This document shows, piece by piece, positions 1 to 35,443 of a DNA stretch of 35,443 bases. The notes beneath the pieces were generated by a model. That model was not told the origin of the DNA. It was given only the letters and a program-made list of their open reading frames with translations, and did not search any database. This DNA comes from a virus. The position numbers and the translations under genes were made by a program. Location of the stretch: the IMG/VR virus record IMGVR_UViG_3300036398_001557, positions 1-35,443 of that record; one strand, 5' to 3'. Each line of letters starts with the position of its first letter. Position 1 is the stretch's first letter.

Positions 1-2678
1 GCGCGTGTGGTGTTCTTGCCAACGATGGAGCCGTCGCTGAACGCCGCCAGGACGCCGGTCTTCTCGCCAAACTTGACCACCACAAACTTGCCCTGGTACT
101 CCTGAATGTAGGCGTTGAGCACATCCTCGGCAGTGCGCTTGCCGCTCAAGATGCTCTGGCGCTGGCTCACGAACGTGTCGTTGAGCACCTTGATGATCTC
201 TTGCAGCGGGATGTCGGCAAGCCCCGTGTGCTGGCTGTTGCACAGGATGCCAGCAGCGACTATGACCCCGGCACCGGCCATCCAGAACCGCTCATCGTTG
301 GGGGCGTTGAACTCCTTGTACATCTGCGCCACGGTCTTGGGCACGAGCTTGCTGATGTAGTCCAGATTGTTGACGAAGTAGCGGCTCAGCACATCACCGG
401 CAACGGCATAGTTGTGCTGCAAGGACTTGATGATTTCGATCTCAGCGGCGTCCCAATGCAGCTTCTCGTCCATCGAAATCTCGATGAGGCGGCGCAACTC
501 GCCCTCAGATGAGTGCTGCCGCACGCTTGTCAGGTAGTCCACGGCTGGCCGGTTCGATGACATCAGCGCAAACGCTGCCCAGGTGGACAGGTTCAACCGC
601 TCGCGGTTGGTGCCCGACTCCATCCGCTCTTTGCCGCGTCCCTCGGACATACTAAAGAGGAAGGCTGGGAACCACTCGAAGTCGTTGCGGTTGTTGGTCG
701 TGATCTCGTCGGTGACAAGCGGCAGGCTGCGCAAGTGTCCCAGGCGCTGCTGCATGGCCACGGCTGATGTACCAGAGCCTGTGCGGTAGTGGATCGGGTG
801 GCCCCAGATAGAGGCGGCTGTGTCCAGCGCCAGCGACTTGCCAGTACCCGACTCGGCCGAGGCACAGTGCATGGTGACGCCGAACAGGCCCGTGAAGCGC
901 ATCAGGGGTGATGACATGCCAGCCAGGAACGCCGTCAGGTGCTTCCACAGCTTGCGGCGCACCATCATGTTGATGACTTCTTTCCACGCATCGAGCGAGC
1001 CGGTGGGCTTGGTGTTGTTGACGATGTTCTCCAGCCCCGGGATAGGCACGGGCACGGGCTCAGCACCGGCCTTGTAGATGGCGCTGTTGAACACGAAGCT
1101 GTCGTCATCCTGCCAGCCGTAGGCGCTGGGGATCACTACGGGTAGTTTTTCGGTACTCATTTTCTCCACGCTTGCGCGTACGTATTCGTAAAGGTTCTTG
1201 TCATTGCCCGAGCCGAACGCGGCCAAGATGTTCTGGCTGGCCAAGTGCTTGAGCGTGTCGTCCTTGGTGGCGATGCTTTTCTGGGGGACAAGCACCTCCT
1301 GTATCTTTTCCTTGCGCACGGCCAGCATGTGGACCTCGTGCACGCCGTTGTTGCTCAGAATGTCCACGGGAAACAGGTCGTAGGGCAGCAGCATGTGCTG
1401 GCGCTTTATCGTGTTGCCGTCGCCATCCTCTTCTTCCTTCTCGATGAACACCCCGCCGTACCTGCCAAACGCGTAGCCGCGTGGCGGCTCGGGGCGGTAG
1501 AGTTTCTGTGCTGGCGCGTCTTCGACTTGGACTTCAATCTGCGTAGCCTCAGTGACCGCGTTGATCTCGCGGCCCCAGCCCAGCGGGTTGGTGAATTTGC
1601 CACGGTGCGGGCAGCCGCCGCACACGCCGGGGTTGGCATCGTCCATCGCTTCGCACGAGTACGGGCCTTTGATCTCAGCGAGTTTGCGGTGCATCCGGTC
1701 ATGATCGTACGGGTGCAGGTCGCTGAGCCAGACCGCAGCCTTGTCACCATCGACGCAGACCTTGGCCCAACTGAGCAGGCCACGCCACAGCGGCTCCATG
1801 CCATCCTCGGCTGCGTTCTCCACGTAGTGCTTGAGCTGACCGCAGCCGCTGCCGTCTTTGGTCTTGAGCAGGATTTTTTTGAACCGCGTGACGCTGTTGC
1901 CGATGATGGCCTGCGCTGTTGCAGAAAGAGAGTTGACACTGGTCGGCCTCTGCCCGGGCAGAGCCAGGGCGCTTGAGGGACGGGGGCGTACAAAGTCCTT
2001 GCCGAACCCCTGGGCTGTCAGCACAGCATCGATGTCGTCCACGGCGAAGCGGTCGCCATGGGATATGAACCGCACCTTGGTTGCGCCGCGTACGGCTTTG
2101 CCGTTCTTGATGCCGGTATTGGTCGTGTCGAACACGCGCAGCACGCGGGAGGCATCGCCCGTCACAGCCGCGTCAATCTGCAGCCCGTGCTTGAAGCACA
2201 TCTCCTTGAACCGCTTGGCCAGGGGGAACCAGTCCTCCTTGTACATCATGTCCGTGAGCGGCCAGTATGCGTGTATGCCGCCGCCTGAGTGGACGAGCCA
2301 GGGGTCGCCTATGGACGACAGCCCAGAGTCTTCGCAGAATTTGTGCAGTGCAGCAGCGGCAGCCTTGGCGCTGGGGTACGACTTGGTCTTGATGACGCCG
2401 TTCTCGTCGGGGATATCCTTGGGGTGGTTGCAGTCAAGGTCTACGGCCAGCACTTGGCTGGCGTGCATGTTCTCCTTGGTGCGGTCCTTGTTCGTGCCAA
2501 ACGTGCCCAGCGCGAAATATGTATCGTAGCCCTGCTTTGCCCACTTCTCAATGGTGGGCATGATCTCTTCTAACGTCTCCCCATAAACGTGTGACTTCTT
2601 GTTTGTAAGCTCAGCCGCGCAGTAAAACCCGTTACCCGGCGACGGCAGAACCTCCGCTAGAAACTCAAGCGGTGTCAT
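1..2678 (-). CDS. Primase-helicase: AEP-like primase fused to DUF927-type ATPase (partial, 3' end off window)
   Basis: At least 892 codons are open from an ATG at 2678, preceded by AAGGAG; the C-terminus lies beyond position 1. The N-terminal part has archaeo-eukaryotic primase marks: a DLD metal-binding motif (D80/D82, in VLAVDLDC) and the SGGGIHAYW motif (catalytic H136). A Cys cluster (CEAMDD..VCGGCPHRG) near residue 390 may bind zinc. The C-terminal half carries a P-loop, ESGTGKS, near residue 610, followed by ITTNNRNDFEW and SMSEGRGKERM, as in DUF927 superfamily helicases. Such fusions prime and unwind DNA at phage or plasmid forks. The fold call is motif-based. It ends the leftward replication block, 20 nt after the small gene upstream. 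Confidence 0.8.
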   Translation of the reverse strand, partial: MTPLEFLAEVLPSPGNGFYCAAELTNKKSHVYGETLEEIMPTIEKWAKQGYDTYFALGTFGTNKDRTKENMHASQVLAVDLDCNHPKDIPDENGVIKTKSYPSAKAAAAALHKFCEDSGLSSIGDPWLVHSGGGIHAYWPLTDMMYKEDWFPLAKRFKEMCFKHGLQIDAAVTGDASRVLRVFDTTNTGIKNGKAVRGATKVRFISHGDRFAVDDIDAVLTAQGFGKDFVRPRPSSALALPGQRPTSVNSLSATAQAIIGNSVTRFKKILLKTKDGSGCGQLKHYVENAAEDGMEPLWRGLLSWAKVCVDGDKAAVWLSDLHPYDHDRMHRKLAEIKGPYSCEAMDDANPGVCGGCPHRGKFTNPLGWGREINAVTEATQIEVQVEDAPAQKLYRPEPPRGYAFGRYGGVFIEKEEEDGDGNTIKRQHMLLPYDLFPVDILSNNGVHEVHMLAVRKEKIQEVLVPQKSIATKDDTLKHLASQNILAAFGSGNDKNLYEYVRASVEKMSTEKLPVVIPSAYGWQDDDSFVFNSAIYKAGAEPVPVPIPGLENIVNNTKPTGSLDAWKEVINMMVRRKLWKHLTAFLAGMSSPLMRFTGLFGVTMHCASAESGTGKSLALDTAASIWGHPIHYRTGSGTSAVAMQQRLGHLRSLPLVTDEITTNNRNDFEWFPAFLFSMSEGRGKERMESGTNRERLNLSTWAAFALMSSNRPAVDYLTSVRQHSSEGELRRLIEISMDEKLHWDAAEIEIIKSLQHNYAVAGDVLSRYFVNNLDYISKLVPKTVAQMYKEFNAPNDERFWMAGAGVIVAAGILCNSQHTGLADIPLQEIIKVLNDTFVSQRQSILSGKRTAEDVLNAYIQEYQGKFVVVKFGEKTGVLAAFSDGSIVGKNTTR

Positions 2679-2698
2679 AAGGCTCCTTGGCGCTGGGG

Positions 2699-2860
2699 TT
2701 AGTGGGTTTGGCTTTTCAGTTGTACTTTGAGCTCGGCATTCTCATCGAGCAGTCGGGCAATGCGTGCGCACATCTCTTGCACCAGGGCATCGTCGTTCTC
2801 CATGTACGCGTAGCGCAGGAGCTCCTCGTCTGTCATGTTGGCAAGTTGTACTCGTGACAT
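2699..2860 (-). CDS. Small acidic hypothetical protein (53 aa)
   Basis: ATG at 2860 with GGAGA upstream; stop at 2699, 20 nt before the primase start. The product is acidic, with a helical C-terminal half (ARLLDENAELKVQLK) that looks like a short coiled coil. It overlaps the end of the upstream HTH gene by 28 nt, suggesting translational coupling. No function is recognised. Confidence 0.6.
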   Translation of the reverse strand: MSRVQLANMTDEELLRYAYMENDDALVQEMCARIARLLDENAELKVQLKSQTH

Positions 2861-3111
2861 ATTTTTCTCCATGCCTCATCAGCGGTGCGTGAGGACTTCA
2901 TGATTGTTAGTAGCAACTCCACGCGATTTTGATACGCGACGAAAACGTCTTTGCCCATGAACCAGTTGTACACGGTCTGCCGGGTGACGCCAAGTGCTTG
3001 CGCGATTCTGGTCACGGGAAAGTCAAGGTGGATGGCCCATCGCCCGAGCTGGTTGCCCGGGGTCTTGGGCGCTGCTAGGACAGCGTCGATTGTTTTTTGC
3101 GAATAAGACAT
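2833..3111 (-). CDS. Small helix-turn-helix DNA-binding protein (92 aa)
   Basis: The start is the ATG at 3111 (MSYSQKTID...), because longer readings of this frame only shadow the gene upstream. Residues 33-52 (VTRIAQALGVTRQTVYNWFM) form a clear helix-turn-helix like those of Cro/C1 or Fis-type regulators; the rest is helical. It could be a phage regulator or a replication-associated DNA-binding protein. No strong Shine-Dalgarno is visible; a GC hairpin (3120-3139) sits just upstream of the start and could govern its translation or trim the mRNA. Confidence 0.75.
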   Translation of the reverse strand: MSYSQKTIDAVLAAPKTPGNQLGRWAIHLDFPVTRIAQALGVTRQTVYNWFMGKDVFVAYQNRVELLLTIMKSSRTADEAWRKICHEYNLPT

Positions 3112-3119
3112 TGTGTTGG

Positions 3120-3139
3120 GGGGCGGCTTGCGCCGCCCC
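3120..3139 (-). other. GC-rich intergenic hairpin
   Basis: GGGGCGGC (3120-3127) pairs with GCCGCCCC (3132-3139) around a TTGC loop, between the stop of the ssDNA-binding-like gene (3146) and the start of the HTH gene (3111). Neither strand has a T-run after it, so it is not a standard terminator. It may protect the 3' end or control translation of the HTH gene. Confidence 0.5.
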
Positions 3140-3145
3140 TGTAGA

Positions 3146-4120
3146 TCACTCGTCGTCCCAGTCGCTGACGATATCAGCGAGCTTGGACTTCTTGGCGGGG
3201 ACAGCGGTCTCCTTGGACGGAGCCTTGCGCACCTCTGGCTCGTCGTCCTCAGACGCCACCGGCTTGGCCTTGGGGGCTTTGGCTTTGGGCGCTGGGGCTT
3301 CGTCCTCGTCGTCTTCAGCATCGACCTTGGGCGCGGCCTTGGCCTGCGTCGGCTTGCCAGGGATATCCATCGGCGCTGCCTTGGGCTTGACCCCATCGGC
3401 CTGGGCCACCGTCATGACTACCGCCCGCTTGGCATCGTCGCTCTCAGCCTGCCGCGTGACAGACTCGTACTCGGCATCCTCCAACCAGCGCACGGGCGTG
3501 AAGAACAACTTGGGGCTCTCGGCCTTGGTGTCGAACTTCATGCGGGTGACGATCTGCTCGGGGTTGACCGGCGGGGTCTGCGCAGCCAGGAACCGTGCAT
3601 ACGCTTGCAGCGGGCGCTTGTCGCCATCTTCCTTGCCGAAGATCGACGTTGCGGGCAGCGTAAGCTGCAGCACATCACCCTCGGGGTTGTTGGCCAGCAC
3701 AACAGCAAGGCGTTGTTGGAAGCGGCAGGCGCGGCTGTTGCCGTTGCCCGACCCTGCTTCGTTCTGGGGGCAACCCATGCAGGTCTTGTTCTGCGGCTCC
3801 TTGATCGAAGCGTCGGGCTTCTCGCCGTCGTTGCTCCAGCAGTCGGGACCGGCGATCTTGTCTGGGTCATACGCACCTGCGTAGAAGATGCGGCTGACTT
3901 TGGGCGCAGCCTTGACGACAACCACATCGAGGTGGCGGTCATCAATCGACGCGATCTCCTTGCCACCAGAGACAAGGCGAAACACGCCGCCCTTGATGGA
4001 GATGCGCTTGGTCGAGGCACCAGCGCCGCCGCCCGTCAGGGCTTTGGCAGTTTCAGACAGCTCGTTGTTGCGAGCGAAGGCGGGGACATTGGAGGCGTTA
4101 AAAAGCGTGATATTGCTCAT
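3146..4120 (-). CDS. Putative ssDNA-binding protein with acidic C-terminal tail (324 aa)
   Basis: ATG at 4120. The first 235 residues form a globular part with a Cys cluster (GPDCWSND, CMGCPQN, CRFQQ) that could bind zinc. A low-complexity linker rich in Ala, Lys and Pro follows, and the protein ends ...IVSDWDDE. A folded core, flexible linker and acidic tip are typical of phage single-stranded DNA-binding proteins, whose acidic tails recruit replication partners. I recognise the family as common in aquatic phages next to replication genes, but usually unannotated. The function is inferred from architecture and context. Confidence 0.6.
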   Translation of the reverse strand: MSNITLFNASNVPAFARNNELSETAKALTGGGAGASTKRISIKGGVFRLVSGGKEIASIDDRHLDVVVVKAAPKVSRIFYAGAYDPDKIAGPDCWSNDGEKPDASIKEPQNKTCMGCPQNEAGSGNGNSRACRFQQRLAVVLANNPEGDVLQLTLPATSIFGKEDGDKRPLQAYARFLAAQTPPVNPEQIVTRMKFDTKAESPKLFFTPVRWLEDAEYESVTRQAESDDAKRAVVMTVAQADGVKPKAAPMDIPGKPTQAKAAPKVDAEDDEDEAPAPKAKAPKAKPVASEDDEPEVRKAPSKETAVPAKKSKLADIVSDWDDE

Positions 4121-4127
4121 GGTTAAC

Positions 4128-4538
4128 TCACTTGGACTTGGTTACACGAATTTCGAACTCGGTGTGCGAGTTCAAACCGGGTGGAACAACACCCGGGTTC
4201 TCTGACAGGAAGGTCGCCATGTTCGTCTGTGCGATGCGCTTCTCCAGCAGATCGACGACTTGGTGCTCAAGAATAAATTTCTTGAACGAGTCCCAGTCCT
4301 GCGTGTTGTAGCGCACCTTAGTCGAGAGGGAAACCGTCCCGTAAGATGTGTTGACAGACTTGAGCCCGAGGGCTTTCATCTTGTCTTTGATGGCAAAGCG
4401 CACCTCGTCTTGCTGAGCCTTGAGCTGCTCCACCGCAGTGTCGTACTCTTTGGTCAGCGCGTCGATGCGCGATTTGATCTTGGTGTGGATTTTCACGAGG
4501 CGGTCGATGGGGACCACCTCATCTTCAGTGTCGGTCAT
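4128..4538 (-). CDS. Hypothetical protein with N-terminal coiled coil (136 aa)
   Basis: ATG at 4538 with the cassette AGGAGAAAGCACATG. Residues 10-60 are predicted helical and coiled (RIDALTKEYDTAVEQLKAQQ); the second half contains VNTSYGTVSLSTKVRY and helical stretches. The shape recalls Gp157- or Gam-like proteins of recombination modules, but I cannot assign it. It lies 7 nt upstream of the putative SSB and directly downstream of a predicted promoter and operator (4558-4573), so it probably heads a transcription unit with the SSB-like and primase genes. Confidence 0.6.
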   Translation of the reverse strand: MTDTEDEVVPIDRLVKIHTKIKSRIDALTKEYDTAVEQLKAQQDEVRFAIKDKMKALGLKSVNTSYGTVSLSTKVRYNTQDWDSFKKFILEHQVVDLLEKRIAQTNMATFLSENPGVVPPGLNSHTEFEIRVTKSK

Positions 4539-4557
4539 GTGCTTTCTCCTGTTGTTT

Positions 4558-4573
4558 TGTCAAGCGTTGGACA
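4558..4573 (-). promoter_or_regulatory. Operator-like palindrome, copy 1, with possible leftward promoter
   Basis: On the minus strand the site reads TGTCCAACGCTTGACA, an imperfect palindrome of form TGTC-N8-GACA, 20 nt upstream of the 4538 start. The same 16-mer recurs exactly at 13793-13808. Immediately upstream lies GTGTAAAC; TTGCAA, then 16 nt, then TAAACT could form a weak sigma70-type promoter that the palindrome abuts. A repressor or activator site is inferred. Confidence 0.5.
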
Positions 4574-4610
4574 GTTTACACGGGTTTTTGGCTTTTGCAA
4601 GTGCCTCCTT

Positions 4611-6170
4611 TCATGATCTGATCTCCGACTCAAACATGGCCGTGAGCAGGTCGTTGTCATCGACGCGGGCCGCCAGCGCCTTGAACATCTTGCGCTCGAT
4701 GGGGGAGCTCTGGATGTGCACCACTGTGACCTTGTCGCTGGTCTGGCCCTTGCGATCAGCGCGTGCGATGCACTGGATGTACTGCTCAACAGACATCAAC
4801 GGGCCGTAGAAAACCACCGTGTCGGCTGCGGTAAGGGTAATCCCGTGTGCCGTTGCTTGCGGCTGCATGATAAGCACCCTGGGGTTGGGCTGCGTCTGGA
4901 ACCTGTGGATGATGTCGCCGCGCTTGGTCGCGCTCACACTGCCGTGGATGACCTCGGCAACAACGCCCTTCTTGGTCAGGTATGTGTGGATGGTGTCGAT
5001 GCTGGAGCGGAACATGGCGAAGATGATGACCTTGCGCTCGGTCTCCTCCAGCACCTCCTCGATGACGCCAAGGCGTGGGGCAGCATCGAACTCGACCACT
5101 TCTTTCTCGTCCGTGTAGGCCGCACCGCAACTGATCTGTAGGAGTTTGCTTACACCAGCAGCGGCGTTGACCGCTGTGATGGTCTCCCCTGCGGTGTGCA
5201 CCAGCATCTGCTCCTTGAGCAAGTTGTAGTACTTGTTCTGCTGTGGGGTCAGCGGAGCCTCGCGTGTGAGCGTCATCACAGGCGGCAGGTCCAAGCACTG
5301 CTCTTTGGTGAAGCGGATGGCTGGCTGCAGCGCGTTGTACACATCGTCCTTGGCCGTGGGCTTGGGGGCCCACTTGAACATCGTGAGCTTGTACATGACC
5401 TGATCGCGCCAGCCCGTGAAGAACTGCGGCACTCCCGTCGGGTTGACCAGCTTGGCCAGACCGTACGCATCAGCGGGCGACTGCGATGCTGGCGTGCCCG
5501 TCATCATCCACAGGTACGAGTCCGGGCGCACAATCGACTTGAGCGTCTTCCACCGCTTGGTGGTCATCGTCTTGTATGCGTTGGCCTCATCGACGATGAT
5601 GAGGTCGAACCTGCCGTCTGCGTTGATCTCTTCTGCGATCAGGTTGAGCCCGTCGTAGTTACAGATCACAAACTCATAGTCCGACTGGATCATCTCGATG
5701 CGCTTGGCAGCTTGCGCGTGGTGCGCGACGATGGCAGAGCGATGAATGATTGAGTTGTTCAGGTCGCCCATCCAGGCGCTGTGCATGATCGACAGCGGGC
5801 ACAAGATAAGCGCACGCCGCACAAGCCCACGCTGCATCAGGTAGTCAGCCGCCCACAGCGCCGACAGTGTCTTGCCCGTGCCCGGGTCGTTGAACACGAA
5901 GGCTTTGCGGTGCACTGTCAGGAACGACGCAGTGTCGATCTGGTGCGCCATAGGCTTGTAGCGGCCTGGCCAGTTGTAGCGCCGTGTGATGGGCGAAGGC
6001 ACATCCTTGACTCCCAGGTTGCGCAGCACCCGCACCTCATCGAGCCCCCAGTACACGGCGATCTTGTAGGTATCACCGTCTTGGTCAAGCACCTTGTGCT
6101 TGGGGATGATCTGGTACTTGTCTGGGTTACGCGTCCTGAAGACGACTGCCTTGTCCTCAACTATCTCCAT
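4611..6170 (-). CDS. SNF2-type superfamily 2 DNA helicase/ATPase (519 aa)
   Basis: ATG at 6170, preceded by GGAGAAAGTAA. Motifs appear in order: Q-like region (MAHQIDTASF), Walker A FNDPGTGKT (K100), Walker B DLIIVDEAN (194-197, DEAN in place of DEAH), motif III MTGTPASQ (224-230), motif IV/V (VIIFAMFRSS, GITLTAADTVVF) and motif VI QCIARADRKGQ (arginine fingers R470/R473). This matches compact phage SNF2-like ATPases, which translocate on duplex DNA and take part in replication or recombination. The exact role here is unknown. A 72-nt promoter-bearing gap follows it. Confidence 0.9.
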   Translation of the reverse strand: MEIVEDKAVVFRTRNPDKYQIIPKHKVLDQDGDTYKIAVYWGLDEVRVLRNLGVKDVPSPITRRYNWPGRYKPMAHQIDTASFLTVHRKAFVFNDPGTGKTLSALWAADYLMQRGLVRRALILCPLSIMHSAWMGDLNNSIIHRSAIVAHHAQAAKRIEMIQSDYEFVICNYDGLNLIAEEINADGRFDLIIVDEANAYKTMTTKRWKTLKSIVRPDSYLWMMTGTPASQSPADAYGLAKLVNPTGVPQFFTGWRDQVMYKLTMFKWAPKPTAKDDVYNALQPAIRFTKEQCLDLPPVMTLTREAPLTPQQNKYYNLLKEQMLVHTAGETITAVNAAAGVSKLLQISCGAAYTDEKEVVEFDAAPRLGVIEEVLEETERKVIIFAMFRSSIDTIHTYLTKKGVVAEVIHGSVSATKRGDIIHRFQTQPNPRVLIMQPQATAHGITLTAADTVVFYGPLMSVEQYIQCIARADRKGQTSDKVTVVHIQSSPIERKMFKALAARVDDNDLLTAMFESEIRS

Positions 6171-6186
6171 TTACTTTCTCCTGTGC

Positions 6187-6444
6187 TTAGAAGTTCTTGT
6201 TGAAAAACTCATTGACCATCTCTTCAAACTCTTTGAGGTTGAACCTGCCGCCCTCGCCTTCACTCGGGCCGTTGGTGCGCATGATGATCAGCTCGTCATC
6301 AGAGCGGCACAGGTGAAAGCCATTGAGGAACAAGACGCTTGGCGCTTGTCTGCGGGCCTCCGTCCAAACGAAGTAGGCGTTGTTGATACCGATCAGCTTT
6401 TGCTCAGCGGGCGAGATGTTCGCCCACCATTGTTCAAACATCAT
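6187..6444 (-). CDS. Hypothetical protein (85 aa)
   Basis: Two ATGs in tandem (6444 and 6441) follow AAGGAGACAACAA; either could be used. The start overlaps the stop of the HNH gene. The product is mixed alpha/beta and ends in an aromatic helix (EMVNEFFNKNF). No family is recognised. It lies 16 nt upstream of the SNF2 helicase. Confidence 0.6.
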   Translation of the reverse strand: MMFEQWWANISPAEQKLIGINNAYFVWTEARRQAPSVLFLNGFHLCRSDDELIIMRTNGPSEGEGGRFNLKEFEEMVNEFFNKNF

Positions 6445-6677
6445 TTGTTGTCTCCTTGGTTGGCGCTCTTGCTGCGAAGGCGCAGGTTGCCTGGGGATGT
6501 CTTGCCTCCTTTGCGCAGTGGCACCTTGTGGTCGATGTCCTTGCCGCTGCGGTCGATGCCCTGCTTGTCGTAGAGCCTGCGAGCCTTCTGCCGCTCCAGT
6601 TGGTCAGTGGTCTCGCCGCTGGCCTTCTGCAGCTTGTAGGCGTGTTTGTAATTGCGTTTGCCGTTGGTCTGTGTCAT
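6441..6677 (-). CDS. HNH endonuclease-like protein (78 aa)
   Basis: The start is the ATG at 6677, with AAGGAG eight nt upstream. The core RLYDKQGIDRSGKDIDHKVP followed by LRKGGKTSPGNLRLRS matches a compact HNH/McrA-type fold: a D49-H50 metal/catalytic pair, the GG turn, and N64 in the last helix. The first 35 residues are basic and helical. Small HNH proteins occur as free-standing phage endonucleases or packaging nicking enzymes. Within this block a recombination or DNA-processing role is plausible. No zinc-binding Cys pairs are seen. Confidence 0.7.
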   Translation of the reverse strand: MTQTNGKRNYKHAYKLQKASGETTDQLERQKARRLYDKQGIDRSGKDIDHKVPLRKGGKTSPGNLRLRSKSANQGDNK

Positions 6678-6879
6678 GGTTGACTCCTTGTGAAATGGTT
6701 TGAGCAAATTTCTGTAGCCGACTAAGGTGCTGCACTACCGCTTCGTGCACATCCTTGCGGGTGGAAGGTCTGCACATCGCTTCAAAATCCAGTATCTTGA
6801 TGTGCAGGGTGCGCATATCGGGGGATAGCCCGACTGTAAATGCGTTTTTTGCTTTCTTTCGGTGTATGGGCGCAGTCAT
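6604..6879 (-). CDS. Hypothetical basic protein (91 aa)
   Basis: ATG at 6879 preceded by GAGAGGTTGAG, one nt after the stop of the Cas4-like gene. The body (IHRKKAKNAFTVGLSP, then STRKDVHEAVVQHLSRLQKF) is basic and helical. The last 25 codons overlap the HNH gene by 74 nt, more than the usual junctions here, so the C-terminus may be translated in both frames. Function unknown. Confidence 0.5.
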   Translation of the reverse strand: MTAPIHRKKAKNAFTVGLSPDMRTLHIKILDFEAMCRPSTRKDVHEAVVQHLSRLQKFAQTISQGVNHDTDQRQTQLQTRLQAAEGQRRDH

Positions 6880-6880
6880 C

Positions 6881-7549
6881 TCAACCTCTCTTGCGGTTGT
6901 GTTCACACGTTGTCACCGGACACCAACCGCATAACGGTGTCGGCTTGGGGTTCCACACCCCGGTCTCATGCGCCTGCTCGATGCGAGCCACGCGCTCTCT
7001 GTAGTCCCACCAGTACTCCTCGGCTTCGCCCACCATGAAGCTGGCCTTGGCGATGTCTTCCTTGACCACGAACAGCAGCGCCCCAGAGACGCGCCGGATG
7101 TGGGGGAAGTGGGCGAACACCATCAGCGCCATGAGCTTGAGCTGCTCGCGGTCTGGGTACTTGTTGTTGCCCGACTTGTAGTCCACCACCTTGGCCGTGA
7201 GGTTCTCGTCGTCGATGATGAGCAGGTCGGCAATGCCGCGCACCCACACCTCCTTGTCCATGAACCCGCAAGGCTTCAAGTCCTTGGTCACGCCCATCTG
7301 GTGCTCGCACAGCTTCCTGCCCGGCTTGGCCTTGAGCGCATCGAGTGTTCCCTGTATGAAAGAAAACTGAGGCGGCAGTGGTGTGCCCTCCTTGATGTAC
7401 AACTCAGCCGCCGTGTGCAGCTCCTTGCCGTAGATCGTTGCGTCGGTGTCCTTGAACGGATAGTTCTTGAGCACCTTGACCTCGTGGTATCTGCGAGGGC
7501 AGCCCTCGTAGTCCTTGAGGGAGCTGTGCGACCAAGTGACTGTCTTCAT
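6881..7549 (-). CDS. Cas4/RecB-like PD-(D/E)XK exonuclease with predicted Fe-S cluster (222 aa)
   Basis: The ATG at 7549 overlaps the metalloprotease stop (TGATG). The N-terminal YEGCPRRYHEVK resembles the RecB-family helix and provides C17. GKELH gives the conserved H. The catalytic core is GIADLLIID (D) then KVVDYKSGN (D-x-K). The C-terminus, PLCGWCPVTTC, supplies C207, C210 and C215. One N-terminal plus three C-terminal Cys is the classic four-Cys [4Fe-4S] pattern of Cas4 and AddB nucleases. It probably resects DNA ends for phage recombination or replication, working with the neighbouring helicase and SSB-like protein. No cas genes are nearby. Confidence 0.88.
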   Translation of the reverse strand: MKTVTWSHSSLKDYEGCPRRYHEVKVLKNYPFKDTDATIYGKELHTAAELYIKEGTPLPPQFSFIQGTLDALKAKPGRKLCEHQMGVTKDLKPCGFMDKEVWVRGIADLLIIDDENLTAKVVDYKSGNNKYPDREQLKLMALMVFAHFPHIRRVSGALLFVVKEDIAKASFMVGEAEEYWWDYRERVARIEQAHETGVWNPKPTPLCGWCPVTTCEHNRKRG

Positions 7550-7857
7550 CAAAACCTCGCCGTACGTATCGCTCGGGCCAGTCGCAGAGAGAACTCTTCG
7601 ACGAACCGCTCGCGGTTGTTGAGCTCATGCTCGCCCATGCTGTGCAGGATGGCGTGGGTCAGCTCATGCCAGAACGTCTCCTCCAGTGCCGACAGTCTGA
7701 ACGGCACACCGTGGTGCGTGCGCCGGGCCAGCTCAATCTTTTGCGTGTCGTACGTCACGCGCCCGATCTCACTCTTCCTGCGCATCGACTCAACCACATC
7801 GACGCTGTACCACTTGCTGCCCACCTGTACTTTCTTGGGCAATACCAGTTGCTTCAT
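7549..7857 (-). CDS. Small HExxH zinc metalloprotease (102 aa)
   Basis: ATG at 7857 preceded by GGAGAAAGAAAG. The motif ETFWHELTHAILH places zinc ligands at H64 and H68 and the catalytic E65; E87 or E88 in RFVEEFS may be the third ligand. At 102 residues it resembles minimal SprT- or ImmA/IrrE-like domains. Such proteins can cleave repressors or process DNA-protein adducts; the substrate here is unknown. It sits between the Cas4-like nuclease and DNA polymerase genes, in a coupled series of overlapping stops and starts. Confidence 0.8.
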   Translation of the reverse strand: MKQLVLPKKVQVGSKWYSVDVVESMRRKSEIGRVTYDTQKIELARRTHHGVPFRLSALEETFWHELTHAILHSMGEHELNNRERFVEEFSLRLARAIRTARF

Positions 7858-8045
7858 CTTTCTTTCTCCTTTTGATGCATGTGTCGTAATGTCTGCAATG
7901 TGAGCCTCGCTTCCACGAGCATTGCCATCGCCTGTTCCTGCGCTTTCTCATAGTCACGCTCCAGGCACGCGTGATGAACACCTTTGGCCAAACGCTCAAC
8001 TTCCATGAGCGATGCTGCGTAGTCAATCAAAATCGAATCGTTCAT
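7854..8045 (-). CDS. Hypothetical helical protein (63 aa)
   Basis: ATG at 8045 overlaps the polymerase stop; its own stop overlaps the metalloprotease start (ATGA). The product is almost wholly helical (EKAQEQAMAMLVEARLTLQTL). The last residues, HQKEKER, are encoded by the Shine-Dalgarno cassette of the next gene. No family is recognised. Confidence 0.65.
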   Translation of the reverse strand: MNDSILIDYAASLMEVERLAKGVHHACLERDYEKAQEQAMAMLVEARLTLQTLRHMHQKEKER

Positions 8046-10012
8046 TTCTTTGCAAGTCCATATCTGCGGTGTGCGCCACCCTCAACGGCCAGGGGAATCC
8101 CCGGCATGTACTTAGGCTCTACGGTCATCTGCGCCAAGACCCAAGTCTTAGCGTCAGCCACTTCCTCGTCGGGCACCACGACGATCTGTTCATCATGCAC
8201 TGTGCCTGCCACAAAGTACTTCTTCGAAGTACGTAGCATCCCGTCTGTCATCACGATCCGCGCCAACGCTTGGGTCACGTTGTTGGTGATCTTGCCAGCA
8301 TACAGCTTGGTCTCGTCCTCGCCATAGACCCAGTTCTTCTGCTTGGTCTCCTTATCGGTGACTTGGCGCAGGTCAGGGTACAGCAAAGACATGCCGTTTG
8401 GCAGCACGATCTCGTTCTTGCGGAACGTCAGACATTTATACACCACCTCTTCGCCACCGGCAAGGGACTTAGTTAGTAAGCGGTCACACATGTCCCAGAA
8501 GCTCACCACGGGGTGGGCCGTGGCCCGGTAGATGTCGATGATCTTCTTGGCCGCCACGCAGTGCACCAGCAGCTCCCGCTCGGTGCAGGTGTGGGGAATC
8601 TCTTGGAGCTTCTTGACGTTGTCCTCCCAGCCGATGAACCGCTCGATGTACTCGGCTGTCACATCCAGCTTCTTGGCAAACGCCTTGTCATAGCGCACGG
8701 GCGGTGCGCCCAGGAAGCCCACCAGAAGCTGCGAGGCGAAGCTCGCCCACCCCAGGCCATACCCACACCCCAGCAACGCGCTCTTGGCCGACTGGCGCAG
8801 GTCTGGGTGGCTGTCCTTGGTCATGCCGGGGATGCCGAACATCTGCGCACCGAACTGGGCGTATGCATCCTGGCCCGAGCGGAAGATGTTCAACAACTCC
8901 TCGTAGTCCGACAGCCACGCCAGCACCCGGGGCTCGATCTGCGAAAGGTCACCCACCAGAAGCTGGTATCCCTCCGGGGCCATGATGGCCTTGCGCAGGA
9001 AGCTGCCGCGTTTGAGGTTCTGCATGTTGATGGCCGAGCCCTTGGCCGCCGTCCACCGGCCCGACTTGGCACCGTAGTAGGACAGGGGCACGGGCAGTGC
9101 GCCGCGCTGGGAGATGTCCAGAAACCGCTGCGCACGGGTGCGCTCGGTGGTGGACTTGACCTTGAGCCGGGCCTCGCACAGGGTGGCCACATCCTCGTTC
9201 TCACCGTTGAGCAGTGCTTGGAACAGGGCGTCGTTCTTGGCCAGGGCCAGCGTCAGTTGGCCCGTGGTCTTGCTGACCTTCCTTGGTGGGGCTACGCCCA
9301 AGCCCCACAGCAGCGCAGCAAACTTAGGGTTCGATGCAAGCTCCGACTCCTCCACCCCCAGCTTGGCCAGCAGCCCCTCACGGTGCTTGCCCTCCTCAGT
9401 AAGCGCCTCGATCAGCATCGTCCTGTCAAGCTGCAACACCGGGCGGGTGTACATCTTGAGGGTCATGTCGATGAGGCGAAGCTCCGACTTGGGGTAGTTT
9501 TCAACCAGCCGCTCGAAAATCCGTTCGCAGAGATATACGTCGTGCTTGCAGTAATCGGCAAGCTCAGATTCCATATCTTTATCAATCTCTGCGAGTCCGT
9601 CCGTCGAATGTACGGCTCGCCCTTTTTCGGGAAGACCAAAATCGCTGGCGAGTTTTGCGAGGGAATTGCCAACCTCCACGCCGCGTAGAGCACGCGCCAT
9701 TGATAGGGTGTCGAAGATGAACGCGGGCCGTATGCCGTAGCGCCACTCAAGGATCGAAACATCGAACTGTGCGTTATGGGCGAGGGCGGCTGTCTTGCTC
9801 CAGTCGTAAGTCCCCAAGATTCTAGGAAGCTCATCTCCTCGATACCACTGTATAGCGGTGTCTCCTCCATACTCATGGATGCAAGCGCCAAAGGCCTTGA
9901 ACCGCTTGTCACGGATGTACTCCTCTGTGGTTAGTTTCGATAGTGTGTAGTCGCGCTTGTCCCAGCGCGTTTCAAAGTCAATGCTGACGATGCGTTGATA
10001 AGGTGCACTCAA
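8042..10012 (-). CDS. Family A DNA polymerase with 3'-5' exonuclease (656 aa)
   Basis: Exonuclease motifs: SIDFETR (D12/E14), HNAQFDVS (N80/D84) and YCKHD (Y154/D158). Polymerase motifs: A, VGDLSQIEPR (D355/E360); B, the O-helix RQSAKSALLGCGYG (R406, K410, Y418); C, VHDEQ (H606-D607). All catalytic residues are present, so a proofreading replicative enzyme is expected; length is close to T7-type polymerases, and no 5'-nuclease domain is visible. The start is TTG at 10012: the codon before it in frame is TAA, the first internal Met is at residue 105, and AAAGGAG lies 8 nt upstream. TTG overlaps the stop of the upstream gene. Confidence 0.96.
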   Translation of the reverse strand: MSAPYQRIVSIDFETRWDKRDYTLSKLTTEEYIRDKRFKAFGACIHEYGGDTAIQWYRGDELPRILGTYDWSKTAALAHNAQFDVSILEWRYGIRPAFIFDTLSMARALRGVEVGNSLAKLASDFGLPEKGRAVHSTDGLAEIDKDMESELADYCKHDVYLCERIFERLVENYPKSELRLIDMTLKMYTRPVLQLDRTMLIEALTEEGKHREGLLAKLGVEESELASNPKFAALLWGLGVAPPRKVSKTTGQLTLALAKNDALFQALLNGENEDVATLCEARLKVKSTTERTRAQRFLDISQRGALPVPLSYYGAKSGRWTAAKGSAINMQNLKRGSFLRKAIMAPEGYQLLVGDLSQIEPRVLAWLSDYEELLNIFRSGQDAYAQFGAQMFGIPGMTKDSHPDLRQSAKSALLGCGYGLGWASFASQLLVGFLGAPPVRYDKAFAKKLDVTAEYIERFIGWEDNVKKLQEIPHTCTERELLVHCVAAKKIIDIYRATAHPVVSFWDMCDRLLTKSLAGGEEVVYKCLTFRKNEIVLPNGMSLLYPDLRQVTDKETKQKNWVYGEDETKLYAGKITNNVTQALARIVMTDGMLRTSKKYFVAGTVHDEQIVVVPDEEVADAKTWVLAQMTVEPKYMPGIPLAVEGGAHRRYGLAKK

Positions 10013-10302
10013 TTAAACATCTCCTTTGGTGGTGCGTCTTTTGTGTTGAGGTATCCTAAAAAATCGTTGGCGCCCTCCATCATCCGTGCGGCTGCCATGC
10101 TGTCGCAGTTGAGCATTGCAAACGACTCAACGCTGTCGGCAGTACCGAAGATGACCACGGCAGAGTCAGTGCCTTCTTTGTCGTAGCAGCGGGTGAGGGC
10201 GTAGAAAACAGAGCGCAGGTGCATGCGCTCATCGTCGTCGAGCTTGGCAATGATGCGCTCGATCTCTGCCTCTTGCTCTTTGCTTGTGGTGATAGTGTTC
10301 AT
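10009..10302 (-). CDS. Hypothetical acidic protein (97 aa)
   Basis: ATG at 10302 overlaps the VRR-NUC stop; its stop overlaps the polymerase TTG start. The N-terminus is helical and charged (EQEAEIERIIAKLDDDER), and the centre is mixed (TDSAVVIFGTADSVE). No family recognised. Tight coupling on both sides suggests it serves the polymerase, for example as an accessory factor; that is conjecture. Confidence 0.65.
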   Translation of the reverse strand: MNTITTSKEQEAEIERIIAKLDDDERMHLRSVFYALTRCYDKEGTDSAVVIFGTADSVESFAMLNCDSMAAARMMEGANDFLGYLNTKDAPPKEMFN

Positions 10303-10583
10303 ATCAACTCCTTTTGTAGTGTGTCCATGTTGGTCTCGTTGATGACAAGGGCGATGCCGCCAGCGGCGCGGATGCGTGCCAGATGCAGCTCTTGCAGTGC
10401 GGTTGGTTTGTTGCTGCCTGCCTTGGCCTCGACCGCAATGAAGCGGCCTTTGTGGCAGATGACGAAGTCGGGCACGCCTGAGTTGCCGTAGCCTGTGCCG
10501 ATGGGCATGGCGTAGTAAGCGCCTGCTGCATCGAGCAGTTTACGGATTTGCTTTTTGACTTTGACCTCGGGCGTGGCGGCCAT
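10299..10583 (-). CDS. VRR-NUC domain nuclease (94 aa)
   Basis: ATG at 10583 with AGGAGAGCAC upstream. The protein is essentially one VRR-NUC domain: GYGNSGVPDFVICHKGRF then IAVEAKAG gives D39, E52 and K54 of the PD-(D/E)XK core, followed by LQELHLARIRAAGGIALVIN, the conserved QxxxxxRxxxxGG helix and last strand. Stand-alone phage VRR-NUC proteins are thought to resolve branched DNA such as Holliday junctions, fitting the adjacent polymerase and recombination genes. Confidence 0.9.
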   Translation of the reverse strand: MAATPEVKVKKQIRKLLDAAGAYYAMPIGTGYGNSGVPDFVICHKGRFIAVEAKAGSNKPTALQELHLARIRAAGGIALVINETNMDTLQKELI

Positions 10584-10591
10584 GTGCTCTC

Positions 10592-10660
10592 CTAGAACGG
10601 CGCTGGCTCAGCGTCGGCTATCGCCTGCTTCTGCGCTTGCTTGTGCGCCCGCTCAAGCAT
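10592..10660 (-). CDS. Possible 22-residue peptide
   Basis: A short frame (MLERAHKQAQKQ...) begins with an ATG directly after the stop of the zinc-ribbon gene (TAAGATG) and ends 8 nt before the VRR-NUC start. GAGGGTGG lies upstream but somewhat far. It would fill an otherwise empty gap. It may be spurious. Confidence 0.25.
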   Translation of the reverse strand: MLERAHKQAQKQAIADAEPAPF

Positions 10661-10661
10661 C

Positions 10662-10847
10662 TTACCGTCCACCCTCTGGAATGGCCAGCTTCGTGCGAAG
10701 TTTTCGCTTTGGTTTGGGTTCGTTGATCGGGACTTCCTTGGTTTGGAACGTGTGGTCGTTGTAGCAGTGTCGGCGTCTGATTGGGACACCGTCGATTGAT
10801 TTTGTTTGCATGACATCCGTTGGTCCTCCACACAGTGGGCACTTCAT
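10662..10847 (-). CDS. Small zinc-ribbon protein, NrdR-like N-terminus (61 aa)
   Basis: ATG at 10847 overlaps the stop of the upstream zinc-rich gene (ATGA), with AAGGA ahead. It begins MKCPLCGGPTDVMQTK and continues GVPIRRRHCYNDHTFQT, resembling the zinc ribbon of NrdR-type repressors (CPxCG...RRRxC), though the last Cys pair is reduced to C plus H. The C-terminus is basic (EPKPKRKLRTK). It probably binds nucleic acid. Confidence 0.7.
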   Translation of the reverse strand: MKCPLCGGPTDVMQTKSIDGVPIRRRHCYNDHTFQTKEVPINEPKPKRKLRTKLAIPEGGR

Positions 10848-11443
10848 TCGCGTTCCTTGTAGTACTTGAATCTGTCAGTCATGTACGTTGATGCTTTTGC
10901 CAGAGGTTGCGTGGCTTTCAAGTGACAATTCCTGCACACCAGATAAGCGTCGGTCCCATCCGCGCAAGAAAGACCGTCTTGTACCCACAGCTTTGTGCCC
11001 CGCACAATCCAAGGACCTTTTGTTGTTTCGCACACCGCACACACCGCGTTCTTTTTCAAGCGATTGACTATAGCTCTGTAGTCGGGTGACGACCGCATGT
11101 TTATGTTTGTTGATGTTCTCCTCTTACGCATACACAGTTTTGAACAGGCTGACAATCTTGGGTAATCGGCTGGCGTCAGCAGCATTTCCGCTTTGCACAC
11201 CACACACTCTTTTGGGATACGCACCAACCTCGCAGCGTTAGCGCATGCGCGGCCACAGTAGTGGTGTGTTGAGCGTTTTGCCCAGCAAGCATATTTTTCA
11301 AAGGGTATGCCGCAGTGATCACAGTTAAACGGCAGCTTCGATTTATTTCTTGCAACTGTAGTTAGTTGAGCGCGTTCAACCACAAACCCGCCAATGGGTG
11401 GCGGGGTCTGCTTGTAGTGTGTGTCGTAACCTCTGCCTTTCAT
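10844..11443 (-). CDS. Protein with three Cys4 zinc sites, possibly HNH-related (199 aa)
   Basis: The start is the ATG at 11443: GGAGG lies 9 nt upstream, whereas an ATG nine nt earlier abuts the GGAGG. Cys pairs are at 41/44 with 63/67, 80/83 with 100/104, and 135/138 with 170/173, giving three zinc-binding sites. The last module (VCAVCETTKGPWIVRG...YLVCRNCHLKATQ) resembles the zinc frame of HNH endonucleases, but a DH pair is not evident. A nucleic-acid-binding or nuclease role is plausible. Confidence 0.6.
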   Translation of the reverse strand: MKGRGYDTHYKQTPPPIGGFVVERAQLTTVARNKSKLPFNCDHCGIPFEKYACWAKRSTHHYCGRACANAARLVRIPKECVVCKAEMLLTPADYPRLSACSKLCMRKRRTSTNINMRSSPDYRAIVNRLKKNAVCAVCETTKGPWIVRGTKLWVQDGLSCADGTDAYLVCRNCHLKATQPLAKASTYMTDRFKYYKERE

Positions 11444-11658
11444 TTTTTCCATCCTCCGGGCCAGTCGTAAAACAAGGGCATGGGGTCCACGGCAAACGCT
11501 TTGCGGATCAGATCAGCGGCTTGGTACGGCTCGGCCTCTTCAGCGATCTCGGCGCAGCGGTCTGCGACAAGGGCGGCAAAGCGTTCAAGCGTAGCGGCTT
11601 GATCTGTCGACCACAAAATACCAGCATCCAGCGCCATGCGGATGATGTCTTCTTTCAT
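11440..11658 (-). CDS. Hypothetical phage protein (72 aa)
   Basis: ATG at 11658 overlaps the upstream stop (ATGA); the stop overlaps the next start. The sequence KEDIIRMALDAG...LERFAALVADR is a pattern often seen in small phage genes of unknown role. The C-terminus is aromatic (FYDWPGGWKK). Confidence 0.65.
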   Translation of the reverse strand: MKEDIIRMALDAGILWSTDQAATLERFAALVADRCAEIAEEAEPYQAADLIRKAFAVDPMPLFYDWPGGWKK

Positions 11659-11909
11659 TTCAAAAACCCCACGATCTGCTCGTACACGCCGTTGCGGGCG
11701 CTGTTGTCTGTCTCGTACTTGTTCCATCCTGCGTAGCGCATCTCTGTCTCTGCGCGGCGCAGCAGGTCAAACGCTCGGTCAGAGTCTTTCACAATTGCAT
11801 CTATCTCAGTCTGGTGCGACTGCTTGAGGGCTTTGGTCAATGGGCTGTCCAGCCAAGCGTGGTAGTCGGCTGTTGAAAGTTTCTGGTGCATGTTGTGATC
11901 TCCGCTCAT
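11655..11909 (-). CDS. Hypothetical helical protein (84 aa)
   Basis: ATG at 11909 preceded by AAAGGAAACCATC; overlaps its neighbours at both ends by 4 nt. Charged and helical (TEIDAIVKDSDRAFDLLRRA). No family recognised. Confidence 0.6.
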   Translation of the reverse strand: MSGDHNMHQKLSTADYHAWLDSPLTKALKQSHQTEIDAIVKDSDRAFDLLRRAETEMRYAGWNKYETDNSARNGVYEQIVGFLK

Positions 11910-12106
11910 GATGGTTTCCTTTCTCCGCGCTCAAATGCCTCGCGGTTATCTGCGCTGTTATGGATGGCAAGAAAATCAACAGGGTCAATTTCTGGGTTAC
12001 ACCAGCAGCTTGGCAGCAGCTCGTGTTCGCGTAGATCGGCTACCGGCACAATGTGTTGTACAAAATTGCCAGCCTCGGATGGGAAACCAATAAGTCTCCA
12101 GCTCAT
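11906..12106 (-). CDS. Hypothetical protein (66 aa)
   Basis: ATG at 12106 with AAGGGGGCAAGC ahead; 4-nt overlaps with both neighbours. It contains SCWCNPEIDP, a CxC pair in a Pro/Asp-rich stretch, and an Asn/Glu-rich end. Function unknown. Confidence 0.6.
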   Translation of the reverse strand: MSWRLIGFPSEAGNFVQHIVPVADLREHELLPSCWCNPEIDPVDFLAIHNSADNREAFERGERKPS

Positions 12107-12312
12107 GCTTGCCCCCTTGCCTTGAGCATGGCGTCGGCCAGTCCGTATGCGTTGTCAGCAATGATCTGGGCATACTTCGGGCCGCAGTCGATGTCAGTGG
12201 CTAACAACCCCTGCATCACCCTTGCAGCAAAGTAATCGCGCAGCGTCATGCCCGCCGTCACCGGCTGGTGCAGATGCTCGATGGTGTGGGGAAAAGCATA
12301 TTCGTTGCTCAT
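12103..12312 (-). CDS. Hypothetical phage protein (69 aa)
   Basis: ATG at 12312 with GGAGAAGAACAC; ATGA-type overlaps on both sides. The segment GMTLRDYFAARVMQGLLA followed by AYGLADAMLKAR matches a widespread small phage family of unknown function. Confidence 0.7.
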   Translation of the reverse strand: MSNEYAFPHTIEHLHQPVTAGMTLRDYFAARVMQGLLATDIDCGPKYAQIIADNAYGLADAMLKARGQA

Positions 12313-12545
12313 GTGTTCTTCTCCTTGAGGATTGACTCGGCGCTCGTCGCGGCCTGAAGTTTGGTCAGGCAGGATTGGTTAATCGCCGAGAAGTCTTTCT
12401 CTGTCAGCCCGACCCACTGGCGCTGTGCTGGTTGCTTCTCAGCTTGCTCAATGGCGGCGCGGAGGGCGGCTCTTGCTACGTTTACCTGCTCCCACGAATA
12501 GGCGTCCAGCGCATCCAGCGCCTGACGCATTGTTTCGATGCTCAT
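12309..12545 (-). CDS. Hypothetical phage protein (78 aa)
   Basis: ATG at 12545 with GGGAGAAGAA. Starts with the MRQALDALD...ARAALRAAIEQAEKQ pattern common in small helical phage proteins of unknown role. Coupled to both neighbours by 4-nt overlaps. Confidence 0.65.
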   Translation of the reverse strand: MSIETMRQALDALDAYSWEQVNVARAALRAAIEQAEKQPAQRQWVGLTEKDFSAINQSCLTKLQAATSAESILKEKNT

Positions 12546-12796
12546 TTCTTCTCCCTTGCATGTCGCTCCAATGTCTTCTTGTGCACCGGCATCACCGGCA
12601 TCTCGACCACCATATCCTTGGGCGCTGCGCTCAGATATGGTGCTGTTCGTTCGCTGTACAGGGTACTGGGCTCAATACCCTTCTTGCGCTGCTCGTTAAC
12701 GTGGCGCGTCATCTGGTATGAGTTGCGCCGCGCTTTCTCCAGATCACGCATGCTGATCTGGGGCTTGTAGTTTCTCCAGTCGAACGGGTCGTTCAC
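12542..12796 (-). CDS. Hypothetical basic protein, GTG start (84 aa)
   Basis: Starts with GTG at 12796, which overlaps the upstream stop (GTGA). Basic and partly helical (SMRDLEKARRNSYQMTRHV), ending in a run of charged residues. Function unknown. Confidence 0.6.
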   Translation of the reverse strand: MNDPFDWRNYKPQISMRDLEKARRNSYQMTRHVNEQRKKGIEPSTLYSERTAPYLSAAPKDMVVEMPVMPVHKKTLERHAREKK

Positions 12797-13404
12797 GCCT
12801 TGACCCCAAAGATTTTGTGCAGCTCGTCGTAGAGCGAGCGGGCCTGCTTGATGGGCAGCGTCGAGAGGATGTACTCGACATCGTTGGAGACGACGATAGG
12901 GGCTGACACAGGCGCTGGTGCGGGCACTAAGGTAGCAACGGGCTGCAGCGCGGCAATGCCTTCGCTCTTTGGCTCCGTTGCTTTCACTGCGGGCTTCGGT
13001 GCGGGTTTCGCTACGGGCTTGGCGGCCTTCTTGGCTGCGGTCCTCTTGTTCACCGCCAGTTTGAACACCTGCTTGATCGGCACGTACTCCTTGGCCGTTG
13101 CGTGGTACGTACCATCTGCCAGCCGTGCGATCTGCCCTGAGCGGCGAAGCTGGCTGATGAGGGCAGTCACCGAGCTGTCTTTGAACCCTTTGTCGATCAG
13201 CTTGTGCTTGACCTCGTTGTGGTGCAGACCTGGGTTGTCGCGCACAAAGTCGAAGGTGGCGCGTGATACGTTGGTGGTGATGGGGAAGGTAACTGAAGTC
13301 ATGGTTTGTTTCTCCTGGGGTTGTGGTTGTGATTGGGTTACGGGCTGGTCATCTTTGGCCCACTCGTCGAGTACTTTGCTCAACGCTGTTTGAAGGTCAG
13401 GCAT
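12793..13404 (-). CDS. Winged-helix DNA-binding protein with Lys/Ala/Pro linker (203 aa)
   Basis: ATG at 13404 with GGAGAGAGCC. Residues 45-105 look like a winged helix (RATFDFVRDNPGLHHNEVKH, then DSSVTALISQLRRSGQIARL and a GTYHAT wing). A basic, Ala/Pro-rich linker (about 120-165) leads to a C-terminal helix pair (YILSTLPIKQARSLYDELHK). It is likely a DNA-binding regulator or a replication accessory; I cannot say which. Confidence 0.7.
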   Translation of the reverse strand: MPDLQTALSKVLDEWAKDDQPVTQSQPQPQEKQTMTSVTFPITTNVSRATFDFVRDNPGLHHNEVKHKLIDKGFKDSSVTALISQLRRSGQIARLADGTYHATAKEYVPIKQVFKLAVNKRTAAKKAAKPVAKPAPKPAVKATEPKSEGIAALQPVATLVPAPAPVSAPIVVSNDVEYILSTLPIKQARSLYDELHKIFGVKA

Positions 13405-13564
13405 GGCTCTCTCCTTTACGCTCTATGTGTTTTGCCAGAAGCCAGCGGTCACCAAGTGAGCGCACAGAGCGCACCCACTTGAGCTGGTTGGTACGGTTGA
13501 CCTCGCGTGGTACATAGTCCACGTTCCACAGTTTGCGCACATGGCGCAGCATTTGTACGTTCAT
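13397..13564 (-). CDS. Small basic protein (55 aa)
   Basis: ATG at 13564 with a strong GAGGAGGAG site. Basic and Trp-rich (RKLWNVDYVP, LKWVRSVRSLGDRWLL). Overlaps the winged-helix gene by 8 nt and starts 2 nt after the upstream stop. Function unknown. Confidence 0.6.
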   Translation of the reverse strand: MNVQMLRHVRKLWNVDYVPREVNRTNQLKWVRSVRSLGDRWLLAKHIERKGESHA

Positions 13565-13566
13565 GT

Positions 13567-13749
13567 TTACTCCTCCTCTCCAAAGACCGCTTTGATGCCG
13601 ATCTCGCTGTTGGCAGCGGCTTCGTCCTGTAGGTGGTCGATGAGATGCAAGATACCCGTCAAGTCCTCCGCCACAGTGGGCGGGCTGACACTGATGACCT
13701 GCAAGAGGGTAAGTTTTTGGCTGCGAAGCAGCGCCCAGTCGATTTTCAT
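13567..13749 (-). CDS. Hypothetical protein (60 aa), first gene of a unit
   Basis: ATG at 13749 with cassette AGGAGAAAGCGAATG. Helical and acidic at the end (GIKAVFGEEE). It follows a 62-nt gap holding an operator-like palindrome and a good sigma70-type promoter, so it probably heads the 13.7-10.6 kb run of small genes. Confidence 0.65.
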   Translation of the reverse strand: MKIDWALLRSQKLTLLQVISVSPPTVAEDLTGILHLIDHLQDEAAANSEIGIKAVFGEEE

Positions 13750-13792
13750 TCGCTTTCTCCTTTTTGTGAATCGTGCCTGACAACCCGAAGGT

Positions 13793-13808
13793 TGTCAAGC
13801 GTTGGACA
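13793..13808 (-). promoter_or_regulatory. Operator-like palindrome, copy 2, next to a leftward promoter
   Basis: Minus strand TGTCCAACGCTTGACA, identical to the site at 4558-4573. Just upstream, inside the end of the peptidase gene, TTGACG is separated by 18 nt from AATAAT, with an extended TG (TGTAATAAT). The palindrome begins at the last T of the -10 and covers the expected start site, a typical repressor position. Confidence 0.6.
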
Positions 13809-13811
13809 TTA

Positions 13812-14930
13812 TTACACTTCTGCGTAGGCAACGTCAAACAGGCTAGCGAGCACGGAGCCAGCCCCGTATGTGCGCAAGATGTTCAGGTGATCCCTGAGTA
13901 CCTCGGCATCGCGCAGCTTCTTGTTGCTGATGTAGCGCCGCGCAAGCGCAGGCTCCTCGGGGTACACGGACTCGCAGATCAGCTCGGCAAGGTAGCCAGG
14001 GTAGCCAGCCAACGCGTCTTGGATCGCCTCCTCAACGTCGTCTTCTTCAGTCCAGCCATCGGCAAACTTCTGCGTGCCATAGGGGAAAGAGCTGACACTG
14101 GTCGTCACAGAGGCTGGGGTGTCGGCGTAGTAGGCATACCACTGGTCTGCCCAGTGGCTCTCCACAGCCAGCGGGTCACGGGATGTGGGCAGCTTGTCCC
14201 ATGCGATCTGCACCACGCGGTCAGCCAGAGCCATGAAGTGGTAGATGTCGAGCGACTCCCTATCGGAGTGCTCGTGGTCATAGCCAACGCTGATGTTGGT
14301 GCACTCGGGGATGAGGCTTGTGAACTCGGCGGTGTCGGTGTAGACCCCTGTGCTGTCGGGCAGGTACATGAGCCTGTCGTCCACGTTGAGCGTGTCAGCA
14401 AGCGCATCGGCAAACGCATCGGAGCAGCAGCGGCCATAGCCCTGGTGGGTGATGACACTGTCGATACCCCTGCGGTCAAACGCGATGGCCCGGTCGAACT
14501 GGCGCAAGAGGTCTGCGTGATCCTTGGCTAAGTGCTTGGCCCCGATGCCGCCGCGCTCCTCCCCCTGCGTGAAGATGTAGTACCCGGGCACACTGCTGCA
14601 CAGCAGGTGCATGAGCATGGCACAGCCAGCGCCATCGTCAGCGCCCAGTGGTGCACCCTTGGCGTACCACGTACCGTGCGCCTTGATGAACTTGTTGGGG
14701 CCGTCCTCGTGGTGCACAGTGTCAACGTGTGCAACGAAGAGTGTGCGGTTGTGTGTGCCAAGGCGTGCGTCAATATGCACGTTGCCAGCGGCGTCGATGG
14801 TCAGGTCTAGATGGCGTGGGATGTTGTCACACAGCCAGCCTGTGAACAGTGACGCACCCTCGCCGTTATGCGGGCGCTTGAGTGATAGCGCACGGCACAG
14901 AGTCTTGTGAAGCATGGATTGTTTGCGCAT
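13812..14930 (-). CDS. M20/M28/M42-like zinc aminopeptidase or deacylase (372 aa)
   Basis: ATG at 14930 with GAGGAGTAATTCCC. The active-site layout is complete: FVAHVDTVH (H68, D70), GADDGAGC (D98), TQGEERGGIG (E124/E125), FDRRG (D152) and GYDHEHSD (H219/H221). This is the signature of co-catalytic di-zinc exopeptidases and deacylases. The last 120 residues are acidic and not recognised. No signal peptide is seen, so it should act in the cytoplasm. The substrate could be a peptide, an amino-acid conjugate or a modified metabolite. Such enzymes are uncommon in phage early regions. Confidence 0.85.
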   Translation of the reverse strand: MRKQSMLHKTLCRALSLKRPHNGEGASLFTGWLCDNIPRHLDLTIDAAGNVHIDARLGTHNRTLFVAHVDTVHHEDGPNKFIKAHGTWYAKGAPLGADDGAGCAMLMHLLCSSVPGYYIFTQGEERGGIGAKHLAKDHADLLRQFDRAIAFDRRGIDSVITHQGYGRCCSDAFADALADTLNVDDRLMYLPDSTGVYTDTAEFTSLIPECTNISVGYDHEHSDRESLDIYHFMALADRVVQIAWDKLPTSRDPLAVESHWADQWYAYYADTPASVTTSVSSFPYGTQKFADGWTEEDDVEEAIQDALAGYPGYLAELICESVYPEEPALARRYISNKKLRDAEVLRDHLNILRTYGAGSVLASLFDVAYAEV

Positions 14931-14935
14931 GGGAA

Positions 14936-16297
14936 TTACTCCTCAGTGTTGAACAGCTCGTCTTGAGCAGGGGTGTGGTCAGGGTGGTACTTCTCGCCGT
15001 CTACGAGCACATAGTCGGTGTTGTCTGAGTAGTAGTTGTCAGAGCCTTCGCACTGCCACGCATCGTCCTTGTGTAACCAGCCGTGGTCTACAGTCTCGAC
15101 GCAGTTGTCGATGTGGTGGTACTTGTCGTCGTACTCGCAGTGGATGATGTCCGAGTCCTCGATGTGATACCACTCATCGTCATCATCACACCGCACAGCG
15201 TTGTTAGTGTGCGCGTAGTCGCCGTCGGCCAGCTCAACGATGTCGTTGTCACCGATATAGTGGCTGTCGTACCAATCACCATCGGCCTCAACCGCGTCAT
15301 CGTTGGGCACATAGTAATCCTCACCCCTGCGTCCGGTGACATACGTGTAGTCGTGATCGACACAGTTCTCACACACCATGTGATCGCCGTGGTAACCGAC
15401 ACTGCGCAGGTCGTCCTCGTCGCATCGCTCGCCGCAGTCCGGACAGGTGTGGCGACCCTGATGGTTGGGCGTGCCGTCAGTGTTACGCATCTCGTACTCG
15501 CCATCGTCGTCGATGTACAGCTCCTGCTTGTGGGTAAGCGTAGCGCGTGTCGTGTCGCCGTCGAGGTAGGGTGCGAGGAACTCGCCGTGTGCGATGGGTA
15601 TGTATGCAAGCTGCGCCCCGTCATGCCAGTAGTTCCACCTGACATACCCCCGCTCTTTGAGCCACGCCTCAAGCTGCTGGTCAGTGTGCGAGTAGACGCT
15701 ACCCTCCTGCTTGCCGAACGACCTGACCCAGTAGTTGTGACCATCATGTGTGTTGAGCAGCGCACGGCCAACGATGTCGCCACTGGGTGCGATGCGTATC
15801 GCCATGTGCCAGCCATACTGCGGGTCATACGCGGCGTAGGGATGCCTGCGTTCGCCATCGGAGCAGCGCACGAAGTCGCGTGCTGTCCAGCACATACATG
15901 AGTGAGGGCCGTTGTTGACAGCGTGCACCATGTCCTGCGTGGTGTTGATTATTTTGTATGTGTCAGTGCCGCCAGTGTAGAGGGCAACCGCATCGCGGAT
16001 GACATGGTCAGGCAGGTCGAAGTGCCGCGTCAAGTACTTGCCAACAGAAGTCATCAACTGCCGGTTGGCCTCGCCTGCACGCTCGTCACGGGTATACGCA
16101 AGGCGCAGCGCGTCAGTCTGCGCCACATGGGGCCACTCAAGCAGCAACTGCTGCCAGTCACGCGGGCGATGGTCATCGACAAGCAGGCGCTTGACCGATG
16201 GGTGCAGGGTGTACTTGTCTGTCTCCCGCTCAAACCACTCACGATGGCAGCGCACGATGTTCATGGCCACGAGGAATGTACTGTCATACCATTTCAT
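14936..16297 (-). CDS. Large acidic protein with zinc knuckle and Asp/Tyr/His-rich repeats (453 aa)
   Basis: ATG at 16297 with AGGAGAAGCAA. Residues 1-270 form a globular part rich in Trp and His (e.g. HSCMCWTARDFVRC). Around 285-315 there is CPDCGERCDEDD and CENC, a probable zinc site. From there to the end run about seven degenerate repeats of 15-22 residues of the type DDDDEWYHIEDSD, CEYDDKYHHIDNC, DHGWLHKDDAW and GSDNYYSDNTDYV, giving a very negative surface. Similar Asp/Tyr/His repeats occur in phage proteins of unknown role. DNA mimicry or metal binding are possibilities only. The peptidase gene follows after 5 nt. Confidence 0.75.
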   Translation of the reverse strand: MKWYDSTFLVAMNIVRCHREWFERETDKYTLHPSVKRLLVDDHRPRDWQQLLLEWPHVAQTDALRLAYTRDERAGEANRQLMTSVGKYLTRHFDLPDHVIRDAVALYTGGTDTYKIINTTQDMVHAVNNGPHSCMCWTARDFVRCSDGERRHPYAAYDPQYGWHMAIRIAPSGDIVGRALLNTHDGHNYWVRSFGKQEGSVYSHTDQQLEAWLKERGYVRWNYWHDGAQLAYIPIAHGEFLAPYLDGDTTRATLTHKQELYIDDDGEYEMRNTDGTPNHQGRHTCPDCGERCDEDDLRSVGYHGDHMVCENCVDHDYTYVTGRRGEDYYVPNDDAVEADGDWYDSHYIGDNDIVELADGDYAHTNNAVRCDDDDEWYHIEDSDIIHCEYDDKYHHIDNCVETVDHGWLHKDDAWQCEGSDNYYSDNTDYVLVDGEKYHPDHTPAQDELFNTEE

Positions 16298-16318
16298 TTG
16301 CTTCTCCTAGTTTCTAGT

Positions 16319-16368
16319 GCCGGGCATTGGCGCTGCCCGGCTATGCGCTGTGAGACATGGTGTCTCAC
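16319..16368 (-). repeat. Composite intergenic element, copy A (palindrome plus hairpin)
   Basis: In leftward order: GTGAGACACCATGTCTCAC (16368-16350), whose first TGA is the stop codon of the gene at 16365; then a hairpin GCCGGGCA/TGCCCGGC with a 7-nt loop (16341-16319); then the Shine-Dalgarno of the 453-aa gene. The same order recurs at 19050-19103. It probably forms two stem-loops in mRNA. There is no T-run, so it is not a standard terminator. Confidence 0.7.
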
Positions 16369-16595
16369 GAATCCTTCTCTGTTACTGCCCAGCCCATGTT
16401 CTTGATGACACGCCCAAGAGAGGTGTCGGGGAACGGGCCGTTGGTGATGATGACTCGGCGCTCAGACTTGAACACCTGCACTATCGTCCCCGAGCGCGGC
16501 ACTATCCACACGCCGCCATCTCTGAGCGACTCGAACAGGTCACGCGTCCACTCGACTGCGCGGTTCATGCCGCCTACTGTGTTGAGGTCATACAT
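16365..16595 (-). CDS. Hypothetical protein (76 aa)
   Basis: ATG at 16595 with GGAGGAGCTTATCA; overlaps the DUF2591-like gene by 8 nt. Mixed alpha/beta (GGVWIVPRSGTIVQVF), hinting at a small beta domain. Its TGA stop lies within the GTGAGACA palindrome. No family recognised. Confidence 0.65.
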   Translation of the reverse strand: MYDLNTVGGMNRAVEWTRDLFESLRDGGVWIVPRSGTIVQVFKSERRVIITNGPFPDTSLGRVIKNMGWAVTEKDS

Positions 16596-16965
16596 TGATA
16601 AGCTCCTCCGGTACGTCCACGGTGTCGCCCAGCTTGCTTACCACATAGCAGCGCATCGCTGCGATCAGGGGCGTGGGGCCGTACTCTTCGTAGTAGGCTG
16701 TTGCGTTGAAGTCTTTGTACCGGCATTCAACTGAGCCAATCCAGTAGGGATCTTCTTCGTCAAGGTAGCTCGTCAGGCTGATACCCTCTTGCTCAATGAT
16801 CGGGCCACCTTGCTCCCAATCGGTGGATGGTTCCCAAAAATCATAGTGTCTGTCGAACGGCTGACCGATCAGGCGCACCATGCCGCCATCGATGCTCACC
16901 GTCAGACTCTCACACCTCGCTACTGCCCAATCAAGGGCTGCGCCTGTCAGTTCACTTGTATTCAT
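16588..16965 (-). CDS. DUF2591-like phage protein (125 aa)
   Basis: ATG at 16965 with the exact cassette AGGAGAAAGCAAATG. MNTSELTGAALDWAVARCE at the start and GPTPLIAAMRCYVVSKLGD, then VPEELI, at the end match the DUF2591 family of phages and prophages, whose function is unknown. It starts 14 nt inside the end of the previous gene. Confidence 0.85.
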   Translation of the reverse strand: MNTSELTGAALDWAVARCESLTVSIDGGMVRLIGQPFDRHYDFWEPSTDWEQGGPIIEQEGISLTSYLDEEDPYWIGSVECRYKDFNATAYYEEYGPTPLIAAMRCYVVSKLGDTVDVPEELINV

Positions 16966-17110
16966 TTGCTTTCTCCTTGAAGTGTTGCTCCGCTTTGCGG
17001 TCTTGCTCGTCGTCGTACTCATCCGACGCTATGTCGGCCAGCTTGTCCTCGGCCTCGTCCCATGTGTAGCCTGCATCGAGCAGGCGTTGGCGCAGTTGGC
17101 TCTCACTCAT
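16952..17110 (-). CDS. Hypothetical helical protein (52 aa)
   Basis: ATG at 17110 (MSESQLRQRLLDAGYTW...), weak GGTGGGG upstream. Acidic helix DEAEDKLADIASDEYDDEQD. The tail FKEKANEYK is encoded by the Shine-Dalgarno cassette of the next gene. Function unknown. Confidence 0.6.
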   Translation of the reverse strand: MSESQLRQRLLDAGYTWDEAEDKLADIASDEYDDEQDRKAEQHFKEKANEYK

Positions 17111-17297
17111 GGCCCCACCCCTGCCCTGGTGCATAACGCTCGAACAGGTGTCCGAACGCCGTGAGTAGTCGTTGTTTGTTCTCACTGTCGGCCACGAAGT
17201 AAGCATCGGCAATGCGCGCGGCAAAGCCGCCGCCGTAGTACACCATGTTGTGGGCTGCCTTGATCAGCTCGCTCTCGCTCATGTCATTTGCTTTCAT
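17103..17297 (-). CDS. Hypothetical protein (64 aa)
   Basis: ATG at 17297 with the exact cassette AGGAGAAAGCAAATG; an in-frame ATG at 17282 is less well placed. MSESELIKAAHNMVYYGGGF then ADAYFVADSENKQRLLTAF suggests a helical domain. Its stop overlaps the next start by 8 nt. Its MSESE- opening resembles the MSESQ- of the next gene, possibly an old duplication. Confidence 0.65.
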   Translation of the reverse strand: MKANDMSESELIKAAHNMVYYGGGFAARIADAYFVADSENKQRLLTAFGHLFERYAPGQGWGHE

Positions 17298-17538
17298 TTG
17301 CTTTCTCCTTGGTTGCTGCGCTGGCACAGGCCAGCTTTGTCAGAAGTCGATTCTCCAGCGCGAACAGGCGGTCGAGCCTGTCTTGCACTTCACCGATCTT
17401 GCGGTTGCGAAACGGCTCATCGTGCGAGGCGTAGCTCCTGTCCACATACTCACGCACCGGCAAGCGATGATTGCGGTGTTCTCGCAATGCCCACAGCACG
17501 GCTTGCGCCGTATCATCCGTCAAATCAATACTTATCAT
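17284..17538 (-). CDS. Hypothetical helical protein (84 aa)
   Basis: ATG at 17538 with the exact cassette. Mostly helical (TAQAVLWALREHRNHR, EVQDRLDRLFALENRLL), possibly a coiled-coil dimer. The tail KEKANESK is produced by reading through the next gene's ribosome-binding cassette. No family recognised. Confidence 0.65.
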   Translation of the reverse strand: MISIDLTDDTAQAVLWALREHRNHRLPVREYVDRSYASHDEPFRNRKIGEVQDRLDRLFALENRLLTKLACASAATKEKANESK

Positions 17539-17698
17539 TTGCTTTCTCCTTGAAGTGGGCCTTGAACCATGCGCTGTCTACCGCCTCGCGTGCTTGCTTG
17601 AGCGCCATCGGGTCGTTGTTTCTCAGGTGCTCAACGATGGGCCACGAGTTGAGCAGCACTTGCAGTGCGTCGTAAAGTTTCTTCTCGGTGTCAGTCAT
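17525..17698 (-). CDS. Hypothetical helical protein (57 aa)
   Basis: A frame from ATG at 17698 with the exact cassette, ending at 17525 inside the next gene. MTDTEKKLYDALQVLLNSWP then MALKQAREAVDSAWFKAHF are amphipathic helices; the tail is KEKANDKY, again encoded by the cassette. It fills an otherwise empty slot with the same spacing as its neighbours. Confidence 0.65.
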   Translation of the reverse strand: MTDTEKKLYDALQVLLNSWPIVEHLRNNDPMALKQAREAVDSAWFKAHFKEKANDKY

Positions 17699-17877
17699 TT
17701 GCTTTCTCCTTTCATTGCTTCGTCTACCATCTTGTGCGCCAAGTTCAGCGCCATGCCTGCGGCCAGGAACGCGATCACTCGCTCCTGCCCTGTGAACCGC
17801 TCGCAGTACTCCATCAGTGCCTCCATGTCCTTGGGCGTTGCGAACATCTTGTTCAGTCCTAGCGGGTTCTCTTTCAT
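17695..17877 (-). CDS. Small protein with hydrophobic helix (60 aa)
   Basis: ATG at 17877 with the exact cassette; its stop overlaps the next ATG. RVIAFLAAGMALNLAHKMV is a hydrophobic or amphipathic helix, perhaps membrane-associated. The tail KGESK is encoded by the downstream cassette. Function unknown. Confidence 0.65.
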   Translation of the reverse strand: MKENPLGLNKMFATPKDMEALMEYCERFTGQERVIAFLAAGMALNLAHKMVDEAMKGESK

Positions 17878-18077
17878 TTGCTTTCTCCTATCAGTTGGTT
17901 GCGAATCTCGTTGAGTTGTGCCAGCACACTCTCGCGTGTGCCTTTGAACCCCATGTCTTTGAGCAGGGCGTATGCACTACGCCCTCGGCGGTGCATCCCT
18001 TTCATCTCCAGCATGAGCATCGAGCGCAGCGTAAGCAGCCGCGCCCCTTCGATCTGGTTGCCTGTGAGTACTGTCAT
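17874..18077 (-). CDS. Hypothetical helical protein (67 aa)
   Basis: ATG at 18077 with AAGGAGCAGTGAC. GARLLTLRSMLMLEMKGMHR then SAYALLKDMGFKGTRESVLA suggest a small helical DNA-binding-like fold, but nothing definite. The tail IGESK comes from the next gene's cassette. Confidence 0.65.
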   Translation of the reverse strand: MTVLTGNQIEGARLLTLRSMLMLEMKGMHRRGRSAYALLKDMGFKGTRESVLAQLNEIRNQLIGESK

Positions 18078-18078
18078 G

Positions 18079-18240
18079 TCACTGCTCCTTGTGTATCTGG
18101 TTAACGTACCACTCCTTGTCGATGTTGGCTGGGTCTTTGTCCAGCTCATCCCATGCCAAGTCCTCTGCTGCGTTGGCGTCTTCTGCCTCGACCTCGATCT
18201 CAAGGAAGGCGACTCGTTTGAACTCTACGTAGTACTTCAT
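18079..18240 (-). CDS. Small acidic protein (53 aa)
   Basis: ATG at 18240 with GAGAGGATGAAC. MKYYVEFKRVAFLEIEVEA is a beta hairpin, followed by an acidic helix AEDLAWDELDKDP. This alpha/beta miniature fold is common among phage orphan proteins. One nt separates its stop from the next start. Confidence 0.65.
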   Translation of the reverse strand: MKYYVEFKRVAFLEIEVEAEDANAAEDLAWDELDKDPANIDKEWYVNQIHKEQ

Positions 18241-18242
18241 GT

Positions 18243-18464
18243 TCATCCTCTCCAGTAGTTGTTGAGCAGGTGCACTGCGTCTGCGAGTGTCGCTGCGGCT
18301 TTGTCGATCTGGTGGTGCACAACCTCCAGCTTGTGCTGCGCTGTGGTATTGCCCGCCTCGTGAGCGGCAACGCCTTCGCTGTGCACGATAGCCTTGGCTC
18401 TGTCTGCCTTGGCCCATGCGGTGATGAGCGCCTGTGTGAGCGTCTCGTAGTCTTCTGGTGTCAT
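18243..18464 (-). CDS. Hypothetical helical protein (73 aa)
   Basis: ATG at 18464 with cassette variant AGGAGAAAGTAAATG; it overlaps the stop of the upstream 50-aa gene. Helical throughout (LTQALITAWAKADRAKAIV, HHQIDKAAATLADAVHLL). Function unknown. Confidence 0.65.
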   Translation of the reverse strand: MTPEDYETLTQALITAWAKADRAKAIVHSEGVAAHEAGNTTAQHKLEVVHHQIDKAAATLADAVHLLNNYWRG

Positions 18465-18613
18465 TTACTTTCTCCTTGTTTAGCGGCTGTCCATGCCGCG
18501 TGCCATACCTGCCACATCCTTCCCTTGTAGGGGAAGTCTCTCGGGGTGAAGTCAGGGAACGTGGCTTGACACCACACCCTGTATGCGTTGCGCATCTGCG
18601 TCAGTTCTTTCAT
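18461..18613 (-). CDS. Small Trp-rich protein (50 aa)
   Basis: From ATG at 18613 with AGGAAAACGCAAATG, a two-difference cassette. MKELTQMRNAYRVWCQATFP then RMWQVWHAAWTAAKQGESK is Trp-rich and basic. It ends in the cassette-derived GESK tail. It closes a 146-nt gap between two supported genes and overlaps the next start (ATGA). Confidence 0.65.
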   Translation of the reverse strand: MKELTQMRNAYRVWCQATFPDFTPRDFPYKGRMWQVWHAAWTAAKQGESK

Positions 18614-18882
18614 TTGCGTTTTCCTTTCGGGAAGGCCACGCCAAGCAGCTCGTACATCACGGCGTACCCTTCGCTGTCTGCTGCGCCGAAGTTGCTGTAC
18701 CTGTCCTGCGCAAGAGCGATGACCTGCGCCGCTTCACCCTCGGTAGTACAGCTATTGAGCGCGCTCTCGGCCCACTTGTTCAGCGCGTGTGCTGCCACAT
18801 CGCGCCCCTCAATGTCATACAAGGCCCACTGGTCTGCAGTCAGGGCGACCCTGAACGTGCGTGTCACAGTTACGTTCTCCAT
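18610..18882 (-). CDS. Hypothetical protein (90 aa)
   Basis: ATG at 18882 with GGGAGAACGCAAATG, a two-difference cassette. N-terminal strand VTVTRTFRVALTADQW, then helices with ALNKWAESALNSC and AQVIALAQDRYSNF. No family recognised. Confidence 0.65.
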   Translation of the reverse strand: MENVTVTRTFRVALTADQWALYDIEGRDVAAHALNKWAESALNSCTTEGEAAQVIALAQDRYSNFGAADSEGYAVMYELLGVAFPKGKRK

Positions 18883-18895
18883 TTGCGTTCTCCCT

Positions 18896-19027
18896 TCATA
18901 CGTGTTTGCTGAGCCACGCCACGCACTCATCGTGGCTGCCCATGAATCGCGGCGCGATGCGGTTGTATGCCATCACAGGGCGCACGATGTAGCAGTCCTG
19001 TGCATAACTCCAAATCACTTCATACAT
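18896..19027 (-). CDS. Small protein (43 aa)
   Basis: ATG at 19027 with AGGAGAAAGTAAATG. MYEVIWSYAQDCYIVRPVMA suggests a short beta sheet, followed by SHDECVAWLSKHV. It is the first gene after the composite element 19050-19103. Confidence 0.6.
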   Translation of the reverse strand: MYEVIWSYAQDCYIVRPVMAYNRIAPRFMGSHDECVAWLSKHV

Positions 19028-19049
19028 TTACTTTCTCCTTTTTACAAGT

Positions 19050-19103
19050 GCCGCACATTGGGTATGGCTGTGCGGCTTGGCCATGTGGGACATGGTGTCT
19101 CAC
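19050..19103 (-). repeat. Composite intergenic element, copy B (palindrome plus hairpin)
   Basis: Leftward order as in copy A: GTGAGACACCATGTCCCAC (19103-19085), containing the TGA stop of the 246-aa gene; hairpin GCCGCACA/TGTGCGGC with an 11-nt loop (19076-19050); then AGGAGAAAGTAAATG of the 43-aa gene. The two copies share CAATG..CGGCACT around the second arm, so they look homologous rather than coincidental. Confidence 0.7.
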
Positions 19104-19840
19104 CCCAGCAGCGTCTGCCACTTGGCTGGCAGCGGGGTGTGCCTGGGCATCTTGTCCAGTAAATTTTTGGCTGCATGGATGTTGGCTAGCTGTGCGTCGA
19201 GGCGGTCAATGTCGAAGCTGTTCGTTACCAAGCTGCGCTCGACCTCGGCTGCCTGCTGTGCGTTCTCAAGCTGGTCGAACAGGGCTTTGCGCTGGGCTTT
19301 GTGCATGGCGCGGGGTAGGCGGCGCTCGAAAGTAACTTTCTTCTTGCCTCGTGCGGGTGGCGGCAGGCTGTCGAACAGGGCTGCGATCTGGCGGCGTTCT
19401 TTGATGGGCACGAAGTCCACCCAGAACGTGCCGTTGTTGGGAATGTGCCGCCCCAACTCCTTGCCCAGGAAGGCGACGAACTGCGGGGGCGTGTGCTCCC
19501 CTGCGTACTGCACTTTCTTTAACTTGTCTATGAGTGCTGCGATGCAGTTCTCGTAGCGGCACAGCGCGTCCCATCGCACATCGTCCGGGGCTTTCTTTAA
19601 CTGCGCTTTTAGTACGCGAACATTGACAAGCTCTTTGCGGGCGGGGGCAAGCAGGTCTTTCCATGCGTTGAACTGCGCAGTCTTGCGGATTGAGACCTTG
19701 CGCTGTGCTTCGCGCTGCTCGTAGACCTGCTGCATGACGCTGTCCACGATCTCGGGCGGGTACTTCAACTTGCTGGTCAGATGGTCACGCAATCGGGCCG
19801 CGCTCATCCTCAACCACCGCGCTTTAAGGGTGTTTTCCAT
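19100..19840 (-). CDS. Hypothetical basic protein (246 aa)
   Basis: ATG at 19840 with AGGAGTTAAAGT. Rich in Lys and Arg and mostly helical (LRDHLTSKLKYPPEIVDSVM, LDAQLANIHAAKNLLDKMP), with a central segment PNNGTFWVDFVPIKERRQIA. It could bind nucleic acid. No family recognised. It lies 19 nt downstream of a degenerate operator-like site; its stop lies in a GTGAGACA palindrome. Confidence 0.65.
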   Translation of the reverse strand: MENTLKARWLRMSAARLRDHLTSKLKYPPEIVDSVMQQVYEQREAQRKVSIRKTAQFNAWKDLLAPARKELVNVRVLKAQLKKAPDDVRWDALCRYENCIAALIDKLKKVQYAGEHTPPQFVAFLGKELGRHIPNNGTFWVDFVPIKERRQIAALFDSLPPPARGKKKVTFERRLPRAMHKAQRKALFDQLENAQQAAEVERSLVTNSFDIDRLDAQLANIHAAKNLLDKMPRHTPLPAKWQTLLG

Positions 19841-19858
19841 ACTTTAACTCCTGTTCTT

Positions 19859-19874
19859 GGTCACTTTTTGGACA
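19859..19874 (-). promoter_or_regulatory. Degenerate operator-like site, copy 4
   Basis: Minus strand TGTCCAAAAAGTGACC shares 11 of 16 positions with the 4558 and 13793 sites, including the whole TGTCCAA half. It stands 19 nt upstream of the 19840 start, almost the distance seen at 4538. Confidence 0.35.
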
Positions 19875-20004
19875 GATTTCCAAATCCGTCGCTTACTTTA
19901 ACACATGGTTTGCTTGTGTGTGCCAGCCGCAAACCCGCATGAATGCTAGCTTTCGCTTGCATCCAACGCAACCATCCATGTGTTTTGAAAAATGCTTTCA
20001 CCAT
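19861..20004 (-). CDS. Possible small protein (47 aa)
   Basis: A frame from ATG at 20004 (MVKAFFKTHGWLRW...) overlaps the stop of a 20-codon frame (19998-20060), as in coupled genes, but has no Shine-Dalgarno. The right arm of the surrounding inverted repeat reads like a broken copy of its middle part (CATGCGGGTTxxCGGCTGGC), with in-frame stops. This may be a real small gene or leader, or chance. Confidence 0.25.
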   Translation of the reverse strand: MVKAFFKTHGWLRWMQAKASIHAGLRLAHTSKPCVKVSDGFGNLSKK

Positions 20005-20193
20005 AGAGTTTGTTTAATACGTTTTTGCGTCACTGATTTGACGGCGTGTAGTGTGTACATAATAAAACTTCTTTACTTACTAAATAGTTTTTAAATAGAT
20101 GGATAGATAGGGGAAAAAACACGCCGAGCCAGCAACCATGCGGGTTAGCGGCTGGCGTGTATGTAAAAAACGGATGCTAAAGTTTGCGACGGA
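19885..20193. repeat. 67-bp imperfect inverted repeat flanking an AT-rich segment
   Basis: The left arm, 19885-19951, aligns without gaps to the reverse complement of the right arm, 20127-20193, at 47 of 67 positions. The best part, GCCAGCCGC(A/T)AACCCGCATG and onward, is 26 of 30. The 175 bp between the arms are strongly AT-rich, with AAATAG and GATAGATAG runs. The whole gap 19841-20226 has no well-supported gene. A replication origin, a decayed element or a duplicated regulatory hairpin are candidates. Confidence 0.7.
20113..20160 (-). terminator. Leftward rho-independent terminator
   Basis: Read leftwards, ACACGCCAGCC pairs with GGCTCGGCGTGT (one bulged base) with inner pairing AACC/GGTT, followed at once by TTTTTTCCC (20119-20111). 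It would end transcripts from the 21.1-20.2 kb genes and isolate the unit beginning at 19840. Confidence 0.75.
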
Positions 20194-20211
20194 ATTTTTT
20201 TGGTCTCATGG

Positions 20212-20230
20212 GTGAGACAGAGCGTCTCAC
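20212..20230. repeat. GTGAGACA palindrome, copy E (variant)
   Basis: GTGAGACAGAGCGTCTCAC: 7-bp arms and a 5-nt centre. On the minus strand its first TGA is the stop of the gene at 20227. A third half-site, GGTCTCA, lies at 20202. Confidence 0.7.
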
Positions 20231-20406
20231 CGCCAGAGACGCTGCTGCACACCGGCTTCTTTCATGGCTTCGCGCCAGACTTGCCAGTCGGTGCGGGCTT
20301 GGCGCTCGGCTTCGAGGCGGCGCTGCTCGTGCTTGGGTAGGGTCTGCTTGATCTCGTCGCGCAGCTTCATGAGTTGCTTGAGGTGGTAGGTTTTGAATGA
20401 GGACAT
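20227..20406 (-). CDS. Small basic helical protein (59 aa)
   Basis: ATG at 20406 with AAGGAGTCCATC. MSSFKTYHLKQLMKLRDEIK then EQRRLEAERQARTDWQVWRE is highly charged and helical, with a coiled-coil look. Its stop lies in palindrome copy E, and a leftward terminator follows about 70 nt on. Function unknown. Confidence 0.65.
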   Translation of the reverse strand: MSSFKTYHLKQLMKLRDEIKQTLPKHEQRRLEAERQARTDWQVWREAMKEAGVQQRLWR

Positions 20407-20416
20407 GATGGACTCC

Positions 20417-20581
20417 TTACTCTGGGGTGACTTCAATCAGTTGGTCGAGTTTGAACTTCTTGGTCTGCATGGTGTGCATATTGACCGCCACGAAAGCGCT
20501 GATCTTCTTGAAGACGTAGTGCTGGTGGACAAACGAATCGCCTACGTCGAGGCCGCCGAAGTGGGTGCGGATTGTGTGCAT
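20417..20581 (-). CDS. Hypothetical protein (54 aa)
   Basis: ATG at 20581 with AAGGAGCTTTCATC; an upstream in-frame ATG lies inside the palindrome and lacks a site. Beta-rich (GDSFVHQHYVFKKISAFVAV) and ending KFKLDQLIEVTPE. No family recognised. Confidence 0.6.
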   Translation of the reverse strand: MHTIRTHFGGLDVGDSFVHQHYVFKKISAFVAVNMHTMQTKKFKLDQLIEVTPE

Positions 20582-20602
20582 GATGAAAGCTCCTTGGGTT
20601 GT

Positions 20603-20621
20603 GTGAGACATGGTGTCTCAC
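20603..20621. repeat. GTGAGACA palindrome, copy C
   Basis: GTGAGACATGGTGTCTCAC, a perfect 8-bp inverted repeat with a 3-nt centre, between the 139-aa gene and the 54-aa gene, 22 nt upstream of the latter's ATG. Confidence 0.75.
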
Positions 20622-20642
20622 GGATTGACAGGAAATGGAACA

Positions 20643-20668
20643 GCGGCCAGCCCTCCCCGACTGGCCGC
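20643..20668 (-). other. GC-rich hairpin after the 139-aa gene
   Basis: GCGGCCAG pairs with CTGGCCGC around a 10-nt loop, 14 nt past the stop at 20682. No T-run follows, so termination would be inefficient; an RNA-stability role is possible. Confidence 0.5.
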
Positions 20669-20681
20669 GCAGGAAAAACTA

Positions 20682-21101
20682 TCAAACTGCTGCCAGAGCA
20701 GCCTTGGCTGCAGAGACAGACCCGCACAGCTTGATGAGCGCCTTGGCGGCCTCGCGTGCCTCGCGGCTGATGCGGGCATTGGCCTTGGGTGCTTTGGGCT
20801 TCTCGGGCGTGAACCACGGCGCTACGTTGCGCTGCCAGCTCTTGGTGGCCGCGTGATGCCGCGTGTCGCGTGTGGACTCCTCGCCGGTGTGGAACACGGC
20901 TGCGCCCGACTTGTTCCAGGTGTAGCTGCACTGAAACTTGGCAGCGTGAATCTGCGCCAGCTCTTTGATGAACGTGGGACATGGTGTCTCACCAAGGGAC
21001 TTGGCAGCGGCCCGCATGGATGCCGCATATGACGCACCAGCATCGAGGAATCGTTTGTAGTCGATGAGTGCTTTCTGAAGGGTTGCAGTGAGTTTGCTCA
21101 T
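20682..21101 (-). CDS. Hypothetical basic protein (139 aa), first gene of the leftward operon
   Basis: ATG at 21101 with TTGGAGAAACTTCC. Helical and Ala-rich at both ends (YKRFLDAGASYAASMRAA; SREAREAAKALIKLCGSVSA), basic in the middle. A GTGAGACA palindrome copy is embedded in the coding sequence and encodes part of LGETPCPT. A terminator-like hairpin stands 20 nt upstream of the start, so expression may need readthrough. Function unknown. Confidence 0.65.
   Translation of the reverse strand: MSKLTATLQKALIDYKRFLDAGASYAASMRAAAKSLGETPCPTFIKELAQIHAAKFQCSYTWNKSGAAVFHTGEESTRDTRHHAATKSWQRNVAPWFTPEKPKAPKANARISREAREAAKALIKLCGSVSAAKAALAAV
20974..20992. repeat. GTGAGACA palindrome, copy D, inside a gene
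   Basis: GTGGGACATGGTGTCTCAC, one change from the perfect palindrome and identical to copy B, but within the coding region of the 139-aa gene (residues about 37-43). Its presence in coding sequence suggests a DNA- or RNA-level role. Confidence 0.7.
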
Positions 21102-21116
21102 GGAAGTTTCTCCAAT

Positions 21117-21165
21117 AAAAAAGCCCCGCACTGGCGGGGCATCAGACCGGCTCGTTCCCGAACCG
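21117..21165 (-). promoter_or_regulatory. Leader with GNRA hairpin and terminator (possible attenuator)
   Basis: Leftward RNA: CGGTTCG-GGAA-CGAGCCG (21165-21148), a 7-bp stem with a GNRA-class tetraloop, then 7 nt, then GCCCCGC-CAGT-GCGGGGC (21140-21123) followed by TTTTTT (21122-21117). It lies between a predicted promoter and the first leftward gene (21101). A terminator at this place implies attenuation or antitermination. Confidence 0.65.
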
Positions 21166-21173
21166 ATGACTCT

Positions 21174-21179
21174 ATTGTA
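21174..21179 (-). promoter_or_regulatory. Predicted leftward promoter, extended -10
   Basis: On the minus strand TGTTACAAT gives an extended -10 (TG, one nt, TACAAT). No good -35 is found 17 nt upstream. Transcription would start near 21167 and run straight into the leader hairpins. Confidence 0.4.
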
Positions 21180-21184
21180 ACACA

Positions 21185-21235
21185 GGGGTACTAGGCAGCC
21201 TCTGCTGCAGCGGCCTTTTGGCCTACTCTGACCCC
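21185..21235. other. Potential three-way-junction structure
   Basis: GGGGT (21185-21189) pairs with ACCCC (21231-21235) and encloses two hairpins: GCAGC/GCTGC (21195-21208, 4-nt loop) and GGCC/GGCC (21212-21223, TTTT loop). It would fold on either strand. It lies just upstream of the predicted leftward promoter and is not explained by a gene. Confidence 0.4.
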
Positions 21236-21341
21236 ACCATACCCCCACCCCCGCTGTTGGCTGCGACGATGGCGACGTGACGGGAACACTGTTTTGCAAC
21301 CACACTCCACATTTCTGTAATACTTAACACCTACCCCCCAC

Positions 21342-21357
21342 AATTTTTATAAAAATT
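21342..21357. promoter_or_regulatory. Perfect AT palindrome
   Basis: AATTTTTATAAAAATT is a perfect 16-bp palindrome in the divergent spacer, 13 bp from the operator-like site. It could be a melting or binding site; no promoter is asserted. Confidence 0.4.
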
Positions 21358-21369
21358 TAACACCATCTT

Positions 21370-21385
21370 TGTCTAATGTTAGACA
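21370..21385. promoter_or_regulatory. Operator-like palindrome, copy 3
   Basis: TGTCTAATGTTAGACA: 7-bp perfect arms around a 2-bp centre. Its reverse complement matches TGTCCAACGCTTGACA (4558, 13793) at 12 of 16 positions, including both TGTC and GACA ends. It lies between the antisense RNA and the first leftward genes. Confidence 0.55.
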
Positions 21386-21397
21386 TGTACAGGCAAG

Positions 21398-21522
21398 AAA
21401 AAGCCCCACCGGCCGTAAGCCAGTGGGGCAAAGTGGGTTTGGAACCCCCACAGGAGAAAGCAAACGGGCAACTGCTTGCACGTACGGCCAAAGGCCGTTT
21501 TGCGGTGCTTGCCTATTTACTC
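21398..21522 (-). ncRNA. Predicted C4/CI-like antisense RNA
   Basis: Leftward RNA in order: hairpin A (21513-21467; nested pairs GGCAA/TTGCC, GCAC/GTGC, ACGGCC/GGCCGT), an unpaired stretch with TTTGCTTTCTCCT (21464-21452), hairpin B (21451-21433; GTGGG/CCCAC), then a terminator GCCCCAC/GTGGGGC (21429-21403) with TTTTT. The unpaired 13-mer is the exact complement of the repeated ribosome-binding cassette. The opposite strand reads GFGTPTGESKRAT, as in Ash-like frames that overlap C4/CI immunity RNAs of P1 and P4 relatives. The call rests on recognition and base pairing; the 5' end is approximate. Confidence 0.65.
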
Positions 21523-21538
21523 AACGCCAGTGTATAGT
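21509..21538 (+). promoter_or_regulatory. Predicted rightward promoter for the structural operon
   Basis: TTGCCT (21509-21514), 18 nt, then TATAGT (21533-21538), giving a start near 21545, about 36 nt before the small terminase ATG. It overlaps the leftward promoter for the antisense RNA. Confidence 0.5.
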
Positions 21539-21557
21539 ATGCGCCATCGGTAAGCAA
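21529..21557 (-). promoter_or_regulatory. Predicted leftward promoter for the antisense RNA
   Basis: Minus strand TTGCTT (21557-21552), 17 nt, then TACACT (21534-21529), giving a start near 21522. It is weak by consensus and shares -10 bases with the opposing rightward promoter, so the two would compete. Confidence 0.4.
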
Positions 21558-21580
21558 GGGCTCACGCCTCAAACCCGCAT

Positions 21581-22189
21581 ATGCTTGATCACCTGTTGGA
21601 TTTTGAGCCAGACATCGTCCCAAACGACGATGCGGGCCGCGCCGTTGAAAAACACACCACAGCGCAAATAATCGACGCCCAGGTATCGACCGCAGACTTT
21701 CTCGCATCCTTGGGCTCCCCCGACACGGACACCGCCATATCGGAGCTTGAGCAAAAAGCCGCCCGGGTCGCATTCAACGCCGTTGTCACACAGGAAGACG
21801 GTGCGCACCACAAACTCGCCCAGATCGAAACCCCCGCAGCCGTGCGCCATTTGGTGGGCATGTTGACCGCATACGACTGGGAGTTTGTGCACCAAGCCAA
21901 GCAGTTGCGCGGGTACGCCGTGGCCAAGCTGTTGGAAGAGTGTGAGAACCCCAACTCAAATATACGGCTCAAGGCGCTGGGGTTGCTGGGCAAAGTGACG
22001 GAAGTTGGTTTGTTCACCGACAAGATTGAGGTCAAGAAGACAGACCTCACGGAAGAAGAAATCGACAAGAAGCTCAAGGAGAAGCTGGCGGTGTTCATGA
22101 ACATCACAGACGCCACGCCCTCTGATATTGAAGATGTGACTCCTGTTGGGGAAAACCCTAATGACGACCAACCCACCGCTGACGCCTGA
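21581..22189 (+). CDS. Small terminase subunit-like protein (202 aa)
   Basis: ATG at 21581; no strong Shine-Dalgarno is visible, so expression may be low or controlled through the structured leader. The product is acidic and helical. The segment QLRGYAVAKLLEECENPNSN, then IRLKALGLLGKVTEVGLFTD and EEEIDKKLKEKL, is typical of proteins encoded directly before large terminases in environmental podoviruses. It should recognise phage DNA and start packaging. The HTH expected in such proteins is not obvious. It overlaps the large subunit gene by 29 nt. Confidence 0.7.
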   Translation: MLDHLLDFEPDIVPNDDAGRAVEKHTTAQIIDAQVSTADFLASLGSPDTDTAISELEQKAARVAFNAVVTQEDGAHHKLAQIETPAAVRHLVGMLTAYDWEFVHQAKQLRGYAVAKLLEECENPNSNIRLKALGLLGKVTEVGLFTDKIEVKKTDLTEEEIDKKLKEKLAVFMNITDATPSDIEDVTPVGENPNDDQPTADA

Positions 22190-23696
22190 ACAGGCCAAGG
22201 CGCTGCTCATGAATATGAGCAAGCTCTCCACACAGGAGAAGCTTGAGGCACTGGAGTTGTTGGAGAAAGCCGCCGAGCACCAAAAGCGCAACTTGGCACG
22301 CAGCGACATGATCGAGTTTGCCAAGTCCGTCTACCCGGGCTTTAAGGTCGGGCCCCACCACAGGAAGCTGGCCAAGATTTTTAAAGATGTGATCGAGGGC
22401 AAAAAGCGCCGGGTCATCATCAATATTGCGCCACGTATGGGCAAGTCTGAGTTCAGCTCATATTTGTTCCCGGCATTTTTCCTGGGCAACTTCCCAGAAA
22501 AGAAAATCATTATGGGCACGCACACGGCGGGCCTGTCTGAGGACTTTGGACGCCGGGTCAGAAACCTGATCGAGGGCGAGGAATACCATGAGCTATTTCC
22601 TGACACGGTTGTGGCAGACGACCAAAAAGCTGCGGGCAAATGGTCCACAGGCGCAGGCGGGCAGTATTACGCTGCTGGTGTCGGTGGCGCTTTGGCTGGC
22701 CGTGGTGCTGATCTCTTTGTTATTGACGATCCTCATAGTGAGCAGGACGTAAAGGCCAACTCCAGACTCGCCTTTGATACCGCATGGTCGTGGTTCCAGA
22801 CGGGCCCGCTGCAGCGTCTGATGCCGGGCGGCGCGATATTGATCATCATGACCCGGTGGGGCAAGCTGGACCTGACCGGGCGCTTACTCGACTACCAGAC
22901 CAAGAACCCTGAGTCTGAGCCGTGGGAGGTGGTGGAGCTGCCTGCCATCCTCAACGAGGACACGGACAACGAGAAATCGCTCTGGCCCGAGCAGTGGCCA
23001 CTGGAGACGCTCAAGCAGAAGAAAGCCGCGCTGGACCCGCAGTATTGGAACGCCCAGTACATGCAGAACCCGGTGTCCAACACGGCGGCAATCATCAGCC
23101 GCAAGCTCTGGCGCATATGGGAGCCCGACGAGCCGCCGCGCTGCGACTACGTCATCCAGTCCTGGGACACGGCGTTTGAAGCAAAAACCAGCGCCGACTA
23201 CAGCGCCTGTACTACCTGGGGCGTGTTCTACAACGAGGAAGAAGACGACAAGGCGCAGATCATCTTGCTCGACGCGTTCAAGGACAGGATGGCGTTCCCC
23301 GAGCTCAAGACCGTGGCGCTCAAGCACTACAAAGATTGGCAGCCCGACGCGTTCATCATCGAGAAAAAAGCCGCTGGCGCACCCCTGATACAAGAGCTGC
23401 GCAAGATGGGCATACCGGCGCAGGAGACCAACCCGAGCCGGGGCAACGACAAAATCAGTCGGGTCAACGCCATCGCGGACCTGTTTGCCTCTGGGATGGT
23501 GTGGGCTCCGGACACCCGGTGGGCCCGGGAGGTCATCGAGGAGGTGGCGTCGTTCCCCAACGGAGACAACGACGACTACGTGGACACCACATCACAGGCC
23601 CTGCTACGATTCAGGCAAGGCGGTTTCATTGCGCTGGACAGCGACGAACCGGATGAGCCCCGGTTCTTCAAACGCCGGCCCCGCGCCTATTACTAA
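22161..23696 (+). CDS. terL: Terminase large subunit (511 aa)
   Basis: Starts at ATG 22161 (MTTNPPLTPEQ) rather than the in-frame TTG at 22146. ATPase: Walker A IAPRMGKS (about 91-96) and Walker B LFVIDDPHSE (D189/D190). Nuclease: QSWDTAFE (D336), FIIEKKAAG (E401) and DDYVDTTSQAL (D472/D475), an RNase H-like core. It pumps DNA into the prohead and cuts the concatemer. All catalytic groups are present. The portal gene follows after 9 nt. Confidence 0.95.
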   Translation: MTTNPPLTPEQAKALLMNMSKLSTQEKLEALELLEKAAEHQKRNLARSDMIEFAKSVYPGFKVGPHHRKLAKIFKDVIEGKKRRVIINIAPRMGKSEFSSYLFPAFFLGNFPEKKIIMGTHTAGLSEDFGRRVRNLIEGEEYHELFPDTVVADDQKAAGKWSTGAGGQYYAAGVGGALAGRGADLFVIDDPHSEQDVKANSRLAFDTAWSWFQTGPLQRLMPGGAILIIMTRWGKLDLTGRLLDYQTKNPESEPWEVVELPAILNEDTDNEKSLWPEQWPLETLKQKKAALDPQYWNAQYMQNPVSNTAAIISRKLWRIWEPDEPPRCDYVIQSWDTAFEAKTSADYSACTTWGVFYNEEEDDKAQIILLDAFKDRMAFPELKTVALKHYKDWQPDAFIIEKKAAGAPLIQELRKMGIPAQETNPSRGNDKISRVNAIADLFASGMVWAPDTRWAREVIEEVASFPNGDNDDYVDTTSQALLRFRQGGFIALDSDEPDEPRFFKRRPRAYY

Positions 23697-23705
23697 GGAC
23701 ACACT

Positions 23706-26150
23706 ATGGCCACCAACATTGACAAGGCGCTTTACCAAGCACCAGCGAGTATCGAGGAGCTTGCTCAGGACGAGGAGCCCATCGAGATTGAGATCATTGA
23801 CCCCGAGCAGGTCAACATCCACGCAGGCGGCCTTGACCTGTCCATCACCCCGGGTGAAGACGAGGATAGTTTCGCAGCCAACATTGCCGAGGACTTAAGC
23901 GAGGGGGAGTTGGCCACGCTGGCCAGCGACCTGTCCGAGGACATCACAAACGACCTTGGCTCACGCACAGAGTGGGAGAAGTCCTACGTGCAGGGTCTAA
24001 AACTCCTTGGACTTCAATATGAAGAAAGGACAGAGCCGTGGGATGGCGCGTGTGGCGTGTTCCACCCGATGATTACGGAAGCCGTAGTTAGATTTCAAAG
24101 TGAAAGCATAACAGAGACGTTCCCGGCCCAGGGCCCGGTCAAGACCAAGATTTTGGGCAAGCAGACGCCTGAGAAAAACGAGGCCGCTGACCGTGTTCAG
24201 GACGACATGAACTACGAGCTCACGGAGGTGATGAAGGAGTTTCGCCCCGAGCACGAGCGCATGCTCTGGAGCCTGCCCGCCACAGGCTCGGCGTTCAAGA
24301 AGGTCTACTACGACCCCAACCTGGGGCGTCAGGTCAGCATGTTCATACCGGCAGAAGACATCATCCTGCCCTACGGGACGACTGATCTGGACACTTGCTA
24401 CCGTGTCACGCATGTCTTGCGCAAAACCAAGAGCGAGATCATCAAGCTGCAGCAGGCTGGCTTCTACCGCGACATCGAGCTGCCCGAGCCGGACAAAAGC
24501 AAGACCGACATCCAGCAGGCCAAGGACAAGGAAACCGGCTTTTCGGACCTCAACGACGACCGATACACCCTGTACGAGAGCCATGTGGACCTTGTGATCA
24601 GGGGTGACGAGCACACAGAGTGCGATGAGGACGGCCAGCCGCTGGGGATCACGTTGCCGTACGTGATGACGATACTAAAAGGCAGCAACGATGTGCTTGC
24701 CATCCGCAGAAATTGGTTGCCGGACGATAGATTGCACCTGAAAAGGCAGCATTTTGTGCACTACCAGTACATTCCGGGCTTCGGGGCGTACGGGTTCGGG
24801 TTGTTTCACCTGATCGGGGGCTACGCCAAGAGCGCAACGAGCATCATGCGCCAGTTGGTGGACGCTGGCACGCTGTCGAACCTGCCCGGGGGCCTTAAAA
24901 CCAGGGGTCTGCGGATCAAAGGGGACGATACACCCATCGCTCCAGGCGAGTTTAGGGACGTAGACATCTCCTCGGGGGCGCTGCGGGACAACATTTTGCC
25001 CCTGCCGTACAAAGAGCCAAGCGCCGTGCTGGCCGCGCTCATGGACAAGATCGTCGAGGAGGGCCGCAGGTTCGCTGCAACGGCGGACATGAAGGTCTCC
25101 GACATGTCGGCGCAGGCTCCGGTGGGCACCACGCTGGCTCTGCTGGAGCGCCAGCTAAAAGTGATGACGGCTGTCTCTGCGCGGCTGCACTTTTCGTTCA
25201 AGCAGGAGCTCAAGCTCCTGGCGGGGCTCATCCGCGACTACACGGACGACGACTACGACTACGACCCGGTCGATGCACCACGTAAAGCCAAGAAGTCGGA
25301 CTACAGCCACGTTGAGATCATCCCCGTTAGCGACCCCAACGCGGCCACCATGAGCCAGCGGGTCGTCCAGTACCAAGCCGTCATCCAGATGGCGCAGATG
25401 GCACCGGACATTTACGACCTGCCCAAGCTGCACAGGGGCATGCTGGAGGTGCTGGGCATCAAGAACGCAGCCGAGCTCGTGCCGCTGCCTGACGACCAGA
25501 AGCCCAAGGACCCCGTCTCGGAGAACATGGCTGCGCTCAAGGGCGAGCCGCTCAAGGCGTTCCAGTACCAAGACCATCAGGCCCACATTCAGGTGCACAT
25601 GTCTGCCATGCAGGACCCCATCGTCATGCAGCTTGTAGGACAAAACCCCAGAGCGCCGCAGATTCAGGCTGCCATGATGGCCCACATCGCTGAGCACGTT
25701 GGGTTCGCGTACAGGCAGAAGATTGAGCAGCAGCTCGGCATGCCGCTGCCGCCCGAGGACGAGAAACTGCCGCCAGAGATCGAGCTGCAGCTTTCGGCCA
25801 TGATGGCTCAAGCAGCCCAGCAGGTGCTCCAGCAGAGCCAAGCGCAGGCTGCTCAGCAGCAAGCGCAGCAGCAGGCCCAGGACCCGGTCCTTCAGATGCA
25901 GCAGCAAGAGTTGCAGCTTCGTGCCCAGGACCTGCAGATCAAAGCACAGAAGGTGCAGGTTGACGCTGCCGCCCGGGCCGACGAGCTGGCGCTTAGAGAA
26001 AAGCAGATGCAGATCGACGCTGCCTACAAGGCTGACAAGCTTGAGGCAGATCAGGAACGTGACGGTGCGCGTATGGGCATCGACATCGCCAAGAGCCGTC
26101 AGCAGATGGCGCGTCCTCAACCAACTAGGGGTAAACCCTCACCTAAATGA
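23706..26150 (+). CDS. Portal protein, P22/T7-like (814 aa)
   Basis: ATG at 23706 with AAGGACACACT. A long acidic N-terminus (to about 75) precedes the portal body (SYVQGLKLLGLQYEERTEPW, FIPAEDIILPYGTTDLDTCY, LIGGYAKSATSIMRQLVDAG), followed by a Gln-rich, coiled-coil C-terminus (about 690-790; QAQAAQQQAQQQAQD). This length and tail match podovirus portals with a barrel. It forms the dodecameric DNA channel and binds terminase and the head-tail adaptors. Its stop overlaps the next start (ATGA). Confidence 0.9.
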   Translation: MATNIDKALYQAPASIEELAQDEEPIEIEIIDPEQVNIHAGGLDLSITPGEDEDSFAANIAEDLSEGELATLASDLSEDITNDLGSRTEWEKSYVQGLKLLGLQYEERTEPWDGACGVFHPMITEAVVRFQSESITETFPAQGPVKTKILGKQTPEKNEAADRVQDDMNYELTEVMKEFRPEHERMLWSLPATGSAFKKVYYDPNLGRQVSMFIPAEDIILPYGTTDLDTCYRVTHVLRKTKSEIIKLQQAGFYRDIELPEPDKSKTDIQQAKDKETGFSDLNDDRYTLYESHVDLVIRGDEHTECDEDGQPLGITLPYVMTILKGSNDVLAIRRNWLPDDRLHLKRQHFVHYQYIPGFGAYGFGLFHLIGGYAKSATSIMRQLVDAGTLSNLPGGLKTRGLRIKGDDTPIAPGEFRDVDISSGALRDNILPLPYKEPSAVLAALMDKIVEEGRRFAATADMKVSDMSAQAPVGTTLALLERQLKVMTAVSARLHFSFKQELKLLAGLIRDYTDDDYDYDPVDAPRKAKKSDYSHVEIIPVSDPNAATMSQRVVQYQAVIQMAQMAPDIYDLPKLHRGMLEVLGIKNAAELVPLPDDQKPKDPVSENMAALKGEPLKAFQYQDHQAHIQVHMSAMQDPIVMQLVGQNPRAPQIQAAMMAHIAEHVGFAYRQKIEQQLGMPLPPEDEKLPPEIELQLSAMMAQAAQQVLQQSQAQAAQQQAQQQAQDPVLQMQQQELQLRAQDLQIKAQKVQVDAAARADELALREKQMQIDAAYKADKLEADQERDGARMGIDIAKSRQQMARPQPTRGKPSPK

Positions 26151-26341
26151 TCCAAGATTTCGCACGCGTGTTGCGCGAACAAATACGCACCGACATGAAC
26201 AACTACGCCGATGACTTGGCAGGCGGAGCGTGTCGCACTTTTGACGAATACCAAAAACTCTGCGGTGTGATCCAGGGTCTTGCTCTCGCAGAGCGTCATC
26301 TCCTCGACCTTGCAAAGAAAGTTGAAGAAGCCAATGAGTGA
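26147..26341 (+). CDS. Small helical protein after the portal (64 aa)
   Basis: ATG at 26147 overlaps the portal stop. DFARVLREQIRTDMNNYADD, then GVIQGLALAERHLLDLAKKV, is helical. Equivalent small genes often follow portal genes in related environmental phages; their role is unknown. It overlaps the next gene by 8 nt. Confidence 0.7.
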   Translation: MIQDFARVLREQIRTDMNNYADDLAGGACRTFDEYQKLCGVIQGLALAERHLLDLAKKVEEANE

Positions 26342-26768
26342 AATTCTCTTGCCCCCAGGCATCAGCCTGCCACCAACTATCCAGCCAATTGAAAAGCCCA
26401 AGGAAGATACGTCGTCTGAAGAAAAAGCGACGAGTTTGCCCAGGCCAACGGGTTGGAAAATACTCTGCATCGTGCCAGACGTTTCAGAAAAACTCGACGG
26501 CACAGACTTGGACTTGGTCAAGCCAACGTCCATTTTGAAACAAGAAGAACACGCCACCACGGTGTTGTTCGTCTTGGAAGTTGGCCCTGATGCGTACAAA
26601 GACCAAGCCAAGTTCCCCACTGGCGCTTGGTGCAAAAAGGGCGATTTCATCTTGGTACGTACGTATTCCGGTACGCGGTTCAAGATTTTTGGCAAGGAGT
26701 TTCGTCTGATCAACGACGATCAGGTGGACGCAGTGGTGCAAGACCCGCGTGGCATTACACGCGCATAA
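26334..26768 (+). CDS. GroES/Cpn10-like protein in the head module (144 aa)
   Basis: ATG at 26334 (MSEILLPPG). A Pro/Glu-rich leader of about 55 residues precedes a beta-rich domain: GWKILCIVPDV, ATTVLFVLEVGPDAY, GAWCKKGDFILVRTYSGTRF, KEFRLINDDQVDAVV. The order of strands, the VGP turn, KKGDxVLV and the final D-xVxAVV match the Cpn10 fold. It may replace or adapt host GroES for capsid folding, as T4 gp31 does, or be a structural beta-barrel. It sits between portal and scaffold genes. Confidence 0.6.
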   Translation: MSEILLPPGISLPPTIQPIEKPKEDTSSEEKATSLPRPTGWKILCIVPDVSEKLDGTDLDLVKPTSILKQEEHATTVLFVLEVGPDAYKDQAKFPTGAWCKKGDFILVRTYSGTRFKIFGKEFRLINDDQVDAVVQDPRGITRA

Positions 26769-26777
26769 GGAGTACTC

Positions 26778-27752
26778 ATGGCAAACGAGTTTAAGTTTCC
26801 TGACGAACAGGACAACAACGAGCCCGACGTTGAGATTAAAAACGCGGCGGACGGCGACAATGAGGTCGAGATTGAGATCGTGGACGATACCCCCGAGCGT
26901 GACCGGGGACGTAAACCACTGGATCGAGAGGTAAAAGACCCAACCGACGAGGAGCTGGACAGCTACACCGAGGGCGTCAAAAAGCGCCTCAAAGAGCTGA
27001 CTCACGCACGCCACGACGAGCGCCGGGCCAAGGAAGCTCTGGCTCGGGAGAAAGCTGAGCTGGAGCGGCTGGCTCAGGCGATGGTGGACGAGAACAAACG
27101 GCTCAAGCAGTATGTGCAGTCCGGCACCGAGCAGTATATGACGATGGCCAATCAGGCGGCGGAAGCCAAGCTTGAGAAAGCCCGTCGAGACCTCAAGGCA
27201 GCGCAAGAGGCGTTTGATACTGACGCCATTATTGCCGCCCAGGAAGCACTGGCCGAGGCCAAGTGGGAGTCGCAAAATGCAAAAAATATGCGTGCACCCA
27301 CTTTACAACAGCCGCAAGACGATGTACAAAGTCAACAACCGCAACCCCAACAGGTTCGGGCCGACGAAAAGACACTGCGCTGGCAGGCAAAAAACCAGTG
27401 GTTCGGCGCGGACGGGTTTGAGGAAATTACCAGCTACGCACTAGGGCTGCATAAAAAACTAGTTGCCAACGGGTACGACCCGCGAAGTGATGATTATTTC
27501 GAGCAGATAGACGCTCGCGTACATTCCAAATTCCCAGAGCTTTTTGGGGAAGCGGAAGAAAAGCCACGGTCGCAAGTTTCCCAGGCGGCACCGGCTAAAA
27601 AACCTACATCTGTTGTGGCCCCTGCCAGTCGTTCGACCGGCAGGAAAAAGGTTGAACTCACACCGTCGCAAGCCGCGTTGGTGAAAAAGTTTAATCTGGA
27701 CCCGCAAAAGTATGCACAGGAAGTTTTGAAACTGGAGGCACAAAATGGTTGA
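26778..27752 (+). CDS. Scaffolding protein (324 aa)
   Basis: ATG at 26778 with AAGGAGTACTC. An acidic N-terminus (to about 60) is followed by a long coiled coil (about 65-170; KKRLKELTHARHDERRAKEA), a Gln/Pro linker and a basic C-terminal helical end (VELTPSQAALVKKFNLDPQK). Composition and place before the coat gene match podovirus scaffolds, which guide prohead assembly and then leave. Confidence 0.8.
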   Translation: MANEFKFPDEQDNNEPDVEIKNAADGDNEVEIEIVDDTPERDRGRKPLDREVKDPTDEELDSYTEGVKKRLKELTHARHDERRAKEALAREKAELERLAQAMVDENKRLKQYVQSGTEQYMTMANQAAEAKLEKARRDLKAAQEAFDTDAIIAAQEALAEAKWESQNAKNMRAPTLQQPQDDVQSQQPQPQQVRADEKTLRWQAKNQWFGADGFEEITSYALGLHKKLVANGYDPRSDDYFEQIDARVHSKFPELFGEAEEKPRSQVSQAAPAKKPTSVVAPASRSTGRKKVELTPSQAALVKKFNLDPQKYAQEVLKLEAQNG

Positions 27753-28203
27753 AACACAAGATCGCAATCCTCGTGAATTGAAGTCACGCGAAAAATCTGC
27801 TCGTGCAGTGTATGTACCGCCGAGCAACCTGCCTGATCCGACACCTGAGCCGGGCTGGGTGTACCACTGGGTTGGTACGCACATCTTGGGACAGGCCAAT
27901 CCTACCAACGTGTCCCAAAAGATGCGTGAGGGTTGGGAGCCGGTGAAAGCAACGGACCATCCGGAACTGATGCTCTTGGGTAACGAAAAGACAGGCAACG
28001 TGGAGATTGGCGGGCTCATGCTCTGCAAGATGTCAACCGAACGCTTCCGCGCCCGTCAGGAGTACTACAACAAGCAAGCTCAGGGCCAGATGGACTCAGT
28101 GGACAACCACTTTTTGAGAAACAATGACCCGCGTATGCCGCTGTTTTCGGACAAAAAATCGTCCACGACACGGGGTGCCGGGTTTGGTTCTGGTTCAAAG
28201 TAA
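27745..28203 (+). CDS. Head-module protein of unknown role (152 aa)
   Basis: ATG at 27745 with GGAGGCACAAA, overlapping the scaffold gene by 8 nt. PGWVYHWVGTHILGQANPTN, then SQKMREGWEPVKATDHPELM, recur in related phages between scaffold and coat. The end is Gly/Ser-rich. Probably a minor capsid or assembly protein. Confidence 0.65.
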   Translation: MVETQDRNPRELKSREKSARAVYVPPSNLPDPTPEPGWVYHWVGTHILGQANPTNVSQKMREGWEPVKATDHPELMLLGNEKTGNVEIGGLMLCKMSTERFRARQEYYNKQAQGQMDSVDNHFLRNNDPRMPLFSDKKSSTTRGAGFGSGSK

Positions 28204-28215
28204 TAAGGAGTTTTC

Positions 28216-28803
28216 ATGTCTGCTGTACAAGCACCTTACGGCCTGCGGGCCGTCAATGAGCTGGGGGGTCTGCCGTACGCCGGTAGCACCCGTCAGTTTC
28301 TGATCAGCTCGGCGTCTGCCAACATCTTCAACGGTTCCGTTGTGGCTGTCGGCACTAACGGCTTGCTGACTCTTGTAACCACGGTTGGCTCTGACGCTAG
28401 CCCGTTCCCCGCAGGCGTTGTCGGCGTTTTTGTCGGCTGCACCTACGTGAACGCGCAAGGTCAAACCATCTACGCTCAGTACTACCCCACCGGCACTACC
28501 GGCGCCATTGCATACGTCATCGACGATGACCGTGCTGTGTTCCAAGTGCAAGCCAACGGTTCGCTGGGTCAGACCGCGTTGGGTGCCAACGTCGTGTTTG
28601 CTGCCGCTCAAACCGGCTCGACCTCGACTGGCAACTCGACCACGGCTATCAGCACCACGCTGGCTGCTACCGCTACCATCGCCTTCAAGGTTGTTGGATT
28701 TGTCGAAAGCACCACCTCGACTGTGGGCGACGCCTACACCGACGTGCTGGTGAAGTTCAACATGGGCTCGCATGCCTACAACACCGGCCTCGGCGTTGCG
28801 TAA
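28216..28803 (+). CDS. Putative capsid decoration protein (195 aa)
   Basis: ATG at 28216 with AAGGAGTTTTC. MSAVQAPYGLRAVNELGGLP, then GVVGVFVGCTYVNAQGQTIY and IAYVIDDDRAVFQVQANGS, match a beta-rich family found just before the major capsid gene in many aquatic phages. The position and Gly/Thr/Ala-rich composition suggest a head surface or trimeric decoration protein; no direct proof. Confidence 0.65.
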   Translation: MSAVQAPYGLRAVNELGGLPYAGSTRQFLISSASANIFNGSVVAVGTNGLLTLVTTVGSDASPFPAGVVGVFVGCTYVNAQGQTIYAQYYPTGTTGAIAYVIDDDRAVFQVQANGSLGQTALGANVVFAAAQTGSTSTGNSTTAISTTLAATATIAFKVVGFVESTTSTVGDAYTDVLVKFNMGSHAYNTGLGVA

Positions 28804-28819
28804 TAAGGAGTAACTCAAA

Positions 28820-29752
28820 ATGGCAATTTCACGCGCACAACTGCTCAAAGAGCTGCTCCCAGGTCTGAACGCCCTGTTTGGTATGGAGTACGCTCGCTAC
28901 GGCGAAGAGCACAAGGAAATCTACGAGACCGAGAAGTCGGAGCGTAGCTTTGAAGAAGAAACCAAGCTGGCTGGCTTTGCTGCTGCGCCTGTCAAGAACG
29001 AGGGCTCTGCCATCGCTTACGACAATGCACAGGAAGCATTTACCGCTCGCTACAACCACGAGACCATTGCTCTGGGTTTCTCGATCACCGAAGAGGCGAT
29101 TGAGGACAACCTGTACGACAGCCTGTCTGCTCGTTACACCAAAGCTCTGGCCCGTGCGATGGCCTTCACCAAGCAGGTTAAAGCTGCAGCCGTTATCAAC
29201 AACGGCTTCAACGGCTCGTACCTTGGCGGTGACGGCGTTACCTTGTTCGGCAACAACAGTTCCAACACGCGTGTTGGCCACCCGCTCGTTGGCGGTGGTG
29301 TTAACTTCAACAGCCCGACCACTGGTGTTGATCTGAACGAGACTGCTCTGGAAAACGCTGTGATTCAAATCGCTGCGTGGACCGACGAGCGTGGCCTGCT
29401 GATCGCAGCCAAGCCCCGTAAGATGGTGATCCCCCCGAGCCTGATGTTCGTTGCCAAGCGCCTGCTTGACACCGAACTGCGGGTCCAAACTGCTGATAAC
29501 GACATCAACGCTATCAAGCAGATGGGTGCTATCCCCGAAGGCTACACCGTCAACCACTTCTTGACCGATCCGAACGCATGGTTCCTGACCACGGACGTTC
29601 CCAACGGCATGAAGCACTTCGAGCGTATGCCCCTGGCAAACTCGATGGACGGCGACTTCGATACCGGCAACGTCCGTTACAAGGCTCGTGAGCGTTATAG
29701 CTTCGGCTGGTCGGACCCTCTGGGTATGTGGGGCTCGTCAGGTTCGTCCTGA
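28820..29752 (+). CDS. Major capsid protein (310 aa)
   Basis: ATG at 28820 with AAGGAGTAACTCAAA. The N-terminal helix LKELLPGLNALFGMEYARYG, the E-loop-like QEAFTARYNHETIALGFSIT, the long spine helix (AMAFTKQVKAAAVINNGFNG) and the A-domain part (PRKMVIPPSLMFVAKRLLDT) fit the HK97 fold, in the Mu gpT-like or related group. It is followed by a strong terminator, as expected for the most expressed late gene. Confidence 0.9.
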   Translation: MAISRAQLLKELLPGLNALFGMEYARYGEEHKEIYETEKSERSFEEETKLAGFAAAPVKNEGSAIAYDNAQEAFTARYNHETIALGFSITEEAIEDNLYDSLSARYTKALARAMAFTKQVKAAAVINNGFNGSYLGGDGVTLFGNNSSNTRVGHPLVGGGVNFNSPTTGVDLNETALENAVIQIAAWTDERGLLIAAKPRKMVIPPSLMFVAKRLLDTELRVQTADNDINAIKQMGAIPEGYTVNHFLTDPNAWFLTTDVPNGMKHFERMPLANSMDGDFDTGNVRYKARERYSFGWSDPLGMWGSSGSS

Positions 29753-29761
29753 TGAAATTAG

Positions 29762-29790
29762 AAAAGGGGCCTTGTGCCCCTTTTCTTTTT
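29762..29790 (+). terminator. Rho-independent terminator after the capsid gene
   Basis: AAAAGGGGC pairs with GCCCCTTTT around CTTGT, followed by CTTTTT, 9 nt after the capsid stop. Confidence 0.9.
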
Positions 29791-29865
29791 GAGCTATATT
29801 GCTTCAACTCGGATTTCCCCGGGGCGTAAGACTGACCGAGCAGACGACATGCAGACGGACGCCCC
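29772..29865 (+). promoter_or_regulatory. Possible promoter and 5'-leader hairpin for the second late unit
   Basis: TATATT (29795-29800) is a good -10, with TTGTGC 17 nt upstream (29772), inside the terminator. Downstream GGGGCGT (29821-29827) pairs with ACGCCCC (29859-29865) around a 31-nt loop, forming a leader structure 24 nt before the next ATG. Confidence 0.4.
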
Positions 29866-29889
29866 ATAACTCGCATGTGAGGAATCATC

Positions 29890-30471
29890 ATGGCACAAAC
29901 TAGCTTCACCGGGCCTGTCGCATCGGCCAATGGCTTTATCGTCGGCACCGCAGCTTCCCCCATCTCCGTTACCACCGCGCAGAACATCAGTTCTTCGTAT
30001 GGCACCACCTCCGCCACCACTGGCGACACGCGTCTGACGTACAACCGACTGGCTTTCACCTCGACTGGCTCTGGCGAGACCGGACGTTGGCTGACCCAAG
30101 TTACGGGCGCTGGCGCAGGTGCCGCAGGTACTGTTAACGGCGGCCACATCTCCCTGAGCATCAACGGTTCTGGCACTATTTCTGGTGCTGGTAACGCCCT
30201 GCGCGTGACCTTGGGCGGCTCTTCAACTGCTCCCGGCGGCACCCTTGCTGCTCTGCAAGTTGATTCGGACTTTGCTTCTGGCGCAACCTTGCCCGGCACC
30301 ACCGCGTTTATTCGTGCAACCAACAGCGGCACGGGTTCGATTAGCAACCTGTTCAACCTGCCCGACGCTATGGTGCAGGCAATTGGCGCAACTTCGACCA
30401 CGCCGACGCAGAAGATTCGTTTTGTTGACTCCGCCGGTGTTGGTTACTTCCTGTACGCAGTGGAAGCCTGA
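29890..30471 (+). CDS. Gly/Thr/Ser-rich structural protein (193 aa)
   Basis: ATG at 29890 with GAGGAATCATC. The low-complexity beta-rich sequence (TNGxxx-like repeats such as GGHISLSINGSGTISG) and the tail GATSTTPTQKIRFVDSAGVG, GYFLYAVEA resemble phage fibre or decoration proteins. It starts a unit after the capsid terminator. Confidence 0.6.
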   Translation: MAQTSFTGPVASANGFIVGTAASPISVTTAQNISSSYGTTSATTGDTRLTYNRLAFTSTGSGETGRWLTQVTGAGAGAAGTVNGGHISLSINGSGTISGAGNALRVTLGGSSTAPGGTLAALQVDSDFASGATLPGTTAFIRATNSGTGSISNLFNLPDAMVQAIGATSTTPTQKIRFVDSAGVGYFLYAVEA

Positions 30472-30641
30472 TGCAGATAACCAAGGAATTCTTGGAATCT
30501 GAGATTGTCAAAATGGAGCAGCAACGCAACCACGCTCATGAGGTTGCCGTTGCTTCCCAAGCGGCGATTGATGTTCTTCAAGCAATGATTGCAAGACTGG
30601 AACTGCCAGAACCGGAGCCAGAAAATGACGATGCAATATGA
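30471..30641 (+). CDS. Small coiled-coil protein (56 aa)
   Basis: The ATG at 30471 shares a base with the previous stop (TGATG). ITKEFLESEIVKMEQQRNHA, then AIDVLQAMIARLE, is a coiled coil, with a Pro/Glu-rich end (LPEPEPENDD). Such short proteins can be assembly helpers or lysis accessories; unknown. Confidence 0.65.
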   Translation: MQITKEFLESEIVKMEQQRNHAHEVAVASQAAIDVLQAMIARLELPEPEPENDDAI

Positions 30642-31110
30642 CGTAAAGTCGTATCACAATTCGACGTCAGGGTTGGCGGTGCCGTATCGCGCCCGTCTCA
30701 AAGGTGTTTTGATCTCCCCAACAACGTCTGTTGCATTCACCACCGTAATTGTTGATGACGTTGCGCAGACTGGCACGTATAACGTTCCCGGCTCCACAAC
30801 TTGCACAGTAACAATCACAGCGCATGGTTTGACTACCGGTGATCGCGTGTATTTGGACTTTACGTCCGGCACGGCAACAGACGACGCCTATACTGTTACT
30901 GTGTTGACTGCAAACACCTTTACAGTTACTGTTACTTCTGCTACAACCAGCGGTAACGTGACTATGTACGCCAAGATTTTGACTGAGGTAGATTGCGCTA
31001 ACGGCACATCTTTCTACACCTTGATTCCCGGCGAAGGCGTTTTGGCTACCACGGGAATTCGTGTGTTCTTGCCCTCGGCAAGCGTGACCTCAACCATTTT
31101 CTACGGATAA
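30625..31110 (+). CDS. Beta-rich structural protein, paralogue 1 (161 aa)
   Basis: ATG at 30625 with GGAGCCAGAAA, overlapping the previous gene by 17 nt. It has TITAHGLTTGDRVYLDFTSG followed by ANTFTVTVTSATTSGNVTMY, a beta-sandwich-like motif seen in virion proteins. It is strongly similar to the following gene in start (MTMQYDVKSYH), centre and end (IPGEGVL...IFYG), so the two are tandem duplicates. Confidence 0.65.
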   Translation: MTMQYDVKSYHNSTSGLAVPYRARLKGVLISPTTSVAFTTVIVDDVAQTGTYNVPGSTTCTVTITAHGLTTGDRVYLDFTSGTATDDAYTVTVLTANTFTVTVTSATTSGNVTMYAKILTEVDCANGTSFYTLIPGEGVLATTGIRVFLPSASVTSTIFYG

Positions 31111-31119
31111 GGTGCGGCC

Positions 31120-31611
31120 ATGACAATGCAATACGACGTAAAGTCCTACCACGCTTCCGCTTCTGGTACAGCCGTGAGCTATCAGACACGTTTGAAAAGT
31201 GTTGTGGTGTCGTCTGGCACGGTTTCTGCGCGTACATTTTCTATTTGCGATCCATCCGTAAATAAGTCAGGTACGTATGCACGTACATCTCCAAGTGGCG
31301 TGGTAACCATCACAATGACTGCGCACGGACTGGAAACAGGCGACCGAGTGTTCTTAGATTTCACTTCTGGTCTTGGGGTTGATGCCGCGTTTGACGTAAC
31401 GAAATTAAACGCAAACTCATTTACTGTGACAACTGCGTCAACTGCGTCAACATCGGGTAATGTCACAATGTATCCAGTAATTTTGCTGGAGGCGGACACT
31501 TTTAACACTGTAGGCTTGCCAATTCTTATTCCCGGCGAAGGAATTCTTTGCAGGAATGGTATTTTTGTCGGCCTTGGCGGAAGTGTGACGGGTACAATTT
31601 ATTATGGCTAA
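31120..31611 (+). CDS. Beta-rich structural protein, paralogue 2 (163 aa)
   Basis: ATG at 31120 with AAGGTGCGGCC. It shares MTMQYDVKSYH, TAHGLETGDRVFLDFTSG, FTVT..TSGNVTMY and IPGEGIL...IYYG with the gene upstream. Probably a virion surface or head-tail protein; the copies may form hetero-oligomers or give alternative specificities. Confidence 0.65.
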   Translation: MTMQYDVKSYHASASGTAVSYQTRLKSVVVSSGTVSARTFSICDPSVNKSGTYARTSPSGVVTITMTAHGLETGDRVFLDFTSGLGVDAAFDVTKLNANSFTVTTASTASTSGNVTMYPVILLEADTFNTVGLPILIPGEGILCRNGIFVGLGGSVTGTIYYG

Positions 31612-31858
31612 GACCGCAGCATGGCAACGCAAAGAAGGCAAGAACCCCAAGGGCGGACTCAACGCCAAGGGGCGTGCCTCCTACAACAAGGCCAATCCGG
31701 GCAAGCCGGGACTCAAGCCCCCGCAGCCAGAGGGCGGCTCACGCCGAGACTCTTTCTGTGCCCGGATGAAAGGCATGAAAGCCAAGCTGACCGGCGAGAA
31801 AGCCAAGAAAGACCCGAACAGTCGCATCAACAAGAGCCTGCGGGCTTGGAATTGCTGA
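31604..31858 (+). CDS. DUF6321-like basic protein (84 aa)
   Basis: ATG at 31604 overlaps the previous stop by 8 nt. WQRKEGKNPKGGLNAKGRAS, then RRDSFCARMKGMKAKLTGEK and DPNSRINKSLRAWNC, match a conserved small phage family that I know as DUF6321-like. It is strongly basic. Role unknown; perhaps a virion or nucleic-acid-binding protein. Confidence 0.75.
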   Translation: MAKTAAWQRKEGKNPKGGLNAKGRASYNKANPGKPGLKPPQPEGGSRRDSFCARMKGMKAKLTGEKAKKDPNSRINKSLRAWNC

Positions 31859-31859
31859 C

Positions 31860-32066
31860 ATGAGCGAGAACACAGATACCGTCAAAAACGTGCTGGATGT
31901 GGTGGCAATCTTCAGCACGATTGGCGCTTTTTTGAATATGCTCACGCCGCTGTTTGGCTTGATCGGCGCAATCGTTGGTGCCATGCGTATTTACGAGATG
32001 GCCACCGGGAAAGACTTTTACACACTTTTCCGCAGAAAGAAAGCTGACGATGCCAAGCAAGAGTAA
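31860..32066 (+). CDS. Holin-like membrane protein (68 aa)
   Basis: ATG at 31860. One long or two short hydrophobic segments span residues 12-43 (VVAIFSTIGAFLNMLTPLFG, LIGAIVGAMRIY), followed by a basic tail FRRKKADDAKQE. Size and charge pattern fit a small holin, although no endolysin is in the window. Confidence 0.6.
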   Translation: MSENTDTVKNVLDVVAIFSTIGAFLNMLTPLFGLIGAIVGAMRIYEMATGKDFYTLFRRKKADDAKQE

Positions 32067-32499
32067 GGCACAACACAACTTGATGGCGATGGTGGCCAAT
32101 GACCCCGCCGCTGCCAAGCGCGTAGGAGTTCCGCAGTCTGTCGGCAAGGAGTTTATGAAGGCAGACAAGGGCAAGCGGTTTGGGTCTGGGAGCCGCGCAG
32201 ATGCGCAGGCAATCAACAAGCCCAAAACCAATCAAGGCAAGCAAGAGTTTTTTTCGAAAGGTGGTGACACTATGGCTTCCAAAATGAACGCTGGTTTTAT
32301 GGCAATGATGGCAAAGAAAAAAGGCGCACCCGCCAAGAAAATGGCCAACGGTGGTATCACCACGGCCAAGATGGGCGCTGTCAAGACTGCGGCTCCCAGC
32401 CGTGACGGTATGGCCACCAAAGGCAAGACCAAAGGCACGATGGTCAAGATGTCTGGCAGCAAACCCCTGGGTATGAAAAAGGGCGGCTACGCCTGCTGA
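32050..32499 (+). CDS. Basic Lys/Gly/Met-rich protein, DUF3008-like start (149 aa)
   Basis: ATG at 32050, overlapping the holin-like gene by 17 nt. MPSKSKAQHNLMAMVANDPA resembles the DUF3008 start; the rest is low-complexity and basic (AKKKGAPAKKMANGGITTAK) and ends KKGGYAC. Possibly internal virion or DNA-binding; unknown. Confidence 0.6.
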   Translation: MPSKSKAQHNLMAMVANDPAAAKRVGVPQSVGKEFMKADKGKRFGSGSRADAQAINKPKTNQGKQEFFSKGGDTMASKMNAGFMAMMAKKKGAPAKKMANGGITTAKMGAVKTAAPSRDGMATKGKTKGTMVKMSGSKPLGMKKGGYAC

Positions 32500-32511
32500 T
32501 AGGAGGCCGTC

Positions 32512-32946
32512 ATGGCTCGCAAATCAATGGGGAAAGCCTCCAAAGTGCTTGGCGGCTTGGGTGCAATGTACGCACTTTCAAAACTGCCGGTTGGTGCGGG
32601 AGTCAGGCCGGAAGATATTGAGAAGGGAAAAGTACGCGAGCGACTACGTGGGTTGCCGCTCGCGTCAGCCTCTGCCGAAGAAATGATGGCGAAACCATTC
32701 ATGATACGCGGCAAGTCAGCGCAAGAAATTGGCGATATGGTGCTGTCCACAGAGCGCGCGCCAACAGATGCGGAGGCTGTGTTTGCAAACAGTATTACTG
32801 ACCCTAACCATCGGTATGTGCGTAGTGGAGCGGGCACATTTTTGAGAACCGAGGATGGAATGCCCGTTGGTGCCGGCATAAAAAAAGGCGGAGCCGTCAA
32901 GGGTTGGGGTAAAGCTCGGGGTGCACGAAAGGCAAAGGTGTATTGA
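32512..32946 (+). CDS. Hypothetical basic protein (144 aa)
   Basis: ATG at 32512 with AGGAGGCCGTC. The N-terminus has a helix GGLGAMYALSKLPVGAG; the C-terminus is Gly/Lys-rich (KKGGAVKGWGKARGARKAKV). It belongs to a run of short basic genes with KKGG-type motifs. Function unknown. Confidence 0.55.
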   Translation: MARKSMGKASKVLGGLGAMYALSKLPVGAGVRPEDIEKGKVRERLRGLPLASASAEEMMAKPFMIRGKSAQEIGDMVLSTERAPTDAEAVFANSITDPNHRYVRSGAGTFLRTEDGMPVGAGIKKGGAVKGWGKARGARKAKVY

Positions 32947-32947
32947 C

Positions 32948-33223
32948 ATGCGAGCCAGCCGTGGAATGGGGGCCATCATGCCCTCGAAAATGCCCGGGCC
33001 CAAACGCAAGGCCCGTAGGGACGACACCGATTTCACGCAGTATGCGGAAGGCGGCAAGGTCAACGCGGCTGGCAATTACACCAAACCGGAGCTGCGCAAG
33101 CGTATTGTGAGCCAAGTTAAGGCGGCGGCAACACACGGCACCGGAGCAGGCCAGTGGTCGGCCCGTAAAGCGCAGCTTGTGGCCAAGAAGTACAAAGCCG
33201 CTGGCGGTGGGTATCGAGACTGA
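32948..33223 (+). CDS. Small basic phage protein (91 aa)
   Basis: ATG at 32948, 1 nt after the upstream stop. YTKPELRKRIVSQVKAAATH, then GTGAGQWSARKAQLVAKKYK and AAGGGYRD, is a conserved module in virus proteins of unknown function. Basic, probably nucleic-acid-binding. Confidence 0.7.
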   Translation: MRASRGMGAIMPSKMPGPKRKARRDDTDFTQYAEGGKVNAAGNYTKPELRKRIVSQVKAAATHGTGAGQWSARKAQLVAKKYKAAGGGYRD

Positions 33224-33224
33224 T

Positions 33225-33458
33225 ATGAAAGACCCGCAGCAGTCGCTCAAGGACTGGGGTGCTCAGAAGTGGCGCACCAAGTCCGGCAAACCGTCTTCCA
33301 AGACGGGGGAGCGATATCTGCCCGAGAACGCCATCAAGGCGCTCAGCCCCGCTGAGTATGCCGCTACGACCCGTGCCAAGCGGGCAGGCAAGAAGGCCGG
33401 GAAGCAGTTTGTGAAGCAGCCGCCCAAAGTGGCGGCGAAGACGGCGAGGTATAGGTAA
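33225..33458 (+). CDS. Small basic phage protein, DUF5872-like (77 aa)
   Basis: ATG at 33225. SLKDWGAQKWRTKSGKPSSK, then TGERYLPENAIKALSPAEYA and ATTRAKRAGKKAGKQFVK, match a conserved viral module that I associate with DUF5872; the family name is from memory. In some phages this module and that of the previous gene are fused. The stop overlaps the next start (TAATG). Confidence 0.65.
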   Translation: MKDPQQSLKDWGAQKWRTKSGKPSSKTGERYLPENAIKALSPAEYAATTRAKRAGKKAGKQFVKQPPKVAAKTARYR

Positions 33459-34402
33459 TGGCCACCACATCGGGCGCAGCAGGTTTCAACCTCGATCTGA
33501 CTGAGATCGTCGAGGAGGCGTTTGAGCGCGTGGGCTCGGAGTTGCGTACGGGCTACGATCTCAAGACGGCCCGTCGTTCCCTGAACCTGATGTTCGCAGA
33601 CTGGGCCAATCGTGGCATCAACATGTGGACGTTTGAACAGGGCACCATCCCACTTGTTCAAGGGCTCAACACCTACACGCTACCCAACGACACCGTGGAC
33701 CTGCTCGATCATGTGATCCGCACGCAGCCCAACCAGCAGTCCAATCAGGCCGATCTGACAATCACACGTATTAGTGTTTCTACCTACGCCACGATCCCCA
33801 ACAAGCTGACGCAAGCTCGTCCGATTCAGGTCTGGGTGCAGCGGCTGGATGGCCAAGTGTCTCCCACAGGATACACATACCAGAGCGCAGACACGGGGGC
33901 CCAGACCCTGACGCTGTCCTCCACAGCCAACTTACCCACGCTGGGCTACCTGAACATCGGCACCGAGACGATCTACTACGGCTGGATCAACAGCAGCACG
34001 CAGCTTGGCGGCGTGTTTCGGGCTCAAAACGGCACCAGCCAAACCACCCCTTCTGTCGGCACCGCCGTGTACGTCAACAATATCCCCCGCGTTACGGTCT
34101 GGCCAACGCCGGATCAAGGCACTGTGGGCAACCCCACGTACCAGTTTGTGTACTGGCGCATGCGCCGTGTGCAGGATGCCGGTGGCGGTGTTAACGTGAT
34201 GGATGTGCCGTTCCGGTTCATCCCCTGCATGACGGCGGGGTTGTCGTACTATATGGCGCTCAAGGTTCCCGGAGCGATGGATCGTCTGGGTGTGCTCAAG
34301 CAGCAGTATGACGAGGCTTGGGAGCTGGCTGCGCAGGAAGACCATGAGAAGGCGGCTGTGCGGTTCGTGCCGCGCAGGCAGTACATTGCTGGGGCGTTCT
34401 AA
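33458..34402 (+). CDS. Head-tail adaptor / tail accessory factor, P22 gp4-like (314 aa)
   Basis: ATG at 33458. LDLTEIVEEAFERVGSELRT, then GYDLKTARRSLNLMFADWAN and RGINMWTFEQ, is the helical start typical of gp4-like or tubular A-type neck proteins. The middle is a beta insertion; the end (FRFIPCMTAGLSYYMALKVP, then LKQQYDEAWELA) binds the portal in the family. It starts the neck module. Confidence 0.8.
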   Translation: MATTSGAAGFNLDLTEIVEEAFERVGSELRTGYDLKTARRSLNLMFADWANRGINMWTFEQGTIPLVQGLNTYTLPNDTVDLLDHVIRTQPNQQSNQADLTITRISVSTYATIPNKLTQARPIQVWVQRLDGQVSPTGYTYQSADTGAQTLTLSSTANLPTLGYLNIGTETIYYGWINSSTQLGGVFRAQNGTSQTTPSVGTAVYVNNIPRVTVWPTPDQGTVGNPTYQFVYWRMRRVQDAGGGVNVMDVPFRFIPCMTAGLSYYMALKVPGAMDRLGVLKQQYDEAWELAAQEDHEKAAVRFVPRRQYIAGAF

Positions 34403-34830
34403 TGCCCAATCGTTTTTCGTCCGGCAAGTTTGCGATTGCGCAGTGTGACCGCTGCAACTTTCGCTTCAAGCTCAAGGAGCTCAAGACATACACGCTCAAG
34501 ACGAAGAACGTGAACATGTTGGTGTGCCCGGCTTGCTGGGACCCCGACCATCCGCAGCTTCAGTTGGGTATGTACCCTGTGGAAGACCCGCAGGCTGTGC
34601 GCAACCCCAGGCCGGACATCACGTATCGGTTGGGGGGCAACAGTGGTTTGCAGCTCTCAAACATCAGCGGTACGGACCCGGACGAGGACGGTACGGCCAC
34701 AGGCGGTAGCCGTATTTTTCAGTGGGGCTGGAATCCGGTTGGCGGAGCGAGCTTTTTTGATGCTGCTCTAACACCAAACAACTTGGTGCTGACAGTAAAT
34801 TTGGGCACAATTACGGTTGCAACGACATAA
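34402..34830 (+). CDS. Neck-region protein with zinc site (142 aa)
   Basis: ATG at 34402 overlaps the upstream stop (TAATG). CDRCNFRFKLKELKTYTLKT, then VNMLVCPACWDPDHPQ, gives a CxxC...CxxC zinc site at the N-terminus. The rest is beta-rich (SRIFQWGWNPVGGASFFDAA). It occurs next to gp4-like genes in related phages; precise role unknown. Confidence 0.65.
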   Translation: MPNRFSSGKFAIAQCDRCNFRFKLKELKTYTLKTKNVNMLVCPACWDPDHPQLQLGMYPVEDPQAVRNPRPDITYRLGGNSGLQLSNISGTDPDEDGTATGGSRIFQWGWNPVGGASFFDAALTPNNLVLTVNLGTITVATT

Positions 34831-34840
34831 GGAGTCGATC

Positions 34841-35008
34841 ATGATGGACGCAAAGAAGGCTGTGCATAAACACGAGAAAGCCATGCACCCCGGCAAACCC
34901 CTGACCAAGATGAAGGCTGGTGGTAAAACCAACGCCGACATGCTCAAGTACGGGCGTAACATGGCCAAGGTCATGAACCAGCGTAGCCCTGGCCGCAAAG
35001 GAGCCTGA
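34841..35008 (+). CDS. Small basic protein (55 aa)
   Basis: ATG at 34841 (or 34844) with AAGGAGTCGATC. Lys/His/Met-rich (AKKAVHKHEKAMHPGKPLTK) with a GGK turn. It belongs to the set of short basic genes in the neck region. Function unknown. Confidence 0.6.
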   Translation: MMDAKKAVHKHEKAMHPGKPLTKMKAGGKTNADMLKYGRNMAKVMNQRSPGRKGA

Positions 35009-35009
35009 G

Positions 35010-35210
35010 ATGGCAACGTACAAATCTCCCAAGCCATATCCGTCTGTCGTGGTGGGTGAAGAGCCTGCCAAGACAACCATGCGCAAGGCCAATGTGTCTG
35101 TGGCTAACACACGTAGCCAGGACTACCCGCCCACTAAAACCAGCGGTATCAAAATCCGTGGCACGGGCTGCGCAACCAAAGGTGTGATGGCTAGGGGTCC
35201 GATGGCATGA
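35010..35210 (+). CDS. Small basic protein (66 aa)
   Basis: ATG at 35010 with AAAGGAGCCTGAG. Lys/Pro/Thr-rich (YKSPKPYPSVVVGEEPAKTT), ending GIKIRGTGCATKGVMARGPM. Function unknown. The stop overlaps the next start. Confidence 0.6.
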   Translation: MATYKSPKPYPSVVVGEEPAKTTMRKANVSVANTRSQDYPPTKTSGIKIRGTGCATKGVMARGPMA

Positions 35211-35443
35211 ACTACGCTGCCCTGTCTGCTGCAATTCAGGACTACACCCAGAACTACGAAACGGAGTTCGTGGCGAATATCCCTGTCTTCATCCAACAGG
35301 CAGAGCAGCGCATCTACAACTCGGTTCAGTTCCCGTCTCTTCGCAAGAACGTCACGGGCTCTGTGTCTGCCAGCAACAAGTACCTGTCGTGCCCCAATGA
35401 TTTCCTGTCGGTCTATTCACTGGCGGTTATCACGGGCGTGACA
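35207..35443 (+). CDS. Neck/tail protein, gp4/gp10-like (partial, 79 codons)
   Basis: ATG at 35207 overlaps the previous stop (ATGA) and the gene runs off the right edge. YAALSAAIQDYTQNYETEFV, then IPVFIQQAEQRIYNSVQFPS and LRKNVTGSVSASNKYLSCPN, is a conserved start of head-tail connector or tail proteins in environmental podoviruses. It should continue the tail module. Confidence 0.7.
   Translation, partial: MNYAALSAAIQDYTQNYETEFVANIPVFIQQAEQRIYNSVQFPSLRKNVTGSVSASNKYLSCPNDFLSVYSLAVITGVT

Follow-up and report, generated by a model that had tools for sequence, protein, structure and literature searches.

Five copies of a 19-nt palindrome lie in the leftward block of the window, the window being the whole 35,443-nt stretch of viral DNA that was analysed (IMG/VR record IMGVR_UViG_3300036398_001557). 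The first gene of the block (20682-21101, minus strand) encodes a protein of 139 amino acids that is proposed here to be the regulator acting at the palindromes, on the grounds of its co-occurrence and co-variation with them. Directly 5′ of its ribosome-binding site is a terminator-like hairpin with a T-run (21123-21140, minus strand), and 81 nt upstream of its start is an extended -10-like element, TGTTACAAT, that was recognised by consensus match only (21174-21182, minus strand). One palindrome (20974-20992; mixed arms with one arm change, GTGGGACA/TGTCTCAC) falls inside the proposed regulator's own coding sequence, at a place conserved in relatives, and another with perfect arms (20603-20621) is located between the stop codon of 20682-21101 and the ribosome-binding site and ATG of 20417-20578 (minus strand). 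The other three cover stop codons: the copy at 20212-20230 (centre GAG and one arm change) that of ORF 20227-20406, the copy at 19085-19103 (one arm change, again GTGGGACA/TGTCTCAC) that of a block gene of 246 amino acids with no known function (19100-19840, minus strand), and the copy at 16350-16368 (perfect arms) that of ORF 16365-16595. The gene downstream of the last palindrome (14936-16297, minus strand; 453 amino acids) belongs to phrog_6980, also with no known function.

A preliminary description of this DNA had reported the five copies, and all were found where it placed them. It was also correct that the TGA within three of them serves as the stop codon of an ORF (ends at 16365, 19100 and 20227), that one copy (20974-20992) is wholly within a coding region, and that no T-run follows the copies on their 3′ side; the partner gene was missed. 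The five palindromes are confirmed as real and chance is excluded: dinucleotide shuffles gave 0.20 copies on average and 2 at most, five being reached in 0/100. The 35,443-base record holds no further copies. No Rfam families were found in the window. A common repeat of host chromosomes, one of the outcomes that would have undone the preliminary description, is rejected, as a single exact hit to GTGRGACATGGTGTCYCAC was obtained from genome_contigs, on a Prevotella MAG; nor is the repeat absent from relatives, being present in 38 related stretches, three of which lie on one contig.

Co-variation of the sites with a neighbouring protein

The palindromes of the window are members of a family, GTGNNACA-N3-TGTNNCAC, that occurs in uncultivated tailed phages as several sites per genome confined to one block of a few kb, the spread within the block reaching up to 7 kb. 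All but one of the 132 distinct sites that lie outside the regulator gene are downstream of it. The 19-mers distinguished are GTGAGACA-N3-TGTCTCAC, GTGGGACA-N3-TGTCCCAC and GTGATACA-N3-TGTATCAC, together with a GAGAGA palindrome. No such repeat was found within the first 50 kb of HTVC027P, HTVC023P, DSL-LC04 or 023Pt_psg01, four named phages whose terminases are related; Pag-Yong1 carries a different repeat.

The regulator family is the only gene family present in 8/8 multi-site records and 0/3 single-site records. When contigs beyond the reach of the site pattern were retrieved by the regulator protein alone, 15 of 17 had sites and a 16th had the variant CGGGACA-N3-TGTCCCA. A conserved helix-turn-helix protein (2836-3114) was rejected as the partner: the GVTRQTVYNWF stretch of its recognition helix is the same in A-type, G-type and GAGAGA-type records, and the protein therefore does not explain the switch of sites.

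The regulator is predicted to consist of an N-terminal putative DNA-reading domain, a linker and a C-terminal helical pair. It has no Pfam match, no sequence match among PDB chains beyond chance, and no relative in a protein scan of genome_contigs. A fold search with the first regulator model found nothing convincing (best Foldseek E 0.97 against PDB and 0.26 against BFVD; best VIA Z 4.5), and the predicted fold has no match among known DNA-binding folds. The AlphaFold2 model of a second allele, described below, was of low confidence (63.9) and was left out of the fold search.

The best predictor of half-site base 4 is protein column 83: across 58 contigs with 231 sites, D or E at this position accompanies G4 in 188/190 half-sites, H, L, Q or V accompanies A4 in 127/144, G accompanies A4 in 62/62, and A or Y accompanies C4 in 22/24. 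Base 5 largely tracks residue 87, with K accompanying G5 in 340/344 half-sites and M accompanying A5 in 40/48. Both residues (H83 and K87 in the window) belong to a single predicted helix, 83-92, which residue 83 starts. The exceptions are L008 and L081, which have Q87 with G5, and L206, which has mixed A/C. Independent joint changes have thin tree support: those on well-supported branches number one pair for base 4 and four pairs for base 5; they are concordant in nearly all pairings, yet not significant. Columns 38 and 42 also predict site bases; they are the codons of the site within the regulator's own gene and are therefore no evidence for recognition. Contig L111 was considered as an extension of the code to the second allele and dropped as a hybrid: two GAGAGA sites lie at its regulator gene, and three GTGGGACA sites are left over.

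The second allele has another N-terminal domain, and regulators of this kind are accompanied by GAGAGA/TCTCTC palindromes at 30/32 loci, versus 1/58; further counts of palindrome class against N-terminal domain are 55/58 against 1/58. In L009, L013, L018, L025 and L026, the copy corresponding to 19085-19103 has been swapped for a GAGAGA-type palindrome. The domains are exchanged at the same junction, beside DNA that is 93-98% identical, but this exchange swaps neighbouring genes too and so does not by itself single out the regulator gene.

The site within the regulator gene, approximately 105 nt into the coding sequence, matches the site type of its lineage in 37 of 39 contigs, and the encoded amino acids of the regulator change with it. 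Here selection at the DNA level prevails over protein sequence.

Comparison of these genomes has thus shown that sites and regulator co-occur, co-change at the level of single residues, and co-switch upon exchange of the N-terminal domain. The repeated palindrome is very probably the DNA site bound by the adjacent, unrecognised phage protein, and the assignment of the palindromes to the product of 20682-21101 may be made with high confidence. Operators had been among several functions suggested in the preliminary description, and this one is favoured because the neighbouring protein and the sites change together.

Position of the sites and proposed mode of action

Outside the regulator's own gene, 121 of 158 sites are intergenic or at a stop codon, as compared with 22% of random places; the other 37 sit in other genes predicted by a crude gene caller. 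The arms are symmetric, but spacer and flanks are polar; among 132 distinct sites, the spacer is C-first in 67 versus the reverse in 22. The sites do not behave as intrinsic terminators, a U-run being found within 40 nt in 16/136 (controls 16/276). A second hairpin seen after the copies at 16350 and 19085 is not general (mean downstream MFE -11.7 versus -13.4 for controls).

No promoter element is enriched at the sites. An extended -10 was found within 100 nt downstream of 0/136 sites (controls 5/276), and other -10-like hexamers at 7/136 (controls 9/276). These counts bear on the possibility that the same protein acts through the same sites on initiation, at internal promoters preceding the downstream genes, for which the sites would be operators or activator sites. 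In 57 of 180 cases no more than 60 nt separate the end of the site from a called start codon, and these phages may have promoters outside the coverage of the scan; many sites are nevertheless at gene ends or within genes, including the one about 105 nt into the regulator coding sequence, and control of initiation is considered unlikely.

The palindromes are probably DNA operators for a sequence-specific protein made from the gene that opens their leftward block. The regulator would bind them most likely as a dimer with matching symmetry, in which half-site bases 4 and 5 would be read by residues 83 and 87, and the bound protein would block elongating RNA polymerase in the manner of a stoperator, so that accumulation of the regulator would shut down the block and the regulator itself by negative feedback. 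Blocked elongation is suggested because the sites avoid promoters and are found in transcribed DNA, after stop codons and within the gene for the regulator itself. A probability of roughly 0.62 is given to this explanation as a whole; the step in which the bound regulator halts elongation fits the locations of the sites and is judged slightly better than an even chance. The co-varying protein and its scattered sites suggest a switch that may stop early transcription at the ends of genes.

A protein-site system for DNA maintenance, replication or packaging, such as a partition-like or small-terminase-like one, is improbable. The block adjoins terminase genes and the several copies per block resemble iterated or partition sites, but the sites prefer gene ends, are polar with transcription, are scattered over up to 7 kb, and include one kept at a fixed place in the regulator gene. 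The sites bound during replication that the preliminary description had proposed share this small probability, as copies occur in one block behind one regulator gene and nowhere else in longer related records.

The same description had proposed RNA processing hairpins or nut/put-like antitermination elements. The sites are transcribed and could fold into a stem of 8 bp closed by a 3-nt loop, and a structured leader lies upstream of the regulator gene. Arms are unequal in 48 of 172 distinct sites, however, and read as mRNA these yield roughly three A.C mismatches for every G.U wobble (29 versus 10); the loop sequence is free, the stem bases track a protein residue, and there is no Rfam match; function as RNA is very improbable because pairing in the mRNA is not preserved and the loop varies. 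Equally improbable is a role as linkers for recombination, or as small mobile repeats that a transposase-like protein has spread, with the partner gene incidental: a palindrome marks the point where phages regain homology, and the flanks after one copy are the same where the genes upstream differ, but the neighbouring protein, lacking any Pfam match, has none to a transposase, the arms vary in concert with residue 83, and the in-gene copy has been rewritten to the lineage type at the cost of amino acid changes.

A further, speculative reading, of fairly low probability, is a self-contained specificity system. In virulent phages, alleles of one modular regulator with exchangeable DNA-reading domains, a shared C-terminal domain and a readable residue-base code might define incompatibility groups: a phage already expressing its regulator would shut off the early block of a second infecting phage if both are of one type, but not if the types differ, and a swap of domain and site set would create a new type. 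A function is thereby proposed for a protein family of uncultivated phages that lacked annotation, and the regulator/site pairs offer a putative natural protein-DNA recognition code.

Comparison with known systems

In T4-type phages, promoter-early stem-loop cassettes carry promoters; the palindromes are likewise small repeated elements between early genes, but without promoter enrichment. The put sites of HK022 and nut sites of lambda are early-operon elements in transcribed DNA that function as RNA. The palindromes share this setting and their arms could pair, but pairing in the transcript has not been preserved. Phage P1 has several asymmetric operators of the C1 repressor scattered along its genome, a similar arrangement of one phage repressor (here putative) with several scattered operators, except that those described here are palindromic; no relation between the two proteins came to light in the general searches.

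The stoperators of temperate phages of the L5/Bxb1 type are 13-bp sites, and the immunity repressor has a helix-turn-helix plus a stoperator domain. The palindromes differ in being symmetric 19-mers, few in number and gathered in a single block that follows the regulator gene; no relation between the proteins was detected, and no integrase or resolvase was found in 13 records. One account of Cluster A mycobacteriophages (L5, Bxb1) describes up to 30 stoperators per genome, many of them in transcribed DNA away from promoters, bound by the phage repressor and polar with respect to transcription, with motif and repressor diverging together between relatives (PMC6550527); another describes them as asymmetric and bound by a monomer (PMC9283540). 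The likeness lies in a phage-encoded protein, here putatively DNA-binding, in the repetition of a single site along transcribed DNA, largely off promoters (here in one block only), and in the joint divergence of protein and site specificity between phages. If elongation is indeed blocked at the palindromes, stoperator-like control would extend to phages without sign of lysogeny, in which it would serve timing or exclusion rather than prophage maintenance.

Palindrome copies and their distribution

With at most one arm change allowed, the 19-bp palindrome GTGAGACA-N3-TGTCTCAC has five copies in the window, starting at 16350, 19085, 20212, 20603 and 20974. The five copies of the preliminary description are real: dinucleotide shuffling gave a mean of 0.20 and a maximum of 2, with five in 0 of 100 shuffles, and a 19-mer search over the rest of the 35,443-base record found no copy beyond these five. 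The window encodes a tailed phage with genes for a terminase, a family A DNA polymerase, a DUF927 protein, an SNF2-type helicase and a PD-(D/E)XK nuclease; the terminase shares 45-53% identity with its counterparts in the Pelagibacter phages HTVC027P and HTVC023P and in DSL-LC04, 023Pt_psg01 and Pag-Yong1. The window makes up an entire IMG/VR record but is probably a fragment of a larger genome, since the longest of the related records compared reach 50-68 kb. Its other genes include a homolog of P22 NinX (16588-16962(-), PF10765) and a conserved HTH protein (2836-3114(-), HTH_23) that 10 of 35 related records share at 59-95% identity. Many small leftward genes within 16958-19042 are preceded by nearly the same start block, CATTTGCTTTCTCCTT on the + strand (RBS and start codon when read leftward).

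The GTGRGACATGGTGTCYCAC pattern was found in 38 IMG/VR stretches, three of them on the same contig, and a looser pattern with the centre free gave at least 118 matches. Among the matches listed, 61 of 121 pooled sequences have two or more copies, and the terminase and the gene preceding it are common to the window and nearly all multi-copy contigs. In longer multi-copy records the copies are confined to one block, with none outside. The palindrome is not a repeat of host chromosomes, an outcome that the preliminary description had said would refute its reading, because genome_contigs, with 84,980 species, contains a single match to the 19-mer pattern. The arms tend to agree within a contig, many contigs having all GTGGGACA/TGTCCCAC and others mostly GTGAGACA/TGTCTCAC; later contigs added the arms GTGGAACA, GTGATACA, GTGCGACA and GTACGACA, with the other arm mirrored or one change off. 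The same sequence at unrelated places within a contig points to a single factor that would act in trans.

The candidate regulator and its residue-to-base code

When eight multi-copy records were compared with three single-copy ones of 62-68 kb, the family of 20682-21101(-), 139 aa, was the sole gene family present in 8/8 of the former and 0/3 of the latter (the runner-up ORF family was in 5/8), a profile that follows partly from the palindrome inside its own coding sequence (own-gene site, 20974-20992), which does not so explain the other copies. This protein, the proposed regulator, has no match among Pfam models or PHROGs; its relatives have marginal matches to phrog_15056 (2 of 25) and UPF0181 (1 of 25). 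Searching IMG/VR with the protein family alone retrieved 58 loci, and 17 of these contigs contain neither exact GTGRGACATGGTGTCYCAC nor the looser pattern and were therefore unreachable by pattern search. Fifteen of the 17 have at least two GTGNNACA-N3-TGTNNCAC palindromes each, the sixteenth (L220) has five of CGGGACA-N3-TGTCCCA, and the remaining contig, L217, breaks off 213 bases past the regulator gene. No relative of the protein was found in a scan of genome_contigs, nor any match to tyrosine integrase or resolvase families in 13 records including the long ones, which may be incomplete; therefore, lysogeny is not indicated.

In 231 sites from 58 contigs (shuffling these 854,479 bases yields one site), half-site base 4 is G where residue 83 is D or E (188/190 half-sites) or S or N (42/42), A where the residue is G (62/62) or H, L, Q or V (127/144), and C where it is A or Y (22/24). 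Base 5 is G with K at residue 87 (340/344), A with M (40/48, the remainder C or G), and T with Q or V alongside G83 (62/62); Q87 alongside D83 (L008, L081) goes with G (8/8), which departs from a single-residue rule. In a set of 47 distinct proteins, base 4 is predicted without error from column 83 (baseline 53%) and to 91.5% from the next-best column that is not among the own-site codons; since column 83 has 11 letters, the chance-corrected scores matter, and they are 1.0 versus 0.71 for the next column. For base 5, the best columns outside the own-site codons are 83 (0.82) and 87 (0.80). In an AlphaFold2 model (pLDDT 86.9), a beta-hairpin is followed by a helix of residues 83-92, a linker modelled with low confidence and a pair of helices at the C-terminus; both residues being in this helix, 83 and 87 would be about one turn apart, and they presumably contact DNA. 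On the tree, the minimal changes number five at base 4 and six at base 5, and of the independent pairs on well-supported branches (one and four, respectively) nearly all are concordant, short of significance. The combination of M87 with base 5 A or C is seen at three separate points: L178, L034 with L194, and L206.

Exchange of the N-terminal domain

Other relatives have, at the same locus, a gene with a different N-terminal part and a similar C-terminal stretch, and a de novo search of them yielded a palindrome of about GAGAGA-N2-TCTCTC (N4 in some copies). Searching with this second allele alone retrieved 32 loci, 30 of which have at least two GAGAGA palindromes (123 in all, versus 1 in a shuffle); the contigs of the two exceptions, L245 and L248, end within or soon past the gene. 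Among the 58 loci of the window allele, 55 have at least two sites of the window's palindrome family (GTG-type) and one has at least two GAGAGA sites. One to three GTG-type sites remain in 11 of the 32 second-allele loci, as recombinants would be expected to show. In five contigs (L009, L013, L018, L025 and L026), homology to the window picks up again where the palindrome behind 19100-19840 ends; this palindrome is of one type in the window and the other type in these contigs, and the adjoining segment is 93-98% identical. Judged from these comparisons, exchange of the putative regulator's N-terminal domain switches the site class.

L009 also has a GAGAGA palindrome at about 4830-4856, absent from the aligned window stretch (about 17910-17936, 98%). 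Further alleles of the locus (L052, L078, L085, L091; L094, L104) accompany half-sites of related sequence, for example CTGAGACA or CTGGGACA.

Site placement, possible action and known systems

The own-gene site is 103-115 nt past the regulator start in 33 of 36 cases, and its upstream half matches the type of the contig's other sites in 37 of 39 contigs, the mismatches being the single mixed A/C contig and an AG contig that has GG. The peptide encoded there varies accordingly: it is GGTPCPT in 17/20 G-type contigs, GETPCPT in 8/9 of the A-type, GGTPCST in all 3 of the GA type and GDTPCIT in all 5 of the AT type; in A-type phages the second half remains GG, which keeps the proline. Preservation of the DNA site while the encoded amino acids vary is apparent selection on DNA inside the gene. 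An RNA hairpin under selection should favour G.U; when the 48 unequal-arm sites (of 172 distinct) are read as mRNA, A is opposite C in 29, G opposite U in 10 and other pairs occur in 9, counts that give direction only and have no test value because the rows are related.

Counted with a crude gene caller, 121 of the 158 sites that are not in the own gene fall between genes or on a stop codon, versus 22% of positions chosen at random from these spans, and 84 of the 158 begin from 22 nt before to 15 nt after a stop. All but one of 132 distinct sites are downstream of the regulator start, within 7.2 kb. Both spacer and flanks show polarity: of 132 sites, 67 have a spacer that is C-first in the sense direction and 22 one that is so only when read the other way, and CAA often comes after the site. 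No extended -10 was found within 100 nt downstream of 136 sites; the regulator gene itself is preceded by such an element in the window and in several relatives. In this leader (21102-21190(-) in the window), the -10-like element is followed by a hairpin whose arms vary between relatives (14 leaders aligned), and a terminator-like hairpin is directly ahead of the regulator RBS in the window and some relatives; the leader could be an attenuator. Another hairpin (16318-16342 and 19047-19075) is 8 nt past the 16350 and 19085 copies in the leftward sense, its arms differing in a compensating way (GCCGGGCA/TGCCCGGC versus GCCGCACA/TGTGCGGC); there is no general enrichment of structure after the sites.

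In literature searches by title and abstract start, covering few subscription papers, work on mycobacteriophage stoperators came up, but none on these palindromes or the regulator, and one HTVC023P paper (PMC9599517) makes no mention of palindromes. Planktothrix phage Pag-Yong1 (L128, OL906435) has, in its first 50 kb, 22 copies of another palindrome, CGGTTCAG-N1-CTGAACCG, mismatched at few positions; they may be terminators or belong to a parallel system. Because the sites resemble the stoperators of Cluster A mycobacteriophages, at which the repressor blocks elongation (PMC6550527; PMC9283540), it is proposed that the regulator bound at its sites would act as a roadblock to transcription, with negative feedback. 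The sites are not assigned to the stoperator family because they are palindromic, whereas stoperators are asymmetric and monomer-bound (PMC9283540), and because no relation of the regulator to Cluster A stoperator proteins was detected. The resemblance lies in the placement of the sites at gene ends within transcribed DNA, in the polarity of spacer and flanks, and in the site inside the regulator's own gene.

Follow-up and report, generated by a model that had tools for sequence, protein, structure and literature searches.

An uncultured phage genome encodes, at the junction of its divergent gene blocks, a small RNA whose conserved core is complementary to the ribosome-binding sites of about a dozen early genes of the same genome, and in related phages the RNA and these start sites co-vary. 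The window analysed here covers 35,443 nucleotides and is a fragment of the virus record IMGVR_UViG_3300036398_001557. Conservation of the RNA gene, its structure, its complementarity to start sites, the strand specificity and the co-variation were all shown by computation. We put at roughly two in three the probability that the gene has a promoter and a terminator of its own and that its product acts in trans as an antisense RNA, blocking translation of a set of early leftward genes while sparing the rightward ones. The phages concerned form a large family of uncultured, aquatic and probably virulent viruses with this previously undescribed small RNA.

Small RNA gene at the divergent junction

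Replication-type genes of the window are read leftward, among them those of DNA polymerase A (8042-10012), an exonuclease (6881-7552) and an SNF2-like helicase (4611-6170), and the terminase gene with a large downstream gene is read rightward from 21581. The small RNA gene is located where these two blocks diverge, on the leftward strand, from 21522 to 21398, and is about 125 nt long, with the 5' end placed from the candidate promoter and the gene itself recognised by fold z-score and conservation. An earlier note, made from the sequence of the window, had proposed a leftward RNA gene with a terminator on the same strand as the leftward operon, and the fold, the terminator and the conservation in relatives bear this out. 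Folding of the minus strand gave, from 5' to 3', hairpin H1 (21458-21522), single-stranded CUCCU, the small hairpin H2 (21433-21451) and an intrinsic terminator (21398-21429) with a 12-bp stem and five T, at -63.9 kcal/mol (z-score of -3.84 against shuffled sequence). The target-pairing core CGUUUGCUUUCUCCU (21452-21466, minus strand) is conserved in relatives. This segment had been described as unpaired, which is correct for the (U)CUCCU at the 3' end of the core but not for UUUGCUU, which is the 3' arm of H1 and is paired. This arm carries GUUUGCUU, and the 5' arm of H1 is variable, with many G.U pairs; the 5' arm of H2 lengthens the complementarity upstream of the Shine-Dalgarno sequence in many genomes.

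A candidate -10 hexamer TACACT (21529-21534, minus strand) is found as TA(C/T)ACT in 183 of 185 relatives, and a candidate -35 hexamer TTGCTT (21552-21557, minus strand) precedes it by 17 nt, a distance conserved in the family, the TTG hexamer being 17 nt upstream in 176 and 18 nt in 9 of the 185. A generic sigma-70 promoter scan of the window did not list the small RNA promoter, and the candidate therefore rests on conservation. The conserved promoter spacing and the terminator point to an independent transcription unit, as expected of a trans-acting base-pairing sRNA. It should be added that in many relatives the -10 region (21529-21538 in the window) forms an almost perfect palindrome (AGTGTACACT, GAGTATATACTC), which in the window is only partial; this palindrome may be an operator.

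Most close relatives have an RNA of about 92 nt, without the 33-nt insert that the window has in its H1 loop. This hairpin-forming insert is shared by the window and one contig of 12391 bases (L087) and absent from the other close relatives, and other clades have different inserts at the same loop position. The terminator stem has been swapped as a whole, yet retained, in L002 and L087, and the T-run reaches at least six in most relatives. T-runs of 7, as in most relatives, would suit Hfq, and the small RNA may depend on Hfq or on an RNase.

Conservation across the phage family

Relatives were found as terminase relatives in viral contigs, and a uniform script was used to count the small RNA in the 191 contigs whose terminase was at least 60% identical and whose upstream sequence was long enough. 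In 185 of the 191 it was present at the same place, about 0.6 kb upstream of the large terminase gene. Three of the remaining six (L246, L248 and L257) have a divergent form, recognised by eye, and the other three (L036, L040 and L093) have lost the small RNA, which is also missing from L046, a contig with less upstream sequence. The lineage of L093, L040, L036 and L046 has retained a promoter remnant.

The stems have diverged in relatives but the pairing has been maintained. When H1 was counted with the named structure, its pairs being taken from the sequences' own folds, 81% of cells were paired, against 35-62% when the structure was slid, and the covariation was 0.252 against 0.185 for shuffled data, with none of 500 shuffles as high. 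Its 3' arm (UUGCUU) is nearly fixed while its 5' arm has drifted and forms many G.U pairs, a pattern to be expected if the 3' arm had a second partner and the stem had to open easily. A nucleotide search against cultured phages gave no match; terminase relatives from cultured phages reach only about 45-53% identity, and no such RNA was found in them. The search of bacterial genomes for a host returned only two distant MAG contigs.

Complementarity to translation starts

The 13-mer AGGAGAAAGCAAA had been reported as exact at five gene starts and nearly so at nine more, and the motif count agrees. Exact copies stand at the leftward starts 16965, 17297, 17538, 17698 and 17877, and copies with one or two mismatches at 4538, 6170, 6444, 7857, 13749, 18464, 18613, 18882 and 19027; with up to three mismatches, 32 matches were counted against 8.7 expected, a number that no shuffle reached. 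On the plus strand the 13-mer occurs once, at 21452, within the small RNA. The complementarity is thus real, but 13 nt is too short a description of it: the core is a 15-mer and complements AGGAGAAAGCAAAUG, from the Shine-Dalgarno sequence through the start codon, including one G.U pair to the AUG. The cassette at the start sites reads AGGAGAAAGCAAATG; the gene at 16297 has a two-A form, AGGAGAAGCAAATG.

Compared with shuffled RNAs, 11 of 38 leftward starts paired better with the small RNA than with 99% of the shuffles (p < 0.01), and none of 18 rightward starts did. Cofolding of the whole RNA with each start, with the cost of opening H1 included, gave net energies of -9.9 to -18.0 kcal/mol for 12 leftward starts, while none of ten rightward starts fell below -7.6 kcal/mol; typically, nucleotides 57-71 of the sRNA paired with positions -12 to +2 of the mRNA.

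All predicted targets lie on the minus strand. The strongest duplex is that of the SNF2-like helicase start (CACAGGAGAAAGTAAATG, 6168-6182), at -38.4 in the shuffled-RNA test and -15.1 net in cofolding. Exact cassettes, found by motif and supported by both tests, stand at the starts of genes of 125 aa (phrog_4389; 16963-16977), 64 aa (17295-17309), 84 aa (17536-17550), 57 aa (17696-17710) and 60 aa (17875-17889), and the same three lines of evidence apply to a 73-aa gene (18462-18476), in which one C to U change is kept as a G.U pair. The shuffled-RNA test and cofolding also predict the starts of genes of 136 aa (phrog_13900; 4536-4550), 60 aa (13747-13761), 453 aa (the two-A form; 16295-16308), 90 aa (18880-18894) and 43 aa (19025-19039); the family of the 453-aa gene co-varies with the RNA. 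The polymerase/helicase block had been named among the targets, and this holds for the helicase start but not for the DNA polymerase start (10012), which reached -6.6 in cofolding and is not a predicted target. Where relatives are complete or nearly so, most copies of the cassette are on the same strand as the RNA.

Co-variation of the RNA and its predicted targets

RNA nucleotides next to the core and into H2 vary by genome and match the sequence just upstream of the Shine-Dalgarno sequence, for example UUGGGUU with AACCCAAGGAG and UCGGUUG with CAACCGAGGAG. For this reason, the pairing energies of start sites with their own RNA and with that of a relative were compared in 80 genomes, arranged as 24 pairs on non-overlapping branches of the terminase tree, with the pairing region chosen after inspection of the data. 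At leftward starts the own RNA was better than the swapped one in 21 of the 24 independent pairs (p of 0.0001 or less), by a mean of -0.65 to -0.86 kcal/mol, and 20 alternative pairings of the genomes gave a median p of 0.0006-0.002. Both controls were null, with 14 of 24 pairs for rightward starts and 12-13 of 24 for internal leftward GGAG/AGGA sites. Smaller versions of the comparison agree (16 of 19 and 17 of 22 pairs). This is the co-variation looked for in a trans-acting base-pairing sRNA. The suggestion of a complementary cassette common to many leftward starts is likewise supported.

Narrower versions gave graded results. Among orthologous gene families 19 of 25 went in the same direction, 7 of them at p < 0.05, uncorrected for phylogeny or for 25 tests; the first leftward gene by itself was borderline (20 of 33 non-zero pairs, p of 0.05), and the genomes added later provided only five independent pairs, of mixed sign. 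Only a part of the family has many exact cassettes, and four genomes with a variant core (L065, L131, L129 and L151) have no matching exact cassette. Genomes with UUGCUUCUCC often retain the three-A cassette, and in a simple three-A versus two-A motif test UU or UUU in the core was only loosely tracked by AA or AAA in the cassette. In L093, which has lost the RNA, the start sites show no erosion: their pairing with the RNAs of sister genomes is as good as that of the starts in the sisters themselves.

Alternative explanations

The small RNA could act mainly on host mRNAs as a generic anti-Shine-Dalgarno sRNA, in the manner of the CU-rich sRNAs of alphaproteobacteria, and a shared ribosome-binding consensus would then account for part of its fit to phage starts. 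Genomes that lack exact phage cassettes do indeed also conserve the core CUUCUCCU, and there is a weak similarity to the suhB/mmgR family (RF00519). Nevertheless, the co-variation involves only leftward phage starts and not the rightward ones, which also have a Shine-Dalgarno sequence, and in the window the matches extend over 15 bp through the AUG, so that we regard this explanation as unlikely. The direction of control might also be reversed, with the cassette starts acting as a sponge for the RNA or the pairing stabilising or activating the mRNAs. Pairing by itself is silent on direction, and in the clade of the window there are many sites per genome; however, pairing at -12 to +2 covers exactly the ribosome-binding site, which usually blocks initiation, and this makes the reversed direction less probable still.

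Two further readings start from the locus itself. The cassette at 21452 could genuinely serve, in the rightward direction, as the ribosome-binding site of a small gene on the plus strand, the Ash-like frame of the earlier note, with incidental complementarity to the leftward starts. The plus strand does read AGGAGAA(A)GCAAATG in many relatives, but the start codon is missing from the window group and several clades (AACGGG, AAAGGG, AACGCC), so the frame is not a conserved gene; this frame (P0001) has no Pfam match, and the hairpins, the T-run and the spacing of the promoter are all in keeping with the minus strand, which leaves a very small chance for such a gene. The proposal that the RNA belongs to the C4/CI type and confers immunity in a temperate phage draws on the two hairpins around complementary segments, the terminator, the position on the same strand as the operon and a similar function through pairing near the Shine-Dalgarno sequence. 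It is contradicted already on three points and would have to accommodate many targets, not one, and we consider it barely credible. The Rfam C4 model (RF01695) was unmatched even at E < 10 in 21300-21640, and at gathering score it was found neither in the window nor in 20 relatives; the first leftward gene and its neighbours match no icd/ant or Ash-like family. A search for tyrosine integrase (PF00589) found none in 17 near-full-size relatives of 54-68 kb, and lysogenic immunity is therefore unlikely. The RNA may still serve in superinfection control, as had also been suggested, but nothing points to this.

Proposed mechanism and comparison with known systems

In the reading that we prefer, of an antisense repressor of early leftward genes, the small RNA would be transcribed next to the divergent early/late junction and act in trans on transcripts from the leftward operon. 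Its unpaired CUCCU may serve as a toehold on the Shine-Dalgarno sequence; the target would displace the weak, G.U-rich 5' arm of H1, and pairing would proceed via UUUGCUU to the AUG and, in many genomes, also enter H2, upstream of the Shine-Dalgarno sequence. The ribosome would thereby be kept off a set of early genes, with 12 strong candidates in the window, the helicase included. Rightward structural genes would be spared, and genes without the cassette, such as the polymerase gene, a gene of 241-246 aa and the rightward genes, would escape. We infer that the RNA is expressed and that repression is the outcome of pairing; its accumulation would lower a block of early proteins, most likely as infection proceeds.

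Since the RNA matches the start sites of a dozen or so early genes, one RNA could stop many of them at once. On a wider scale, and with a little less than even odds, we tentatively suggest that in a widespread family of virulent phages one small RNA may be a master repressor of translation that follows a code at the start sites, in which early genes opt in by carrying the cassette, and that this may amount to an RNA-based early-to-late switch co-evolving with its regulon. The closest known system in logic is RegA of phage T4, a single repressor of about 30 T4 mRNAs that acts at their translation initiation regions, on sites overlapping or just 5' of the AUG (PMC3014915). RegA is, however, a protein with loose A/U-rich sites, whereas the repressor proposed here would be an RNA that uses a base-pairing code and, if the proposal is right, an RNA counterpart of RegA.

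In its chemistry the small RNA resembles trans-acting phage antisense RNAs, for which a 2025 review lists one or few phage targets, or host targets (PMC12197685). C4 of P1/P7 likewise comes from a phage and pairs around a ribosome-binding site of the same genome (PMC12197685). Its target is the single ant/icd and its role is immunity, in contrast to a dozen early starts in phages without tyrosine integrase here. C4 has two segments complementary to the flanks of its target Shine-Dalgarno sequence; the small RNA has an uninterrupted core of 15 nt, which in many genomes reaches on into H2. VpdS of phage VP882, which changes phage and host mRNA levels (PMC12197685), and PreS of lambda are also trans-acting phage sRNAs; they belong to temperate phages and are Hfq-dependent, and no start-site cassette shared by targets is reported for them in PMC12197685. 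The best Rfam score, 29.1 bits, was to suhB/mmgR, which has a similar anti-Shine-Dalgarno-like UUGC..CUCC segment followed by a terminator, but this is a bacterial chromosomal family, the score is below its gathering score of 41, and none of 20 relatives reached that threshold.

To our knowledge, the phage antisense RNAs described so far act on mRNAs of the host or have one or few targets. In this large family of uncultured phages a single RNA seems to be matched to a dozen start sites in the early operon of the same phage and to co-evolve with them. The RNA family is absent from Rfam, and our literature search did not bring up any account of this RNA, a limited indication that it is new. If the proposal is correct, these phages offer a natural case of multi-gene translational control through a shared cassette, suited to simple reporter swaps.

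Other features of the region

Downstream of the sRNA terminator, TACAAT (21174-21179, minus strand) is a candidate separate -10 hexamer of the leftward operon, and relatives have a similar (C/T)A(C/T)AATAGA. Conserved non-coding blocks (21231-21384) separate the terminator from the early operon and are present in nearly all relatives printed; they comprise the inverted repeat GTCTAATGTTAGAC (21371-21384), GAACACTGTTTTGCAACC (near 21284-21301) and CCCCACCATACCCCCACC (near 21231-21250), and may be regulatory or an origin. A second intrinsic terminator (21123-21140) stands in the leader of the first leftward gene, directly before its Shine-Dalgarno sequence, and is attenuator-like; GC-rich hairpins with T-runs occur at this leader in some relatives too. 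One relative (L044) has a cluster of five tRNA genes (1310-1918) near the sRNA locus. The leftward operons of relatives in the L050 and L011 families, as judged by eye, contain genes resembling amidoligase (599 aa), class II glutamine amidotransferase (366 aa), MoxR-type AAA ATPase (375 aa) and VWA metallopeptidase (399 aa), which recur there and make up an unusual modification gene set.
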